Assembly: GCA_017560825.1 (NCBI GenBank)
Contig: JAFZED010000068.1
Span: 1-64,000 of the forward strand
Direction of reading: 5' to 3'
DNA from: Bacteroidales bacterium
GTDB taxonomy: Bacteria > Bacteroidota > Bacteroidia > Bacteroidales > UBA932
DNA length: 64,000 nucleotides
In this document: piece by piece, positions 1-64,000 of the stretch
Position numbering within the stretch: position 1 is the first letter of the stretch
Layout: the number at the start of each line of letters is the position of its first letter
Translations under genes and position numbers: made by a program
The notes under the pieces: generated by a model
What the model was told of the DNA's origin: nothing
The model's database searches: none
Seen by the model: only the letters and a program-made list of their open reading frames with translations

Positions 1-1
1 G

Positions 2-901
2 TTTGACTGGTGGTGGGATTGGATTCAAATGGCTATTCAGTTGGCTGATGATGAAGAAAAACAAGAACGCGTAATTCAAGAACTTGACAAGGTTATTAAT
101 GCCAAAGGAGATGAATGGGGCGTTAATTATAATAGGCAAGTAGCTCAGCGACATAAACTTGAAATTTTGTCAAAACGCGGTACGCCAGAGGAACAGTCCA
201 AATTTATGTATGAAAATGTGAGTAATCCAGATTTTCGCAGGCGACTCTTGCAAATGGCATGGGATAGAGGCGATTATAAGGAGGTGCTGCGTTTAGCAGT
301 AGATGGCGCTACCTGTGATTCTAACTATGCGGGATTAGTAAATGATTGGCACAAGTGGGAGTTGAAAGTCTATCTTCAGACACACGATTATGCTGGCTCA
401 TTAAGACTTTATCAATATTTCTTCTTCAATGGTGGTAGATTTGGAGAGGAGGCATATTCAATGGAGAATATCTATGGTCAGATGAAGTCAATTGTCTTGG
501 AAGATGAATGGAATGATTTTGTTGAAACATTGATTAAAGACGCGGCCAGCAGTCGATCGTACTTTAGAATGTTGTTTATCTATTCTCAGGAAAAGATGTG
601 GGATAGGTATAGGGATTATTTGCGTAAATCTCCGGTAATTCATGAACTTGATGATGCACCAGAGGAGGTGTGGGAGTTGTATAAAGATGAACTTATCCAA
701 CTTTATACAGCGTGTGTAAAGAATTTCTTCCAAAGAGCATCAAGTCGTAATTCTTATTGTGAAGGAGTATCTATGCTTCGTAAACTAATCAACTATGGTG
801 GTAGGACAGAGGTAGGTAAGATTATAAATGAACAGAAAGCCCGTGTGCCTCGACGTCCAGCTTTGATAGATGAGTTGTCAAAGTTGGAAAAAGAGTTATA
901 A
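2..901 (+). CDS. 3' part of a SWIM-zinc-finger-like protein (partial)
   Basis: The frame is open from the window edge; the first ATG at 29 is internal, preceded in frame by a Trp-rich stretch (residues FDWWWDWIQ), so the gene begins outside the window. About 300 residues are visible. They are helical and charged, with repeat-like helical pairs, and resemble the C-terminal region of Bacteroidetes proteins that carry an N-terminal SWIM zinc finger; the finger itself is not in view, so the assignment is tentative. Codons are markedly AT-richer (AAT, ATT, TTA, GAT) than in the genes after 1800, which suggests transferred DNA. A hairpin follows the stop codon directly. Confidence 0.5.
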   Translation, partial: FDWWWDWIQMAIQLADDEEKQERVIQELDKVINAKGDEWGVNYNRQVAQRHKLEILSKRGTPEEQSKFMYENVSNPDFRRRLLQMAWDRGDYKEVLRLAVDGATCDSNYAGLVNDWHKWELKVYLQTHDYAGSLRLYQYFFFNGGRFGEEAYSMENIYGQMKSIVLEDEWNDFVETLIKDAASSRSYFRMLFIYSQEKMWDRYRDYLRKSPVIHELDDAPEEVWELYKDELIQLYTACVKNFFQRASSRNSYCEGVSMLRKLINYGGRTEVGKIINEQKARVPRRPALIDELSKLEKEL

Positions 902-904
902 AAA

Positions 905-933
905 ACAGGTATCCGATAGGGGCAGATACCTGT
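905..933 (+). terminator. hairpin after the first gene
   Basis: A perfect 9-bp stem (905-913 with 925-933) starts four bases after the stop codon. The tract after it (TCTAATGTCCATTCTTTT) is only partly T-rich, so termination may be weak. Confidence 0.5.
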
Positions 934-1038
934 TCTAATGTCCATTCTTTTATTTAGAGTCGCAAATTTACGATAGTGCAAAAGTAAGCATTTATTTTTT
1001 ACATATAAGTATCTTCTACTGCTATCTTTTATAAACGA

Positions 1039-1068
1039 CAGAGGCAATGCTGTGTGGCATTGCCTCTG
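1039..1068 (-). terminator. terminator of the 48-residue gene
   Basis: Perfect 12-bp stem (1039-1050 with 1057-1068) and a 6-base loop. Read on the minus strand it lies 56 bases after the small gene's stop codon and is followed by TCGTTTATAAAAG, a short T-rich tail. Confidence 0.55.
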
Positions 1069-1123
1069 CTATGAACACCGAGGGGAAGAGGCACACCGCT
1101 GATGCGGTCAAAGTTCAGTCACT

Positions 1124-1270
1124 TTACAGAGCCTCCCTAATGCATCTATAGTGTGAACGAACTTTCACAATCTTGCCATTGATAAGGCGTTTGTGAGCCT
1201 TAACCTTGACAAACTTGATAGTGTCAACTTCGATACGAAGCCTCACTGTAAACGAAAGCCTTGTCTTCAT
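1124..1270 (-). CDS. 48-residue basic small protein of unknown function
   Basis: ATG at 1270 and TAA at 1124-1126 give 48 residues, beginning MKTRLSFTVRLRIEVDTIKF and ending HYRCIREAL. It is strongly basic. The stretch VKAHKRLINGKIVKVRSHYR repeats the pattern V-x-(A/R)-H-x-R around an NGK turn; I have seen similar patterns in small proteins of phages and integrative elements but cannot name the family. What supports it as a gene is context: on the same strand there is a consensus promoter at 1462-1492, a folded leader at 1302-1431 and a terminator at 1039-1068, which together make a complete short transcription unit. It has no partner gene on the same strand. Function unknown; a nucleic-acid-binding role would fit the charge but is only inference. 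Confidence 0.6.
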   Translation of the reverse strand: MKTRLSFTVRLRIEVDTIKFVKVKAHKRLINGKIVKVRSHYRCIREAL

Positions 1271-1301
1271 AATAGTGGAAATTTAGGCAACATTGCCATT
1301 T

Positions 1302-1431
1302 GATTATTGAGATGTAAAACAAGCTTTGGCTACTGAGTACGTCCCTCGGCTTTAGGGTCAATCTTTTGTCTTTCAAAAAGAAAAGGCATTCAGTAGGGAT
1401 CTGAACGCCTTAACTTATCTTCTCAATAATC
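1302..1431 (-). promoter_or_regulatory. folded 5' leader of the 48-residue gene
   Basis: The segment is closed by a perfect 11-bp inverted repeat (1302-1312 with 1421-1431). Inside lie a hairpin of 1383-1393 with 1401-1411, whose one imperfect position is a G-U pair only if the minus strand is transcribed (A-C on the other strand), and a competing 7-bp pairing of 1390-1396 with 1330-1336. Two more small stems occur (1343-1346 with 1354-1357, and around 1361-1380). Mutually exclusive stems between promoter and gene look like a riboswitch or attenuator. It matches no riboswitch class I know, and not tmRNA, 6S, SRP or RNase P RNA. Confidence 0.5.
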
Positions 1432-1461
1432 GCCTTTCGGCATTTCCTCTATTAGATATTG

Positions 1462-1492
1462 CAAAGATACGGTCTTTTTTTATATCTGCAAA
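1462..1492 (-). promoter_or_regulatory. Bacteroidetes-type promoter, small-protein unit
   Basis: On the minus strand TTTG (1489-1492), a 19-base spacer, then TATCTTTG (1462-1469): an exact fit to TTTG-N19-TAnnTTTG. Transcription would start near 1456 and give a leader of about 185 bases. Confidence 0.65.
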
Positions 1493-1499
1493 CTTTCCT

Positions 1500-1814
1500 G
1501 GAGTTAATCCATAAAGTTCATCTTATTCATTTCGCTGGCTTAGATTTCATCAATGATGTCGATATGTGGTTTCATTGACTTGCCCATATGACCAGAGCTT
1601 GAAAGCTATCTTATGTAAGAAAGATAATTTGTATATTCAAATCCCTCGGAGAGCAGCGACGAAATCCCTGAGAGTGAGCAGGATTTGTAGAAATCCAAAA
1701 TAATCCACCTACAATTAAACTTTTTACGGCACTATGTGTCTAAAAATGCGTTATAAGGTTGGACCCTGTGTCCAGCCTTTGTTTATGCATATATATTAAC
1801 ATCAAATACACACT
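1500..1814. other. AT-rich gap with one hairpin
   Basis: No convincing gene. A hairpin with a 10-bp stem (1755-1764 with 1770-1779, one G-U if read on the plus strand) is followed by TTTGTTT and sits 36 bases before the next ATG; it could be an attenuator of the 1815 gene or the terminator of a short RNA. Near 1642-1688 the words AAATCCCT occur twice around GAGAG motifs, without clear meaning. Confidence 0.35.
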
Positions 1815-4800
1815 ATGACAAAGCACGTGTCTTTATTTTTAAAGTCGATTCTTTCTGTTGCGGCGTTTCTGGTCGCCTCGGTTTCTTTTGCGCAAGGCAA
1901 CTTCACTGTCAAATTCAAGTTGGTTGATGAGAAGACTTCAGAGCCTGTCTCATTTGCAACAGCATCGCTTACACTAAAGGGCGAGACAAAAGCAGTAAAG
2001 TACGTTCTCACCAATGATGAGGGTGCGGGAGAGATTGTGAAAGTAAAGAAAGGAACCTATAAGTTCAAGGCTGAGCTTATGGGATACACTACATATGAAA
2101 AGGAGATTGTAGTCAATAAGAATATCGACCTGGGCACAGTGAAGATGGCGGAGGATGTTAAGGTACTCGATGCGGCAAGTGTTTCGGCAGTAGGTAATCC
2201 TATCGTTGTAAAGAAGGACACGATAGAGTATAATGCGTCGTCATTCAAGACATCGGATAACGATATGCTTGAAGACCTCCTCAAGAAACTTCCAGGAGTT
2301 GAGGTGGCTTCAGACGGAACCGTGACAGCTAATGGCGAGACTATCAAGAAGATCACGATCGACGGCAAGACTTTCTTCCTTGATGACCCTCAGCTTGCGA
2401 CAAAGAACCTCCCTGCAAAGCTCGTAGAGAAGGTGAAAGTGGTTGAAAGGAAGTCGGAGCAGGCAAGATTCACAGGCATTGACGACGGACAGCAGGAGAC
2501 CATCATTGACCTGTCTGTATATAAAGGAATGATGAACGGATGGTTCGGTAACGTTATGGGCGGCGGTGGCCACGACCTTCCTGAAGATGGCTATTACACC
2601 GAAGACAAGTCTTTTATGGACGAGGGATGGCGTTATCAGACAGCCGGCATTCTCGGAAACTTCAAGAGCAAGAGCCAGATCAGCATAATCGTCAATGCCA
2701 ACAACACCAATAACCGCGGTTTCAACGACCTTGCAGGCGGTATGATGCGTGGTATGATGGGCGGCGGACGTCGTATGGGCGGCGGTGGATTCGGCGGTAT
2801 GGGTGGCGGAAACGGCATCACAAGCTCGTGGATGGGCGGTTTGAATGGCGCCTGGGACCTCTTTGATGACCGTATGGAACTCTCGAGCAACTACCTTTAC
2901 AACGGTTCTACTAACTATGTCGAGGAAACAAGCTCTAAGGTAACCTTTATGGAGAACGGCAGCCATATGCTGAATGACAACAACGGCTACAGCACAAACG
3001 GCTCTCAGGGACACAGAATCGGAGTGAGACTCGACCACGAATTCAATAAGAACACCTCCCTTCTCTTTGAGCCTCAGTTCAATTTCGGTACCGGATCTTT
3101 CTCGGAGCATTCGGATTTCGCGACACGCACAGCGATGAATGCTGACACTACATTCACAAACAGCGGTTTTACCGACAATGTGGGAAATAACCGCAACTGG
3201 ACAGCAAGCGGACGTCTCCTTTACAGACAGCGTCTTGGCAAAGAAGGCAGAACATTCTCCGCTTTGGTGAACTATAGCTTCAGCAACAATGAGATGTCAG
3301 GATTGAACCAGTCCCTGACGCGTACAGACCTCAATGCAGACAATGTCTTTGAAAATGAGATTGTAAATCAGAGATACGATCAGATCTCAAACAATTCATC
3401 ATTGAGCGGACGAATGGTATATACTGAACCTCTGGCTGAAAACCTCTTCCTCGAGGCAAATTACGAGTATGCGTGGAACAGCAACAGAACCGGCAAGGAT
3501 ACATATAACAGCGGCGATGTTAACTTTGGAGATAATGCAACCTCTTTGATATATAATCATATAGGCGAAGTCTATGATCCGACATATTCAAGCTCTATCC
3601 TCAATAACTATGTAAATCAGAGGGCAGGAGCAAGCTTCACCTGGCAGACTGAGGACCTGAATGCGCAGATTGGAGTTCAGGTCAATCCGACCGACACTCA
3701 CAACGAGACGAATGGGGAAACCTACGACAGCAAGGTTGTGAACTGGTCGCCTTCAGCGAGAATCAGATATATGGTCAATGATAATGCGCAGCTGATGGTG
3801 AATTATGACGGACGTTCTTCTCAGCCTTCAACATCTCAGTTGATGCCCGTGCCTGACAATACCGACCCTCTCAACGTTTCACTTGGTAACCCTTACCTGG
3901 AGTCCTACTTCACTCATAATATGCGTGGAACGTTCAGGTTTACCAACAGGGCAACCTTTACTTCTGTCAATGCACAGCTGGGTGGAAACTTTGTCCAGGA
4001 TGCGATTACAAATGCTCAGTGGTATGACCAGTCGGGAGCTCAGTATTCAATACCGGTAAATGGCCCTGGTACAGGTTCTGCAAATGCTTCTATTATGGTG
4101 AACTCACCGATCGCCAAATCGAATTTCTCTATAATGAGCAACACAAGCGCCAGATACAACCAGTCTGTATCATACATAGCTACAGGAACCCTTGACTCGG
4201 ATATGTACTATGATCCAGATAATGCAGAGTTCAACTATGTGCTCTTCCACAAGGATTATCCGTCATTGGGAGACTCTGACGCATTCCTCACCAACAAGAT
4301 CCGTTCATTGAATGTGACTGAGATGCTTCGACTTACCTATAGAAACGACTTTGTTGAGCTCGTGGCAGGTGGACGTACGAATCTCTCAAAGTCTTGGTAT
4401 ACAATGAAATCTGCCAATGTAAACACTACTTGGAACAACAACGTCTCATTCGAGATGAACTGGACTCTTCCATTCGGAATGAACCTCATCAGCGATATGA
4501 ATTATAACTGGTACAGGGGATATACGACAGCACAGGAGCCGGAGTTCATCCTCAATGCGGAGATTACTCAGCTTGTGTTTAACAAGAAGGGAACCATAGC
4601 TCTCAGAGCTTATGACATCTTCAAGCAGGCAAAGAATCTGATGGTGACTGATGCGTCCAACTATCATCAGGAGGTGCGTAATAACACACTTGGCCGTTAT
4701 ATCATAGTGTCGTTCACCTATCGTTTCGGAACCTTCAGCAGAGGCCGTGGAGGCGCTCCGGGCGGAATGCGAGGCGGAATGCCGGCAGGTGGCCCTCCGG

Positions 4801-4847
4801 GTGGAATGCGAGGCGGAATGCCGATGGGCGGCCCTCCTAGAAGATAA
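1815..4847 (+). CDS. TonB-receptor-like outer-membrane barrel protein
   Basis: 1010 residues with a signal peptide ending ...SVSFAQ (about 1-26). Residues ~29-110 form a carboxypeptidase-regulatory-like beta-sandwich, ~120-230 a plug-like segment (LLKKLPGVEV, ITIDGKTFF), and the rest a beta-barrel with many Asn/Tyr/Ser-rich strands. This order is typical of the Bacteroidetes family of outer-membrane barrel proteins related to TonB-dependent receptors. There is no SusD partner nearby, so the substrate cannot be inferred. Two low-complexity stretches stand out: a Gly/Met/Arg-rich insert near residues 305-338, where the barrel begins, and a C-terminal tail of GGMRGGMP-type repeats after the last strand. 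A canonical barrel ends on an aromatic residue, so the tail probably hangs past the barrel. The next gene ends convergently 6 bases away. Confidence 0.8.
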   Translation: MTKHVSLFLKSILSVAAFLVASVSFAQGNFTVKFKLVDEKTSEPVSFATASLTLKGETKAVKYVLTNDEGAGEIVKVKKGTYKFKAELMGYTTYEKEIVVNKNIDLGTVKMAEDVKVLDAASVSAVGNPIVVKKDTIEYNASSFKTSDNDMLEDLLKKLPGVEVASDGTVTANGETIKKITIDGKTFFLDDPQLATKNLPAKLVEKVKVVERKSEQARFTGIDDGQQETIIDLSVYKGMMNGWFGNVMGGGGHDLPEDGYYTEDKSFMDEGWRYQTAGILGNFKSKSQISIIVNANNTNNRGFNDLAGGMMRGMMGGGRRMGGGGFGGMGGGNGITSSWMGGLNGAWDLFDDRMELSSNYLYNGSTNYVEETSSKVTFMENGSHMLNDNNGYSTNGSQGHRIGVRLDHEFNKNTSLLFEPQFNFGTGSFSEHSDFATRTAMNADTTFTNSGFTDNVGNNRNWTASGRLLYRQRLGKEGRTFSALVNYSFSNNEMSGLNQSLTRTDLNADNVFENEIVNQRYDQISNNSSLSGRMVYTEPLAENLFLEANYEYAWNSNRTGKDTYNSGDVNFGDNATSLIYNHIGEVYDPTYSSSILNNYVNQRAGASFTWQTEDLNAQIGVQVNPTDTHNETNGETYDSKVVNWSPSARIRYMVNDNAQLMVNYDGRSSQPSTSQLMPVPDNTDPLNVSLGNPYLESYFTHNMRGTFRFTNRATFTSVNAQLGGNFVQDAITNAQWYDQSGAQYSIPVNGPGTGSANASIMVNSPIAKSNFSIMSNTSARYNQSVSYIATGTLDSDMYYDPDNAEFNYVLFHKDYPSLGDSDAFLTNKIRSLNVTEMLRLTYRNDFVELVAGGRTNLSKSWYTMKSANVNTTWNNNVSFEMNWTLPFGMNLISDMNYNWYRGYTTAQEPEFILNAEITQLVFNKKGTIALRAYDIFKQAKNLMVTDASNYHQEVRNNTLGRYIIVSFTYRFGTFSRGRGGAPGGMRGGMPAGGPPGGMRGGMPMGGPPRR

Positions 4848-4853
4848 GACGAT

Positions 4854-6728
4854 TTAATATACAAACGTCCAGCTGTCTGCTATGGATGAGGCTCCCTCAC
4901 CGTCTACTGCTGTGAGTACAAGCATATACTCTGTACCTCGTGACAGGTTCTTGAGAGGGGCGTAGTTGTCTGTAGTTTTCTCGATGTAGTACAGTTCCGG
5001 TGACAGGTACATTGTCTCCTGAGCTCTCAATACAGAGCCTTGAAGAGTGCTTGTCCACAGATAGCTGTCAGTCGGCCTGATTATGTATCTGAAACCTGAC
5101 GCTTCTCCGCCGTTGACGTTCCACTTGATACATTCCTGTCCGTTCTCTGTCACGACTTTCTCTTCGATTTCTACTGAAAGACTGCTGTACGGTATTGCTT
5201 TGGTACGTACCGGCAATGTGAAGACTTTACCGTAGACTCCTGTGAGGTTGACAGGAAGTATGACTACAGTCATTTCGGTGTCTGGGTTCAATTGCTTTCG
5301 GACAAAAGTTTCTGAACTGCCATCAAAAATTACTGATGGTCCACCAGGATAGATCACATATTCGATAAGCTCCTCTTCTGTGTCGAGATGAGACATTATG
5401 TCTGCGCTAAGCAGGGCTGCATACATAATGGTTGCACCTTGGGCGCAGACATCAAGCGATATGCTTGTCATATCTACTGCAAGGTTGGAATAGCTTACCT
5501 CAATTGTTCCGCCTGGCTTCAGTTTCTGTGTCTCTATATTAAGATAGACGAAGTCCTCGGCAGTGTATGTTCCGTTGTCCTTGTGCGGGAGGATCCACAT
5601 AACGTATTTCTGTCCTGGCTCCACCAGTATGTCACCAAGTTCCTTCTGGAATCGGAAAGCAGATCCTTCGTAAGTGACTTTGTTGGATGAGTTGGTGTAC
5701 AAGGTGGTGTACGGTGCGTCGCTTACCAGACTGCCGGATGTAAAGTCTCTGTCAAATGCTTCCTTCTTGGCGATGCCGCAATAGAATGAGGAAACATTCT
5801 CCATCAGGATCTTTACTCTGATGCTCTGGAACGTAGAGCTGACCTGCTCGATGTTTACAGTAGGCTTTGACAGCTGATCTATCTTCAGTGGAATAGTAGA
5901 GATGCCTGAGCGCTTTACGCTGATTTCCTTTCCTTCTTTCAAGGTGAACATCTGCTTTTCGCCCTCTGTGGTGTTTGCTGTGATGGTCAGGCCTGTGTAG
6001 GTCTGGTGAGGCACTACTATATAGAAAGGAGTGCCGTCGCTGTCTATGTGTACACCTTCACCGCAGTCGAGTCTGACAGTGTTGGTACCATAGGTGTACT
6101 CCGGGTCAAAATTGTACTCGCGTGTTGCGGGAATATAACATAGGTCGCCTCCTGTGTCGCTGGCTATCATTTCATTGGCCTGGATCAGTATTGAAGATAT
6201 CTTTACATTTACTGCATCCGTCGAAAGGAACAGCCTGAGCACGCCTGCGGCATTTGAAAACCTGAGTTCCGGGTCATAGGCCACATCACTTACCATCGGC
6301 ATAGTGTTGTCGGCAAAGGTGCCTTCTGCATACTGCTGTACGTTAGGAATGGTAAGATATATCTCCTTTTCTGCATCTGGTCCGCTCATATAGATGCCAT
6401 CAGCAGGGTAGGCGGCTATCACGCCGGTAGAAAGGTCCATAAAGTCGATTCCGTCTTCCGGGTAGAAGGTGGCTGATGTAGTGCCGTCGTTTTCAGTGTA
6501 GAAGATCTTGTCATAGGAACCTGAGACAAGGATCCTGTCTCCTTTTGACCACAACACCTTCCTGACCTGACCTTCGTCATCCTGACTTAGATGGGTCTTT
6601 GTCGCAGGTGTCTCTGCTATCTTTGCGGTTATCTTGTTATGATGTGGATTTGCCGGTTCCTTTTCTTCAACCTGTGAGCAAGCTGATAAAAGAAGGATGG
6701 CAGATAGTGTCAATAGAGTCTTCTTCAT
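4854..6728 (-). CDS. fimbrillin-like lipoprotein
   Basis: 624 residues with a lipobox (LLLSAC, lipidated Cys17). The N-terminal half has the marks of the Bacteroidetes fimbrillin/Mfa1-like family: an early ATKTHL segment, WSKGDRI near residue 60, an aromatic FYPEDG turn and AAYPADG. The C-terminal half has beta-rich, fibronectin-like segments (YCGIAKKEAF, GTEYMLVLTAVDGEG). It is probably a surface-exposed lipoprotein, perhaps an adhesin or pilus component; no usher or assembly gene is adjacent. It follows the tiny gene at 6743-6883 by 14 bases, with AAGGAGGGGG before its ATG, a rare good Shine-Dalgarno sequence for this genome. The same pairing recurs at 50842-52647. Confidence 0.75.
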   Translation of the reverse strand: MKKTLLTLSAILLLSACSQVEEKEPANPHHNKITAKIAETPATKTHLSQDDEGQVRKVLWSKGDRILVSGSYDKIFYTENDGTTSATFYPEDGIDFMDLSTGVIAAYPADGIYMSGPDAEKEIYLTIPNVQQYAEGTFADNTMPMVSDVAYDPELRFSNAAGVLRLFLSTDAVNVKISSILIQANEMIASDTGGDLCYIPATREYNFDPEYTYGTNTVRLDCGEGVHIDSDGTPFYIVVPHQTYTGLTITANTTEGEKQMFTLKEGKEISVKRSGISTIPLKIDQLSKPTVNIEQVSSTFQSIRVKILMENVSSFYCGIAKKEAFDRDFTSGSLVSDAPYTTLYTNSSNKVTYEGSAFRFQKELGDILVEPGQKYVMWILPHKDNGTYTAEDFVYLNIETQKLKPGGTIEVSYSNLAVDMTSISLDVCAQGATIMYAALLSADIMSHLDTEEELIEYVIYPGGPSVIFDGSSETFVRKQLNPDTEMTVVILPVNLTGVYGKVFTLPVRTKAIPYSSLSVEIEEKVVTENGQECIKWNVNGGEASGFRYIIRPTDSYLWTSTLQGSVLRAQETMYLSPELYYIEKTTDNYAPLKNLSRGTEYMLVLTAVDGEGASSIADSWTFVY

Positions 6729-6742
6729 AGCGCCCCCTCCTT

Positions 6743-6883
6743 TTATTCAAAGAAATCAGTGAAGTCTTCAAGGTCTTCAAACATATCTTCTGTCGAGCCG
6801 CTCTGCACAAGCAGACACTGCTCTGTTTCCATATATATTACCTCCATCTTAGGAGTAACATATTTCATATTCGTCGTTTTCAT
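6743..6883 (-). CDS. tiny peptide paired with fimbrillin-like lipoprotein (copy 1)
   Basis: ATG at 6883 gives 46 residues; the internal ATG at 6868 gives 41 (MKYVTPKMEVIYMETEQCLL...). The promoter's -7 box ends only 7 bases before 6883, so the shorter form may be the real one. The sequence is acidic at its end (EDMFEDLEDFTDFFE) and has no signal peptide. It aligns with the product of 50842-50985: both share YV-x-P-x3-VI, a Glu six residues on, a QSG motif and a D/E-rich, Phe-ended tail. Both sit directly before a fimbrillin-like lipoprotein gene on the same strand. I know similar short proteins starting MKKY-x-x-P in Bacteroidales but not their role; a peptide precursor or an assembly factor are both possible. 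Confidence 0.65.
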   Translation of the reverse strand: MKTTNMKYVTPKMEVIYMETEQCLLVQSGSTEDMFEDLEDFTDFFE

Positions 6884-6890
6884 AGTAACG

Positions 6891-6921
6891 CAAATTTAAT
6901 AAAATATATTCTTAGAGTAAA
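6891..6921 (-). promoter_or_regulatory. promoter of the tiny-peptide/lipoprotein pair
   Basis: On the minus strand TTTA (6918-6921), 19 bases, TAAATTTG (6891-6898). It is the only good match upstream of the pair and would give almost no leader before the ATG at 6883. Confidence 0.5.
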
Positions 6922-7209
6922 GCATATGCAGCCATTAACTTGATCTCAATCCACTACATTTTTCCCAAAATCAGGTTTATAATTCTTTAAAACAGCAATA
7001 TGCAGACTGTTTTATGCCCCTCAAAGTCTTCAAATAAACTCTACAATTCCTCTCATAACGGGATTTGACAGAATTGAAAATATGATAGATAAATGATTGA
7101 AATATAGTTATTTATGCTATGTGATGGGGTCGGGTGATTATCACCTCTACACCTTCCAACATTCCTCTACAAAGCAAAATATGCTATATTTGTTGCCTCA
7201 TTAATATAA
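6922..7209. other. AT-rich divergent intergenic region
   Basis: No gene seen. It separates the lipoprotein pair (minus) from the phosphate run (plus). TATATTTG at 7185-7192 is a plausible -7 box for the 7210 gene, although the matching -33 element is poor. Confidence 0.4.
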
Positions 7210-7869
7210 ATGTACAGAAAAATGTTCGGTCGCAAGAAGACAAACAAGCTTATAGATGATATTGACAGGTATTTTGACCTGTTGGATCAGTCAGTCCAGG
7301 TGTTCAAGGCTGGTGTAAAGAACTATCTGTATTCCAACGCTAACGAATTCAACGAGAATCTTATGCAGGTGTCGGCAATCGACAGTGATGCCGATGCCCT
7401 TCGCAGAGAGATTGAGAATGCGCTGTACACACAGACTACCCTGGTCCGTTCCAGGGGAGACATTATGCGTCTGTTCGAAAAGACCAGAAACATTATCGAT
7501 ATGCTCAATGACAGTCTGTTTCAGTTTGAGATCGAGACTCCTTTTGTCCCGTCTGAGCTTAATCCGGAGTTTATGAAGCTGACTGACTTCTCGACTTTGT
7601 CTGTAGAGGCTGTCGTACCTGCAGTCAAGGCATATTTCAAGACTCCTGAAACAGTACTTGATGAGATAAGCAGGACCTATTTCTATGGAAAGGAGGCTGT
7701 CAAGTACTCCCAGACAATCAAAAGGACAGTATTCCATAATATGCCTTCTCTCAAATTGAGTGAGAAGTTCCACCTCAGGTATTTTGCCCTTCATATCGAA
7801 AACCTTGCAAAAGGTGCTGAAAATGTTGCGGACCAGCTTGCCGTTATGGCTATGAGGAGAACCTTCTGA
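7210..7869 (+). CDS. DUF47 / PhoU-like phosphate transport accessory protein
   Basis: 219 residues, the usual length of DUF47 (TIGR00153) proteins, which form all-helical bundles like PhoU and normally accompany PiT phosphate permeases, modulating them from the cytoplasm. Visible family features: a short basic N-terminus (MFGRKKTNK), the central SDADALRREIENAL helix with the usual E/D-x2-AD core, then RSRGDIMRLFEKTRNIIDML and a C-terminal IENLAKGAENVADQL helix. A second ATG at 7222 is equally possible. The stop codon overlaps the next start (TGATG), so translation is coupled to the PiT-like/LuxR fusion, which puts the protein beside its expected partner. Confidence 0.75.
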   Translation: MYRKMFGRKKTNKLIDDIDRYFDLLDQSVQVFKAGVKNYLYSNANEFNENLMQVSAIDSDADALRREIENALYTQTTLVRSRGDIMRLFEKTRNIIDMLNDSLFQFEIETPFVPSELNPEFMKLTDFSTLSVEAVVPAVKAYFKTPETVLDEISRTYFYGKEAVKYSQTIKRTVFHNMPSLKLSEKFHLRYFALHIENLAKGAENVADQLAVMAMRRTF

Positions 7870-9497
7870 TGACCATCTTCTGTCTCATATTGCTCTTGTC
7901 GGTTATGACTCTCTGGTTCCTTGCCAGTGAGCCGGTAACCTTTTTCGGTATGTATATACCTACTTGCGCCTTAAGAGACAGAGACTTCAAGGGATTGTTT
8001 GTAATATGCCTTCTTCTCGGCCTGTTATGCGGTTATGGAGGATCGGTGCACAAATTGTTATATAATAATATAGGTATATATACGCTTGATTACATCGAGG
8101 TGCTGGTGATACTCATTTCATCATCAATCGTCCTGCTGGCATTGAACTTCTTTTCTGCAAGGGGCTCTGTCATATATGCAGTTCTTGGTGCTCTCTACGC
8201 TTCTTACGTCGCCGAGGGACACGCGCACCTTGCAGACTTGAGGTTTGCCATAGCCCTGCTCGCAGCGCCGCTTATGGCATTTGCCTTGTCTGCCCTTATC
8301 CGACTTCTGCTGCGCCTTGTCATCTCAAAGGCAAATGCCCATCTGATAACCCTTTCATACTATATGAGGTTTGCCGTTATAATCTCTATGATTCTTTCGA
8401 CTGTTGCCATAGGTTTGAATTGGGGAGGTATGATGTGCGGAATGGCGGATCTGATCCGGCCCTCTTCGCTCATTCCTGCTTTTCTTGTAACAGGAGCGGC
8501 ATTCCTTATATATATATGGAAAGGATGGGACGGACTTCACGAGTCCTCGACGCTGTTTTCCGAATTTTCGGTATATGCCGTCGTGTCAGTGGGGCTGTCT
8601 GTCGCTGTGACAATGCTCTTTTTCTCAATGGAGATCACAGCTTCATTCATAGGCCTTTGCCCTGTACCCCTTTCTGCATCTGTACTCGTGATGGCTTCAG
8701 TGGCAGGCGCTCAGTTTGCGCAGCGCACTCCATTGGTCGAAGGGGTTGAATACAGAATGCCTTTTATCACTATGTTCGCGGTACCGGCTGGAACATTTGT
8801 GCTGGCTTATCTTATGTTCCGTCTCATCGGCTCGACTCCTCAGGATGAGATGGTGAAGTTTACTGTCGTCACTGTGTCGGTGATTATTATGTTGTCGCTT
8901 CATTTCATAAGCTATCTGCGGAGTCTGGAGAATAGATCGAAGGCGACAGACAGGCTTGTGTATGCGCAGCAGAGGCAGATCTATGAACGCAGCAGGGCAC
9001 TCAGTGATATGGAACTGAAGGTTATCTTGTCTGAGAACAAGGCTCTTCACGATGCTGTCGAGATGAAAAGGCAGGAAGTGATGAACGTCGCACTGAGCAT
9101 AGTGGAGCAGAAGGAGTTTCTCGAATCCCTCAATGACAAGGTCAAGTTCCTTGCCCTGACTGATGATGTCAAGGAGAAGGACAGACTTACAGAGGAGCTG
9201 GGAATGGCGATAAGGCAGCGCCTGTCCTATGACCGTGATGTGGATTCGCAGTACTTCTACTCTCAGGCCGAGTCGCTTCACGAAGACTTCAACGCAAAGC
9301 TTTCTGAGAACTTCCCGCATCTGACACAGCAGGAAAAGCGCCTTGCCACACTGCTGAGACTGGGATTCTCATCAAAATATATAGCTACATTAATGAATAT
9401 AACCCCTAAAAGTGTCGAGATCAGCAGGTACAGATTGAGGCAGAAATTGGGGCTGGCAAAAGGGGATAATCTGGTGAATTTTATTAAATCCATATAG
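7869..9497 (+). CDS. PiT-permease-like membrane domain fused to LuxR-type regulator
   Basis: 542 residues. Residues 1-~350 hold about ten hydrophobic segments arranged as two halves. Each half has what looks like a worn PiT signature: ARGSVIYAVLGALYASYVA and VPLSASVLVMASVAGAQFA where permeases have P-x-STTH-x3-G, IALLAAPLMAFALSALIRLL where they have SPLLG, and GLNWGGMMCGMADL where they have GANDxANS. The Asn/Asp/Ser/Thr residues that coordinate phosphate and sodium are mostly lost. Residues ~355-460 are coiled coil; ~485-530 are a LuxR-type helix-turn-helix (LTQQEKRLATLLRLGFSSKY, then SVEISRYRLRQKLGL). So it is probably a membrane-anchored transcription factor with a transporter-derived sensor. 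Start overlaps the DUF47 stop. The PiT kinship is my reading of weak similarity; the membrane-plus-HTH structure is certain. Confidence 0.7.
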   Translation: MTIFCLILLLSVMTLWFLASEPVTFFGMYIPTCALRDRDFKGLFVICLLLGLLCGYGGSVHKLLYNNIGIYTLDYIEVLVILISSSIVLLALNFFSARGSVIYAVLGALYASYVAEGHAHLADLRFAIALLAAPLMAFALSALIRLLLRLVISKANAHLITLSYYMRFAVIISMILSTVAIGLNWGGMMCGMADLIRPSSLIPAFLVTGAAFLIYIWKGWDGLHESSTLFSEFSVYAVVSVGLSVAVTMLFFSMEITASFIGLCPVPLSASVLVMASVAGAQFAQRTPLVEGVEYRMPFITMFAVPAGTFVLAYLMFRLIGSTPQDEMVKFTVVTVSVIIMLSLHFISYLRSLENRSKATDRLVYAQQRQIYERSRALSDMELKVILSENKALHDAVEMKRQEVMNVALSIVEQKEFLESLNDKVKFLALTDDVKEKDRLTEELGMAIRQRLSYDRDVDSQYFYSQAESLHEDFNAKLSENFPHLTQQEKRLATLLRLGFSSKYIATLMNITPKSVEISRYRLRQKLGLAKGDNLVNFIKSI

Positions 9498-9527
9498 TAA
9501 CAACATTAATCATTAAACCTTAAAACA

Positions 9528-10925
9528 ATGAAAAAGGTATTTGTTTCGTTTTTCGCGCTGATCGCGTCGATCGCTGCGTTTGCTCAGGAGGCTGAAGTGA
9601 ACCAGTATGGACAGAAGGTGAATTCCTTACCTATTGATGCCACTGTTCAGGATGGTATCCTTGTGTTCCAGAACAAGGAAGCAAACTACAAGATGTGGTT
9701 CGATGTCCGTGTGCAGGGTGATGCTGCAGTATTCTTCGGTTATGACAAGAACCTTACCCAGATCGGTAACGGTATGCTTATGCGCCGTACCCGTTTCGCT
9801 GTAAAGGCTCAGCTTGACAAGAACTGGTATGGTGAGCTTGATACAGACTGGACAAGCGGTACTCCGGAGATCAAGGATGCTTATTTGGGATTTACAGGCG
9901 TAGACAACCTTGAAATCAAGATGGGTAACTTCAAAGAGAATTTCTCTATCCAGAGAAACACAACTTCACGTTATCTCCAGTTTATGGAGCGTCCTATGGT
10001 GACTTATCTTGCACCATCGCGTCATATGGGTATCAATTTCAAGTACTCTTTGCCTCATATCTGGGCAAGTGCAGGTGTGTTCGGTCCCGCTCTTGAAGAC
10101 GCTGAGGCAATGACTGCTTTCCAGGATGGCAACAAGGATTACGGTCTTAACTGCGGTCTTTCTTACACAGGTAAGCTCGTTTACCGTCCGATCAACAACA
10201 AGACCACTTCACTTCATATCGGTGCTGCGGCGTCTTACAGAAACCCTAAGACATCTTCTACAGACGGTTACAATGCAGTTCGTTACAGTACACGCAACAC
10301 CACAGGTGTGAACCGCAAGAAGTATATGGATACAGATGCAATCCAGTATCTCGATCACGAGCTTGCTTACACATTCGAGCTTGCAGGACACCACAAGGGC
10401 CTTCGTTGGGAAGCTGCTTACATTGCACGTAAGCCTTTCGTAGATGAGCAGAAGTACATCGACAAGAACGGTGAAGCTCCTAATATGCAGCAGGCGTGGG
10501 GCTGGTATGCTCAGGCTGGCTACCTTCTCTTTGGCGGAACTCAGAACTATGATGCAGGTGGAGCGAAGTACACTCGTACAAACAACGGTAAGGAGTGGGG
10601 AGACATCGAGCTCTGTGCACGTGTAGAGTACTGCGATCTTAACATCTCTAAGTATGTGATGGGTGGATCTGCTTATGCATACTCTCTCGGACTCAACTTC
10701 CACGTGACTAGAAATGTGAAGTTTGTTGTGAACTACCAGTACAATGACCAGGACATCTTTGCAAACGGAAAGGGAGCTCAGGACGGAAAGGACACAACAG
10801 CAAAGAAGCCTTACAGCACAGGATATGACAAGGACGGTAATGTAACCAAGTATCCAGGCGACATCGTAAGCGGTTCAGGTATTGATTACCATATGCTCGC
10901 TTGCCGTTTCCAGGTTGCATTCTAA
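9528..10925 (+). CDS. phosphate-selective porin O/P family protein
   Basis: 465 residues with a signal peptide ending AAFAQ. The mature part is beta-barrel with the OprO/OprP family pattern: NYKMWFDVRVQGDAAVFFG, MLMRRTRFAVKAQLDKNWYG, IKDAYLGF and KMGNFKENFSIQ near the N-terminus, and alternating strands ending in a terminal Phe (FQVAF), the normal barrel end. In Pseudomonas such trimeric porins pass phosphate or polyphosphate across the outer membrane. Here it follows the DUF47/PiT-like genes by 30 bases and precedes CYTH enzymes, which supports a phosphate or polyphosphate substrate. Codons are those of a well-expressed gene. The exact anion preference cannot be read from sequence. Confidence 0.85.
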   Translation: MKKVFVSFFALIASIAAFAQEAEVNQYGQKVNSLPIDATVQDGILVFQNKEANYKMWFDVRVQGDAAVFFGYDKNLTQIGNGMLMRRTRFAVKAQLDKNWYGELDTDWTSGTPEIKDAYLGFTGVDNLEIKMGNFKENFSIQRNTTSRYLQFMERPMVTYLAPSRHMGINFKYSLPHIWASAGVFGPALEDAEAMTAFQDGNKDYGLNCGLSYTGKLVYRPINNKTTSLHIGAAASYRNPKTSSTDGYNAVRYSTRNTTGVNRKKYMDTDAIQYLDHELAYTFELAGHHKGLRWEAAYIARKPFVDEQKYIDKNGEAPNMQQAWGWYAQAGYLLFGGTQNYDAGGAKYTRTNNGKEWGDIELCARVEYCDLNISKYVMGGSAYAYSLGLNFHVTRNVKFVVNYQYNDQDIFANGKGAQDGKDTTAKKPYSTGYDKDGNVTKYPGDIVSGSGIDYHMLACRFQVAF

Positions 10926-10975
10926 AGAAACCAATATTAAACCCAATAATTAATTTTTAAAAAAACAAAACAATT

Positions 10976-11605
10976 ATGAAAAAGTTTTTTGTATTCGCAG
11001 CTGCAGCTGCATTCGCACTTTGTGCTTGTGAAAAAGACACTCCAAAGGTAGACGGTAGCGGTGAAGGTGAAGGTAACAAGGAGCAGAAAGTTGCAGGTAT
11101 CGTCCTCAACGAGCTTTCAGGCGCTGACAAGTTCATCGAACTCTACAACACTACAGACGCAGAGGTTTCTCTCGAGGGCGTGTACATTGTAAAGTATGAC
11201 TCATCAAAGGATGGTGGAAAGAGCACAACTTGGACAGGTGCAGCAGGTATGAAGATCGCTGCTAACGGTTATGTTGTTCTTGAGAGCTCTGACCTTGCAG
11301 ATCCTGCTGAGGACGGTGATCCTAACTATGCATATGAGAGTGCAAACCACGTATTCAGGGGTGGTCTCTCAGGTAAGAAGAACGTGTTCATTGAACTCTA
11401 TAACAAGGATGACGAGAAACTCAGCGAGTTCAAGAGAGGTGAGGAAGGTGCAGGTTGGAACCAGGTGTCTGGCTTCAACAACGACAAGAAGCACACATTC
11501 TCACGCGTACCGAACGGAACAGGTGACTGGGCATATGCTGACCCTACTAAGGGCGCTGCAAACGGTGCAAAGACTGCTGACCTCGAGCACACTCCGGAAA
11601 TGTAA
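10976..11605 (+). CDS. lamin-tail-domain lipoprotein
   Basis: 209 residues with a lipoprotein signal (FALCAC, probable lipidated Cys18), a Gly/Glu/Lys linker, then one lamin-tail-type beta-sandwich from ~residue 37: GIVLNELSGADKFIELYNTT is the family's opening, followed by LEGVYIVKYD, NGYVVLESSDL and a closing FSRVPNGTGDW. In bacteria these domains bind or present partners on the cell surface and often accompany nucleases or phosphatases. No catalytic residues are evident. It lies 50 bases after the porin and 22 before the CYTH pair, so it may be a surface accessory to the porin; that is inference from position. Confidence 0.75.
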   Translation: MKKFFVFAAAAAFALCACEKDTPKVDGSGEGEGNKEQKVAGIVLNELSGADKFIELYNTTDAEVSLEGVYIVKYDSSKDGGKSTTWTGAAGMKIAANGYVVLESSDLADPAEDGDPNYAYESANHVFRGGLSGKKNVFIELYNKDDEKLSEFKRGEEGAGWNQVSGFNNDKKHTFSRVPNGTGDWAYADPTKGAANGAKTADLEHTPEM

Positions 11606-11627
11606 TTCAAGCATATAGCATAAGACT

Positions 11628-12266
11628 ATGGCAGAATTGAAAATCGGCGAGATCTCAAAGCCACGCTTTGAGTTCCGCTCATTCGGACAGTGCTTCTGCG
11701 AGGCACACAAGAGAATGGCTCGTCTTTCAGTTCCTGTACCTGAAAAGGTATGGGAGCGCGAAAGCGACGAGATCTACATCATCTCTCGCAAGAACGACAT
11801 CAACAACACCAAGATCCGCAACGGAAAGATGGACATCAAGACATATGTCCAGACTGTAGACGGCCTCGAGCAGTGGAACCCACTTATGAAGGGTGAGTTC
11901 CCAATCTCACGCGCAGTGCTTGAGGACGAGGTGTTCCCTGCATTTATGGTGGATATGCCTGCTCTTGACAAGGATGAGTACACTTACGAGGAGTTCATCG
12001 GTATGGTGAAGGCAAACCCTGATCTTGCAGCTGTACGCGTACACAAGCAGCGTTTCGGCTATATGGTGAACGACACTATCTGTGAGGTCGGAAACGTGCT
12101 CATCAACGGTGCAAAGATCGTTACCATCAACTCTGAGTCTACTGAGATTGAGGACATCAAGAAGACCATAGCAGACTGCGGTCTCGAGGGCGTTGAGAAC
12201 ATCAACTATCTCCAGGCTATCAAGCGTGTGATCGGTATGTCTGACAAACCACTTGCAAACGAGTAG
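11628..12266 (+). CDS. CYTH-related protein of unknown activity
   Basis: 212 residues, no signal peptide. It lacks the ExExK opening of the CYTH/triphosphate tunnel fold but keeps pieces resembling its later strands: a basic DINNTKIRNGKMDIKTYV segment (CYTH proteins have R-x-R and K-x-K pairs here), LEQWNPLMKGEFPI, then AVRVHKQRFGYMVN and CEVGNVLI. Its gene sits four bases before a clear CYTH gene. A diverged CYTH subunit or anion-binding partner is the most likely reading; I could not assign it to a named family with certainty. The context suggests a role with tri- or polyphosphate. Confidence 0.55.
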   Translation: MAELKIGEISKPRFEFRSFGQCFCEAHKRMARLSVPVPEKVWERESDEIYIISRKNDINNTKIRNGKMDIKTYVQTVDGLEQWNPLMKGEFPISRAVLEDEVFPAFMVDMPALDKDEYTYEEFIGMVKANPDLAAVRVHKQRFGYMVNDTICEVGNVLINGAKIVTINSESTEIEDIKKTIADCGLEGVENINYLQAIKRVIGMSDKPLANE

Positions 12267-12270
12267 TATT

Positions 12271-12744
12271 ATGGCACAGGAAGTAGAAAGAAAATTCTTG
12301 GTTGCAGGCGACTTCAAGCCGTTTGCAAAGAAGGCTACCCGCATTACTCAGGGCTACCTCAGCTCAGTTCCAGAGCGTACCGTACGTGTACGTATCAAGG
12401 GAGAGAAGGGATTCATCACCATCAAGGGCATCGGCTCTGCAAGCGGAGCAAGCCGTTATGAGTGGGAGAAGGAGATTCCTGTTTCAGAAGTTGAGGAGCT
12501 CCTCAAGATCTGTGAACCAGGCGTGATCGACAAGACACGTTACCTCGTTGAGGCTGGCGAGCATACATATGAGGTAGACGAATTCTACGGTGACAACGAA
12601 GGCCTTACAGTGGCTGAGGTTGAGCTTTCTTCTGAGGACGAGGCTTTTGCAAAGCCTGAGTGGCTCGGTGAGGAGGTTACCGGAGATGTGAAGTACTACA
12701 ACTCTATGCTTATGAAGAACCCATATAAGAATTGGGCGAAATAA
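12271..12744 (+). CDS. CYTH domain protein, probable inorganic triphosphatase
   Basis: 157 residues, a single CYTH domain. The signature ExExK is at residues 4-8 (EVERK), followed by YLSSVPERTVRVRIKGEKGF with the R-x-R pair, FITIKG, YEWEKEIP with the E-x-E pair, TRY and the acidic closing strand VAEVELSSEDE, i.e. the charged residues that line the triphosphate tunnel. Single-domain bacterial CYTH proteins mostly hydrolyse tripolyphosphate with Mg or Mn; adenylate or thiamine-triphosphate substrates are alternatives. I chose the ATG at 12271 rather than an upstream in-frame TTG because ExExK should lie at the very N-terminus. Cytoplasmic. Its place between a phosphate porin and an anion transporter fits tripolyphosphate breakdown. 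Confidence 0.85.
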   Translation: MAQEVERKFLVAGDFKPFAKKATRITQGYLSSVPERTVRVRIKGEKGFITIKGIGSASGASRYEWEKEIPVSEVEELLKICEPGVIDKTRYLVEAGEHTYEVDEFYGDNEGLTVAEVELSSEDEAFAKPEWLGEEVTGDVKYYNSMLMKNPYKNWAK

Positions 12745-12748
12745 TATG

Positions 12749-12809
12749 AGATTGTCGGTCAAGCCGACAATGACGGAGTACCATACCCGGCTTGACCGAC
12801 AATCTTTTT
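12749..12809 (+). terminator. long hairpin between CYTH and SLC13 genes, possible attenuator
   Basis: Arms 12749-12766 and 12788-12805 form a perfect 18-bp stem followed by TTTTT. The left arm can instead fold alone (12751-12758 with 12764-12771, 8 bp, 5-base loop). The two folds exclude each other, the layout of a terminator/antiterminator. Confidence 0.6.
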
Positions 12810-12825
12810 AAATACCGACAAAACT

Positions 12826-14436
12826 ATGACCGAAAAGAACATCGATTTGCAGCAGGAACAGACATTCGACCCGCTGGATATGAATAATTATAAGGTGGAG
12901 AAGCTCCCAAAGATGGAGAAATCCGGCTTCGAGAAGTGGATGGCCCGCCTCGGCGGCCCTCTGGCAGTCCTTATATTCGTACTTATATATTGGGTGGTCG
13001 ACATCCCTTTGTTTGATAACCTTGATTTTTCCGGCCTTTCAAGCAAGGCTCAGGCAAGGTTGAATGTAATAGGTGAGGCTGCCTTCATCAGGGCTTGCTA
13101 CGGAATGCTGGCTATTTTCTGCGCTTCAATTATCCTTTGGATTACTGAGGCTGTTCAGAGCTATCTTACCTCGCTGCTGGTGATCTTGGGAGTCATTCTT
13201 TGTGGTGTGACGACTCAAAAAGATGCCTTTGCACAGCTGGGACACCCTGTGATGTGGCTCAACATCCTGTCTTTCGTCCTTGCAAGTATGCTGGTCAAGA
13301 CACGCGTAGCCAAGAGATTTGCCCTCTGGTTTGTCTTGAAGTTCGGTAAGAGTGCCTCAGGTATCTTCTTCAGTTTTCTTATAATCAATGTCGTATTGTC
13401 CCTCTTTATTTCAGCAACGACCGTCAAGGCGACAATACTCCTTCCTATATTTATGGTCGTAGCTGCGATCTTTGGAGCAAGTCAGGGCGAGCGCAACAAC
13501 TTCGGCCGCAACCTTGTGCTCCAGAATCTTTTCCAGATCAATATAGGTGCAAGTGCATTTATGACCGGCTCAGGTGCGAATCTTCTTGCTATCTCGCTCC
13601 TTACAGGTGCATATAGCTCAGTGAGCCTGATTTATTCGGATTGGCTGGTAGCTGCCTTCCCTCTTGCGATGATTCTTCTGCTCATCGGATGGTTTGTGGG
13701 AGTCAAGATAATATTCCCGCTCAAGCCTGAGGAAAAACAGCCTCAGATCCAGGGTGGAATGGAGCGTCTGCGTCAGGAACTCGAATCTATGGGCAAGATG
13801 ACTGTGGAAGAGTTCAAGTCTATAGCGATTTTCGTGGGAGTGCTCGTTCTGTGGGTGACAGAAAGCTGGCACGGCGTTTCTGCTGAGGTGGTTGTGCTCA
13901 TCGGTGCGATTGTAGCATTGATCCCTGGCATCGGTGTGGTCAAGTGGAATGATGTGGACATCCCTTGGCACCTTATGATATTCTCTGCCGGTGCATATGT
14001 CATCGGTTCGGGTCTTAATGCGACCGACCTTCCGTCTATGATCGTCGGTGCAGGTATGGACGCCCTGGGTATCACTGCCCAGACTCCATTCTTTGTTCTG
14101 TATCTCCTCCTTACAGGACTTATGCTTTTCAGTGCTCTGGTCTTCCAGTCGAAGAATATGAGAGCCCTGGTGTTTATCCCGATCGCTATCGGTGTAGAGC
14201 AGCAGTTCGGCCTTCCGCCGCTCTGCCTGTCTTTCCCGATCTCTCTTTTGATTGAACACGTTTACGTGCTGCCGTTCAACAGCAAGCCGGCGGCGCTGCT
14301 ATATACAACAAACCATTACAGCTGGAGTGACACCTTCAAGTTCGGTATCACTATGATGCTCATCGCTTGGGTTATGATTCTTGTGTGGGGTGAGACAGTG
14401 CTCCATTGGCTCGGTTACACACCAGGACTGTTCTAA
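12826..14436 (+). CDS. SLC13/DASS-family anion symporter
   Basis: 536 residues, about 12 hydrophobic segments after a 45-residue cytoplasmic N-terminus. Features of the divalent anion:sodium symporter family: the helix-break motif SATTVKATILLPI near residue 205 (canonical Ser-Asn-Thr replaced by Ser-Ala-Thr), TGSGANLLA near 252, and a second-half VFQSKNMRALVFIPIAIG. Members carry dicarboxylates, sulfate or phosphate; sequence alone does not tell which. Because the neighbours are a phosphate porin and a CYTH hydrolase, I favour phosphate or another small inorganic anion. The gene may be separately controlled by the hairpin before it. The next gene starts 16 bases downstream. Confidence 0.8.
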   Translation: MTEKNIDLQQEQTFDPLDMNNYKVEKLPKMEKSGFEKWMARLGGPLAVLIFVLIYWVVDIPLFDNLDFSGLSSKAQARLNVIGEAAFIRACYGMLAIFCASIILWITEAVQSYLTSLLVILGVILCGVTTQKDAFAQLGHPVMWLNILSFVLASMLVKTRVAKRFALWFVLKFGKSASGIFFSFLIINVVLSLFISATTVKATILLPIFMVVAAIFGASQGERNNFGRNLVLQNLFQINIGASAFMTGSGANLLAISLLTGAYSSVSLIYSDWLVAAFPLAMILLLIGWFVGVKIIFPLKPEEKQPQIQGGMERLRQELESMGKMTVEEFKSIAIFVGVLVLWVTESWHGVSAEVVVLIGAIVALIPGIGVVKWNDVDIPWHLMIFSAGAYVIGSGLNATDLPSMIVGAGMDALGITAQTPFFVLYLLLTGLMLFSALVFQSKNMRALVFIPIAIGVEQQFGLPPLCLSFPISLLIEHVYVLPFNSKPAALLYTTNHYSWSDTFKFGITMMLIAWVMILVWGETVLHWLGYTPGLF

Positions 14437-14451
14437 AAAATACCATCCTTT

Positions 14452-15912
14452 ATGATTTCCATCCAGGCAAAGAAACACGATAACTATTCTGTCGAATTCA
14501 AGTTCGGATTCAACTGTGCCGAAGGCAAGAAATGCGATGACTTCTCGGTCAACGCCTGGATATTCGTGCCTAACAGTCTGGGTGTCAATGCGGAGAACTA
14601 CGGCAAGAAGCAATTTTACAGGGATGTGAAGTCTAACGTGCGTCTGATTACTCCTGTCTATCTCCTCAGTGAGATAGCGCAGGAGGATTCATTGCCGCTG
14701 ATGTCGCTCCGCAATGCGATGGAAACTCTTCTGAGAAGTCAGACATCATCGGATGTGGAATCCTATGAGTACCATTTGAAGATGTTTGCCGCGATATTCA
14801 AGAGTTCCATCCGCAATCACTCCCAGCACATCCGCAGTGCGGGTAACATAGGCCTTGACAAGTATCTTGTAGATGATTATGTCAAGAGTATTGATGCTGT
14901 CCTGTCCAGATTCAGGATGATGTACCGTATCATAGATGTGCCGACAATAGATGAGAAGATCCGTTCGTACTTCAAGATGTGCGATGAATTTATGAGTCAC
15001 GTTGTCGCGATTCAGACAATACGCATCATCAAATCAATAGATTCCCTTCCCGCTGATGCGGATTTTTCGTATGCGAGGGAGGAGCTGGCTGCGCTGATAA
15101 GAAGAGAGCAGGACTATAAGAGCTGTCGTGGCTATGGGGTCCTTACTGATGACAGTGATCAGAATCGTCGACTGGTCTATCATCGTGGAATGTTGAAGAA
15201 ATTTATTGAGAGCGAGTTGTACATCAGGCTTGACAAGAAGAAGGATGGAGTGGCCGTGGAGCAGATTTACTATAGTATTGCGGCCGGAATAGCTATGATT
15301 TTCGCCACAGCTGTCGCCTGGATCACCCAGACCCGCTACGGAAATATCACCTGGCCACTGTTTGTTGCTCTTGTGGTAAGCTATATGCTTAAGGACCGTA
15401 TCAAGGAACTGATGAGGTACTATTTCGCTCATAAGTTAGGCAACAAGTACTATGACAATAAGGCTACAGTAACCATCGGTCACAAGCGCGTGGGCGAGAT
15501 CAAAGAAGGCTTTGACTTTATATCTTCCGCCAAACTTCCTGCTGAGGTGGAGAGACTTCGCCGTACATCCGCAGGTATAGATGAGGAGGTTAACATCGTA
15601 GAGGAGAAGGTTATGCTCTATAGAAAGCACGTTTATATAGATCAGGAGGCCTTGTCCGGCAATGATAATTATCCGATGCGTGGAATCAACGAGATTATGC
15701 GTCTGCATCTGACACGATTCTCTCTGAAGATGGACAATCCGGAGGTGCCGGTGGACACTTTGGACAGTCAGGGAAACATCAGGACTGTGCTGGTGGACAA
15801 GGTCTATTATATGAATGTCGTATTCAATTTCAAGCACGGCTCCGGATCGGAGTACCATCACTTCAAGATCGCAATGACTCGTGACGGCGTCCTAAGTGTT
15901 GACAGGATGTGA
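14452..15912 (+). CDS. unknown membrane protein at the end of the phosphate run
   Basis: 486 residues, not recognised. There is no signal peptide. An N-terminal beta-rich segment (~1-70) with KHDNYSVEFKFGF is followed by long helices (~75-270), two adjacent membrane segments (~278-315: YYSIAAGIAMIFATAVAW and ITWPLFVALVVSYML) with a KDR motif after them, and a C-terminal half rich in charged residues ending in two beta strands. It is probably an inner-membrane protein with both ends in the cytoplasm. The gene lies 16 bases after the SLC13 gene and is closed by a strong terminator, so it belongs to the same transcription unit. A link to polyphosphate or phosphate handling is positional inference only. 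Confidence 0.6.
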   Translation: MISIQAKKHDNYSVEFKFGFNCAEGKKCDDFSVNAWIFVPNSLGVNAENYGKKQFYRDVKSNVRLITPVYLLSEIAQEDSLPLMSLRNAMETLLRSQTSSDVESYEYHLKMFAAIFKSSIRNHSQHIRSAGNIGLDKYLVDDYVKSIDAVLSRFRMMYRIIDVPTIDEKIRSYFKMCDEFMSHVVAIQTIRIIKSIDSLPADADFSYAREELAALIRREQDYKSCRGYGVLTDDSDQNRRLVYHRGMLKKFIESELYIRLDKKKDGVAVEQIYYSIAAGIAMIFATAVAWITQTRYGNITWPLFVALVVSYMLKDRIKELMRYYFAHKLGNKYYDNKATVTIGHKRVGEIKEGFDFISSAKLPAEVERLRRTSAGIDEEVNIVEEKVMLYRKHVYIDQEALSGNDNYPMRGINEIMRLHLTRFSLKMDNPEVPVDTLDSQGNIRTVLVDKVYYMNVVFNFKHGSGSEYHHFKIAMTRDGVLSVDRM

Positions 15913-15918
15913 TTTATG

Positions 15919-15942
15919 ACCGCTATTTTTAGCGGTTTTTTT
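15919..15942 (+). terminator. strong rho-independent terminator
   Basis: ACCGCT (15919-15924), loop ATTTTT, AGCGGT (15931-15936), then seven T. It closes the run that begins at 7210. Confidence 0.85.
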
Positions 15943-15971
15943 GATTTATTCGAAACAAATATGTAACTTTG
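15940..15971 (+). promoter_or_regulatory. promoter of the ompA/coiled-coil operon
   Basis: TTTG (15940-15943), 20 bases, TAACTTTG (15964-15971). The -33 element overlaps the T-run of the preceding terminator. Predicted leader about 125 bases. Confidence 0.7.
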
Positions 15972-16105
15972 CCATCTGATATGGCCGAATTGAAGAGGGG
16001 ATAGTGTGTCTTCGCTTCGTTTTTTGGTCCTTTGTTGTGTGTGGGATGATGTGTGTGATGGATTGATAATCAGCAAATTGTTTAACAAACTATACTATTT
16101 ATTTA

Positions 16106-17308
16106 ATGATGAAACGACTGTTTATGATTGCCGTAGCGTTACTCACATTGGGTAGCGTTGCGAATGCGCAGCAGAGTATGAGCGACGAGTCTCTTGAGTT
16201 CCGTCCTCATTGGAGTCTTGGTGTGCAGGGTGGAGCAGGCTACACTATCGGTGAGGCTGCTTTCGCGAAGCTCCTCTCTCCAGCAGCTCAGCTGTCAGCA
16301 TCTTACCACTTCCACCACGCGTTCGGAGTACGCGCAGGTCTTAGTGGTTGGCAGGGCAAAGGTGGCCTTGTAGTGTCAGAAGACATCTACAGATTCCAGT
16401 ATGGCCAGCTTAGCGCAGACTTTACAGTGGATCTCGCAAGCCTCATCGCAGGCTTTGACCACCAGAGAGTCTTCAGCCCTTATCTTTTTGCCGGTATCGG
16501 CGGAGCTTATGGTTTCAATAATGAGGAGGCAACTGCACTTGCAGGCAAGTATTCAGTGGCTTTCCCTTACATTTGGGACAAGAAAGCTTTTGTCGTAGGC
16601 CGTCTTGGTGCTGGTGTTGACTTTTGGTTGACCAAGGCTATCGCTCTTGGTATCGAGGGTAACGCCAATATGTTCTCTGACAAACTTAACTCAAAGGAAG
16701 CAGGTAAGGGTCTCCTCGCTGACTGGCAGTTCGACCTCCTCGCAGGTGTGAAGTTCCGTCTTGGTGACAACACCCGTCCATCTGCTGTATACGCTGCACA
16801 GGTTGCTGCTGCTGAGGCTGCTGCTGCCGCTGCTGCTGCTCTTGCTGCTGAGAAGGCTGCCGCTGAGAAGGCTGCTGCTGAGAAGGCTGCCGCTGAGAAG
16901 GCTGCTGCTGAGAAGGCCGCTGCTGAGAAGGCTGCTGCTGAGAAGGCCGCTGCTGAGAAGGCTGCTGCTGAGAAGGCTGCTGTTGCTGCTGAGAACTCAG
17001 AGGATGTATTCTTCACAATCGACTCTTACTATATCCGTGCAAACGAGGGCAAGAAGCTTGAGAAGCTCGCTGCTTGGATGAAGGAGAATCCTGACTTCAC
17101 TGTAACACTCGTTGGTTACGCTGACAAGAAGACTGGTACATACGAGATCAACCAGAGAATCTCTGAGCGCCGTGCAAACGCTGTTAAGGAGAGACTCGTT
17201 AAGCTTGGTGTTCCTGCTGACAGAATTATGACATTCTTCAAGGGTGACACAGTTCAGCCATTCGCTGAGAACGCTAAGAACCGTGTTGTAATCTGTGAAC
17301 TCGAGTAA
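16106..17308 (+). CDS. OmpA-family outer-membrane protein with Ala-Glu-Lys repeat linker
   Basis: 400 residues. Signal peptide ends ANAQ; two ATGs are adjacent (16106, 16109). Residues ~28-222 form an eight-strand-type barrel (HWSLGVQGGAGYTIG, YLFAGIGGAYGF, GAGVDFWLTK). Residues ~228-295 are an Ala-rich helical linker containing nine AAEKA units. Residues ~300-400 are an OmpA C-terminal peptidoglycan-binding domain: FTIDSYYIRANEGKKLEKLA, the GYADKKTGTYEINQRISERR segment with the conserved Asp and Arg, and VKERLVKLGVPADRI. The protein ties the outer membrane to the cell wall. Codon choice is strongly biased, as expected for an abundant protein. The next gene starts 43 bases on with no terminator between. 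Confidence 0.85.
   Translation: MMKRLFMIAVALLTLGSVANAQQSMSDESLEFRPHWSLGVQGGAGYTIGEAAFAKLLSPAAQLSASYHFHHAFGVRAGLSGWQGKGGLVVSEDIYRFQYGQLSADFTVDLASLIAGFDHQRVFSPYLFAGIGGAYGFNNEEATALAGKYSVAFPYIWDKKAFVVGRLGAGVDFWLTKAIALGIEGNANMFSDKLNSKEAGKGLLADWQFDLLAGVKFRLGDNTRPSAVYAAQVAAAEAAAAAAAALAAEKAAAEKAAAEKAAAEKAAAEKAAAEKAAAEKAAAEKAAAEKAAVAAENSEDVFFTIDSYYIRANEGKKLEKLAAWMKENPDFTVTLVGYADKKTGTYEINQRISERRANAVKERLVKLGVPADRIMTFFKGDTVQPFAENAKNRVVICELE
16845..16983 (+). repeat. 15-bp tandem repeat within the ompA-like gene
   Basis: Nine units of GCTGCYGAGAAGGCY, each encoding AAEKA. The only variation is synonymous (GCT/GCC at two places), so the array can change by whole units without breaking the frame. Confidence 0.85.
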
Positions 17309-17351
17309 TTAGAGAATAATTATTATTAAATATTAAACAAACCTATTTATT

Positions 17352-19889
17352 ATGAAATCATTTTTCACAAATCTTGGCAAGGCGCTTCTCTGCGGAGCTG
17401 TTGTTGCTATGATTGGATGTACTGATCTTCATTCAGACATCAAGTTGGTTGAGACAACCAATAATGAGGCTCTTAAGGAGCTCGCTGCAAAGCTTGAGGC
17501 AGATTATGCTACAAAGCAGGCTCTTGCTGCTGCTCAGGAGGCTCTTAATGCTAAGGATGGCGACCTTCAGGCTGCTATCGACGATGTTAAGAAATCCCTT
17601 GAGGGTTATGCTACTAACGACGCTGTAAACGCTGTTCTTGCTCACGTGGCTGAGCTTGAGGCTGCTCTTGGTGCAGCTCAGGAAGAGGTAAATGCAGCTC
17701 TTGCTGGTCTTCAGGCAGCTCTCGAAACTGCTCAGGAGGAGATCTACGGCCGTATCGAGACTGTAGAGGAGACTCTCTCAGCATCTCTCGTTCTTATCGA
17801 GGATCTCGCAGCTGAGGATGAGCAGATCTGGAACTCATTCAACACTCTCCAGGAAAGTGTATCTGCGCTTAGCACTCTTCTCGACGAGGCAACTGCTGAG
17901 CACGATCAGATCTATCAGCAGATCCAGACTGTAACTGAGACACTCTCTACAGTTATCACTATGCTCGAGGACTATGCTACAAAGCAGGAAGTTGAGGAGG
18001 TTTATGCTAAGATTCAGATCGTTGAGGAGTTCGTGACTGGCCTTACTAACCGTGTAGTTGACGTTGAGGACGCTCTCGCAATCCACCTCGCAGCTTTCGA
18101 GGCTTACAAGCTTTCTGTTGAGGAGGCTATCGCTCTCGCAACTGAGGATATGCAGGAGTACCTTACTCAGATGCTCAATGTAACTAACGACCAGATCGCT
18201 GAGATTACAGCGCTTCAGGAGGCACTCGTTCAGAGAATCGACACTCTCGAGCAGTTCTGCACTACTATCATCAACTCTTATGAGACTGCTGACGAGGAGC
18301 TTCTCGCTCTTATCGTTGAGACTAAGGAGGAGCTTACTCTCGTAGTAAACAACATCCTTAACTACCTTTCAGATATGCAGGGTCAGATCGATGACCTCGC
18401 TGCTCGCGTACAGAGCCTTGTTTTCATCCCTGAGTACTCAGACGGAAAGGCTACTATCGAGTGGGGTCTCCTCATCGACAACGATTCAGCTGTTAACTTC
18501 CTCCTTAACAGAATCATCACTACTGGCAACATCAATGCATTCAAGAGCATTGTTAAGGAGTACATCGCTAAGGTTAAGAACCACATTCTTTACCACTCTG
18601 CTGACATCGAGGCTTCTCTTGAGGACTTCCTCGCTAACCTCGTTGACGAGGGTGCACTCGAGTCTGCTCTCGCTGAGATGTTCACTTCTATCCAGGACCT
18701 CGTTGCTGCTGAGATCTACAAGCTCCTTCAGGACACTAAGATCAACGCTGACGTTAACCTTGATGTAAACGTAGATGTTGAAGTATTCCCAGGCTATACA
18801 GCTCCAGGTACAGGTACTGCAAACGGTACTATCGAGGGCGAGTTTGACCTTCCTGAGTTCGACGGTGACCTCGAGGCAGAGGCTGAGAAGATCGCTTCTC
18901 AGATCATGGCTGACATCATGGGTGCATTCAACCTTGGCGGTCTTAACCTCAACCTCACTGACACTATCAAGGGTCTCCTTAGCGCAATGAAGTCTGTAGG
19001 CGTTAGCACTGCAAGAGAGCTTATTGATGTTCTCAGAAACGCTTCTGTAAACGACATCATCGGCAACCTCAACAGCGCTGAGTTCAGATCACTCCTCTCA
19101 AAGATGCTTTCAGTAGCTAAGAGAGCAGAGGCTAAGGTTCTTGAGAACACTGCACTTCTCCAGAGAGAGTCTGTAATCAGATATAAGGTTATGGGTCAGA
19201 ACGCAACAGCTCTTGCTGCTGCTATCGCTAAGAACCCTTCAGTTCTTTCTTACGACGTAGAGACTGTAGACGTACGTGCTGCTGCTCCAGGTCTTAAGAT
19301 CACTAAGGTAGTTGCTAAGGGTGACGAGATCCACGTTTCAGTAGTTCCACAGAACTTCCACTATCGTTTCTACCTCACTTACATCCTCGAGGATTCATTC
19401 CTTTACGGTGCAGCTGAGAGCTTCTTCGACAAGTATGGTAAGACTGGTCTTATCTCTTACAGCGCAGCTCTCGTTCTCAACGACGGTAACAACATCCGTT
19501 CAACTGAGTACGTAAACTTCGTATCTTCAGAGAACCCTGAGATCTTCACTCCAGAGGTTATCAAGAACGGTTCAGTTGTAGAGTCTGAGACTATCGTTCT
19601 TGAGAAGGGTGCTGACTATGTAACTCTTTGCGAGGGAATGTACATGGGTTACCTCAGCGTTCCTAACCGCCAGATCCTTACTAAGGAGCAGCTTGCACAG
19701 AAGGGCTTCTTCGGTATCACTGAGAAGGCTGTTGTAAACACTAACAACGCTGGTGAGGCTGGTCCTTGCACATTCAACGGTCTCGTTGGTGCAATCGACG
19801 ATTGGTACAACTACACATTCACTACATACTGGTCAGTTAACGACATCGTTCTTGCTGTTAACTCAACTGTAGAGTTCGTTAATCCTTGA
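17352..19889 (+). CDS. coiled-coil surface lipoprotein, ends at an in-frame TGA
   Basis: 845 residues to the TGA. Lipobox AMIGC (lipidated Cys23). Residues ~30-365 are nearly continuous coiled coil with repeated LE(A/T)A, YATK and VEE motifs; residues ~370-640 are helical with a short beta segment of alternating Asp/Asn/Val (INADVNLDVNVDVEVFPGY); residues ~655-845 are beta-rich (RFYLTYILEDS, YTFTTYWSVNDI). A rod-like surface protein is likely; I do not recognise the family. Codon bias matches the ompA-like gene upstream, so both are probably abundant and cotranscribed. The frame stays open for 111 more codons after the TGA up to a stop right before a terminator, so this looks like a longer gene of 957 codons interrupted by one nonsense codon. 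Confidence 0.75.
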   Translation: MKSFFTNLGKALLCGAVVAMIGCTDLHSDIKLVETTNNEALKELAAKLEADYATKQALAAAQEALNAKDGDLQAAIDDVKKSLEGYATNDAVNAVLAHVAELEAALGAAQEEVNAALAGLQAALETAQEEIYGRIETVEETLSASLVLIEDLAAEDEQIWNSFNTLQESVSALSTLLDEATAEHDQIYQQIQTVTETLSTVITMLEDYATKQEVEEVYAKIQIVEEFVTGLTNRVVDVEDALAIHLAAFEAYKLSVEEAIALATEDMQEYLTQMLNVTNDQIAEITALQEALVQRIDTLEQFCTTIINSYETADEELLALIVETKEELTLVVNNILNYLSDMQGQIDDLAARVQSLVFIPEYSDGKATIEWGLLIDNDSAVNFLLNRIITTGNINAFKSIVKEYIAKVKNHILYHSADIEASLEDFLANLVDEGALESALAEMFTSIQDLVAAEIYKLLQDTKINADVNLDVNVDVEVFPGYTAPGTGTANGTIEGEFDLPEFDGDLEAEAEKIASQIMADIMGAFNLGGLNLNLTDTIKGLLSAMKSVGVSTARELIDVLRNASVNDIIGNLNSAEFRSLLSKMLSVAKRAEAKVLENTALLQRESVIRYKVMGQNATALAAAIAKNPSVLSYDVETVDVRAAAPGLKITKVVAKGDEIHVSVVPQNFHYRFYLTYILEDSFLYGAAESFFDKYGKTGLISYSAALVLNDGNNIRSTEYVNFVSSENPEIFTPEVIKNGSVVESETIVLEKGADYVTLCEGMYMGYLSVPNRQILTKEQLAQKGFFGITEKAVVNTNNAGEAGPCTFNGLVGAIDDWYNYTFTTYWSVNDIVLAVNSTVEFVNP

Positions 19890-20225
19890 ACTCTCCCAGT
19901 GTGGGAAGGTAACGTTGATGCTTCTTCAAACACCGTGATTTCCCTTGCAGCCGGTCAGCTGGCTCCTTGGTTTGAAGGTCTTGAAGTTGGTCAGACAATC
20001 TCAATCAAGTACGACGTCCTTAAGGACGGCCCATCTTGCCTTCACATTTATGATGTAAAGACAGCTGAGGTACTTGCTGAGTTGAATATGAATGCATCAG
20101 CAAGCACTGACAACGAATTCGCAATCAAAGTTGATGAGGAGTTCTTGTCAAACCTTACCGACGAAAAAATCATGATTGGTGGTTCAGGTGCAGCAGTTAC
20201 AAACGTAACACTTTATATGTACTAA
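19890..20225 (+). pseudogene. C-terminal beta domain left in frame after the TGA
   Basis: 111 codons in the same frame as 17352-19889, directly after its TGA (TLPVWEGNVDASSNTVISL...). It looks like the final beta-sandwich of a Bacteroidetes surface protein, with VWEG at its opening and GGSGAAVTNVTLY at its close. It has no signal peptide and no ATG; the first possible start is GTG at 19899, without a ribosome site. On its own it would stay in the cytoplasm, so either it is the lost end of the lipoprotein (TGG-to-TGA change) or the TGA is read through. Codon use is as in the upstream part, indicating little decay. Confidence 0.6.
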
Positions 20226-20242
20226 CATCAATCTTACAAATA

Positions 20243-20268
20243 AAGGGTGACCGATGGTCACCCTTTTT
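20243..20268 (+). terminator. terminator of the coiled-coil lipoprotein operon
   Basis: 10-bp stem (20243-20252 with 20256-20265), 3-base loop, T-run to 20268. It lies after the second stop codon, not after the in-frame TGA. Confidence 0.8.
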
Positions 20269-20273
20269 ACATA

Positions 20274-20306
20274 ATAAAGGCGCCGATGTGATGTCGGCGC
20301 CTTTAT
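20274..20306 (-). terminator. terminator of hutI
   Basis: Perfect 13-bp GC-rich stem (20274-20286 with 20294-20306). Read on the minus strand it lies 16 bases past the hutI stop and ends in TTTAT. Confidence 0.75.
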
Positions 20307-20322
20307 CATATATGTATATACT

Positions 20323-21636
20323 TTATTTGTTCAGTATGACCTTCTCGATGATTGGGGTCTGATGGCTGTATGGGATGAATGCGAGTGAAGGGAGAGGCTT
20401 TGTGATGATCAGGTTTGCCTTCTTTCCGACAGTTATTGAACCTACTGTGTCGCTGACTCCCATTGCGTATGCAGAGTTGATAGTGCAGGCGTTAAAGGAC
20501 TGCTCTGGTGTGAGGCGCATACGGATGCAGCCGAGGGCCATTACGAAGCGCATATTGCCGCTTGGGCTTGAACCAGGGTTGTAGTCTGATGAGAGAGCTA
20601 CAGGAAGTCCGGCGTTTATGTAATCCTTGGCTCTGCCGAATTCTATTCCCAGGAAGAATGAGCAGCCTGGAAGCATTGTAGGCATGGTGCCAGAGTTGCG
20701 AAGGCATTCAATTTCAGCGTCTGTTGTAGCCTCAAGGTGGTCAACTGACTGTGCGTTATGCTTCACTCCGACCTGTACACCGCCGCTTACTGCAAGTTCG
20801 TTGGCGTGTATCTTCGGCTTAATGCCATACTTTGCAGCTTCTGAGAGTATCTTGTCAGTCTCTTCTACTGTGAAGAATCCCTTGTCTGTGAAAACATCCA
20901 CAAAATCTGCCAGATTTTCAGCTGCAACAGCCGGGAGCATATCTTTGCATATGTGATCCACATAATCAGCCTGACGGCCTTTATATGCCCTTCCTACTGC
21001 ATGTGCCCCTAAGAAGGTAGATTTGATTGTCAGAGGGGTAGTCTCCTTTATACGGCGTATTACACGCAGCATTTTGAGCTCGTCTTCGAGGGTGAGACCG
21101 TAGCCGCTCTTGATTTCAACAGCTCCGGTTCCCATCGCCATAATCTCGTTAACCCTCTCCATTGACTGGCGATAGAGTTCCTCTTCTGAAGTCTCGTGCA
21201 GCAGGTCTGCGGAATTGAGGATTCCGCCTCCGCGTGCTGCGATCTCCTCATAGCTCAGACCTGCAATCTTGTCGCGGAACTCTCCGTCTCGGCAGCCAGC
21301 ATAGACAATATGCGTATGCGCATCACAGAAAGCCGGCATTACAAATCCCCCCTTTGCATCGATGTACTCTATTTCGGTGGTTGTATTGGTATCCAAAACC
21401 GTGCTACCCCCCTGGCCGCAGGGGGAGGGACCCGCGACGCAGTCGTGGGAGGGGTTGTTTTGGATACCAATATAACCGCCGTTACAAGGTCCAAAGTCGG
21501 TGATTATGCCGTCCTCGATGGTCAGGTAGGCATTCTCGATGCATTCTACGTGATTCATTTCGGAGCCCTTGAGCATAGTTTTGCTCTCGGGCAGGATGCC
21601 GGCAAGTGTACCTATATTATATATGATTGTCTTCAT
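20323..21636 (-). CDS. hutI: imidazolonepropionase
   Basis: 437 residues; it opens the ring of 4-imidazolone-5-propanoate to N-formimino-glutamate in histidine degradation. It is a metal-dependent amidohydrolase: CDAHTHIVYAG carries the HxH metal pair, GTGAVEIKSGYGL and FLGAHAVG follow, IHANEL holds a metal/substrate His, and SSDYNPGSSPSGNM the catalytic Asp region. The usual length is about 415; the excess lies near residues 53-83, where YIGIQNNPSHDCVAGPSPCG and the following QGGSTVLDTN are encoded by a palindromic repeat (21384-21472). This loop lies before the catalytic HxH, so the enzyme may tolerate it. hutI follows hutH by 48 bases across a hairpin. Confidence 0.93.
   Translation of the reverse strand: MKTIIYNIGTLAGILPESKTMLKGSEMNHVECIENAYLTIEDGIITDFGPCNGGYIGIQNNPSHDCVAGPSPCGQGGSTVLDTNTTTEIEYIDAKGGFVMPAFCDAHTHIVYAGCRDGEFRDKIAGLSYEEIAARGGGILNSADLLHETSEEELYRQSMERVNEIMAMGTGAVEIKSGYGLTLEDELKMLRVIRRIKETTPLTIKSTFLGAHAVGRAYKGRQADYVDHICKDMLPAVAAENLADFVDVFTDKGFFTVEETDKILSEAAKYGIKPKIHANELAVSGGVQVGVKHNAQSVDHLEATTDAEIECLRNSGTMPTMLPGCSFFLGIEFGRAKDYINAGLPVALSSDYNPGSSPSGNMRFVMALGCIRMRLTPEQSFNACTINSAYAMGVSDTVGSITVGKKANLIITKPLPSLAFIPYSHQTPIIEKVILNK
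21384..21472. repeat. palindromic element inserted in frame in hutI
   Basis: Perfect 16-bp arms (21384-21399 with 21457-21472) around a 57-bp GC-rich core. The core shares GTGGGAGGG (21445-21453; reverse CCCTCCCAC) and the reverse of CGGGTCCCTCCC with the element at 41521-41659. It adds about 30 codons to hutI with no stop. Confidence 0.75.
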
Positions 21637-21653
21637 AATGGTATGTTTTAGAA

Positions 21654-21679
21654 AAGGGATACAAAATCTTGTATCCCTT
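21654..21679 (-). terminator. hairpin between hutH and hutI
   Basis: Perfect 11-bp stem (21654-21664 with 21669-21679) followed on the minus strand by TTTTC. It may lower hutI expression relative to hutH rather than stop it. Confidence 0.55.
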
Positions 21680-21684
21680 CGATG

Positions 21685-23157
21685 TTATCTTATGAATTCG
21701 ATTGCCTTTTCAATGAGCGGGTGCATATAGCGGTCGTCCTCGATGAATGGAACCACTTTGCGGAATTTTGCAAAGATCTTCTCGATCTCCCAAGACGAGC
21801 GCAGCGGTCTCCTGAACTCGAATGCCTGAGCTGCATTGAAGAGCTCGATAGCAAGTACTCGCTCTGTGTTGTCCACAACTCGTACAAGCTTGGTTGCAGC
21901 GTTCGCACCCATACTCACGTGGTCTTCCTGACCCTGTGATGAAGGGATCGAGTCAGCCGATGCAGGCATACAGAGGCCCTTGCTCTGGCTTACGATTGAA
22001 GCCGCAGTGTACTGAGGGATCATAAAGCCGCTGTTCAGACCCGGCTTGGCCACGAGGAAGTTAGGAAGGCCTCTCTGGCCGGAGATGAGCTTGTAGATTC
22101 GTCTCTCCGAGATGTTTGCAAGCTCTGAAAGCGCTATTGTGAGCATATCCATAGGGATGGCGATAGGCTGTCCGTGGAAGTTTCCTGCTGAGATGATGAG
22201 GTCTTCGTCAGGGAACACAGTCGGATTGTCTGTCGCACTGTTGATCTCGATCTCGATTACAGACTTCACATAGCGGATTGTGTCTTTTGACGCTCCGTGA
22301 ACCTGAGGAATGCAGCGGAACGAATACGGATCCTGTACGTGGACCTTTTTCTGCTTGATGATCTCGCTTCCCTCAAGGAGTTCGCGGAACCTTGCTGCAG
22401 TCTCGATCTGGCCTTTGTGTGCCCTCACCTCGTGAACCTGAGGATAGAATGGCTCTATGCGTCCGTCGTATGCCTCAAGAGACATTGCGCCGATCTTGTC
22501 TGCCCAGTCTGAAAGTCTTTCTGCCTGAATCAGTGACCACACAGCGTGTGCGCTCATAAATTGGGTTCCGTTAAGGAGGGCAAGACCTTCCTTTGACTGA
22601 AGGCGGATTGCTTCCCAACCCATTTCTTTCCACACGTCAGCACTCTGACGGACTTCTCCTTTGTAGACAACCTCACCCATACCGATAAGAGGCAGGCAAA
22701 GGTGAGCCAGAGGCGCAAGGTCGCCGGAAGCGCCGAGTGAGCCCTGCTGATAGACTACAGGAAGGATGTCGTTGTTGAACATATCGATGAGGCGCTGCAC
22801 TGTGATGAGCTGCACTCCTGAATAGCCGTATGAAAGTGACTGGATCTTGAGAAGGAGCATAAGCTTTACGATCTCAGGACGCACTGTCTCGCCTGTACCG
22901 CAGGCGTGCGACATTACCAGGTTGTGCTGGAGCTGTGACAGGTCCTCTGCAGGAATGGTGATGTTGCAGAGTGAGCCGAAGCCTGTAGTCACGCCGTAGA
23001 CCGGTCTTCCGATGTCCTCCATCTTGGTGTCGAGGAATTTGCGACATTTTACGATAGCTGCTTCCGCTTCCTTTCCCAGTTCAAGGCGGATGCCTTCGTT
23101 TACGATGGTGTTGACTTGCTCAATAGTGAGTTTCTTGTGTGAAATTATGTGATTCAT
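21685..23157 (-). CDS. hutH: histidine ammonia-lyase
   Basis: 490 residues; deaminates histidine to urocanate, the first step of the pathway. Residues 143-145 are Ala-Ser-Gly within GSLGASGDLAPL, which cyclise into the MIO electrophile. Other family marks are YGVTTGFGSL near 54-63, QHNLVMSHACGTGE near 77-90, and SAGNFHGQPIA with the conserved Asn. The frame is open to 23361, but the ATG at 23157 gives the family's normal N-terminus, and longer forms would run through the divergent wzi start. A TATCTTTG box on the minus strand at 23185-23192 gives a leader of about 20 bases and supports this start. Cytoplasmic homotetramer by family knowledge. Confidence 0.94.
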   Translation of the reverse strand: MNHIISHKKLTIEQVNTIVNEGIRLELGKEAEAAIVKCRKFLDTKMEDIGRPVYGVTTGFGSLCNITIPAEDLSQLQHNLVMSHACGTGETVRPEIVKLMLLLKIQSLSYGYSGVQLITVQRLIDMFNNDILPVVYQQGSLGASGDLAPLAHLCLPLIGMGEVVYKGEVRQSADVWKEMGWEAIRLQSKEGLALLNGTQFMSAHAVWSLIQAERLSDWADKIGAMSLEAYDGRIEPFYPQVHEVRAHKGQIETAARFRELLEGSEIIKQKKVHVQDPYSFRCIPQVHGASKDTIRYVKSVIEIEINSATDNPTVFPDEDLIISAGNFHGQPIAIPMDMLTIALSELANISERRIYKLISGQRGLPNFLVAKPGLNSGFMIPQYTAASIVSQSKGLCMPASADSIPSSQGQEDHVSMGANAATKLVRVVDNTERVLAIELFNAAQAFEFRRPLRSSWEIEKIFAKFRKVVPFIEDDRYMHPLIEKAIEFIR

Positions 23158-23184
23158 AGCCTGAATTGATCTTTGTACATCACA

Positions 23185-23213
23185 CAAAGATATAAAATAT
23201 ATACTTATCTTTG
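23185..23213. promoter_or_regulatory. divergent promoter region of hutH and wzi
   Basis: TATCTTTG on the minus strand at 23185-23192 faces hutH; TATCTTTG on the plus strand at 23206-23213 faces the Wzi gene and ends 5 bases before its ATG. Neither has a clear TTTG 19-21 bases upstream. Confidence 0.5.
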
Positions 23214-23218
23214 CCCGT

Positions 23219-24694
23219 ATGAGATTGAAATCTTTCATATGTCTGTGTCTGTTTCTGGGCATTGCGGCCGCTTCCTCGGCGCAGGGGTGGCGGCTTGGCT
23301 GGAGGACCGACGCCCATCTGGCGGGAGGGTCCGAAGCTGCCCTGCCTTTCTGGGCGCACACGGGCGGTCAGGGGATACTTCCGACAATTTCCGGAGCTGT
23401 ACTTTTTACTGGGGCTGATGTGGAGTACAAGAGTTCCGGTGATTTCTTCTTTGAAGGTGGTGTGAATCTGGCGGGGTGGGCTGCAGAGGCCGGGCCGCAA
23501 GGCGGGGCCGAAGTGCGCGGTGCGGTGGACAGGCTGTATGCCAGTGCCGGATGGAGGATGTTCAGGGCAGATCTGGGTATGGTTCCGCGGAAGAAGGAGC
23601 TTGGGGAACTTTCGATTACGGGTGGAAATATGATGTGGACATCAAATGCCAGAAACATTCCAGGTATAAACCTCAGTGCAGACTGGATCTACCCAGTGAA
23701 ATGGTTCGCCTTCCGAGGAAACATTGCTCATTACAAGATGTCAGACCCAAGGTCAGTCAAGGGAGCTATGATCCACGACAAGTCACTGGAGGGCAGGATA
23801 GAAATGACGGGCAGGCTGTCTCTCTCGGCCGGTCTTGAACATATAGCCCAATGGGGCGGCGTTTCAGCCTTGTACGGCCCCCAGCCTGCGTCGTTCAGAG
23901 ATTATATGCGAGTGTTCTTCGCTCAGGGCGGGGGAGAAGACGCAAGCATTTCGGATCAGGTGAATGTCCTTGGAAACCATCTGGGACGTGAATATATACG
24001 TCTGGACTATAGCGCAGACCGCTTCAATCTCACTTTCCAGTACGACAAACCTTTCGAAGACGGTTCAGGAGCAAGGTTCCAGAATATGCCAGACGGAGTG
24101 TGGACACTCAAGCTCGACCTCAAGGACAGGAAAGCCTTCGTGACAGACGTTATCTATGAATATATAAACACAACCTGGCAGTCGGGCCCCCTCCACGACC
24201 GGCCGGCAACCGACGAAGAACTGAAGGGGCAGGACCCTTCGGATCCTTTCTATGGAAAGGTGAGCCTGAAGGGACGCGACAACTACTTCAACAACAGTAT
24301 GTACAGGTCAGGATGGACCTATTACGGCCGTGTGATAGGCCTCCCACTGATCGGAGGCCTCGCCTATGAGGAAGATGGAACGGTCGCAGGAATATTGTGC
24401 AACAGAGTCAGGGCACACCACGTAGGCCTCGGTGGCAACCTCTCGAAGGACGTACCGTATATGTTCAAGGCAACCTACAGCAGAAATTACGGAAGGTACG
24501 GCCAAGCGCACAATTCGATATATTCAAATATACCTTGGCAGCTGTCAATGGCCCTCGAGGTAGGAGTGCCAAGGAATATGACGGGACTGCCGGTAGATTT
24601 TGTCGTAGGTATATATTCAGATCTGGGACTGCTTTATCCAGACTCATTCGGCTTTATCCTGAAGATCAGGCATTGCGGTTCACGCAGTCTTTAA
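23219..24694 (+). CDS. capsule assembly Wzi family outer-membrane protein
   Basis: 491 residues with a signal peptide ending AASSAQ. The mature protein is a beta-barrel of the Wzi family (PF14052): LPFWAHTGGQGILP near the N-terminus, LYASAGWRMFRADLGMVPRK, SITGGNMMWTSNARNIPG, RDYMRVFFAQGGG and a barrel-type end. In E. coli Wzi is a lectin that holds capsule on the cell surface. The ATG at 23219 lies 5 bases after a -7 box, so the mRNA may start at or next to the start codon; no other in-frame Met is close. Its 3' end overlaps the convergent Stealth gene by 29 bases. It is a plus-strand insertion in the otherwise minus-strand hut cluster. Confidence 0.8.
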   Translation: MRLKSFICLCLFLGIAAASSAQGWRLGWRTDAHLAGGSEAALPFWAHTGGQGILPTISGAVLFTGADVEYKSSGDFFFEGGVNLAGWAAEAGPQGGAEVRGAVDRLYASAGWRMFRADLGMVPRKKELGELSITGGNMMWTSNARNIPGINLSADWIYPVKWFAFRGNIAHYKMSDPRSVKGAMIHDKSLEGRIEMTGRLSLSAGLEHIAQWGGVSALYGPQPASFRDYMRVFFAQGGGEDASISDQVNVLGNHLGREYIRLDYSADRFNLTFQYDKPFEDGSGARFQNMPDGVWTLKLDLKDRKAFVTDVIYEYINTTWQSGPLHDRPATDEELKGQDPSDPFYGKVSLKGRDNYFNNSMYRSGWTYYGRVIGLPLIGGLAYEEDGTVAGILCNRVRAHHVGLGGNLSKDVPYMFKATYSRNYGRYGQAHNSIYSNIPWQLSMALEVGVPRNMTGLPVDFVVGIYSDLGLLYPDSFGFILKIRHCGSRSL

Positions 24695-25643
24695 GCCATT
24701 CGAGCACCCGTTCTCTGTCGGTCTCGGAAGCCTCGCTCAGCGAATTTATGCAGCCGAACATATATCCCTTTCCATTGCCGTAGGCCTTGATTTTTCTTTC
24801 TATATGCCTTCGGCCTTTTGATGGCATAAGGAATATGGCTTTGTCCTCTGGTGAAACCACGATGCATCTGCCTTCTTGTACCTGGCTGAGGTAGAACAGT
24901 TCCTGGGAGTTGAACTGGTCCTCGTGGCGGAACCGATGTTGTATGTTTCTGATTATCAGGTCTTCGTGCCTACTGAAAAAGTCTTCAAAAAAGCTTTTCC
25001 TAAGTGCCCTCGGGGTGTGGCTGAGGTAAAGGAATCTGTTTCCTCCTCCCAGAATGTCCAAGGCCTTTACCATCGAGTGCTTGAAACTGATTCTCTTACG
25101 TCCTTTCCTTCGCGGTTTTATGGCCCACAGCAGTCTGGCTGTCAGAGTGCTGTACCAATCTGCATAAACGACAGTACTGTCTCCCCGGAAAAAATCTTCC
25201 GGAGTCAGAGGTGCTGTGATGAAGAAGTCGTCATTCATCAGGATGAAATGCTCGCTCAGGCCGGGGATACGCCAAATCATCGTCTCTATCGCCCTTGAGT
25301 TGAATGTAGGCAGGAAGTCCACATATCCCTTGAATATGTCTTCGTGGCTGACGATGTTCATAGGAATATGCCCCTGCGGGAAAAGAGTGCTTATATATTC
25401 CTCCAGCTGCGGGTCCTGGCCGTCTGTGACGATATGGATGGTGCGGATGAATGGGGCGTAGCGGTTGATTGAAGCTACGCAGTGGCGGATTTCGCCCATA
25501 TCGCTGAATCTCGCCTTTCCTGCGACGTCGGACCTTGTGTCTTCCTGATCCGAGGTGATGTGGGCCTTGAGCTTAGCCCTGTGAACGGGGTCATTGCCGT
25601 CCACCCACGGCAGGACTATGTCAATAGGAAAATCAGGCGGCAT
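24666..25643 (-). CDS. Stealth-family capsular polysaccharide phosphotransferase
   Basis: 325 residues from ATG 25643; a TTG at 25688 would add 15 residues and overlap hutU by 8 bases. The four Stealth blocks are visible in order: IDIVLPWVDGNDP at the N-terminus, then RFSDMGEIRHCVASINRYAP with IHIVTDGQDPQ, FNSRAIETMIWRIPGLSEHF with LMNDDFF (the DD pair), and FRHEDQFNSQELFYL toward the end. These enzymes transfer sugar-1-phosphate from a nucleotide sugar to a growing capsule or teichoic-type chain in the cytoplasm. Together with the convergent wzi gene it forms a small capsule pair inside the hut cluster. The ATG at 25643 lies within the hutU terminator hairpin, so its translation could be affected by that fold. 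Confidence 0.85.
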   Translation of the reverse strand: MPPDFPIDIVLPWVDGNDPVHRAKLKAHITSDQEDTRSDVAGKARFSDMGEIRHCVASINRYAPFIRTIHIVTDGQDPQLEEYISTLFPQGHIPMNIVSHEDIFKGYVDFLPTFNSRAIETMIWRIPGLSEHFILMNDDFFITAPLTPEDFFRGDSTVVYADWYSTLTARLLWAIKPRRKGRKRISFKHSMVKALDILGGGNRFLYLSHTPRALRKSFFEDFFSRHEDLIIRNIQHRFRHEDQFNSQELFYLSQVQEGRCIVVSPEDKAIFLMPSKGRRHIERKIKAYGNGKGYMFGCINSLSEASETDRERVLEWLKDCVNRNA

Positions 25644-25658
25644 TTTGCTGCCGCCTGA
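25633..25658 (-). terminator. hairpin after hutU
   Basis: 10-bp stem (25633-25642 with 25649-25658), followed on the minus strand by TTTTCC. It lies 22 bases after the hutU stop and includes the likely ATG of the Stealth gene in its loop side. Confidence 0.55.
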
Positions 25659-25680
25659 TATGTCTATATTAGGGTTATTG

Positions 25681-27705
25681 TTATTCAAGGGCTTTCAGGA
25701 TGGTTTCTTCGTCTGCGTAGTTTGGAAGGGTAACCTTCAGGCCAGGAGTGCGCTCCATTTCACGTTTGATTGCGAAGACTGCACCTTCGTTGCGTGCCCA
25801 GCTGCGGCGTGCGATTCCGTTGTTCACGTCCCACAGAAGCATTTCGCGGATGTGTCTGTCAGAGTCTTCCGAACCGTCGATAACCATACCGAATCCTCCG
25901 TTCATAACCTCGCCCCAGCCGACTCCGCCGCCGTTGTGGATCGACACCCAGGTTGCGCCGCGGAAACCGTCTCCGATGACGTTGTGGACCGCCATATCTG
26001 CACAGAACTGTGAACCGTCGTAGATGTTGGAAGTCTCGCGGAACGGTGAGTCTGTACCTGAAACATCGTGGTGGTCACGTCCCAGGACTATCGGAGCTGT
26101 GATCTCACCCTTCTTGATGGCCTCGTTGAATGCAAGGGCTATCTTGGTGCGGCCTTCGCAGTCTGCGTAAAGGATACGGGCCTGTGAACCTACCACGAGG
26201 TTGTTTCTGCCTGCCTCTTCAATCCAGCGGATGTTGTCCAGCATCTGACCCTGGATCTCTTCAGGAGACTCCTTCATAATCTCTCTGAGCACATTGGCAG
26301 CGATTGCGTCTGACTTTGCAAGATCCTCAGGATCCTCGGACATACAAACCCATCTGAAAGGTCCGAATCCGTAGTCGAAGAATAGAGGACCCATAATGTC
26401 CTGGACGTATGACGGGTAACGGAACTTGCCGTTCTCCAGAAGCACGTCGGCTCCGGCGCGTGACGCCTCAAGAAGGAAGGCATTGCCATAGTCAAAGAAG
26501 TACATTCCCTTGTCAGCGAGTCTGTTGACTGCTGCTGCGTGTCTGCGGAGAGACTCCTGTACGCACTCTTTGAATCTCTCAGGCTCCTCGGCCATCATCC
26601 TGTTGGACTCTTCATAGCTGTAGCCGACAGGGTAGTAGCCGCCTGCCCAAGGGTTGTGGAGGGAAGTCTGGTCTGAACCGAGGTCTACGTGGATGTCCTC
26701 ATCTGCAAGTCTTTCCCAGAGGTCCACTACGTTGCCCTGGTAGGCTATTGAGACTACTTCTTTCTCCTCAACTGCCTTTCTTATGCGCGGGATGAGTACG
26801 TCGAGGTCGTCGTGGATCTCGTCCACCCAGCCCTGGTCGTGTCTCTTGTGGGCTGCGTGAGGATTTACCTCGGCGCACACACTTACTACTCCTGAGATGA
26901 CACCTGCCTTAGGCTGTGCTCCTGACATTCCTCCGAGTCCGGCAGTCACGAAGAGCATTCCCTTCATATTTTCCTCAGTGCCGGCAAGGCCGCGGGCCTT
27001 GAGCTGCTTGCGGGCTGCGTTCATTACTGTGATGGTGGTGCCGTGCACGATACCCTGAGGTCCGATGTACATATATGATCCTGCTGTCATCTGGCCGTAC
27101 TGGGACACTCCGAGGGCGTTGAATTTCTCCCAATGGTCTGGTTTTGAGTAGTTTGGAATCACCATTCCGTTGGTCACAATCACGCGTGGGGCATCCTTGT
27201 GGCTTGGGAAAAGTCCAAGAGGATGACCCGAGTACATCACAAGTGTCTGCTCGTCTGTCATTGTGGCAAGGTACTGCATTACAAGACGATACTGTGCCCA
27301 GTTCTGGAACACGGCGCCGTTTCCTCCGTAGGTGATCAGTTCGTGAGGATGCTGTGCAACGCGATAGTCGAGGTTGTTCTGGATCATCGCCATAATCGCT
27401 GCCGCCTGCCTTGATTTTGCAGGGTACTCGTCGATCGGACGTGCGTACATCGGGTAGTCAGGACGGAAACGGTACATATATATACGTCCATAGTCCTTCA
27501 GTTCCTGTGCGAATTCCTTCGCGAGAGTCGCGTGATGCTCCTGAGGGAAGTAGCGGAGTGCGTTCTTTATCGCCAGCACCTTCTCTTCCGCGCTGAGGAT
27601 CTCCTTGCGCTTGGGAGCGTGATTTATAGTCGTGTCGTACGGCTTCGGCTCCGGCAGCACTGCCGGAATGCCAGCCAATATATCTTCCTGAAACTTAGTC
27701 TGCAT
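25681..27705 (-). CDS. hutU: urocanate hydratase
   Basis: 674 residues; adds water to urocanate to give 4-imidazolone-5-propanoate, using tightly bound NAD+. It is longer than the proteobacterial form (about 555) but like other Bacteroidetes versions. Visible marks: YGGNGAVFQNWAQYRLVMQYL, MYSGHPLGLFPS, MTAGSYMYIGPQGIVHGTT, the glycine-rich VTAGLGGMSGAQPKA for NAD binding, and GGGVGWGEVMNGGFGMVIDG toward the C-terminus. Start at 27705 is the only good ATG. It lies 79 bases after ftcD with a hairpin between, so the two are probably one unit with partial separation. Confidence 0.95.
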   Translation of the reverse strand: MQTKFQEDILAGIPAVLPEPKPYDTTINHAPKRKEILSAEEKVLAIKNALRYFPQEHHATLAKEFAQELKDYGRIYMYRFRPDYPMYARPIDEYPAKSRQAAAIMAMIQNNLDYRVAQHPHELITYGGNGAVFQNWAQYRLVMQYLATMTDEQTLVMYSGHPLGLFPSHKDAPRVIVTNGMVIPNYSKPDHWEKFNALGVSQYGQMTAGSYMYIGPQGIVHGTTITVMNAARKQLKARGLAGTEENMKGMLFVTAGLGGMSGAQPKAGVISGVVSVCAEVNPHAAHKRHDQGWVDEIHDDLDVLIPRIRKAVEEKEVVSIAYQGNVVDLWERLADEDIHVDLGSDQTSLHNPWAGGYYPVGYSYEESNRMMAEEPERFKECVQESLRRHAAAVNRLADKGMYFFDYGNAFLLEASRAGADVLLENGKFRYPSYVQDIMGPLFFDYGFGPFRWVCMSEDPEDLAKSDAIAANVLREIMKESPEEIQGQMLDNIRWIEEAGRNNLVVGSQARILYADCEGRTKIALAFNEAIKKGEITAPIVLGRDHHDVSGTDSPFRETSNIYDGSQFCADMAVHNVIGDGFRGATWVSIHNGGGVGWGEVMNGGFGMVIDGSEDSDRHIREMLLWDVNNGIARRSWARNEGAVFAIKREMERTPGLKVTLPNYADEETILKALE

Positions 27706-27735
27706 TTCAATGTCTTGATTATCAATTTGTTATGT

Positions 27736-27769
27736 TGAATCACCTGCTCCATCTGCCGCAGGTGATTCA
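27736..27769 (-). terminator. intercistronic hairpin between ftcD and hutU
   Basis: Perfect 12-bp stem (27736-27747 with 27758-27769) with a 10-base loop. There is no T-run on either strand, so mRNA stability or partial termination is more likely than full termination. Confidence 0.4.
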
Positions 27770-27784
27770 GTGTAAGTCGCTGAT

Positions 27785-29491
27785 TTATTGGATCTTGCTG
27801 TTCACTATTGCGAGCACTTCGGCCTCTTCGGCTACGGCCTTCGCGGCGATTTCAGCCGCTTCGGCGCAGAGCCTTTCGGCTGCCGCCCTGTCTGCAAGTC
27901 CTGCTGCGTTGATCTTGACGTTGAGCTGGGCTCCGAGGACTGCAGAACGTGCTGCGAGTGCTCCCACTCCGGCGTCTGAAACGGAGTTAGGGTTGCCTTC
28001 TTCCGCCATAGCTCTGATGAGAGGGAATGTTGCGTAGGCTGCCTTCATTGTCTTGAGAGGAACCTCTGTTGCGTAGAGGGTGGCTGCTTCCATTGCTTCT
28101 GCACGAGCTGCCTTCTCTTCGTCAGATCCCTTAGGCATTCCGATGGCTGCCATAATCTTGTTGAATGCAGCAGTGTCTTCGTCCACGAGGGCTACGAGCT
28201 CCTTGAGAGAAGCCTGGCCCTGCTCTGCCCAGTCAGAGAACTCCTTCCAGCGTGCGTCCCAGCCCGGCTTGTGTGACGAGAGGTTGGCTACCATTGTTCC
28301 GAGTGCAGCTGCGAGTGCTCCCATATATGCTGAGATCGATCCGCCGCCCGGGGCAGGGGATTCTGATGCTGTCTCGTATGCAAAGTCCTTGCAGGTCATA
28401 CGCACGAGTCTTTCGCGTGCTGCGGCCTCTTCTTCGCTTTCGATAAGGTACTCGATAACTTTTTCTGCGGGGTTGAAAGGCTTGAGGTCATCAAGTCCCA
28501 TAGACTTGACAGCGATCTTGATGATCTCTTCTTCTGCGATACCGCAGGAGCGCTGCTGTTTTGCAAGGTAATATTTGCCGGCTTCGATGAGGGTGCGTTT
28601 AGGTACAAGACCTACAATCTCGGCTCCGGTCACACGTACACCTCTTTCAGCAGCTGCTCTGCACACTTCGTCAAATGCAACGTGAAGAGGAGTTGTGTTG
28701 ATGTCTGTGATGTTCATTGACACCTGTGCGATGCCGTATTCGTCGATGAACCAGCCGATTGCCTTGCAGCCTTTCAGTGTGCCGGGGATCATTACGTTCT
28801 TTCCGTTCTCGTCCTTGACGATCTTGCCTGTGATAGGGTTGCCTTCTCTCTTCGGACGGCCTTTCTCACGGACGTCGAATGCAATGGCGTTTGCACGGCG
28901 GGTAGATGTGGTGTTCAGGTTGTAGTTTACTGCGATAAGGAAGTCGCGGGCTCCGACGTTTGTCGCGCCAGCCTGGGCTGCTCTCTCGGTGTAGTGGCCC
29001 GGGCCGAAGTCCGGCTGTCTGTCAGGGTCTGACATCTTCTCAGGAAGGGCTTCATACTCTCCTGCGCGGCACACTGCAAGGTTCTTGCGCTCTGGCTTCT
29101 GAGCAGCGGATTCGTAGCAGTAGCAAGGAATCTCAAGTTCGTTGTAGATGCGCTCTGCAAGTTTGCGGGCCATCTCTGCACACTCCTGGAGGGTCACTCC
29201 TGAAATAGGGATGAGCGGAAGCACGTCTGTTGCTCCCGAGCGTGGATGAGCTCCGTGATGCTGACGCATATCTATGACTTCGCCGGCTTTCTTTACTCCC
29301 TGGAAAGCTGCTTCAAGAACAGCCTCCGGACTACCCACGAAGGTCACTACCGTGCGGTTTGTTGCTTCACCCGGATCTACGTCCAATACCTTCACTCCAC
29401 CTGCTTTTTCGATTGCATTGACAATCGAGTCGATTACTTCCCTGTTGCGGCCCTCACTGAAATTAGGCACGCACTCGATGATTCTTTCCAT
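27785..29491 (-). CDS. ftcD: bifunctional glutamate formimidoyltransferase / formimino-THF cyclodeaminase
   Basis: 568 residues. Residues 1-~325 are the formiminotransferase: ECVPNFSEGRNREV at the start, DVDPGEATNRTVVTFVG, QHHGAHPRSGATDVLPLIP, and TNVGARDFLIAVNYNLNT. Residues ~365-560 are the helical cyclodeaminase: SPAPGGGSISAYMGALAAAL and a Glu/Ala-rich bundle. The enzyme moves the formimino group from N-formimino-glutamate to tetrahydrofolate and then releases ammonia to give 5,10-methenyl-THF. The two activities are fused as in animals and many Bacteroidetes. glyA lies 148 bases upstream on the same strand but behind its own terminator, so coregulation is possible rather than shown. Confidence 0.93.
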   Translation of the reverse strand: MERIIECVPNFSEGRNREVIDSIVNAIEKAGGVKVLDVDPGEATNRTVVTFVGSPEAVLEAAFQGVKKAGEVIDMRQHHGAHPRSGATDVLPLIPISGVTLQECAEMARKLAERIYNELEIPCYCYESAAQKPERKNLAVCRAGEYEALPEKMSDPDRQPDFGPGHYTERAAQAGATNVGARDFLIAVNYNLNTTSTRRANAIAFDVREKGRPKREGNPITGKIVKDENGKNVMIPGTLKGCKAIGWFIDEYGIAQVSMNITDINTTPLHVAFDEVCRAAAERGVRVTGAEIVGLVPKRTLIEAGKYYLAKQQRSCGIAEEEIIKIAVKSMGLDDLKPFNPAEKVIEYLIESEEEAAARERLVRMTCKDFAYETASESPAPGGGSISAYMGALAAALGTMVANLSSHKPGWDARWKEFSDWAEQGQASLKELVALVDEDTAAFNKIMAAIGMPKGSDEEKAARAEAMEAATLYATEVPLKTMKAAYATFPLIRAMAEEGNPNSVSDAGVGALAARSAVLGAQLNVKINAAGLADRAAAERLCAEAAEIAAKAVAEEAEVLAIVNSKIQ

Positions 29492-29588
29492 ATATCAGTA
29501 TATAGTTTTATGATTTTCTTGAAATAACCTTTAAAGTTATGCTTTTTCCGTAAATTAACAAAGAGCATCCAGGCACTTTCCAATCAAA

Positions 29589-29617
29589 AAAGGAACGACT
29601 GCACCAGTCGTTCCTTT
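29589..29617 (-). terminator. terminator of glyA
   Basis: 12-bp stem (29589-29600 with 29606-29617), 5-base loop, and a T-run on the minus strand (complement of AAAAAA). Confidence 0.8.
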
Positions 29618-29639
29618 CACTCGTTATGATGTTGTGCTG

Positions 29640-30968
29640 TTAGTAGCGGTTCAGAGGCATACCGTTGGTCTTCATACGCACCATCTTTCTTACGTTTGCA
29701 AGTACCTCCTCGTACTCCTCGCGGCCTTCTTCTGTCTTGCCTGCGATAAGGTCAAGATGGGCTGCTGCATTTGCAAGTACCTGGTCAATGAGGTTGACGA
29801 TGAATTCCATATCCTTCTCCACGAAGCCTCTTGATGTGATGGCCGGAGTTCCCACGCGGATTCCTGATGTCTGGAACGGAGTGCGTGAGTCAAATGGAAC
29901 CATATTCTTGTTTACTGTGATGTCTGCCTTTCCGAGCTCCTTCTCTGCAACCTTACCTGTGAGTTCAGGGAACTTGGTGCGGAGGTCGATGAGCATAAGA
30001 TGGTTGTCTGTGCCGCCAGAAACGAGCTTGTAGCCGCGTGAAGCGAATGCCTCAGCCATTGCTGCAGCGTTTGACACTACCTGCTTCTGGTACTCCTTGA
30101 ACTCAGGCTGGAGAGCTTCATAGAATGAAACAGCCTTAGCTGCAATGCAGTGCTCGAGCGGACCACCCTGTACGCCCGGGAATACGCTTGAGTTCAGGAT
30201 CTGGGACATCTTCTTTACGACGCCCTTCGGAGTTGTGAGACCCCAAGGGTTGTCGAAGTCCTTGCCCATAAGGATGATACCTCCACGTGGACCGCGAAGG
30301 GTCTTGTGGGTAGTGGATGTCACGATGTGTGCGTACTTCACAGGGTTGCTGAGAAGTCCTGCTGCAATAAGACCTGCAGTGTGAGCCATATCGATCCAGA
30401 GGATTGCACCCACCTTGTCAGCTATCTCACGCATTCTTGCATAGTCCCACTCTCTTGAGTAAGCGGACGCGCCACCGATGATGAGCTTTGGCTTGAATTC
30501 GAGTGCCCTCTGCTCCATCTGCTCGTAGTCGATCATTCCTGTAGCCTCGCTCAGACCGTAAGCTACAGCGTTGTACAGGATACCTGACATATTCACAGGT
30601 GATCCGTGAGTAAGGTGTCCGCCGTGTGCGAGATCAAGTCCCATAAAGGTCTCTCCCGGCTTGATGCAAGCCATCATTACCGCCATATTGGCCTGAGCAC
30701 CTGAGTGCGGCTGCACGTTGGCATATTCAGCCTCATAAAGTTCGCAAAGGCGGTCGATAGCGAGCTGCTCGATCTGGTCAACCACCTCACATCCGCCATA
30801 ATATCTTGCTCCAGGGTAACCTTCCGCATACTTGTTTGTACAGATTGAGCCAAGAGCGGTGAGTACCTGCTGGCTTACGTAGTTTTCAGATGCGATAAGT
30901 TCGATGCCCGAAGTCTGTCTTTCCTCTTCCTTCTTGATGAGATTGAAAATCTGGAGATCCTGTTTCAT
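29640..30968 (-). CDS. glyA: serine hydroxymethyltransferase
   Basis: 442 residues from ATG 30968; the frame is open 10 codons further but [11 protein letters not shown] is the expected N-terminus. PLP enzyme interconverting serine and glycine with transfer of a one-carbon unit to THF. Marks: [40 protein letters not shown], and [14 protein letters not shown], in which the Lys binds PLP. Being next to ftcD puts two THF-charging enzymes together, although the terminator after glyA suggests a separate transcript. Confidence 0.95.
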
Positions 30969-31022
30969 AGCTTGCGTATTACATTTATAGAAACGCAAAA
31001 TTACTCATTTTTTTATTTTTAC

Positions 31023-31030
31023 TACCTTTG
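31023..31030 (+). promoter_or_regulatory. -7 box of the TrmH-family gene
   Basis: TACCTTTG ends 23 bases before ATG 31054, preceded by a T-rich tract. It falls before the upstream GTG/ATG choice and supports the ATG at 31054. Confidence 0.5.
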
Positions 31031-31053
31031 TGTTGAAAACTTTTTATCATTCT

Positions 31054-31593
31054 ATGGGCAATCGAAAGCTTTTAAATATTGAATTAGGGCGCGTCTCGGT
31101 GCAGGAGTACAAGGAACTTCCTGACTCTGGCGTAGTTATAGTCCTTGATAATGTCCGCAGCGCTCACAATGTGGGGTCGGCCTTCAGGACAGCGGATTCC
31201 TTCAAGATCGACAAGGTGTGGCTGTGTGGAATATGTGCAGTGCCGCCGTCGGCAGAGATCCACAAGTCGGCCCTCGGTGCGGAGGACAGCGTCGAGTGGG
31301 AGCACGTGGACGACACAATGGAGGCGGTTACCCGCCTGAAGGAGCAGGGATATACCATCGTCAGCATCGAACAGACGGCAAAATCAGTGATGCTCGACAG
31401 ATTCACCCCCGAAAAGGGAAAGAAATATGCCCTTATATTCGGAAACGAGGTCTCTGGCGTAGCTCAGGATGTTGTGGACGCCTCTGATTTTTCTCTGGAG
31501 GTGCCACAGTTCGGAACCAAGCATTCGCTCAATGTGTCAGTTACCGTGGGCGTCATTCTCTGGCATTTCCGTCTTGCTTTCCTGCAAGGCTGA
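31054..31593 (+). CDS. TrmH/SpoU-family RNA 2'-O-methyltransferase
   Basis: 179 residues from ATG 31054 (an in-frame GTG at 31030 lies at the -7 box and is unlikely). A SPOUT knotted methyltransferase: motif 1 VIVLDNVRSAHNVGSAFRTAD with the catalytic Arg, motif 2 YALIFGNEVSGVAQDVVD, motif 3 EVPQFGTKHSLNVSVTVGVILW. It uses S-adenosylmethionine to methylate a ribose in tRNA or rRNA. It lacks the N-terminal RNA-binding extension of RlmB, so a tRNA target is more likely; the exact site cannot be told. Its last 41 bases overlap the convergent pbpC. Confidence 0.88.
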   Translation: MGNRKLLNIELGRVSVQEYKELPDSGVVIVLDNVRSAHNVGSAFRTADSFKIDKVWLCGICAVPPSAEIHKSALGAEDSVEWEHVDDTMEAVTRLKEQGYTIVSIEQTAKSVMLDRFTPEKGKKYALIFGNEVSGVAQDVVDASDFSLEVPQFGTKHSLNVSVTVGVILWHFRLAFLQG

Positions 31594-33880
31594 TGACGAA
31601 TCCGACAGAAATCTGATTTCCGCTGCCGTCCACGGCAGTCATACTGTGATGTCCTTCTGACGGCCTCAAGGTCAGCTGGTGGATGTGCTTGGTAGAACCT
31701 ATAAAGCTATTGCCGAGGTGCCAGAAGACTTCAGAATCCGGGTCGCTGTGCGCCAAGTTGAAGACTACTTCTGCGTATGACCCGTCCATTTTCAGCGGAA
31801 GCAGGATACTGCTTCCGTTTTCCGGATATATGAACTCCATAGGAACGAACTCTCCGTTGTTTTTCTCCCCTGGTCTGAGAGGGGGCAGCGGCGTGTATTC
31901 GGGATGTTCCTGGCGGTAGTACCACTCCATTGCAGGGGGCAGCAGGAACAGACTCACCGCCTTGGAACCATTTGACGGGAACTGAGTTCTGAATGTGCCG
32001 TCTTCAGTTATATTTACGGTGCGGTGATATGGACAGGCTTCGCTCCTGACGGCATTCACAGGCAGATACAGGGTGTCGCATCTTTCGCAGTGCACGCCTT
32101 TCAGATGCCCTGAGTCAGGGCATACCTCTGCGGTTATATATTCCCCATAATCGGGAAAATCGAACCATCCGCCGTCATCCAGGAGATTGAATATATCGAA
32201 CATTACCGGTCCTGCCGTCCTTGCTCCGACCAGTCCGGCACTTCCTTCGCCATAGGCATTGCCCACCCACACGCCGACGGCGTACTGTGGGGTCACACCC
32301 ACTGCCCAGCCGTCGCGGAAACCGTAGCTTGTACCTGTCTTCCAGGCTACCTTCCTGACCGAAGATACCATTCTCCAGTCCATCTCATCCGGCCTGTTCA
32401 CGTCCTTGAGGGCGTCGAAAGTGTAATATAGGGCCATACGGTCTGTCAGAGGCCAGTCCTCAGGCTTCACCTCCCATTCGGAAAAGTCCCTGTCCTGATA
32501 GTACGCACTCATTGCCGCATATATCCTTGTCATATCTGCGAGGGTGCCTTCTGCGCCTCCGAGAATAAGTGAAAGTCCATAGTCTGAAGGCTCTCTTGAA
32601 AGAGTCGTCATCCCGGCCTCCTTTAGAAGGCTGTGGAATCTTGGCACTCCGAAACGCCTCAGCATATGTACAGACGGCACGTTCAGGCTTCTGGAAAGGG
32701 CCGTGGCTGCGGGTACTGCTCCGGAGAATTTCCTGTCGAAGTTCTGAGGTGAGAAACCTTCTATGTTCACAGGAATGTCAGGCAGCAGGGTATATGGCAG
32801 GATGTCTCCTTCCTGCATCAGGGCGCAGTAGAGCAGCGGTTTCAGGAGGCTGCCTGTGCTGCGTGGCGCGGAAGCTATGTCCACCTTGCTTCCTGGCCTC
32901 TCCGACGAGGCGTCAGCATTGCCGATATAGGCGATCGTCTCTCCTGTCCGGACATCCATCACCACTGCAGCCATATCCTTTATGCCTTGTGATCTGAATT
33001 CACGGTTCCATCTGTCGGTGATCTGTGCAACCCTTGTCTGCAAAGGATAAGATATGGACGTCTCGATGTGTTCTCCCTTGTGCTTAAGATGAATGCGGTC
33101 TGTCAGGTGTTCTGCGTGCTGCGGCAGCGGAAGGGGAGAGTCAGGAAGCGGTTCCTCGCAGGCGAGGGCAAAGGTTACGGAGTCTATTACCCCTTTGCTG
33201 CAGAGCCTTTCCAGCAGTCTGTCCCTCTTGAGTTTCAATGCTTCGCGGTTCTTGCCGGGGTGCATTGCCGAAGGAGCGTTCGGGAGCACAGCAAGCGTGG
33301 CGGCTTCGCTCCAGGACAGGTCTTCGGCAGACCTGCTGAAATACCTCCACGCTGCAGCCTCTATTCCGACTACATTGCCTCCGAAAGGTGCGTGGGCGGC
33401 ATACAGGGCAAGAATCTCGTCCTTGCTGTACCTCAGCTCCATTCTTGTCGCCAGTATGGCTTCAAGCATTTTCTGCCACAGGGTCCTTTCCTTCTGGCGG
33501 GACATTCTGGTGACCTGCATAGTGATCGTGCTTGCGCCGCTGACTACCTTGCCGGATGTTATGTTGTCTCTGGCTGCACGTGCCACGGCAAAGGGATTCA
33601 CTCCGGGATGCCACCTGAAGAAACGGTCCTCAAACTCGATGATGCAGACTTCGAATTTTTCAGGGACATTCTCGGAAGGGGGAAATCTCCATTGACCGTC
33701 GCTTGCAATCCTCGCTCCAAGGAGTTCTCCCTCCTGGCTTGTCACGACAGTGGAATAGGGGGCGTCCCGGAAAATATCCCTTGGCAGGCAGAAAAGATAT
33801 GCGGCAGCAAGAACGGCAAGGATGCAGACCCAAACGGTCTTCACCCTTGCCTTCCTGCTGTTTCTTGCCTGCTGTGACAT
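31553..33880 (-). CDS. pbpC: penicillin-binding protein 1C
   Basis: 775 residues from ATG 33880. One membrane segment (~residues 11-32), then a glycosyltransferase domain with the catalytic Glu in IEFEDRFFRWHPGVNP and SGASTITMQVTRM, then a transpeptidase with SLLK (active Ser, inside RSTGSLLKP), SLN and KTGTS, and a C-terminal beta domain ending GFVISLAG. It polymerises and may crosslink peptidoglycan. The ATG comes two bases after the stop of the alpha-2-macroglobulin gene, the same pair as yfhM-pbpC in enterobacteria, where both are thought to protect and repair a breached envelope. Confidence 0.92.
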   Translation of the reverse strand: MSQQARNSRKARVKTVWVCILAVLAAAYLFCLPRDIFRDAPYSTVVTSQEGELLGARIASDGQWRFPPSENVPEKFEVCIIEFEDRFFRWHPGVNPFAVARAARDNITSGKVVSGASTITMQVTRMSRQKERTLWQKMLEAILATRMELRYSKDEILALYAAHAPFGGNVVGIEAAAWRYFSRSAEDLSWSEAATLAVLPNAPSAMHPGKNREALKLKRDRLLERLCSKGVIDSVTFALACEEPLPDSPLPLPQHAEHLTDRIHLKHKGEHIETSISYPLQTRVAQITDRWNREFRSQGIKDMAAVVMDVRTGETIAYIGNADASSERPGSKVDIASAPRSTGSLLKPLLYCALMQEGDILPYTLLPDIPVNIEGFSPQNFDRKFSGAVPAATALSRSLNVPSVHMLRRFGVPRFHSLLKEAGMTTLSREPSDYGLSLILGGAEGTLADMTRIYAAMSAYYQDRDFSEWEVKPEDWPLTDRMALYYTFDALKDVNRPDEMDWRMVSSVRKVAWKTGTSYGFRDGWAVGVTPQYAVGVWVGNAYGEGSAGLVGARTAGPVMFDIFNLLDDGGWFDFPDYGEYITAEVCPDSGHLKGVHCERCDTLYLPVNAVRSEACPYHRTVNITEDGTFRTQFPSNGSKAVSLFLLPPAMEWYYRQEHPEYTPLPPLRPGEKNNGEFVPMEFIYPENGSSILLPLKMDGSYAEVVFNLAHSDPDSEVFWHLGNSFIGSTKHIHQLTLRPSEGHHSMTAVDGSGNQISVGFVISLAGKQDGNARE

Positions 33881-33882
33881 AA

Positions 33883-36800
33883 TTATTTTGTGACTATGGC
33901 AATACCTGAAGCGGAATATGCATAGATTCCATTGTCGTACATCGCCTCGCATTTCACTGCCGGGAGTGTGAACGAGCCTTCATACACAGCATTCAACCTT
34001 GTCTTGAAGGTCTTTCTCTGACCCTTAGGCAGGTCGAAATAGAAGACACTTCTGTCATCTCTGATGTCATTATAGGTGAACGTGCTGTTCTCATCTGCAG
34101 AAGACTGTCCGTAGAGTCTTTCGTTGAAGATCTCCCAACCGGAAGGCAGGCTTATGGTAAGAGCCAGATCCCTGTAATTTTCTGTCTGACTGGTGTTTGC
34201 AACCGTCACTTCAGCTATGAATTCAGTGCCCTGCTTGAGCGTCGCTGGATTGATGGTTTCTCCTGAAAGGTCTGTGTATACCACCTGCATAAGCAGCCCT
34301 GAAGCTTCCGCAGGGAGGCTGATGCCGTATTCCAGCCTGCTGTAAGTAGTCACGCTGGCATAGACAGGTTCGTCTGTGGTGTTCCTTATTTCTGCTCTTC
34401 CGTAATCAGCTTCCAGACTGCAGGTATATAACGATTTTGCAGTTTTTCCGGAAGTCGTGGTTTCCTGGCTTATCTCCACCTGGAGGCCCTCATCGCTGAT
34501 TGTCTGCGAGAGTCTGTCCAGCGCAACGGAAGCAAATGCCGTAGTCTGTGTCGTGTATCCGCAGAAGTCGATCAGCTCTGCCACCTGGCCGGCCACATCG
34601 AGGGCCTTTGCTGTCTCACCTGCAAGCACATATGCCTCAAGGGCAAGGGCCTTGTCTCTCGGTATGCTTCCGAAGGTCCTGTCATTCTCCGGATAACTTG
34701 AGATGTCAGTGGATACATCGGTCATCATTTCTTTTGCGATACTCTTCTTCCCGCTCAGGGCATATGCAGATGCAAGCATCCACTTCGCCTGCTCTGACAG
34801 ATTGGCTGACTCCTTCAATCTGTTCATTGCACCGATCTCAGGAGAGCCGGCGAGAGCCAGAACATACAGGCTGTATGCCTGCTGCAGGTCATTAAGGTCG
34901 GCAAGTCCGGAGTGTCTGTACTCTTTCACAAGTTTCTTCTGCCATTTCTTCCAGCTCTCGGTCACACTCTTGCTCACGGCAAAGCCTTTTGTGGCGGCAT
35001 CAGTCATAAAATGTCCGGCCATAGTACTTGCCCATCTGTCGGTCTGTTTCACTGAAGGCCAGTAGCAGAATCCTCCGTCAGGAAGTTGTCTTGAGTACAG
35101 CAGCTGGAGAAGGTCGCTGACAGATTCCGAAGCCGATTGTCTGTTGCCGTCATCGAGCATATCCATAATGTGCACAAGGCTGAGGCCTCTTGCCGAAATC
35201 TGTTCGGTGCAATAGTGGCTGTAGTCGGAGACATATGTGAACAAGGCGTTGAAGTCAATTGACGGGAATCCTGCAATTTCGAGCTTAGCCCATTCACATT
35301 CAGATATACTGTCGTCGTTCCATTCGAATGTGACAGCTTCTCCAGCATTTATCATCCTTCTTTCCCTGGAGAGTCTTCCCGGATTTGGATTTCTCACAGG
35401 CAAGGTCACAGTCTCTGAAGCTGTGAAGCCGTTACCCTCGGCCTTGACGGTGATGACGGCAGGTCCTTCTGAAGTGCCTCGGATGGTGAAGCCGGTCATC
35501 TGGTTGCCGGTCTTTGCAAAAGTAAGGCTTGACGAGGCCGCTGAAACCACCTGTGCGGCTCCTGAAACGCTGATTTCAGTCTTTATATTCCTTACTCCAT
35601 CTTCCATTGCGAACACATTTACAGGGACCGACACGGTCTCTCCTGTACCGAGCACTCGCGGAAGCGTCGTGAGGACCATCAGAGGAGAACGCACTGGAAC
35701 TGTCTTCTCTGCATTGCCGTATGCTCCCTCGTGGCCGGCTACCACCATCACTCTTACCGAGCCGACATACATCGGGAGGCATATTTCGTGAGTGTCAGTG
35801 CCCTTGCAGGTGAACGGACCGATGAATTTGACCACAGGGTTGAATCTGTTGTCCCTCTTGCTGCCCTTGTTGACGAACTCGTCACCTCCGACGCTGAACA
35901 TCGGTGACAGGCGTCCTCCAGTTGCTCCAGTGACTTCATCATAAAGGTCCCAGGTCTTTACTCCGAGTGCTTCCTTTGCGTACATCGTCGCCCACGGATC
36001 AGGAGTCTTGAATCCGGTTATGTCCAGAAGACCCTCGTCTACTATGGCCAGGGTGTATGTCATAGGGCGTCCGTCCTTTTCCTTGATCTTGATTTTGAAA
36101 GGCTCCTGTGGTCTGAGAACGTCCGGCATAGTGATGACCGGATGAAGGACTGAAGCCTTGTTGCTTACAGTCACAGGCTGCACTCCGTACATTCTGACGG
36201 GCTGTCCTTCTGCAGTCTGCTTGTGGGGCTGGAGAAGGGTGATGTGGATGTAGAAGTTCGGTGCCATATCCTCTGTCACGCGGAACTTGTACTGTGTTTC
36301 ACCGTTCTCACTGGTCTCCACCCACTTCTGTGACACAATCTCTCTTCCCGTCTCTATGCTGACAAGCGCCTTGCCGTTTCGCGCTGCAGGAACAAACACT
36401 GTCACTTCTTCGCCGATTTCGTATTCGTTTTTGTCGGTCGAGAAGGTCAGCATCGTGTGCGCATCAGGATCCGCCCTGTTCGCCCTGCCTCTCCATAAAG
36501 GCCAGTCGGCAGTGAACAATGACCCGCAGGAGTGTCCGCTGTCAAGGTCTTTTACATATATATAGAACCTGCCCCAGTCCGGATACTCAAGTCTGAAATT
36601 GACATCGTAGTCGCTTTCTCCCGACTTGAATGAGCCGATGGACCAGGTCTCGGCATTGCTGCTGCTTATATATGAGTCGAGGGCTTCGGCGTCGTTCTCC
36701 CACCACCAGTCCCATCCTATCCGGTAGATCCTGTACTCTATACGGTGGCCGCTTACTCGCCTGCCGTCTGTGTCTACGACTGCTATGCTGAACTTATGGT

Positions 36801-39378
36801 CGGTGTCTGTCTCGTAATAACTGTCAGTCTGAGGCATCTTGAGTCCGACATATGCCTTGAATGGGGAGTAAGGCGTAGACTGTACGATGATGCTCTCGTC
36901 TCCTCCCGGCTCGGTCACCTTTGTCAATATTTCGGCCCTGAGCATACCAGGAGCCTCCTTTGCCGGTGGCATAGACACTGTCGTTGAGGTCTTTCCTTCG
37001 GAGTCGAGGGTGGTTTCAAAAAGCTTTACGGCTGTTGAACTTATTTTCTTGTAAGGGTTGGTGAAGTCATATCCTTCATATCCCTTGAATGTACTTCCTC
37101 CAGGCCTCAGCGTCATTTCCGCAGAGACTTTCAGTCCTGCCGCTGCCGGCCCTGTCAGCCACGAAGAAGTCACCTGGAATGTCGCTTTCTTCCAGCTTGT
37201 CAATATATCATTATTAACCTCAAGGTCTATCTTCAGCCTGTTGGGCTTGATTGTCTCGACTGGGATTGACTTGTGGAATGTGGCTCCTCCTATCTTGAAG
37301 TAGGCGTTCCAGGTTCCGGTAGGATCGTCATCCCTGGTAGGTACATCAAAGGTGTAGAATCCGTCTGTTGCTTTTGCGCATATGAGTTTGCTGTGAAACT
37401 GTCCCTGAGGGGTGTAGAGCTCGAGTGAGGCCGGATGAGAGTCAGGAATCCTGTTTTTGAAGTCGTTGACTATCAGGCTCAGATGAAGTGTGTCTCCCGG
37501 ACGCCAGACTCCGCGCTCACCGTAGGCAAATCCTTTCATTCCGTTCTCCAGTTCCTTTCCTCCTGTGTCGAACCTGCTCAGGGAGTTTTCCGTTCCGTCG
37601 GTGACTTTCAGATAGGATTTTGTGTCTCCCTGACTTGCGGTAACAACGAACGGTCTGCCTTTCAGTTCCACTCTTGCAGAACCCTCCTTGTCAGTCTTTG
37701 CCGCACCGATCTCGCGGAGCTGGAAGTCATATGCCTTGACCTCAGCGCCAGATACGGGTGATGTGGTGAGTATGTCATTGATGTTTACCTGAATGTGTCC
37801 GGTGCCTGCCGACTTGACGATTATCCCCAGGTTTGTAGCAAGGAGATTGCATTCAGGGAAACGGGAAGCAATCATATAGTATGAAGGAGTTCCGGGGTCA
37901 TCCCTGTCGCTCCATCTGTAGGTGCTCCAATCATAGAAGTCCTCATAATAATAGGCGTATGGGGAATCCCATACCTCCATTTCCTCCTGTGTGACTTGGC
38001 CGCTCTTGATACTGACAAGGCCGTCAGCCGCTTCTATGCCTTGCCTGCCATAAAGAGAATAGTCCTGCTTGAAAGAAAGTCTTATCCTGTACAATGCTCC
38101 GGGTTCCTGTCTGATAATTCCCCCGAGATCTATTGAGAAATCATTCCATTCCTTTAGATCCAGGTCCCTGTCTGCATCCAGCCTGATAGTCTGTCTGTGC
38201 TCCAGCCTTCCGCTGCGCCTGAGCTGTTCGCCTCCTTCAAGTCCGTTGTCCTGGAGGAACATAAGCATATTGTCCTCATATATCTTTATTATGCTGAGGT
38301 CTACCGCTGAGAGGTTAACGGCCTTGAACGGTATTACAAGCGAGCCGGCGTCGGGAAGTATGCTTCCTTTCAGAGGAAGCCTCACTTCCGGCTTTGGCTC
38401 GCCGCAGACTATGGTCTGGGTGTAGTCCTGAGCAAGTCTCTTGGATTTGTAGCTTTTAATTGCGTCATACACAGTCACATCAAGGTCCTGGCCTGGAGCC
38501 TTGTCTATGTACACTCTTGCCACATTGCCTTTTATGTCCACGATGTTTCTTGGATTGTAACTGCCTGCCTGGAAGAGGCCCGTGTAGTCGGACATTCTGG
38601 CAAGAGGCTCGGAGAAGTAGATGTCTATGTAAGGATTCTCCCCGTCTGCGAAAATGACTTTCATAACCTTGAAGTCTCCGATCCCCGGTACGGTGACAGC
38701 CTCTTTCACATTTGCTTCAAAGCCTGCCTTGCGACCGTCAAAAGTTATCTCAAGCCTCTGTTCCTCATCCTTTATGTCGATCCCAGGTACAGTGAAGCCA
38801 TAGACAGAACCATCTCCGGCTGTCTCCATATTGATTTCTGCGGCGCGTCCAGAGAGCTCAGCCTTCAGACACTCCTTCACCTTTTCGGCTGGCAGGGATG
38901 TGCTCAGCGACAGGGTTCCGCTTACACTGGCAGTTTCCGGATCCTCCAGCGTCATACGCGCTCCTTCGAGTGAGACAGCGGCCTCCTCCGGTGCGGTCGT
39001 GAATGAAAAGTCGAATTTCTTCATCTCAGAGTCTTCGATCTCAAAGAGTTTCCCGAGGGCGAGAGTGCCTTTGTACTCTTTCCCCGGCTTTAATTCTCCT
39101 TCTTCCGGAATGAATTCCAGACCAGATGGCGAAATCCACCTTGTGTGTCCCTTCAATGATGGTGAAAACGAAAGCAGTCCTTCCTCCGTCCTGTTCTGAG
39201 GCGAAGCCTGCAGCTCGATGCGTATGGTGGAAGAAGTCGCAACGATATCTCCTGTATATGCCTTTATATATGTGGCAAAATCTGCAGATGGATTTATGCC
39301 GGAATCATTATGGCTGCCGCAGGCTGCTGAAAGAGCGAGAATCAGCGCGGCGGAAAACATTCTGAAGAACCTTTTCAT
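33883..39378 (-). CDS. bacterial alpha-2-macroglobulin lipoprotein
   Basis: 1831 residues; lipobox LSAAC (Cys20). N-terminal macroglobulin-type beta domains (~40-900), bait region in the middle, then the ANA/thioester part: CTEQ at residues 1390-1393 is the C-x-E-Q motif that forms the internal thioester and traps attacking proteases covalently; the alpha-helical toroid follows (LLYSRQLPDGGFCYWP), then a final receptor-type beta domain. The first domains contain repeated YRIRLSFKQDYS-type strands. It sits in the periplasm or on the membrane and is cotranscribed with pbpC. Confidence 0.9.
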   Translation of the reverse strand: MKRFFRMFSAALILALSAACGSHNDSGINPSADFATYIKAYTGDIVATSSTIRIELQASPQNRTEEGLLSFSPSLKGHTRWISPSGLEFIPEEGELKPGKEYKGTLALGKLFEIEDSEMKKFDFSFTTAPEEAAVSLEGARMTLEDPETASVSGTLSLSTSLPAEKVKECLKAELSGRAAEINMETAGDGSVYGFTVPGIDIKDEEQRLEITFDGRKAGFEANVKEAVTVPGIGDFKVMKVIFADGENPYIDIYFSEPLARMSDYTGLFQAGSYNPRNIVDIKGNVARVYIDKAPGQDLDVTVYDAIKSYKSKRLAQDYTQTIVCGEPKPEVRLPLKGSILPDAGSLVIPFKAVNLSAVDLSIIKIYEDNMLMFLQDNGLEGGEQLRRSGRLEHRQTIRLDADRDLDLKEWNDFSIDLGGIIRQEPGALYRIRLSFKQDYSLYGRQGIEAADGLVSIKSGQVTQEEMEVWDSPYAYYYEDFYDWSTYRWSDRDDPGTPSYYMIASRFPECNLLATNLGIIVKSAGTGHIQVNINDILTTSPVSGAEVKAYDFQLREIGAAKTDKEGSARVELKGRPFVVTASQGDTKSYLKVTDGTENSLSRFDTGGKELENGMKGFAYGERGVWRPGDTLHLSLIVNDFKNRIPDSHPASLELYTPQGQFHSKLICAKATDGFYTFDVPTRDDDPTGTWNAYFKIGGATFHKSIPVETIKPNRLKIDLEVNNDILTSWKKATFQVTSSWLTGPAAAGLKVSAEMTLRPGGSTFKGYEGYDFTNPYKKISSTAVKLFETTLDSEGKTSTTVSMPPAKEAPGMLRAEILTKVTEPGGDESIIVQSTPYSPFKAYVGLKMPQTDSYYETDTDHKFSIAVVDTDGRRVSGHRIEYRIYRIGWDWWWENDAEALDSYISSSNAETWSIGSFKSGESDYDVNFRLEYPDWGRFYIYVKDLDSGHSCGSLFTADWPLWRGRANRADPDAHTMLTFSTDKNEYEIGEEVTVFVPAARNGKALVSIETGREIVSQKWVETSENGETQYKFRVTEDMAPNFYIHITLLQPHKQTAEGQPVRMYGVQPVTVSNKASVLHPVITMPDVLRPQEPFKIKIKEKDGRPMTYTLAIVDEGLLDITGFKTPDPWATMYAKEALGVKTWDLYDEVTGATGGRLSPMFSVGGDEFVNKGSKRDNRFNPVVKFIGPFTCKGTDTHEICLPMYVGSVRVMVVAGHEGAYGNAEKTVPVRSPLMVLTTLPRVLGTGETVSVPVNVFAMEDGVRNIKTEISVSGAAQVVSAASSSLTFAKTGNQMTGFTIRGTSEGPAVITVKAEGNGFTASETVTLPVRNPNPGRLSRERRMINAGEAVTFEWNDDSISECEWAKLEIAGFPSIDFNALFTYVSDYSHYCTEQISARGLSLVHIMDMLDDGNRQSASESVSDLLQLLYSRQLPDGGFCYWPSVKQTDRWASTMAGHFMTDAATKGFAVSKSVTESWKKWQKKLVKEYRHSGLADLNDLQQAYSLYVLALAGSPEIGAMNRLKESANLSEQAKWMLASAYALSGKKSIAKEMMTDVSTDISSYPENDRTFGSIPRDKALALEAYVLAGETAKALDVAGQVAELIDFCGYTTQTTAFASVALDRLSQTISDEGLQVEISQETTTSGKTAKSLYTCSLEADYGRAEIRNTTDEPVYASVTTYSRLEYGISLPAEASGLLMQVVYTDLSGETINPATLKQGTEFIAEVTVANTSQTENYRDLALTISLPSGWEIFNERLYGQSSADENSTFTYNDIRDDRSVFYFDLPKGQRKTFKTRLNAVYEGSFTLPAVKCEAMYDNGIYAYSASGIAIVTK

Positions 39379-39440
39379 AAGAATTCAGATTAACCGTTTA
39401 TAGCTTCCAAATATAATAAATCCGGACGTAATATGAAAAT

Positions 39441-39463
39441 CTGACAAATTGTCAGTATTTTTG
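39441..39463 (+). promoter_or_regulatory. groESL promoter with palindromic operator
   Basis: CTGACAAATTGTCAG (39441-39455) is a perfect palindrome with one central base, abutting TATTTTTG (39456-39463), a -7 box. A repressor or activator there would contact RNA polymerase. TGGCAC at 39467-39472 followed by TTGT could be a weak sigma-54 site. No CIRCE element is present. Confidence 0.5.
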
Positions 39464-39544
39464 TGCTGGCACTTCTTTTGTCGAAGGATGCCTGCCGCCC
39501 GTGACAGGGTGGTGTAGCGTGAATAATTAATAATAACATATCTT

Positions 39545-41444
<1,900 letters not shown>

Positions 41445-41467
41445 TCAATACGCATATGAACTTTGAT

Positions 41468-41501
41468 GAGGGTGACTAATAAGTGTTAGTCATCCTCTTT
41501 T
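41468..41501 (+). terminator. terminator of groESL
   Basis: 12-bp stem with one G-U (41468-41479 with 41486-41497) and TTTT. The arm GAGGGTGACTAA recurs inverted at 42323-42334. Confidence 0.75.
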
Positions 41502-41520
41502 CATATATAGTTACAGGTAG

Positions 41521-41659
41521 GAGCGGAGATAGGGTAAGTTTAGCCCGGTTCCGTCGGAACAAGTTCCGACTCCATCCCTCCCACCGCTATCGCGGCGGGT
41601 CCCTCCCTCTAACGAGGCCGAGGGTGGCCACGCCGGCCAAACTTACCCTATCTCCGCTC
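41521..41659. repeat. palindromic element, copy 2
   Basis: Perfect 21-bp arms (41521-41541 with 41639-41659) around a GC-rich core with CCCTCCCAC (41576-41584), CGGGTCCCTCCC and an inner hairpin (41553-41560 with 41563-41570). Related in core to the hutI element, but with entirely different arms. Its right arm touches the stop codon of the transposase remnant. Confidence 0.7.
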
Positions 41660-42031
41660 TACAACTGCATTACATATCTGTTAGAGATCATCTTTCTGAT
41701 ATTATGTGCCACAGCTATAGTGGCGAACTCTGCTTTCACAAGTCGCTTTCCTCTGTAATGGAACCTTTTGAAGTTGTTGGCATCCTTGATTTGTCCAAAG
41801 ACTGCTTCTGGTTCAATAGGTCTTTTACTTCTATGCTTTAACCCCTCTTCGCTCGTAAGAAGTACTTTAGCCATTGCACGAAGTTCATTATTCCTGTGAT
41901 TGACCTCAATTGTCCTTCTGTCAGCCTTGCCTTTATAGTACATACCCCTTAGAGGACAGCGAGAGCAGTCTTTTGCACGATATACACTCTTGGTAGATTC
42001 ATATCCCAGATCAGATGCTACTATTAGTGTA
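41659..42031 (-). pseudogene. 5'-truncated IS1182-like transposase
   Basis: About 120 codons of open frame on the minus strand with no start codon at the 5' end; an ATG at 41943 is internal. The residues before it (YESTKSVYRAKDCSRCPLRG) and after it (YYKGKADRRTIEVNHR, the acidic EPEAVFGQIKDANNF with the last catalytic Glu, FHYRGKRLVKAEF, AHNIRKM) are those of the C-terminal third of a DDE transposase of the IS1182 type. The 5' side stops just before the palindromic element at 42046 and the 3' end at the edge of the one at 41521. No terminal inverted repeats or target duplication seen. Not functional. Confidence 0.75.
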
Positions 42032-42045
42032 TTATATTTTCAGGA

Positions 42046-42273
42046 GGGAGGATGGTAGTGATTGCGGAGACGTGTCCACCCCCGGACACGGGCAGGGTCG
42101 TGAGTGCCTTTAGAGAAAGTCCAGTGGACTTTCGTGCACGAACAGCAGGGCTTTAGCCCGCCGGACAGGGGCCCGCAAGATACGAGTTCCGCGATAGCGG
42201 GACGAAGTAGATTGTGGGAGGGGCCGGAGTGAGCGAAGCGAACGGAGTTCTCCGCAATCACTATCATCTTCCC
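42046..42273. repeat. palindromic element, copy 3 (long form)
   Basis: 25-base arms with two wobble mismatches (42046-42070 with 42249-42273). The interior is almost all small hairpins (42071-42077 with 42084-42090, 42115-42123 with 42125-42133, and others). It shares GTGGGAGGG (42214-42222) and CCGCGATAGC (42189-42198) with copies 1 and 2. Confidence 0.7.
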
Positions 42274-42296
42274 GGTTAAATATATAAATGAAAAAA

Positions 42297-42334
42297 GAGT
42301 GACTAATCAGTCATAAGACTTTTTAGTCACCCTC
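42297..42334. terminator. hairpin between the scar region and rpsT
   Basis: 8-bp stem (42299-42306 with 42323-42330). The right side carries the GAGGGTGACTAA arm of the groESL terminator, inverted. It may be a relict terminator copy. Confidence 0.4.
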
Positions 42335-42359
42335 GTTTTTATATGCAGTACAACAAAAA

Positions 42360-42390
42360 AGAACCGGTCAGATGACCAGTTCTTTTTTTA
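42360..42390 (-). terminator. terminator of rpsT
   Basis: 10-bp stem with one G-U (42361-42370 with 42373-42382) with A/T runs on both sides; it works on either strand. Confidence 0.65.
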
Positions 42391-42422
42391 GCTATTGGAA
42401 AACCTTAGAAAGGTAAGATTCC

Positions 42423-42677
42423 TTATGAAAGTTTGTTGATGTAAACTGCGATACCGCTCTTGAGGTTTGCAGCTTTGTTCTTGTGGATTACGCCGATCTT
42501 AGCGAGCTTGTCAATCATTGCGTAAACCTTAGGAGCGTTAGCCTCTGCTGCTGCCTTGTCTGATGTCTTTCTGATCGCGCGGATCGCGTTTCTTGTAGTC
42601 TTTGCATAATACTTGTTATGCAACCTGCGCCTCTCGCTCTGGCGATAGCGCTTGTCTGCTGATGCGTGGTTTGCCAT
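42423..42677 (-). CDS. rpsT: 30S ribosomal protein S20
   Basis: 84 residues, basic and helical, normal size for S20: [20 protein letters not shown], then [20 protein letters not shown] and a C-terminal [19 protein letters not shown]. Binds 16S rRNA early in 30S assembly. tRNA-Glu lies just upstream on the same strand, so both may be cotranscribed. Confidence 0.96.
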
Positions 42678-42698
42678 TATTTTTATTTTTTATATTTT

Positions 42699-42773
42699 TG
42701 GTAGTCGGTAGGGGAATCGAACCCCTCTTGCGAGAATGAAAATCTCGAGTCCTAACCGATAGACGAACCGACC
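42699..42773 (-). tRNA. tRNA-Glu (anticodon TTC)
   Basis: Folds as a cloverleaf: acceptor 5' GGTCGGT with 3' ACCGACT (one G-U), discriminator A, encoded CCA. Anticodon stem CGAGA/TCTCG with loop TTTTCAT, hence anticodon TTC (complement of 42738-42740). T-arm GAGGGGTTCGATTCCCCT. Confidence 0.96.
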
Positions 42774-42839
42774 GAACAAGCCATTTTTTACAAATGGGAG
42801 TGCAAAGGTATAAATTATTTCGGAATCACCAAAATATTT

Positions 42840-43865
42840 TTATTCTTTTCCCTCATTATTTTTTGGCTGTGCCCATTCGAACGAGTACAGAACTGACTCT
42901 ACTTGCCTGAGATAGTGTCTCTTATCGTATTTTGGAGCATATACGAATGCAAGCAGTACGATGATGTCCTGACCGTCCTCGCTGTAGAATGCGTGTGCCA
43001 CAAACGGGCCTCCCATATAATCGTTGTGAACATCCCAAAGACCTCTGATCTCTGCAAAGGCGTGTCCCTTGTAGTTCATATATTTCACTGAAGGCGGGAT
43101 GCTGGCAGCTATGGTCATATATGTGTTTTCGAACATTCCCGGTACGTTCTTCTCGAGCATAGCGTTGATGTTGCTGATAAGGCTCTCGCGGCTCATCATC
43201 TCTTCGCCAGGTACCACAGGGTACTTGAAGCCGAGGATGCTCTGCTGGGTGTACTGAGGCTCGTAGGTAACCCAAGTGAAATCGTTTGTCTTCATCTTGA
43301 GTCTGTAGCCTGACGGATAGTGAGGTGATCCACCGAGGACTTCTGTCACTGCAGGTGCAATCGCAAGTTCTTCATATTTCTTTGCATTGCGGATCACTCT
43401 GTCCCTTTCAGCCTGCTCGAGGGTGGTGATGATCTTCTGACTGTTCTCCTTGATTACCTCCACTGCTGTCTCGCTGTCAGGAGCGTTGATGCCGATCACG
43501 CACTGAGGTGCAGCCCATACATTCTGTCTGAGGGTTACGCCCGGTTCAGTCACACTGCTGCTGATGTTGACTATGATGATGTTCCTGTGGAGCTGGAACA
43601 TATTGTTGAAGCCGTTAGGAATTACGTCCACAAGAGTGTAAAGAGGCTCAGGCTGTGGCAGGTAAGGGCAGTCGGCTGCAAGGGTGTCGCGCAGAGTTAT
43701 ACCCACGGCGCCTTCCCAGGCGTTCTTGTCGATTACGACAATCACTTCGCCGGCCTTTCCGCTGATGTTAGGAAGAAGAGCCTTCCTTCTTTTCTCCTCA
43801 CTGCAGGAAGCAATGGTAAGGACTGCCGCTGCAGCCAGTACCAGATAGGTCAAAAAACGTTTCAT
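42840..43865 (-). CDS. DUF4837 family lipoprotein
   Basis: 341 residues; lipobox TIASC (Cys21). Matches the Bacteroidetes family DUF4837: SGKAGEVIVVIDKNAWEG, RNIIIVNISSS, TLRQNVWAAPQCVIGINAP and GLWDVHNDYMGGPFVAHAF. Function unknown; the family is typically found beside rseP as here, 10 bases downstream of it, which hints at a part in envelope stress or protein quality control. It is the last gene of the four-gene operon M23-dxr-rseP-DUF4837. Confidence 0.85.
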   Translation of the reverse strand: MKRFLTYLVLAAAAVLTIASCSEEKRRKALLPNISGKAGEVIVVIDKNAWEGAVGITLRDTLAADCPYLPQPEPLYTLVDVIPNGFNNMFQLHRNIIIVNISSSVTEPGVTLRQNVWAAPQCVIGINAPDSETAVEVIKENSQKIITTLEQAERDRVIRNAKKYEELAIAPAVTEVLGGSPHYPSGYRLKMKTNDFTWVTYEPQYTQQSILGFKYPVVPGEEMMSRESLISNINAMLEKNVPGMFENTYMTIAASIPPSVKYMNYKGHAFAEIRGLWDVHNDYMGGPFVAHAFYSEDGQDIIVLLAFVYAPKYDKRHYLRQVESVLYSFEWAQPKNNEGKE

Positions 43866-43875
43866 ATGATCAATT

Positions 43876-45204
43876 TTATCTGAATAATCTTATAATGTCA
43901 TTTCCAAAGGCGAGTGTCATCAGGGCAAACAGCAGAAGCAGGCCTATCATCTGGGCTACATAGAGGAAGGCGTCGCTCGGTTTCCTGCCTGTGATCATCT
44001 CGTAAAGGGTGAATACTATGTGTCCTCCGTCAAGTGCGGGGATTGGAAGCAGGTTCATCACTCCCAGCATTATGGAAAGAAGGGCGAGTATGTTCAGGAA
44101 GTTGTGCCAGTCCCAGCTCTTTGGGAACACCTGTCCCAATGCGATGAAGCTGCCGACTGACTTGTAGGCCTCTGTACTTGGAGTGGCTACGAGCTTCAGG
44201 TCCTTGAGATACCCTCCTGTAGTGGAGAATGTCTTTCTGAATCCGGCAGGGATGGCTGAGAGAACCGTGTATCTCTTGCTCTGCACATCCAGGGGCAGAA
44301 GGTGTACTCCAAGACGGCCTGCAGTGTCTACCGCCATAGTCAGTTCAAGTGTGTCGGTGTCCCTTATTATTGTGACCGGAATCTCTTCTCCCTTGTGTGC
44401 TTCCAGTACTTCCCAGGCGTCCTGAACGAACTTTGTCTGCTCGCCGCAGATGGCGCAGACCCTGTCTCCGCTCTGAAGTCCGACTCCGGAATTAGGCGAA
44501 CCCTCAGCCACTTCCTTTATCCTGAACGGAACCGCTATGTCGAACATTCCTGGAGTGTTCAGGACCTGTCCGATCATATTATGATCTATATATAGGTCTA
44601 CTGTGTCTTCTCCGCGAAGAACTGTCGCCTTCCTTGCTGTCTGTCTGGCAAGGTCAGCCTGAAGCATACCGAAATTTTCAGGGACATAATCGTCGTATCT
44701 GAGGATCTCGTCGCCGTTTCGGAATCCCATTTCGTAGGCGAGTTCGTTGACATATATCTTATTGCCTTTGTTAGGCACATAGCTCTCGCCCCATATTCCA
44801 AGGATCAAAGAATATGTCAGGATGGCCATAACAAAGTTGAAGAGGACTCCGCCTGCCATTACCAGAAGCCTCTGCCAGGCCGGTTTGGTCCTGAACTCCC
44901 ACGGCTGAGGCTCGTTCTTAAGATGCTCGGTGTCCATAGACTCGTCTATCATTCCTGCAATCTTGCAGTAACCTCCGAGCGGGAGCCATCCTATGCCGTA
45001 CTCTGTCTCCCATTCCTTTGCCTTAGGGAAGAGCCTGCTGAACCAGCCGGTCTTTGTGCTGAGCAGCTTAATGTCTCCGAAATCAAAGAAGAGGTAGAAT
45101 TTGTCCACCCTTATGCCGAAGAGTCTGGCAAAAAAGAAGTGGCCGAGCTCGTGGATCAGCACGAGTATTGATATCGCTATAATCAGTTGTAATGTCTGAA
45201 TCAT
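43876..45204 (-). CDS. rseP: site-2 metalloprotease RseP
   Basis: 442 residues. HELGH in the first membrane segment (LVLIHELGHFFFARLFGI) holds the zinc-binding His pair and catalytic Glu; the third ligand is in PIPALDGGHIV near the C-terminus. Two PDZ-like regions lie between (~residues 120-310) on the periplasmic side. It cuts membrane-embedded anti-sigma factors or signal peptides. The start follows the dxr stop by 15 bases; rseP next to dxr is a common order in bacteria. Confidence 0.93.
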   Translation of the reverse strand: MIQTLQLIIAISILVLIHELGHFFFARLFGIRVDKFYLFFDFGDIKLLSTKTGWFSRLFPKAKEWETEYGIGWLPLGGYCKIAGMIDESMDTEHLKNEPQPWEFRTKPAWQRLLVMAGGVLFNFVMAILTYSLILGIWGESYVPNKGNKIYVNELAYEMGFRNGDEILRYDDYVPENFGMLQADLARQTARKATVLRGEDTVDLYIDHNMIGQVLNTPGMFDIAVPFRIKEVAEGSPNSGVGLQSGDRVCAICGEQTKFVQDAWEVLEAHKGEEIPVTIIRDTDTLELTMAVDTAGRLGVHLLPLDVQSKRYTVLSAIPAGFRKTFSTTGGYLKDLKLVATPSTEAYKSVGSFIALGQVFPKSWDWHNFLNILALLSIMLGVMNLLPIPALDGGHIVFTLYEMITGRKPSDAFLYVAQMIGLLLLFALMTLAFGNDIIRLFR

Positions 45205-45219
45205 CTATATTGTTATCTG

Positions 45220-46392
45220 TTAGAAGGATTTCCGCCCTTTCGCTGCAAGCTCCGCAGCTTTTGCGTAGGCGGCATCGTTGGTTCTGAATATTGTCTCCAG
45301 GTCGGGCGATGCTACAAATTCCGCACCAGCCATACATTCCTGCACGATGTCCGTGATGTCATAGAACCCGATCTTTCCCTGAAGGAAGGCTGCAACTGCA
45401 GCTTCATTGGCTGCGTTCATTATGCAGGCCATATTTCCTCCCTTTTTCAGTGACTCGTAAGCAAGGCCGAGGGCCGGGAATTTCTCAGGATCCGGAGCGA
45501 AGAATGAAAGTCCTCCCAGCTGGGCGAAGTCGAGCTTCTTGTTGTCAAGCGGCAGCCTGAAAGGGTAGCTGAAGGCAAACTGTATGGCCTCTCTCATATC
45601 CGGATGGCCCATCTGGGCTATTACTGAGCCGTCGGCATATTCAATCATAGAGTGAATGATGGATTCCGGGTGTACCACTACATTTATCCTGTCTCCTTCC
45701 GTACCGAAGAGCCAGCGGGCCTCAATGATTTCGAGTCCCTTGTTCATCATAGTGGCGGAATCTATCGTGATCTTGCTGCCCATACTCCAGTTGGGGTGGT
45801 TCAGCGCCTGCGCAGGCGTCGCCTGTGCGATCTGCTCGCGGCTCCAGGTGCGGAACGGACCTCCTGATGCTGTCAGATGTATTTTTTCAATAGGTGCTCC
45901 TGCGGATCCCATAAGGCACTGGAAGATGGCAGAGTGCTCTGAGTCGACAGGAAGTATCCTTGCATTGTGCTTCTGTGCAAGATCCATAACGATGGCGCCT
46001 GCCGCGACCAGAGTCTCCTTGTTGGCAAGTGCGATGGTCTTGCCGGCCTTGACTGCAGCCACTGTGGACGAAAGACCGCTGAAACCAACCATTGAGGTGA
46101 GGACGATGTCTATGTTGTCTCCTGCCACAAGGTCGCAGACCGACTGCATACCTGCGAATACCTTTATATAATGGGGCTGCAGCGCGTCAGCCACTTCGCG
46201 ATACTTGTCCTCGTTGCAGATGACGACAGCGTTTGCGTCAAATTCAATGGCTTGCTGTATGAGCAGATCAGTGCTGTTGTTGGCTGTCAGCAGCTCGACC
46301 TCGAACAGGTCGCGATGCTGCCTGATCACGTCAAGGGCCTGTCGGCCTATGGATCCGGTGGATCCCAATATGGCTATATGTCTCTTTTCCAT
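45220..46392 (-). CDS. dxr: 1-deoxy-D-xylulose 5-phosphate reductoisomerase
   Basis: 390 residues; second step of the non-mevalonate isoprenoid pathway, NADPH and metal dependent. ILGSTGSIGRQALDVI is the dinucleotide-binding motif; ALANKETLVAAGAIV, LPVDSEHSAIFQ with the metal-binding Asp/Glu, ASGGPFR and HPNWSMGSKITIDSATMMNK follow in order. Second gene of the four-gene operon; 21 bases after the M23 gene. Confidence 0.96.
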   Translation of the reverse strand: MEKRHIAILGSTGSIGRQALDVIRQHRDLFEVELLTANNSTDLLIQQAIEFDANAVVICNEDKYREVADALQPHYIKVFAGMQSVCDLVAGDNIDIVLTSMVGFSGLSSTVAAVKAGKTIALANKETLVAAGAIVMDLAQKHNARILPVDSEHSAIFQCLMGSAGAPIEKIHLTASGGPFRTWSREQIAQATPAQALNHPNWSMGSKITIDSATMMNKGLEIIEARWLFGTEGDRINVVVHPESIIHSMIEYADGSVIAQMGHPDMREAIQFAFSYPFRLPLDNKKLDFAQLGGLSFFAPDPEKFPALGLAYESLKKGGNMACIMNAANEAAVAAFLQGKIGFYDITDIVQECMAGAEFVASPDLETIFRTNDAAYAKAAELAAKGRKSF

Positions 46393-46413
46393 CTCTTTCT
46401 TTGCCTTCCGAAG

Positions 46414-47265
46414 TTAGAAGCTGATGTACTTGGCCGGATCTACAGTTTCGCCCTTATGCCAGAGTTCAAAATGCAGGTGGTCGCCCGTAGAAAGCTTGCC
46501 TGTGTTGCCGACAAGGGCGACAGGCATTCCGGCAGAGACCTTGTCGCCGGTCTTCTTCAGAAGCTTCTCGTTATGTTTGTATATTGAAACGATGTCTCCG
46601 TCGTGCTGGATGTGGATGGTGTAGCCGTCTTCGTCGCTCCATCCGTCGTAGATCACTGTGCCGTCAAGAGTTGCCTTCACTACAGAACCGGCCGGAGCTG
46701 TGATGTCCACGTAAGGATGAATGGCTGGATCATAGGCCTGTGAAATCACTCCCTTGAGAGGTGTGAAGAACAGGAGACCGTCTATAGGGAGGTTGCGCTT
46801 GTCTCTTTCCGAGATGTCGAACTGCTCCTCCTCCTTCACCTGCTTTCTGAGAAGCGAATCCTTCAGAGCCAGTGCTGCAATCTCGTCCTTGGTCGCGCTG
46901 GCCTTCTGCCTTGCGCTGACAAGGCTGTCAATCTTCAGAGGCTCTCTTCCTTCGACCACTCTTCTGAGGTTCTCAGAGTAGAGTTCCCACCTGTAGATGA
47001 CTGTCTCGAGGGAGTCTATGCGCATCGCATTCTGGATCGCAGCTCTCTTGGAATGAGCATCAGGGTAGCCGGGAATGAATTCCCTGACAGGGGTGTAGGC
47101 GATGACCGAATAGATCAGCGCGGTGAAAGCCACAATGATGGTGACAATCGCTATGAAGAATCCTGTCTTACTGATTTTCACCGATGCAAGCTGCTGATGG
47201 GTGTAGTGGTCTATCAGAGCGATGCGGAATTTGGTAGGCCTGCTGCTTTTATTGATTTTGCTCAT
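46414..47265 (-). CDS. M23 family peptidase (LytM), membrane-anchored
   Basis: 283 residues with one membrane segment (~residues 32-54), a coiled-coil stem (~75-150) and a C-terminal LytM domain: HPYVDITAP (zinc His and Asp), then VSIYKHNEKL and HLHFELW with the second His pair. All zinc ligands seem to be there, so it may cut peptidoglycan crosslinks rather than just activate amidases. The promoter region is shared with the divergent ruvX. Confidence 0.87.
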   Translation of the reverse strand: MSKINKSSRPTKFRIALIDHYTHQQLASVKISKTGFFIAIVTIIVAFTALIYSVIAYTPVREFIPGYPDAHSKRAAIQNAMRIDSLETVIYRWELYSENLRRVVEGREPLKIDSLVSARQKASATKDEIAALALKDSLLRKQVKEEEQFDISERDKRNLPIDGLLFFTPLKGVISQAYDPAIHPYVDITAPAGSVVKATLDGTVIYDGWSDEDGYTIHIQHDGDIVSIYKHNEKLLKKTGDKVSAGMPVALVGNTGKLSTGDHLHFELWHKGETVDPAKYISF

Positions 47266-47281
47266 ATTTTTCTTAACTTTG
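47251..47281 (+). promoter_or_regulatory. promoter of ruvX
   Basis: ATTG (47251-47254), 19 bases, TAACTTTG (47274-47281). Its end is 7 bases before the ATG, leaving almost no leader. The -33 part overlaps the M23 start. Confidence 0.6.
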
Positions 47282-47288
47282 TGCCCAA

Positions 47289-47780
47289 ATGGACAGAATC
47301 ATAGGCATAGATTACGGAAGAAAACGTGTGGGGGTCGCAGTGAGCGATCCGCTCGGCATCTTCGCCTCCGCCCTTGAAACGGTACAATCTGCAAAGATAA
47401 TAGAATATCTCAAAAAATACGCTGAAAATGAGAATGTAGTGCGCTTTGTAGTAGGCTATCCCGTGAATATGGACGGCGCTCCGTCGGAGGCGGCAAAGGA
47501 TGTGGACGTGTTCCTGAAACAGCTCGCCAAGGCCTTCCCGCAGGTGCCAGTAACCCTCGAAGACGAGAGGTTCACCTCGGTGCTGGCGCACAGGGCGATG
47601 ATTGACGGAGGAATGAAGGCGAAGGACCGCAAGGACAAGGAGTCGGTCGACAAGATAAGCGCGGCCATCATACTTCAGAGCTATATGGACAAGAAGGCCG
47701 CAGGCCCGTCATTTGCATTTAACCCGTCGCTCGTGCCGGATTCCCTGTCCTCAAAGGTGACGAAAAAGAAAAGAAGATAA
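47289..47780 (+). CDS. ruvX: RuvX/YqgF, pre-16S rRNA nuclease family
   Basis: 163 residues, RNase H-like fold. IIGIDYGRKRVGVAVSDPLG carries the first catalytic Asp, VVGYPVNMDG the second motif, and LEDERFTSVLAH the Glu/Asp/Arg motif; KDRKDKESVDKISAAIILQ ends the domain with the last Asp. The C-terminus is basic (KVTKKKRR). Known in E. coli to process the 5' end of 16S rRNA. First gene of a plus-strand run with def. Confidence 0.92.
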   Translation: MDRIIGIDYGRKRVGVAVSDPLGIFASALETVQSAKIIEYLKKYAENENVVRFVVGYPVNMDGAPSEAAKDVDVFLKQLAKAFPQVPVTLEDERFTSVLAHRAMIDGGMKAKDRKDKESVDKISAAIILQSYMDKKAAGPSFAFNPSLVPDSLSSKVTKKKRR

Positions 47781-47791
47781 TATATATACAT

Positions 47792-48343
47792 ATGATTTTA
47801 CCTATATATTTATATGGCTCGGAGAAACTCCGCGCTGAAAATAAGGAAGCGGACCTCCAGGATAAGGAAGGTCTCGCGAAGCTTATCGCCGATATGAAGG
47901 AGACCTTGAAGGTGGCTGACGGCTGTGGCCTTGCCGCCCCTCAGGTGGGTGTGAACCTTCGCGTGGTGATTGTTGACGGTACGGATCTTTCCGATACATA
48001 TGACTATCTCAAGGATTTCCGCAGGACTATGATCAACCCTGTTGTCCTTGAGGAAAGCGAGGAGACCTGCGAGTTTTCGGAGGGCTGCTTGAGCGTACCT
48101 GGCATATATGCAGAGGTAACCCGCCCTTCAAAGATAAAGGTTGAGTACTATAATGAAGAACTTGAAAAGGTGGTTGAGGAGTTCGACCGTTTTGCCTGCC
48201 GTATGGTGCAGCACGAGCTTTCTCACCTTGAAGGCAACCTTTTTGTAGACAATGTCTCGCCTATCCGCCGCAAGATGATTCTTCGCAAGCTTCAGGCTAT
48301 ATCGAAGGGAACAGTACAGACAAGATACAAATCAAAAAGATAA
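47792..48343 (+). CDS. def: peptide deformylase
   Basis: 183 residues. The three motifs are GCGLAAPQVG, EGCLSVPGI (Cys metal ligand) and QHELSHL (HExxH). Removes the formyl group from nascent proteins using Fe2+. The motif-3 residue after Leu is Ser instead of the usual Asp (HELSH), a tolerated change outside the metal ligands. The stop overlaps the next ATG by one base (TAATG). Confidence 0.95.
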   Translation: MILPIYLYGSEKLRAENKEADLQDKEGLAKLIADMKETLKVADGCGLAAPQVGVNLRVVIVDGTDLSDTYDYLKDFRRTMINPVVLEESEETCEFSEGCLSVPGIYAEVTRPSKIKVEYYNEELEKVVEEFDRFACRMVQHELSHLEGNLFVDNVSPIRRKMILRKLQAISKGTVQTRYKSKR

Positions 48344-49698
48344 TGGGAGCATTTCACGCTTACGACATCAGGGGAGTCTACAATGTGGACTTTGATAAGG
48401 AAGTAGCCTACAAGGTCGGTTATTTCCTCCCTGAGCTTCTTTCCGCTGACAAGGTCCTTGTGGGACGCGACGGCAGAGTTTCCTCACCGGAGATCCACGA
48501 GTATCTTCTCAAGGGACTTACAGATGCGGGAGCTGATGTGTATGACATCGGACTCAGCACGACACCTATGGTGTACTTCGGTACAGCCCACTACGGATTC
48601 AAGGCGTCGGTTCAGATCACTGCCTCGCACAATCCTGCGGAATACAACGGAATGAAGGTGTCGCGTGAAAACGCCCTTCCGGTAGGCCTTGACACAGGTC
48701 TTGGCCAGATCAAGGAGTGGGTGGAGTCTGGACGCGAGTGCGTTCCGGTAGAGAAGAAGGGCCAGGTACACGATATGGATATACGTGCCGACTACCTCGC
48801 ATTCCTTCTTAAATATAAAGGTGACTGGTCGGACCTGAAGATCGCGATGGACGTTTCAAATGGAATGGCGTCGCTTTTCGTGCGCGATATTTTCGGCGAC
48901 CAGCCGTCATATATATACGAAGAACTTGACGGACGTTTCCCTAATCACGAGCCTAATCCGCTGAATCTCAAGAATATCGTGGATCTTCAGAAACTCGTGT
49001 CTGAGACTAAGTCAGACATCGGAGTGATTTTTGACGGTGATGCGGACCGTGTTATGTTCGTGGATGAGAACAGCAGATTCATATCTCCTGACCTTATGAT
49101 AGCAGTACTCGGTCATTATTTCCTTGAGGAAAGGGGAGAGAAGGGTTACATCCATCAGGACATCAGAAGTTCTAAGGCGGTAGGTGAGTACCTCGCTCCT
49201 ATGGGCGGTGTGATGAACACTTGGAGAGTAGGACGCGCTTACGCTGCCCTTAAACTCCGTGAGATTGATGGCGTTTACGGTGGAGAACTTGCGGGACACT
49301 ACTATTTCCGTGATTTCTTCTACTCTGACAGCGGCCTTCTTGCTGCTATCCTCATTCTTAATGTGGTTGCTAAGATGAAGGCTCAGGGCATCAGCCTCAG
49401 TCAGCTCATAGCACGTATCGAGAAATATCAGAACTCAGGCGAGATCAATTTCCGTGTCGAGGACAAGCTCGGAGCTATGAATGCTGTCCGTGATTACTTT
49501 ATGCAGGCTGAGAAATCGACTGCGTATATGGATTTCGACGGTTACAGAGTGGAGTTCCCTGAGTGGTGGTTTAACATAAGGCCTTCGAATACAGAACCTT
49601 ACCTTCGATTCCTCTGCGAGGCTACGTCTAAGGAGCTTCTGGATGAGAAGGTCGCAAAAGTGAGGGAGATCCTCACCAGTCAGTTCGGAGCGGAATAA
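48343..49698 (+). CDS. phosphomannomutase / phosphoglucomutase
   Basis: 451 residues, alpha-D-phosphohexomutase family. ITASHNPAEYNGMKV contains the Ser that is phosphorylated; FDGDADRVMFVDE is the metal loop; GGELAGHYYFRDFF is the sugar-binding loop with Glu; RPSNTEPYLRF is the phosphate-binding loop. Moves phosphate between C6 and C1 of mannose or glucose for polysaccharide and nucleotide-sugar synthesis. Starts within the def stop and overlaps the next gene the same way, so translation is coupled along the run. Confidence 0.93.
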   Translation: MGAFHAYDIRGVYNVDFDKEVAYKVGYFLPELLSADKVLVGRDGRVSSPEIHEYLLKGLTDAGADVYDIGLSTTPMVYFGTAHYGFKASVQITASHNPAEYNGMKVSRENALPVGLDTGLGQIKEWVESGRECVPVEKKGQVHDMDIRADYLAFLLKYKGDWSDLKIAMDVSNGMASLFVRDIFGDQPSYIYEELDGRFPNHEPNPLNLKNIVDLQKLVSETKSDIGVIFDGDADRVMFVDENSRFISPDLMIAVLGHYFLEERGEKGYIHQDIRSSKAVGEYLAPMGGVMNTWRVGRAYAALKLREIDGVYGGELAGHYYFRDFFYSDSGLLAAILILNVVAKMKAQGISLSQLIARIEKYQNSGEINFRVEDKLGAMNAVRDYFMQAEKSTAYMDFDGYRVEFPEWWFNIRPSNTEPYLRFLCEATSKELLDEKVAKVREILTSQFGAE

Positions 49699-50720
49699 TG
49701 AGAGGAAGTCTGAAATATATCCTTATGGCCACAGTTTGTCTTTTCGTCACTTGTGGCCTTTCGGCGCAGAATGTCTCGAGGCTTGACACAACCAAGACGA
49801 GTCTCTTGATTCCGCGCCCTGCGCTTGAACCGTTGAAATCACTTATCCGCACCGCGTCAGATCCCGTAGACACATTGGACACGGCGAATGAGCACATAAA
49901 GGTCATTCTTTACGGAGACAACACCTGGCAGTACTACAAGACTCCTGGTTTCCAACAGGTTGCAGGTGTGTATGATTCAAACTGGAATGATTCCGACACA
50001 AACCCTTATGACCTTCAGCTCCAGGATCTTCCGGCCCAGTGGTCGATCTGGCTTGTGGACAGTCTTGACCAGTACCACTGCCCTTATCAGGCTAAAGTCT
50101 ACCACAGAGGCAAGTTCGGTCCGAGAAGAGGACGCCGCCACCAGGGAGTGGACCTTCCTCTGAAGGTCGGTGATCCTGTCTATGCGACATTTACCGGTAA
50201 AGTCAGAGTGTCTAAATACTGGGGAGCATTCGGAAATCTTGTGATCATCCGTCACGACAATGGACTGGAAACTTTCTATGCCCATCTTTCAAAGAGGAAT
50301 GTTGAGGTCGGTGATTGGGTAAATGCCGGAGATGTGATCGGTCTTGGCGGATCGACAGGACGCTCGACCGGCCCTCACCTCCATTATGAGACACGCTATA
50401 ATGGATATGCATTTGACCCTCAGTGGCTTATCGATTTTGAAAATGGTATTCTCCGTCATCGTCTGTTCGTGCTGAAGAAAAAGTATTTCAATATATACAG
50501 CAACTATGAACAGGACTTCGAGGATGAGATGAAGAACCACGAAGATGACCAGAAGGAAGACGCTGAGGAAGCTGCCAAGAGGTACTACACGATAAAGTCA
50601 GGCGACACTCTGGGCAGGATTGCAATCAACAACAATACGACTGTCAGCGAACTCTGTCGACTGAACGGCATCACCCGAAACACTACTTTGCGCATAGGCC
50701 GAAAGATCAGAGTAAGGTAA
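49698..50720 (+). CDS. M23 peptidase with C-terminal LysM
   Basis: 340 residues with a signal peptide ending GLSAQ. LytM domain (~residues 145-250): RHQGVDLPLKVGDPV (His and Asp), NGLETFYAHLS and GPHLHYE with the HxH pair; catalytic pattern complete. Acidic linker (~275-295), then one LysM (~297-340: YYTIKSGDTLGRIA, LCRLNGI) for glycan binding. Probably a secreted endopeptidase of cell-wall remodelling. Overlaps the mutase stop by one base. Confidence 0.88.
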   Translation: MRGSLKYILMATVCLFVTCGLSAQNVSRLDTTKTSLLIPRPALEPLKSLIRTASDPVDTLDTANEHIKVILYGDNTWQYYKTPGFQQVAGVYDSNWNDSDTNPYDLQLQDLPAQWSIWLVDSLDQYHCPYQAKVYHRGKFGPRRGRRHQGVDLPLKVGDPVYATFTGKVRVSKYWGAFGNLVIIRHDNGLETFYAHLSKRNVEVGDWVNAGDVIGLGGSTGRSTGPHLHYETRYNGYAFDPQWLIDFENGILRHRLFVLKKKYFNIYSNYEQDFEDEMKNHEDDQKEDAEEAAKRYYTIKSGDTLGRIAINNNTTVSELCRLNGITRNTTLRIGRKIRVR

Positions 50721-50746
50721 TTTTGAGGATGGATGTAATATAATAA

Positions 50747-50777
50747 CTTGTTAATTAACAATTAATCATTAATTTTG
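50747..50777 (+). promoter_or_regulatory. promoter of the second tiny-peptide/lipoprotein pair
   Basis: CTTG (50747-50750), 19 bases, TAATTTTG (50770-50777). The roughly 60-base leader contains an 8-bp hairpin (50788-50795 with 50802-50809). Confidence 0.55.
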
Positions 50778-50841
50778 CAGACTGATTCAATCAATAAATG
50801 GATTGATTGTGTGTGAAAGTTTAACGAATAAATTTATATCA

Positions 50842-50985
50842 ATGAAGAAGATTATGAATTTCGAGGCAGCTTATGTAGCTCCTGAAGTAACTGTGATCGA
50901 CATCCAGAGCGAGGGTGTCCTTTGTCAGAGTGGTGCCGGACTCGGCGTCGGTGATTGGGAAGATGACGGTTCTTTGGATTTCTAA
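50842..50985 (+). CDS. tiny peptide paired with fimbrillin-like lipoprotein (copy 2)
   Basis: 47 residues from ATG 50842, reading MKKIMNFEAAYVAPEVTVID and on through IQSEGVLCQSGAGLGVGDWE to DDGSLDF; an upstream in-frame ATG-like start at 50803 would only add leader sequence. It is the counterpart of 6743-6883: YV-x-P, VI, Glu, QSG and an acidic tail ending in Phe are kept. A Cys sits just before QSG here and five residues earlier in copy 1. The next lipoprotein gene begins 18 bases on. No signal peptide and no membrane segment. Function unknown. Confidence 0.65.
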   Translation: MKKIMNFEAAYVAPEVTVIDIQSEGVLCQSGAGLGVGDWEDDGSLDF

Positions 50986-51003
50986 AATTTGAGGATTAGC
51001 ATT

Positions 51004-52647
51004 ATGAAGAAAATAATTATGATGGGCCTTATGCTGGCATCGGCATTCGCCCTTACAAACTGTTCAGAGGAGATTGTACAGCCAACTCCTGACTTCAACG
51101 AGCAGGCAGGTGTCGCTTCTTTTGAGATTTATGCTCCGACACTCCAGACCAAGACAGCAAACGACGGTATGTCTACGGTGTGGGTTGAGAATGACCAGAT
51201 CAATGTGTTCCACGCTGAGGCTGGTGCAGCTTCGTATGTAAACGATGGCGTTTTTGCGATTTATAAGCAGAATCTTGCTGACGGACTTTTCCTTGGTGCA
51301 CTCAAGCAGCCTCTTACAGCATCTGCTTACGACTGGTACTTCTTCTACCCTTATACAGTAGGTATGAAGACCCCTGCAGGTGATACAGTTGTTACTCTCG
51401 CTGGAAAGACCCAGACCCAGAAGGGTAACAGCAATATGGCTCACATCGCAGGTGTGAACTACCCTATGTGTGCAGTTGTGGAGAATGTTGCAGCAGGTGA
51501 GACTCCAACTGGTATGATGAAGCATATGACAGCTCTTGTTGCCATCAATGTCATCAACAACACAGGCGCTGCTATGACAGTGACTTCTGCAGGTCTTAAG
51601 GCAGCAGAGGAGCTTGTGGGCGCATTCAAGGTGGATTTCGCCGGCAATGAGGTTGTTTACACACCGGCTGAGGGAAGCTCAAACAAGGCTGAGCTCCAGG
51701 TTCTTGAGGGAGAAAGCATCGCATCTGGCGCTTCTGCGAAGTTCTATCTTGCAGTAAAGCCATTCACTGCAGAGGCTGAGTCAAGACTTACAGTGTATGT
51801 GAACGGAAGCCAGAAGAGCATCTCTCTCACAGAGGCGACTGAGTTCCAGGCAGGTAAGATCAAGACTATCAATGTGACTGTGGATCCTCTCCAGCATCCT
51901 ACCAGCACATCTGACGCAATCAAGACCAACAACCTCGTGGTAGGAGACAACACAACAGCAAGCCACCGTGCAGTCATCAATGGTGTTGACACAAGATACG
52001 TTGTAGTAATGGGAACTCCTGAGAAGACAGGTTCTGTTGTTCTCAAAGGCTCTATTAAGGAGTTCATCAATATGAAAGAGCTTGGTTTCTATGCAGCTTC
52101 TTGGACTGGAAAGCAGGGCGCGCTTACTGTAGCTGAGGTTTCTGTTCAGTTCCCTGAAGGCGGAATGCTTGCAAGTCTCGTAGGCAACTTGACAATGACA
52201 GCTGAGGAGATTGCTGCAATGATTGCAGAGCAGTCTGGTCAGGAGATCGATATGGATAAGCTTATGTTCAAGCCAGTTCCTGCAGGTACATTCGCAGACG
52301 GTTCCAAGAGCCACACTCTTACAATCCTTGATGAGGACCTCCACTACTATGGCATCACAGAGGAGGAGATCGCAGAAATGCTTGCTTCTACCGGTCTTAC
52401 AGTAGATGACCTCAGAGCTCTTATCAACGGTGAGGGTGACATCATCGAAACTCTCGGCCCAATCATTGAGAAGTTCGGTGTGGATATGTCTCAGATCGAG
52501 CAGTACATTCCAATCGTAGAGATGCTTCTTCCAGAGGTAAGAGAGGCTAAGGTTGCAGTTACACTCTCTACAGCAACTGCTGACCAGAAAGGCAACACTT
52601 ACGATCCACGTGTCGTAGTTTGGGGAATGAACATCTTCTTCAACTAA
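51004..52647 (+). CDS. fimbrillin-like lipoprotein (copy 2)
   Basis: 547 residues from ATG 51004 (an in-frame TTG at 50989 is only 3 bases after the tiny gene). Lipobox ALTNC (Cys20). N-terminal part resembles Mfa1-like fimbrillins as in the 4854 gene: TLQTKTANDG, WVENDQINVF, YDWYFFYPYTVG, MKHMTALVAINVINNTG. The C-terminal part is different: after ~residue 300 a beta segment and a helical stretch with repeated EEIAAMIAEQSG / EEIAEMLASTGL units, ending VVVWGMNIFFN. Surface-exposed lipoprotein of unknown task. Confidence 0.75.
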   Translation: MKKIIMMGLMLASAFALTNCSEEIVQPTPDFNEQAGVASFEIYAPTLQTKTANDGMSTVWVENDQINVFHAEAGAASYVNDGVFAIYKQNLADGLFLGALKQPLTASAYDWYFFYPYTVGMKTPAGDTVVTLAGKTQTQKGNSNMAHIAGVNYPMCAVVENVAAGETPTGMMKHMTALVAINVINNTGAAMTVTSAGLKAAEELVGAFKVDFAGNEVVYTPAEGSSNKAELQVLEGESIASGASAKFYLAVKPFTAEAESRLTVYVNGSQKSISLTEATEFQAGKIKTINVTVDPLQHPTSTSDAIKTNNLVVGDNTTASHRAVINGVDTRYVVVMGTPEKTGSVVLKGSIKEFINMKELGFYAASWTGKQGALTVAEVSVQFPEGGMLASLVGNLTMTAEEIAAMIAEQSGQEIDMDKLMFKPVPAGTFADGSKSHTLTILDEDLHYYGITEEEIAEMLASTGLTVDDLRALINGEGDIIETLGPIIEKFGVDMSQIEQYIPIVEMLLPEVREAKVAVTLSTATADQKGNTYDPRVVVWGMNIFFN

Positions 52648-52672
52648 GTAGATTCAATCAATATATATGATG

Positions 52673-52699
52673 CACCCGGCTTTGACAGCCGGGTGTTTT
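52673..52699 (+). terminator. terminator of the lipoprotein pair
   Basis: 9-bp stem (52673-52681 with 52687-52695) then TTTTC. Confidence 0.8.
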
Positions 52700-52722
52700 C
52701 TTATATATCCCCAAAAAAGGAA

Positions 52723-52754
52723 CCGTCCCGAAAATCATATCACTTTCGGGACGG
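52723..52754 (-). terminator. terminator of guaA
   Basis: Perfect 11-bp stem (52723-52733 with 52744-52754); on the minus strand it is followed by a T-run (complement of AAAAAA at 52713-52718). Confidence 0.8.
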
Positions 52755-52778
52755 CTCTTTATCTGGATGAGGGGATGA

Positions 52779-54086
52779 TTACTCCCACTCGATTGTTGCT
52801 GATGGCTTCGGTGAGAGGTCGTAGCATACGCGGTTTACTGTAGGTACCTCTGCAAGGATGCGGTCTGTGATCTTGAGGAGTACAGGCCACTCGATCTGCT
52901 CGATTGTAGCTGTCATTGCGTCTACAGTGTTCACGGCGCGGATGATTACCGGCCAGTCGTATGAGCGTGCATTGTCACGTACACCTACTGACTTGAAGTC
53001 AGGAACCACTGTGAAGTACTGCCATACCTTCTTGTCCAGACCTGCTTTTGCAAACTCCTCGCGGAGGATTGCGTCAGCCTCACGGAGTGCCTCAAGACGG
53101 TCACGTGTGATTGCTCCGAGGCAGCGTACGCCGAGTCCCGGTCCTGGGAACGGCTGGCGGTACACCATATCGTAAGGAAGGCCGAGCTCTACACCGCAAG
53201 CGCGTACCTCATCCTTGAAGAGCTGCTTGAGAGGCTCTACAAGCTCGAACTTGAGGTCGTCAGGAAGACCGCCCACATTGTGGTGTGACTTCACAACCTT
53301 TGCTGTCTTTGTGCCGCTCTCTGCAATGTCAGGGTAGATTGTTCCCTGGCCGAGGAAGTCGATGCCGTCAAGCTTGCGTGCTTCCTCTTCAAATACGCGG
53401 ATGAACTCGCCACCGATGATCTTTCTCTTCTGCTCTGGGTCTGCAACGCCTTCGAGGAGACCGAGGAAACGGTCAGTAGCGTCTACATATATAAGGTTAG
53501 CGCAAAGCTGGTTTCTGAACACTTCCACAACATTCTCTGACTCGCCCTTACGCATAAGGCCGTGGTTTACGTGAACGCAGTAGAGTTTGTCGCCGATTGC
53601 CTTGAGGAGAAGGGCTGCAAGGACTGAGCTGTCCACTCCGCCTGAGAGGGCGAGGAGCACCTTCTTGTCGCCTACCTGCTGGCGGATGAGCTCCACCTGG
53701 TCGGCAACGAAGTTCTTCATATTCCAGTTAGCCTCTGCCTTGCAGGTGTCGAATACGAATGACTTGATGGCGTTCTTGATTGCTTCTTCGTCATTTCCGA
53801 ACTGTGCAAGCTTTACTTCGCAGAGAGCCTTGTCGTGGCCAGCCGCCATTACCGGGATGCCAGCCTCGTATATTTCGGGGAGAACATCGATCGCGACTCC
53901 GTCGATTACATTGTTAGGACCACCATTGATGATGATACCTTTTACATTAGGAAGAGCCTTGAGCTCTTCAGCTGTGATGTCGTGTGGGTGGATCTCACTG
54001 TACACACCCAATGCACGGATTGCTCTTGCAACCACTGTGTTTTCGTGGCTGCCGAGATCGAGAATTACGATCAGGTCCTGTTTCAT
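52779..54086 (-). CDS. guaA: GMP synthase with decayed glutaminase domain
   Basis: 435 residues against about 510-525 for a normal bacterial GuaA. The synthetase part is complete: LALSGGVDSSVLAALL (PP-loop, residues 148-154), QGTIYPDIAES, KSHHNVGGLP, PYDMVYRQPFPGPGLGVR and the end KPSATIEWE. It makes GMP from XMP and ATP. The N-terminal glutaminase keeps its first strands (LIVILDLGSHENTVVARAIR, IINGGPNN) but at the nucleophile elbow has PVMAAGHDKAL instead of the G-x-C-x-G-x-Q motif, and about 85 residues with the His-Glu pair are missing. It should therefore use free ammonia or get it from another protein. Confidence 0.93.
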   Translation of the reverse strand: MKQDLIVILDLGSHENTVVARAIRALGVYSEIHPHDITAEELKALPNVKGIIINGGPNNVIDGVAIDVLPEIYEAGIPVMAAGHDKALCEVKLAQFGNDEEAIKNAIKSFVFDTCKAEANWNMKNFVADQVELIRQQVGDKKVLLALSGGVDSSVLAALLLKAIGDKLYCVHVNHGLMRKGESENVVEVFRNQLCANLIYVDATDRFLGLLEGVADPEQKRKIIGGEFIRVFEEEARKLDGIDFLGQGTIYPDIAESGTKTAKVVKSHHNVGGLPDDLKFELVEPLKQLFKDEVRACGVELGLPYDMVYRQPFPGPGLGVRCLGAITRDRLEALREADAILREEFAKAGLDKKVWQYFTVVPDFKSVGVRDNARSYDWPVIIRAVNTVDAMTATIEQIEWPVLLKITDRILAEVPTVNRVCYDLSPKPSATIEWE

Positions 54087-54112
54087 ATACTTATTAAATT
54101 ATTTTTCGCTCG

Positions 54113-54120
54113 CAAAAATA
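54113..54120 (-). promoter_or_regulatory. -7 box of guaA
   Basis: TATTTTTG on the minus strand, 26 bases before the guaA ATG; no clear -33 element. Confidence 0.4.
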
Positions 54121-54162
54121 AAAAAGTGTTTTGAAAAATGTATAAAAAATCATAATTATATC

Positions 54163-54200
54163 TAATTTTGCAAATCTTTTTCGGCCGGATTTTCCGGTCG
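54163..54200 (+). promoter_or_regulatory. -7 box and leader hairpin of typA
   Basis: TAATTTTG at 54163-54170; then an 8-bp hairpin with one G-U (54182-54189 with 54193-54200) between it and the ATG at 54232. Confidence 0.45.
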
Positions 54201-54231
54201 AGTAGTGTTATGCTGTAAAAGATTGATTATT

Positions 54232-56040
54232 ATGCAGGAAATCAGAAACATTGCGATCATTGCGCACGTCGACCACGGAAAGACTACCATCGTCGACAGG
54301 ATGATCTATCAGGCTCGTCAGGCGAGGGAACAGGAGAAACTCGGAGAGCTTATTCTCGACAATAATGACCTTGAAAGAGAAAGAGGTATCACAATTCTCG
54401 CAAAGAATGTGTCTGTTATATATAAAGGTGTAAAGATCAATGTCATCGACACCCCGGGCCATAGCGATTTCGGTGGAGAGGTGGAGCGAGTGCTCAATAT
54501 GGCTGATGGTGTGATCCTTCTCGTGGACGCCTTTGAGGGATGTATGCCTCAGACCCGTTTCGTGCTTCAGAAAGCCATCGAGATGGGCAAGAAGCCTGTC
54601 CTTGTGATCAACAAGGTGGACAAGCAGAACTGCCGACCTGACGAGGTGCAGGAGGAGGTGTTCGACCTGATGTTCTCTCTTGGAGCAACTGAGGACCAGC
54701 TTGATTTCCGCACAATCTACGGTAGCGCAAAGCAGGGTTGGATGTCATATGACTGGAAGCAGCCTACAGAGGACATCACTGCGCTTCTTGACACTATCCT
54801 TGAGGAGATTCCTGCTCCTGAGGTGGTGGAAGGAACCCCTCAGATGCTCATCTCTTCACTTGAATATTCTCCTTATGTGGGACGTATCGCTGTCGGACGT
54901 GTGACAAGAGGTACGCTTCAGGCTGGAATGAACATCACTCTCTGCAAGAGATACGACATAATGCAGAAGCAGAAGATCAAGGAACTTATGATCTTCGACG
55001 GTCTCGGAAAATCAAAGGTGGACTCTGTTCAGTGCGGTGACATCTGTGCTGTAGTGGGTCTGGAGGGCTTCGAGATCGGAGACACAGTCGCTGACTTCGA
55101 GAATCCGGAGGCGCTTCCTCCTATCGAAGTGGATGAGCCTACAATGAGTATGCTCTTCTGCATCAACAACTCCCCATTCTTCGGAAAGGAGGGTAAGTTC
55201 GTGACTTCAAGACACTTGAAGGAGCGTCTTGAGAAGGAACTTGAGAAGAACCTCGCACTCAGGGTAAAACCGGGTCCTAACGCAGACTCATTCGTGGTGT
55301 ACGGACGTGGTGTCCTTCACCTCTCTGTCCTTATCGAGACAATGCGCCGCGAGGGCTTTGAGCTTCAGGTGGGCCAGCCTAAGGTCCTTGACAAGATGAT
55401 CGGCGGCCAGCGCTGTGAGCCTATCGAGAACCTTACAATCGATCTTCCTGAGGAGTTTGTAGGAAGAGCCATCGAGATGGTGACACGCCGTAAGGGTGCC
55501 CTCATCCAGATGGAAGGCAGGGGAGACAGGACTCATCTTGAGTTTGACGTTCCTTCACGCGGACTTATGGGACTCAGAAGCAACCTTCTCACAGCTACTC
55601 AGGGTGAGGCTGTGGTGGCACACCGCCTGAAAGGCTATGAGCCGTACAAGGGCGACATCGAGCGCCGTACCAACGGTTCACTCGTGTCCCTGGAGACAGG
55701 TGTTTCTGTGGCTTACTCTATGGACAAGCTCCAGGACAGAGGACGTTTCTTCATCGAGCCGGGTGTGGATATATACGAGGGGCAGGTAGTGGGTGAGCAC
55801 ACAAGAGAGCGCGACCTGAACATCAACATCTGCAAGACCAAGAAGCTTACAAATATGCGTGCGTCCGGAAGCGACGACAAGGTTATGCTTCCGCCACCGA
55901 TCGTTTTCTCTCTCGAGGAGGCTCTCGAGTACATCCAGGAGGATGAGCTCGTCGAGGTGACTCCAAAGTCGATGAGACTTAGGAAGATAATTCTCAACGA
56001 AATCGAGCGAAAAAGAAAAAGTTCGGATATAAATTGCTAA
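54232..56040 (+). CDS. typA: ribosome-binding GTPase TypA/BipA
   Basis: 602 residues from ATG 54232; a GTG at 54205 is open but adds an unusual N-terminus. GTPase marks: AHVDHGKTTIVDRM (P-loop), RERGITILAKNV (switch 1), DTPGHSDFGGEVER (switch 2), NKVDK. Then EF-G-like domains II, III and V and the TypA-specific C-terminal domain (RTNGSLVSLETGVSVAYSMD, RASGSDD). Binds the 70S ribosome; needed for assembly and stress growth. Confidence 0.96.
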   Translation: MQEIRNIAIIAHVDHGKTTIVDRMIYQARQAREQEKLGELILDNNDLERERGITILAKNVSVIYKGVKINVIDTPGHSDFGGEVERVLNMADGVILLVDAFEGCMPQTRFVLQKAIEMGKKPVLVINKVDKQNCRPDEVQEEVFDLMFSLGATEDQLDFRTIYGSAKQGWMSYDWKQPTEDITALLDTILEEIPAPEVVEGTPQMLISSLEYSPYVGRIAVGRVTRGTLQAGMNITLCKRYDIMQKQKIKELMIFDGLGKSKVDSVQCGDICAVVGLEGFEIGDTVADFENPEALPPIEVDEPTMSMLFCINNSPFFGKEGKFVTSRHLKERLEKELEKNLALRVKPGPNADSFVVYGRGVLHLSVLIETMRREGFELQVGQPKVLDKMIGGQRCEPIENLTIDLPEEFVGRAIEMVTRRKGALIQMEGRGDRTHLEFDVPSRGLMGLRSNLLTATQGEAVVAHRLKGYEPYKGDIERRTNGSLVSLETGVSVAYSMDKLQDRGRFFIEPGVDIYEGQVVGEHTRERDLNINICKTKKLTNMRASGSDDKVMLPPPIVFSLEEALEYIQEDELVEVTPKSMRLRKIILNEIERKRKSSDINC

Positions 56041-56064
56041 TAATAAAAGTTTTTGTTACCTTTG
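56033..56064 (+). promoter_or_regulatory. promoter of yceD-rpmF
   Basis: ATTG (56033-56036), 20 bases, TACCTTTG (56057-56064). The -33 part overlaps the typA stop. Confidence 0.55.
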
Positions 56065-56091
56065 CGGGCTCAAATCTATTTACGGGTCGTA

Positions 56092-56613
56092 ATGAGTGAA
56101 GAATTTGTAATACCTTTAAATGGATTGTCTGCCGGAAAGAACGAGTTCCGATGGCAGGCCTCGAAGGAGTTCTTTGAGACGTTTGAAAACTCCGAAATCC
56201 TTGATGCACAGTTAGATGCATCGGTTTCAGTGGAGAAGTCAGGCAGGTATATCGGTGTCGATTGTGAGGTTGTAGGAACGGTTACTGTCGAGTGTGACAG
56301 GTGCCTTGGTGACCTGAAGATGCCGGTGGATGAAGAGATCCTGCTGAGCGTGAAGTTCGGTGAGGAAGGCACATCCGAGGAGACTGACGACTCCGAAAGG
56401 GAAGTAATCTATCTTCCGCAGGATGACGCGGTGCTCGATATGAAGCAGATCATATATGACTATGTCTGCCTTTCACTTCCGATGCAGCGTTTCCACGCAG
56501 AAGGTGAGTGTGATCCGGATGCGATGAGGTATCTTGCTGGAGAAGGTGCGGAGGAAGAAGACGTCAAGGAGGATTCATACAATCCTTTCGCAGCGCTGAA
56601 GGGAATGTTTTGA
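56092..56613 (+). CDS. YceD/DUF177 family protein
   Basis: 173 residues from ATG 56092, downstream of the promoter (the frame is open to 56053, within it). FVIPLNGLSAGKNEFRWQ, the LDASVSVEKSG strand and GTVTVECDRCLGDL with the Cys pair motif C-x2-C are typical, as is the following rpmF gene: yceD-rpmF is a conserved pair. Linked in other bacteria and in plants to accumulation of 23S rRNA. The second Cys pair is not present; only one C-x2-C is visible. Confidence 0.87.
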   Translation: MSEEFVIPLNGLSAGKNEFRWQASKEFFETFENSEILDAQLDASVSVEKSGRYIGVDCEVVGTVTVECDRCLGDLKMPVDEEILLSVKFGEEGTSEETDDSEREVIYLPQDDAVLDMKQIIYDYVCLSLPMQRFHAEGECDPDAMRYLAGEGAEEEDVKEDSYNPFAALKGMF

Positions 56614-56646
56614 AAGAAGAATATTAATAATTAAAAATATAGTAAA

Positions 56647-56829
56647 ATGGCACATCCAAAACACAGAGTCTCTAAGCAGAGACGTGACAAAAGAAGAACA
56701 CACGACGTTGCTGTAGTTCCTACTCTCGCAACTTGTTCAAACTGCGGCGCAACTATTATGTACCACAGAGTATGCCCTGAGTGCGGCTACTACAGAGGTC
56801 GTCAGATCATCGAGAAGAAGGCTGAGTAA
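56647..56829 (+). CDS. rpmF: 50S ribosomal protein L32
   Basis: 60 residues. MAHPKHRVSKQRRDKRRTHD is the basic start; CSNCGATIMYHRVCPECGYY is a zinc ribbon with both Cys pairs intact. Follows yceD by 33 bases; tRNA-Arg follows 19 bases later. Confidence 0.96.
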   Translation: MAHPKHRVSKQRRDKRRTHDVAVVPTLATCSNCGATIMYHRVCPECGYYRGRQIIEKKAE

Positions 56830-56848
56830 TCAGTCTCCTTTTTTATCC

Positions 56849-56920
56849 GGCCCTGTAGTTCAACGGATAGAATGGAAGTTTCCTAAACTTTAGATAGCAG
56901 TTCGATTCTGCTCGGGGCTA
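56849..56920 (+). tRNA. tRNA-Arg (anticodon CCT)
   Basis: Cloverleaf: acceptor 5' GGCCCTG with 3' CGGGGCT (two G-U pairs), discriminator A at 56920; CCA is not encoded. Anticodon stem GAAGT/ACTTT with loop TTCCTAA, anticodon CCT at 56882-56884. T-arm with GTTCGATTC. Confidence 0.93.
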
Positions 56921-56921
56921 C

Positions 56922-56957
56922 AAAGCAGGCCAGACGATAAACGTCTGGCCTGCTTTT
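56922..56957 (+). terminator. terminator after rpmF-tRNA-Arg
   Basis: Perfect 15-bp stem (56922-56936 with 56942-56956), loop ATAAA, then TTTT within the arm end. Confidence 0.8.
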
Positions 56958-56984
56958 GTATATCCCAAATATTTATTATCTTTG
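56955..56984 (+). promoter_or_regulatory. promoter of ridA
   Basis: TTTG (56955-56958), 18 bases, TATCTTTG (56977-56984); the -33 element lies in the terminator's T-run. Confidence 0.6.
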
Positions 56985-57014
56985 TATGTTTTACCAATAC
57001 TAAAAATTGAAGAT

Positions 57015-57389
57015 ATGAAGAAAGTAATTGCTACTCCTGATGCACCTAAGGCTGTGGGCCCATATTCACAGGCTATCGAGGTTAACGGAACACTCTACAT
57101 TTCAGGTCAGATTCCTGTAAATCCTGCTGACGGAAAGGTTCAGGAGGACATCGTTGCTGCAGCACATCAGTCACTCAAGAACATCGGAGCTATCCTCAAG
57201 GAGGCTGGTATGACTTATGACAATGTAGTGAAGACTACAGTTCTTCTTGCTGACATCGCTGATTTCAAGGCTGTCAATGAGGTTTACGCTGAGTACTTCA
57301 CAGGTGACAAGCCTGCAAGAGCTTGCTATCAGGCTGCTGCCCTTCCGCTTGGCGTGAAGGTGGAGATCGAGGCTATTGCTGTAAAATAG
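57015..57389 (+). CDS. ridA: RidA family reactive intermediate deaminase
   Basis: 124 residues from ATG 57015; an earlier in-frame start at 56982 lies in the -7 box. VIATPDAPKAVGPYSQAIEV, LYISGQIPVNPADG, and the end KPARACYQAAALPLGVKVEIEAIA with the catalytic Arg and the closing Glu. Trimeric; hydrolyses enamine/imine by-products of PLP enzymes. The next gene starts 13 bases on. Confidence 0.94.
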   Translation: MKKVIATPDAPKAVGPYSQAIEVNGTLYISGQIPVNPADGKVQEDIVAAAHQSLKNIGAILKEAGMTYDNVVKTTVLLADIADFKAVNEVYAEYFTGDKPARACYQAAALPLGVKVEIEAIAVK

Positions 57390-57402
57390 TCCCAGGCTCT
57401 GA

Positions 57403-59646
57403 ATGAGCAGAAGATCCATCATAATCTGTCTGGCCGTACTGGCCGTTATGATTGTGGGAGTCGGTGTTGCTGTCGCCGTGTTGTATTCCGGTGTTGACAG
57501 CGCGCAGACCCGCAAAGGAAGTTTCGTGCCGGATCAGGAGCGTTACCTGCTCCTGCCGGCCGTTCCTGCGGACGCTGCGCTTGTGGCCTGTCTCTCAGAT
57601 GTGGAGGATGCCGTGAACGGACCCCTCCGCGGATTCCGTTTCCCGGATGCCCTTGCCTCAGAACTCGCTGCAGGCTCTTTCCCGTCCTTCTCTTCGGCCT
57701 CAATGGTCGTTTCCCTTCATTATGGCGGCAAGATGAATCCGCTGTATGTCTTTGATGCCGGCCAGGCTGTTTCGGAGCCATCCGAAGATGCTTCGGCCCT
57801 TATGTCTTTTGCCGCCGGCCAGGGCCTGTACGCGCAGTTTGTGGACTGTTCCAAGGCTTCAGACGGCACTCGTTCCATCGCGAAACATTCTGTGGTGCTT
57901 GTCTCTGACACAGAGACACTTGTGAAGTCTGCAACCAGACATCTTGCAGAACCTATTTCAGTTATGTATGCCGGAGGATTTGCCGATGCGTCTCAGTTGG
58001 CAGGTGGCAAGGATCTGGTGTTCATAGCAAACCATAGCGCAAAGACGCTTATGCCTGTGGCATTGGCAAAGTCGCGTTCCAACATCAGCAGTCCTTTCAT
58101 TGCAAATCTTGCCCAGTGGACTGTAATCGAAATCGAAAAGACAGATGCGACCGGTGCATATGCTGCCATCTCAGCAGTCTATGACCAGGACGCTTCAGAC
58201 TATATGACTGTGCTGGAGAAGTCCCAGCCAGCCGTCTCGAAACTTTCGCAGATCCTGCCTTCTTTCGCAGTGTCTGCCATCTCTCTTCCTATGAAGAGTA
58301 CGGAATCATACATTGATGCCTATCAGTCATTTATGGACTCGAAGCAGTCCCTCCAGAGCTATCGCAAGAAGCAGAGAGACCTGACTGCAAGAGCAGGCCT
58401 GTCTCCGGAGGATTTTGTCAAGAGATTGGACATCAAGGAGATGGCTAAAGCTTCATTCCTCCTCGGAAAGTCGCTTGCCGAGGTCAACCTGATGAGGATA
58501 GGAAAGGAGGACACCCTTATATTCGTAGGCACTGAGAACAAATCATTCAAGCATTATGTCCCTGCGACCCACGCCTGGCCGTATGCTTCGTTCGCCGCTT
58601 CAGTCTTCGGCGACATCTTCCAGCTCAAGGACGAGTCCTGCTTTACATATATCAACGGATGGATCATCTCAGGAAGTATGGCGGCAGTCGAAATGTACGT
58701 TAAGGACAAGGTCCTCGACTACAATCTTACCGAATATATGGCGAATGCCGGCCAGAAGGATCTTCTCGCGACCGAAGCTTCGCTGGTCGCATATTTCTCC
58801 CTCGGAGAGTACCCTGCAGGACATAAGGATATATTTACGAATCCTGTTGCAGAGGCTTTGAAGCCTCTTTATCAGGGATGCGACTACTGCCCTGCGGTGC
58901 TTGCTGTTTCAAATGGAAAGGACGGCCTGACAGGACGTCTCAGGATTCCGCGTCTTGAGATGATGAAGTCGAAAGCTCCTCAGGTAGAGAGAGATACGAC
59001 TGTTGTGATCCCGCAGGGACCGTTCAAGGTAAAGAACAGTGCTACAGGCAGGACCAACCTTCTGTACCAGAACGAGCACGGAGCGATCTGCCTCAAGGAA
59101 GAGGATGGAAAAGGACTTTGGGGAGTGCCTTTCAAGGAGAAGATGTGCGGAGCAGTAGGGGAAGTTGATTATTATGCCAACGGCAAGATACAGTTCGTGT
59201 TCGCCGCAGGCAGCAAGGTATATATCATAGACCGTCTGGGAAACTATGTGAACGGTTTCCCTATCGATCTGGGCAAGGAGATTCTTCTCGGACCTGACGT
59301 CTATGATTTCAACAAGAAGAAAGCATATAATATAATGGTCCTTCACAAGGACTTTACCGTCGATATGTACAACCTCAAGGGTAAGAAACCTGATTCCTGG
59401 AAGGGAATTGTGGCTCCTGAGAGGATAAAGGAGCTCCCTGAGCCTCTGGAAGTGGGTGGCAGCACCTACTGGGTGGTCAGGACTTCTATCCAGACGCTGA
59501 TATATCCGTTCTACGGCGGCAGCCCGCTGACTACCTTCACCGGCGACAAAATGGTTCTTCCAAAGAGCGAGGTGACAGTGGTGGACGGAACTTCAGTGAG
59601 TGTGGAGTGCTATGACGGACAGAAACGCACAGTGGTGCTTAAATAA
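57403..59646 (+). CDS. unknown membrane-anchored protein
   Basis: 747 residues. One N-terminal membrane segment (~residues 5-29) with a basic start (MSRRS), so the rest is probably periplasmic. Residues ~45-480 alternate alpha/beta and have features of DUF3352-like proteins (VPADAALVACLSDVEDAV, SMVVSLHYGGKMNPLYVFDA, TYINGWIISGSMAAVEMYV); ~510-747 are beta-rich, with YQNEHGAICLKEEDGKGLWG and NGKIQFVFAAGSKVYIIDRLG like blades of a beta-propeller. No catalytic motif seen. It lies between ridA and an acyl-CoA ligase; no clear functional link. Real gene by length, codons and membrane start. Confidence 0.7.
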   Translation: MSRRSIIICLAVLAVMIVGVGVAVAVLYSGVDSAQTRKGSFVPDQERYLLLPAVPADAALVACLSDVEDAVNGPLRGFRFPDALASELAAGSFPSFSSASMVVSLHYGGKMNPLYVFDAGQAVSEPSEDASALMSFAAGQGLYAQFVDCSKASDGTRSIAKHSVVLVSDTETLVKSATRHLAEPISVMYAGGFADASQLAGGKDLVFIANHSAKTLMPVALAKSRSNISSPFIANLAQWTVIEIEKTDATGAYAAISAVYDQDASDYMTVLEKSQPAVSKLSQILPSFAVSAISLPMKSTESYIDAYQSFMDSKQSLQSYRKKQRDLTARAGLSPEDFVKRLDIKEMAKASFLLGKSLAEVNLMRIGKEDTLIFVGTENKSFKHYVPATHAWPYASFAASVFGDIFQLKDESCFTYINGWIISGSMAAVEMYVKDKVLDYNLTEYMANAGQKDLLATEASLVAYFSLGEYPAGHKDIFTNPVAEALKPLYQGCDYCPAVLAVSNGKDGLTGRLRIPRLEMMKSKAPQVERDTTVVIPQGPFKVKNSATGRTNLLYQNEHGAICLKEEDGKGLWGVPFKEKMCGAVGEVDYYANGKIQFVFAAGSKVYIIDRLGNYVNGFPIDLGKEILLGPDVYDFNKKKAYNIMVLHKDFTVDMYNLKGKKPDSWKGIVAPERIKELPEPLEVGGSTYWVVRTSIQTLIYPFYGGSPLTTFTGDKMVLPKSEVTVVDGTSVSVECYDGQKRTVVLK

Positions 59647-59712
59647 AAGTGTACTTAGGAAAACGTCGTACTTTAACTGAACCTGACGTTTAGATTTTAA
59701 CTTAGAATCATT

Positions 59713-61371
59713 ATGGAATTTACATCAGTTAACAAGATTTTTCAGGAATCTTTCAAGAAGAACTGGGACAGACCTGCGATCTCCAACTATCAGGGAGTGA
59801 CTCTTCACTACCGCGATGTTGCAAGAAGAGTCGCAAAGATGCACATTATGTTTGAAGAGTGCGGTCTGGAAAGAGGAGACAAGGTGGCTTTATGCTCAAG
59901 AAACCAGGCAAACTGGGCTGTGGCATTTCTCTCTGCTCTTACCTATGGAGCCGTTCCGGTGCCGCTTCTTCACGAATTCAAGTCAAGCAACATACACCAT
60001 CTTGTAAATCACTCCGAGGCAAAGATCCTCTTCGTGGATGACATCATCTGGGAAGGACTTTCTGAGAGTGAAATGCCTGATGTTCAGGCTATCATCCAGG
60101 TAAACACGTTCAAGCTGCTTTATGCAAGGGATGAGAAGATCGTCAACACAAAAGAGCACCTGAACGAGCTGTTCGGAAGAAGGTATCCTGAGGAATTCAC
60201 CCAGAACGATCTCAATTATTACGAGGACTCTGCAGAAGAGCTTGCAGTCATCAACTACACTTCGGGAACATCAGGATTCTCGAAGGGTGTGATGATCCCT
60301 TACCGTGCCATCAGGTCAAACCTTGAGTTCGGACAGAAGGTTCTTCCGGGCCTTGACAACACGAAGAGCGTTGTCTCTATGCTCCCTTCCGCACATATGT
60401 ACGGACTTATGTTCGAGCTTCTTTATGAACTATCTGCAGGTGCACACGTACATTTCCTTTCAAGAGTACCGAGCCCTAAGATCATTATGCAGGCCCTTGC
60501 TGAGGTTAAGCCTTACGTCGTGATCGCGGTTCCTCTGGTGATTGAGAAGATCTACAAGAGCAAGGTGAAGCCGGTTCTTGAGAAGGAAGGAATCAAGTTC
60601 CTGATGAAGCTCCCGGGTCTTAACCAGGTGGTTATGAACAAGATCAAGGCAGAGCTTATAAATGCCTTCGGAGGTGAATTCTATGAGGTTATCGTAGGTG
60701 GAGCCGCATTCAACAAGGAGGTGGAGTCGTTCTTCAAGCAGATGGGATTCCCTATCACTGTGGGTTACGGAATGACAGAGTGCGCCCCTATCATCACTTA
60801 CGATGACTGGTCAGTGGAGAAACTCTACTCTTGCGGAAAGACAGTTCCTAATATGGAGATTATGATCGCTTCACCAGATCCGCGGAATGTCCCTGGCGAG
60901 ATCCGCGTAAAGGGTGCTAATGTGTTCCTCGGCTACTTCAAGAACGAGGAAGCGACTAAGGAAGTCTTCACCGAGGACGGCTGGTTCCGCACAGGTGATA
61001 TGGGTGTGATCGACCAGGATGGCTGCCTCTTCATAAAGGGCCGCTCTAAGTGTATGATCCTCGGCCCAAGCGGACAGAATATCTATCCTGAAGAAGTTGA
61101 GGTAGTAATCAACAGCCAGCCATATGTCGTTGATTCACTTGTTGTTGAGGATAACGGAGGTCTTACAGCCCTCATCTATCCAGACTTCCCTCAGGGTCTC
61201 AAGGAAGGTATGAATCAGAAGGCGTTCGCGACATTTGTCGAGAATATGCTCCCTGAACTGAATAAGGAACTTCCTAACTATGCACGTCTGAAGAAGATCG
61301 TGGTGATGACTGAGGACTTCGAAAGAACTCCAAAGAAGAGCATCAAGAGATACCTTTATCAGAGAAGCTAA
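59713..61371 (+). CDS. long-chain-fatty-acid-CoA ligase (AMP-forming)
   Basis: 552 residues of the ANL superfamily. AMP-binding loop YTSGTSGFSKGVMIPYRAI (~residues 178-196), VGYGMTECAPIITY (the adenine motif), GWFRTGDMGVID (with the ribose-binding Asp) and a C-terminal KRYLYQ hinge/Lys region. Activates fatty acids to acyl-AMP then acyl-CoA for lipid synthesis or breakdown. No partner gene of beta-oxidation nearby. 66-base gap before it without a clear promoter. Confidence 0.88.
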   Translation: MEFTSVNKIFQESFKKNWDRPAISNYQGVTLHYRDVARRVAKMHIMFEECGLERGDKVALCSRNQANWAVAFLSALTYGAVPVPLLHEFKSSNIHHLVNHSEAKILFVDDIIWEGLSESEMPDVQAIIQVNTFKLLYARDEKIVNTKEHLNELFGRRYPEEFTQNDLNYYEDSAEELAVINYTSGTSGFSKGVMIPYRAIRSNLEFGQKVLPGLDNTKSVVSMLPSAHMYGLMFELLYELSAGAHVHFLSRVPSPKIIMQALAEVKPYVVIAVPLVIEKIYKSKVKPVLEKEGIKFLMKLPGLNQVVMNKIKAELINAFGGEFYEVIVGGAAFNKEVESFFKQMGFPITVGYGMTECAPIITYDDWSVEKLYSCGKTVPNMEIMIASPDPRNVPGEIRVKGANVFLGYFKNEEATKEVFTEDGWFRTGDMGVIDQDGCLFIKGRSKCMILGPSGQNIYPEEVEVVINSQPYVVDSLVVEDNGGLTALIYPDFPQGLKEGMNQKAFATFVENMLPELNKELPNYARLKKIVVMTEDFERTPKKSIKRYLYQRS

Positions 61372-61393
61372 ACACTTTTAAACACTCCCCGAA

Positions 61394-61798
61394 ATGGAAA
61401 AGTTTGATCAGAGTTACATAGAGATGGCAGGCGTATGGGCCCGCAACTCCTACTGCAAGCGCCGTCAGGTGGGCGCACTTCTTGTCAAGGACAGGATGAT
61501 CATCTCGGACGGCTACAACGGCACTCCGGCAGGGTTCGAGAATGTCTGCGAGGACGAGAACGGAGTCACAAAGCCCTATGTCCTCCACGCTGAGGCAAAT
61601 GCCATCACAAAGGTCGCAAAGTCAGGAAACAACAGCAAGGATGCCACCTTGTACGTGACTGCAGCTCCTTGTGTGGAATGTGCGAAACTGATCATTCAGG
61701 CAGGCATAAAAAGGGTGGTGTACAGAGATGCCTACCGTCTGACAGACGGTGTGGATCTTCTTCGCAAGGCCGGTGTGGAAGTCGAACAGGTAGAATAG
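61394..61798 (+). CDS. deoxycytidylate deaminase
   Basis: 134 residues of the ComEB/dCMP deaminase type. The zinc centre is HAEANAI (His ligand and catalytic Glu) and APCVECAKLI (two Cys). YIEMAGVWARNSYCKRRQVG at the start and GYNGTPAGFENVCED as the substrate loop are typical. Converts dCMP to dUMP for thymidylate synthesis. The next gene follows 3 bases after the stop. Confidence 0.92.
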   Translation: MEKFDQSYIEMAGVWARNSYCKRRQVGALLVKDRMIISDGYNGTPAGFENVCEDENGVTKPYVLHAEANAITKVAKSGNNSKDATLYVTAAPCVECAKLIIQAGIKRVVYRDAYRLTDGVDLLRKAGVEVEQVE

Positions 61799-61801
61799 AC
61801 T

Positions 61802-63391
61802 ATGAGAAGATTTGACAATACAGTAGCTGTGGCACTCCTTGGAATCCTCCTGGGAGTGCTTGCTACACTTACAGTGAACAAGGGAATAGAGTCCAGGAAG
61901 AAGTTCGACGGCGACTACAACCGCTGGAGAAAGCTGAACCTCATCCTTCAGGAGGTGGAGAAGAACTATGTGGACACCATCAAGATGAAGGCTATGACAG
62001 ACGCGGCTGTGACTGCTGCGCTGGCAGAGCTGGATCCGCACTCGGTCTATCTCCCGCCAGTGGAACTTACTGAATCTGAGGAAGAACTCTCGGGTAATTT
62101 CGAGGGTATCGGTATTACATTCAATGTTCCGAACGACACAGCTGTCGTGCTTAGCCCTGTGCAGGGCGGACCGTCTGAAAAGGCGGGCCTGCTTCAGGGA
62201 GACAGAATCATCAAGGTCGATGACCGTGTGATTGCAGGCAACAAGACTCCTCAGGACAGTATGATCAGACTGATGAAAGGCCCGAAAGGCACAAAAGTCA
62301 AGATCACCGTAAATCGTGACGGAGTCCTCATTCCGTTCGACATCGTGCGTGACAAGATCCCTGTGCACTGCGTTGATGCTGCATTTATGATTGATGAGAC
62401 AACAGGCTACATCAAGCTTTCCAAGTTCACCAGAACCACTTATAAAGAGTTTACTGAGGCTGCAGGCAAGCTTATGGAGCAGGGTATGAAGCGTCTTATC
62501 TTCGATCTTAGAGACAACACCGGAGGCTACTTCGACCAGTCTTGGAAACTTGCCAACGAATTTCTCGGAAGAGGTCAGCTTGTGGTCTATATGCAAGGCC
62601 GCAACCGCCCTCGTGATGAGTTCGATGCGGATGGAAGGGGAAAGCTTCAGGATATAGAACTGTCAGTGCTCATCAACGAAGGCAGCGCTTCGTCAAGCGA
62701 AATCTTCGCCGGTGCAATACAGGATAATGACAGGGGAGTGATCATCGGTCGCCGCTCATTCGGTAAAGGACTTGTGCAGGAACCTGTCAACTTTACAGAC
62801 GGTTCCGGAATCCGCCTTACTGTGGCAAGATTCTACACACCTTCCGGACGCTGCATCCAGAAACCTTACGACAAGAACTACGACTACGACATCTATGAGA
62901 GGTACGCTCACGGCGAGATGACCTCGGCAGACAGTATGAAGATCGACACGACTTCGGTATATTACACCCTCAAGGGACGCCACGTCTATGGTGGCGGCGG
63001 AATCATTCCTGATATATTCGTACCTATCGATACGACTAAGGCTACAGATTTCTATGTTAAGTGCAACAGAAAGGCGACATCAGTCAGATTTGCTCAGACT
63101 ATGTTCGACAAGTACCGCGGCGCCTTGGCCTCAATAAATGATTTTGATGTACTTGACACTTATCTTGATGACGTTGACCTGGCCTCACAATTCCTTGATT
63201 TTGCCGCAAGGGTAGATGGAATCAAGCCGGAGAAAGGAGAATGGGAGAAGTCGGCGGAGTATATGATGCCGCAGCTCAAGGCCCTCGTCGGCCGCTTCTC
63301 GAAGCTCGGCGACGAAGCCTTCCACCGCTACTACATTCCTATTGACGATACGATCCAGTCGGCGCTCAAAAACTCCAGCGTCATAGACTGA
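61802..63391 (+). CDS. S41 family carboxy-terminal processing protease
   Basis: 529 residues. One N-terminal membrane segment (~residues 8-28), a PDZ domain (~85-185: FEGIGITFNVP, GGPSEKAGLLQGDRI), then the S41 protease: INEGSASSSEIFAGAIQDND holds the catalytic Ser and IIGRRSFGKGLVQE the Lys; FDLRDNTGGYF precedes them. Cuts C-termini of periplasmic proteins. A C-terminal helical segment of about 110 residues follows. A terminator closes the run. Confidence 0.93.
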   Translation: MRRFDNTVAVALLGILLGVLATLTVNKGIESRKKFDGDYNRWRKLNLILQEVEKNYVDTIKMKAMTDAAVTAALAELDPHSVYLPPVELTESEEELSGNFEGIGITFNVPNDTAVVLSPVQGGPSEKAGLLQGDRIIKVDDRVIAGNKTPQDSMIRLMKGPKGTKVKITVNRDGVLIPFDIVRDKIPVHCVDAAFMIDETTGYIKLSKFTRTTYKEFTEAAGKLMEQGMKRLIFDLRDNTGGYFDQSWKLANEFLGRGQLVVYMQGRNRPRDEFDADGRGKLQDIELSVLINEGSASSSEIFAGAIQDNDRGVIIGRRSFGKGLVQEPVNFTDGSGIRLTVARFYTPSGRCIQKPYDKNYDYDIYERYAHGEMTSADSMKIDTTSVYYTLKGRHVYGGGGIIPDIFVPIDTTKATDFYVKCNRKATSVRFAQTMFDKYRGALASINDFDVLDTYLDDVDLASQFLDFAARVDGIKPEKGEWEKSAEYMMPQLKALVGRFSKLGDEAFHRYYIPIDDTIQSALKNSSVID

Positions 63392-63411
63392 TGAAACTTG
63401 AAACAAATCGT

Positions 63412-63442
63412 GGCCTCCAGCATAAATGTTGGGGGCCTTTTT
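63412..63442 (+). terminator. terminator of the S41 protease run
   Basis: 8-bp stem with one G-U (63412-63419 with 63430-63437), 10-base loop, TTTTT. Confidence 0.75.
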
Positions 63443-63443
63443 C

Positions 63444-63474
63444 TTTGTGAATCAGTGTATTTGTTGTAAATTTG
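63444..63474 (+). promoter_or_regulatory. promoter of the last lipoprotein gene
   Basis: TTTG (63444-63447), 19 bases, TAAATTTG (63467-63474): full consensus. ATG is 36 bases on. Confidence 0.7.
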
Positions 63475-63510
63475 TATGTTTAATCACATCGTAAACTTTT
63501 CACTGAACAT

Positions 63511-64000
63511 ATGAAGAAACTATTCGCTCTGCTGCTTCCTTTGCTGGCGGCTGTCGGCTGCCTGCAGGAAGAGAGGTCCCCGGAGGAGATCCTTGTGCCG
63601 ACGCCTGCACAGATGGACTGCTCCGCATCTTCTTTTCTGATGACTTCCCAGGTGCCAAAGGGCTCTGAGAATCTTATTGATGACTGTGGTTTTTATGTCG
63701 GCACAGACAACACGCTTTCGGGTGCTGCCAAGGTTAAGGCGACCTTGACTGATAATAATATCAGCGCTGATCTGCCGGCGCGTGACTATGGTACGACCTA
63801 CTATATGTGTTCGTTCGTGACCAACGGCCACGGCTCTGAGATACGTTCAGATGTCCGCAGCTTCAAGCTGGAAGAACTGGAGACATATGTGGAATTCGGC
63901 GAAGTAAATCTGACTTCATACGATCTTGGCTCACAGCACACTGAGATTACCATCGATGCAAGCATATTGGCTGGTGTTGAGGTGGATGAGATCGGTGTCT
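63511..64000 (+). CDS. lipoprotein with fibronectin-like domains (partial, 3' end outside)
   Basis: 163 residues visible from ATG 63511, open at the window end. Lipobox AAVGC (Cys17). The mature part starts with a linker (EERSPEEILVPTPAQ) and a beta-sandwich in the style of fibronectin type III: CGFYVGTDNTLSG, then ARDYGTTYYMCSFVTNGHGS and RSFKLEELET; a second similar unit begins with YVEFGEVNLTSYDLGSQHTE. Such tandem domains are frequent in large Bacteroidetes surface lipoproteins. Unlike the genes at 4854 and 51004 it has no tiny gene before it. Confidence 0.75.
   Translation, partial: MKKLFALLLPLLAAVGCLQEERSPEEILVPTPAQMDCSASSFLMTSQVPKGSENLIDDCGFYVGTDNTLSGAAKVKATLTDNNISADLPARDYGTTYYMCSFVTNGHGSEIRSDVRSFKLEELETYVEFGEVNLTSYDLGSQHTEITIDASILAGVEVDEIGV

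Follow-up and report, generated by a model that had tools for sequence, protein, structure and literature searches.

A LuxR-type membrane protein related to PiT permeases and encoded beside DUF47 in Bacteroidales is a candidate phosphate-responsive regulator

Results

Gene organization at the locus

The window, i.e., the whole stretch of DNA that was analysed, comprises 64,000 nucleotides of a Bacteroidales contig. At 7.2-15.9 kb, open reading frames and Pfam matches define a co-directional gene set in the order DUF47-regulator-porin-LTD-orf212-CYTH-SLC13-orf486 (Table 1). A sequence-only reading of this DNA had described a DUF47 gene overlapping, as TGATG, the gene of a 542-residue protein, and both frames (7210-7869 and 7869-9497, + strand) are indeed there. 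The first frame matches DUF47/PhoU_div (PF01865) at 45.7 bits against a cut-off of 24.4, with the PiT-derived gene adjoining it; because the DUF47 proteins of relatives begin four residues later (215 aa), translation probably starts at 7222 rather than at 7210. The final gene of the operon is probably orf486, followed by a terminator-like hairpin, a kind of structure found nine times in the region against 7.2 expected by chance. The named records closest to the window are Bacteroidales assemblies, mostly from the ruminant hindgut (20 of 21 loci). Five operon proteins had no match in PADLOC.

Table 1. Features of the operon and of its upstream region, in window coordinates
Feature	Position	Strand	Basis
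Candidate operator: CTCTACA-ATTC-CTCT in tandem, repeat spacing 11 nt	7039..7053	+	pattern comparison across loci
Single CTCTACA box	7145..7151	+	sequence
CTCTACA box nearest the promoter, 13 nt upstream of the -7 box	7165..7171	+	pattern comparison
Putative Bacteroidota-type -7 promoter box TATATTTG (TAnnTTTG)	7185..7192	+	assumed consensus
DUF47 / PhoU_div gene	7222..7869	+	ORF open from 7210; Pfam, synteny
PiT-derived membrane LuxR regulator, 542 aa	7869..9497	+	profile-profile comparison, model, fold match
Membrane domain, residues 1-325; predicted PiT fold with altered motifs (E21, Y103; N184, P267 kept)	7869..8843	+	profiles, model
Long helices / coiled coil, residues 324-470	8838..9278	+	predicted structure
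LuxR-type HTH, residues 485-531	9321..9461	+	Pfam
OprO/P porin (PF07396)	9528..10925	+	Pfam, synteny
Lamin-tail-domain (LTD) lipoprotein-like protein	10976..11605	+	Pfam, synteny
orf212, no Pfam family	11628..12266	+	synteny, identity of 96-98% in close relatives
Protein of 157 aa with a CYTH domain; listed ORF opens at 12253	12271..12744	+	Pfam, synteny
SLC13/DASS-family anion symporter	12826..14436	+	family match, synteny
orf486, no family match	14452..15912	+	Pfam, synteny
Terminator-like hairpin with T run, 6 nt 3' of orf486	15918..15937	+	hairpin scan

Judging by its sequence, orf212 is held very tightly by some constraint: it is 96-98% identical across species whose regulators share just 48-59%. 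Of 247 genomes from the order, 34 encode it (E<=0.001), some with a second, divergent copy alongside. The idea that orf212 is a twin of CYTH was dropped (model pLDDT 40; CYTH profile comparison 0.2%). Beyond the operon, a long run of AEKAA-type repeats followed by an OmpA-like C-terminus was recognized by eye in the translation of window positions 16106-17308. At two related loci, a SdiA-regulated/phytase-like lipoprotein is encoded by the first gene of the operon (L063:6585-7340 and L068:6502-7335; Pfam match for L063), and a similar-looking lipoprotein gene stands between LTD and orf212 in L128, L129, L139 and L144 (Pfam match for L129).

The membrane part of the regulator is related to PiT permeases

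The earlier reading had given the 542-residue protein about ten membrane segments, a coiled coil and a C-terminal LuxR-type domain, and had taken its membrane part for a decayed PiT permease. The architecture agrees with the predicted structure, which has ten helices of at least 15 residues within residues 1-325, broken, re-entrant-like places near 95-100 and 261-269, and long helices at 324-430 and 434-470 after the membrane part. The GerE/LuxR HTH (28.7 bits vs. a cut-off of 23.5) is the only Pfam family over its cut-off in the protein, and it was matched in all 76 relatives (E<=0.01).

As for the PiT kinship, Pfam gave no PF01384 match for the window regulator up to E 1, and 41 of the 76 relatives matched this family at E<=0.01. 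In the profile-profile comparison, residues 20-315 aligned to PiT from end to end, and the SLC13 control was negative. The proposed structural check was likewise positive, the predicted fold matching the solved PiT structure (TmPiT, 6L85). When solved structures were searched with the single sequence as a query, only HTH and sigma-factor chains were returned; 6L85 appeared at E 0.018 with a 32-row alignment and at 4.1e-5 with a 76-row alignment. As judged from profiles and model, the regulator is homologous to the PiT/SLC20 permeases and has kept the PiT fold. The alignments exclude L071 (a partial match) and L062 (a near-copy of L061). L071 is a fragment covering residues 266-484 of the regulator, and its contig bears the label Burkholderiaceae, probably through misbinning. 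Two other relatives, L078 and L079 (415 and 439 aa as called), lack about the first 75 residues.

Fusions with an intact PiT domain occupy the same place in related operons

With orf212 as an anchor, 30 regions were examined (29 fetched regions and L091 of G051; the window's own genome and the weak partial matches G075, G118 and G222 were left out). In ten regions, a fusion of 577-624 aa comprising a full PiT domain, a coiled coil and an HTH stands between DUF47 and the porin; in L146, such a fusion is split into two frames. L091 has a PiT without the HTH, L126 and L142 carry a degenerate form like that of the window, and L143 has an HTH fragment only, at a contig end. No regulator directly precedes the porin in six regions (L123, L124, L125, L127, L133 and L140, the last with just 1.7 kb before the porin), and seven were not assessable because of contig ends, broken frames or a missing porin (L128, L130, L131, L145, L149, L150, L151). 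The two remaining regions have a short LuxR protein directly before the porin (L144:11704-12342, 212 aa with a hydrophobic N-terminal stretch; L148:10755-11222, 155 aa without it). Their operons lack DUF47, and the regulator in this position is built differently; the view of both as fusions minus the membrane part was given up, as the tree groups neither with the fusions.

A representative fusion, L138, matches PHO4 at 1.4e-55 and GerE at 1.4e-4, the latter just below the Pfam cut-off. Beyond the ten loci, at least 120 fusions were among the matches listed by the protein search, some of them from Bacteroidales and Lentimicrobium records that bear the name 'inorganic phosphate transporter', and all 120 listed fusions and the ten loci matched both the PiT profile and the coil/HTH profile made here. 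In a sample of 198 genomes across the phylum, the PiT half alone was matched (six genomes at E<=1e-40, covering residues 3-406 of 581 at most), so that the fusion was seen solely inside the order. A search of the open-licence literature for a PiT-HTH fusion returned nothing relevant.

When a tree was built from the coil/HTH part, a single clade (98/98) united 26 of the 27 window-type rows; it sits within a 100/100 clade together with 15 of the 17 intact fusions and none of the six other LuxR proteins. L142 stands apart from the window-type clade and joins the intact L139 on long branches; a separate decay in L142 is therefore no more than probable. The two intact fusions outside the 100/100 clade are L139 and L134, the latter placed among the other LuxR proteins; these placements have weak support or involve long branches.

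The transport site is worn and the constraint is reversed

The substrate site was compared by motif positions in a joint alignment of 130 intact, 76 window-type and 14 plain PiT rows, in the numbering of L138; the intact rows are mostly the top matches to this one fusion, and three are repeats. The worn STTH- and GAND-like places noted in the earlier reading proved to be real. In the GAND motif of the first half, the intact rows keep N20 (129/130), D21 and N24 (130/130 each); in the window-type rows, position 21 holds E in 61 cases and D in the other 15, and N24 is N in none of the 76. The HP1 motif P-V-S-T-S-Q is nearly invariant in the intact rows (P 129, S97 129 and Q 128 of 130), and the window-type rows keep P in 0 of 76 and S97 in 42, with Y (67), F (7) or L (2) at the Q/H position. 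In the GAN motif of the second half, N183, N184 and N187 are each present in 130/130 intact rows; in the window-type rows, N183 is kept in 75/76 and N184 in 13, and the columns of N187 are gapped, the counterpart when read without the gap (window residue 188) being no N. Finally, each position of the HP2 motif P-V-S-S-T-Q is kept in 126-130 of the 130 intact rows, and the window-type rows keep P in 74, S286 in 60 and Q in none. The window protein itself does not carry the GAND plus STTH/STTQ substrate-site motifs in both halves. Its own residues N184 and P267 are kept in 75/76 and 74/76 relatives, and the framework glycines and alanines are retained in the window-type proteins.

The wear of the site is accompanied by an inversion of constraint. 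Among the 76 window-type proteins, identity is.306 in the membrane part and.603 in the coil plus HTH, the membrane part being lower in 2850/2850 pairs; among the 130 intact proteins, it is.731 in the membrane part and.547 in the coil plus HTH, the membrane part being higher in 8273/8385 pairs. The loci alone give the same trend (.663 vs..491 for eight intact and.474 vs..823 for 13 window-type loci, membrane part first). Thus, the HTH part is the best conserved and the membrane half the least conserved in the window-type lineage. The membrane part is nevertheless under purifying selection, with a dN/dS of.12-.18 in three close pairs; of the 78 pairs computed, four had a usable dS, the fourth (.34) being near saturation, and 74 were unusable.

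Other phosphate importers are present. In the window's own genome, which is 77% complete, PF01384 gave no match at E<=0.001. Among 37 same-genus genomes searched, the regulator was found in 13, the own genome included; 12 of these also have an NptA-type carrier, and the 13th, G023, has a canonical PiT; another importer in every regulator-bearing genome of the genus fits what the sensor reading needs. Some ABC match to PstB was found in 61/61 genomes, and ten of these are over the cut-off, none in the same genus, where G013 comes close (314 vs. 343 bits). Pst therefore looks absent from the own genome, within its 77% completeness.

These data bear on whether the window protein is a true transceptor, still transporting through an altered substrate site and regulating as well. 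The kept PiT fold, the purifying selection, the retention of N184, P267 and the framework glycines, and the very existence of intact fusions would suit such a protein, but 76/76 relatives have lost N24, the first of the two proline-S-T-x-Q/H motifs and the Q/H of the other, the D/N after N184 is changed in most of them, and constraint is lowest in the membrane half. L078 and L079, as called without about their first 75 residues, and the other importer in 13/13 genomes speak against transport too, and we consider such a transceptor quite improbable.

DUF47 is inherited together with the PiT-type membrane domain

The neighbourhood survey suggested by the earlier reading bore out its expectation that DUF47 and an OprO/P porin constantly adjoin the regulator. 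DUF47 lies directly upstream of the window-type regulator in 29 of 30 loci, the exception being the partial match L071, so the pairing is not due to chance. It was also found in 14/14 operons with a PiT-type membrane domain vs. 0/8 assessable operons without one (ORFs of at least 100 aa, within the fetched regions); DUF47 is thus co-inherited with this domain. Compared with the DUF47 proteins encoded next to nine intact fusions, that of the window shows 38-51% identity; the value is 28% for the DUF47 of L142 and 17% for one that adjoins a canonical PiT in a same-genus genome.

PiT relatives also carry sulfate, so the assignment of phosphate rests on the neighbouring genes. It may be that a regulator derived from PiT answers to sulfate, a dicarboxylate or another anion, or to the state of DUF47 alone; SLC13/DASS members, by their family names, carry dicarboxylates or sulfate, and the residues of the site are changed. 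Against this, which we hold fairly unlikely, the porin family is named phosphate-selective, CYTH proteins act on triphosphates, and the operon of some relatives includes the phytase-like/SdiA-regulated lipoprotein. A further argument comes from S. aureus, where accessory regulators including PitR act with their cognate phosphate carriers to restrain PhoPR (PMC13170248). The name DUF47 does not occur in that paper, and PitR is taken as a DUF47 protein by the present analysis; on this analogy, DUF47 is a plausible modulator of the regulator.

A CTCTACA tandem precedes the operon

At the loci compared, a CTCTACA-N4-CTCT tandem lies 172-197 nt before the DUF47 start, and a single box stands 13-14 nt before TAnnTTTG, which we take to be the Bacteroidota-type -7 consensus. 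Within 300 nt upstream, the tandem was found in 18/21 window-clade loci and in 5/6 loci of the sister branch. The three window-clade loci without it are L061 (108 nt of upstream sequence only), L063 and L068; in the latter two, both elements lie upstream of the extra first lipoprotein gene, and the proximal box of L068 overlaps the called start. L072 has a single CTCTACA box only. The tandem was found in 0/11 operons of the intact kind (ten fusions and the split L146; a single CTCTACA in five), in 0/6 regulator-less operons and in 0/6 others, which include L126, L142 and L079 with a window-type regulator. Shuffled upstream sequences gave about none.

The strict form CTCTACAN4CTCTANA, to which the window's own copy does not conform, had seven matches in 61 genomes, six of them upstream of a DUF47-regulator operon: five lie 128-208 nt before DUF47 (G016, G020, G022, G023, G033), and the sixth (G017) 28 nt before a called, longer DUF47 frame. 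The seventh lies in G055, where a contig ends. With the pattern reversed as a control, 45 matches were obtained, 35 of them in G055, so the count itself is not raised, and what is special is the placement. In the own genome, the proximal pattern matched once (control 0) and the loose tandem three times (control 5), the NptA contig having no loose tandem. On its own, the proximal pattern is unspecific (26 matches in 61 genomes, five at the DUF47-regulator operon; control 14).

The Bacteroides promoter consensus has a -33 element, and the proximal CTCTACA lies where this element is expected, which suggests that the candidate regulator acts as an activator. The presence of the element before the operon that encodes the regulator hints at self-control. 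HTH pairs of the LuxR type usually read inverted repeats; a direct repeat with 7+4 spacing, as in the Pho box of E. coli, where 4 bp separate repeats of 7 bp, may instead be bound by another protein such as PhoB. The CTCTACA repeats would then be a Bacteroidales Pho box of a PhoR-PhoB regulon, with the fusion acting elsewhere or merely modulating. B. fragilis does have a PhoRB system, whose PhoB governs Pst as well as a putative permease for phosphate/sulphate (PMC3547664). The placement of six of the seven strict tandems at one operon, the loose-tandem count in the own genome, below its control and nil on the contig of NptA, and the absence of the tandem from all six regulator-less porin operons (where chance likewise predicts about none) weigh against this reading, which appears unlikely to us.

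Discussion

With a probability of roughly 0.6, the HTH-bearing PiT relative acts as a membrane-held phosphate sensor which, together with DUF47, would switch on its own operon through the CTCTACA sites. We infer the loss of transport, the phosphate signal, the modulation by DUF47 and the control of the downstream genes from the inverted constraint, the co-inheritance of DUF47 and the conserved candidate operator. We suggest that some Bacteroidales ancestor had an intact PiT gene between DUF47 and the porin gene, and that a coiled-coil/HTH module was joined to this PiT there; the intact fused form could both transport and signal. The transport site would then have decayed in the lineage of the window, and probably in L142 as a separate event, while the HTH part became the best conserved, such that a sensor remained. 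Phosphate, or its passage through other importers as read by DUF47, may determine which conformation the PiT-like body adopts; two regulator subunits would be paired by the coiled coil, and the HTH pair would bind the CTCTACA repeats by the -7 box and recruit RNA polymerase to serve all genes from DUF47 to orf486. More tentatively, and at slightly less than even odds, we propose a Bacteroidales family of PiT permeases wired to the genome, leading from an intact LuxR-fused transceptor to a transport-less one-component receptor for phosphate, in which DUF47 would be the subunit that reads phosphate and which would have a tandem operator to itself, in a role like that of PhoR-PhoB at one operon.

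The protein would be a membrane-bound LuxR regulator; what is unusual is the range of forms, from an intact permease to a degenerate one, within one syntenic operon. Unlike the PiT/SLC20 permeases (PF01384; TmPiT, 6L85), the window protein has most hallmark residues changed, is fused to a coiled coil and a LuxR HTH, and has its membrane half as the least conserved part. UhpC, the Amt-histidine kinases and CbrA are transporter-derived sensors whose output is a kinase; the window protein would likewise use a transporter fold as a sensor. We know of no transporter-derived sensor of this sort with a PiT fold and a DNA-binding domain of its own. The nearest likeness by architecture is that of DadR, HcdR and CadR from Eggerthella lenta, which have 10-12 N-terminal membrane helices and a C-terminal LuxR HTH, as the window protein has ten helices in the model and a C-terminal HTH. 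These are catechol-responsive one-component activators, several of them encoded near their targets (PMC9734109); they differ in their signal and belong to another phylum, and the words 'transporter' and 'major facilitator' are absent from the text on them. In the S. aureus PitR-PitA-PhoPR system, a PhoU-like partner is similarly encoded with a PiT protein (PitR being taken as DUF47), but the output is a separate two-component system (PMC13170248), whereas in the window the PiT-derived protein bears the DNA-binding domain.

The way in which bacteria sense phosphate through their importers is unsettled, as discussed in PMC13170248. An importer fold and a DNA-binding domain in one chain would offer a direct route from the fold of a pump to DNA and, if our reading is true, signalling from the PiT fold and DUF47 to DNA could be studied without a kinase. 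Some Bacteroidales proteins recorded as 'inorganic phosphate transporter' include a DNA-binding domain, and these too are likely to be regulators. Apart from the fusions, a 750-aa class of PiT is common in the order, and open frames of 955-977 aa with PF01384 matches, longer than the usual PiT, were observed in G058:C65 and G047:C38.
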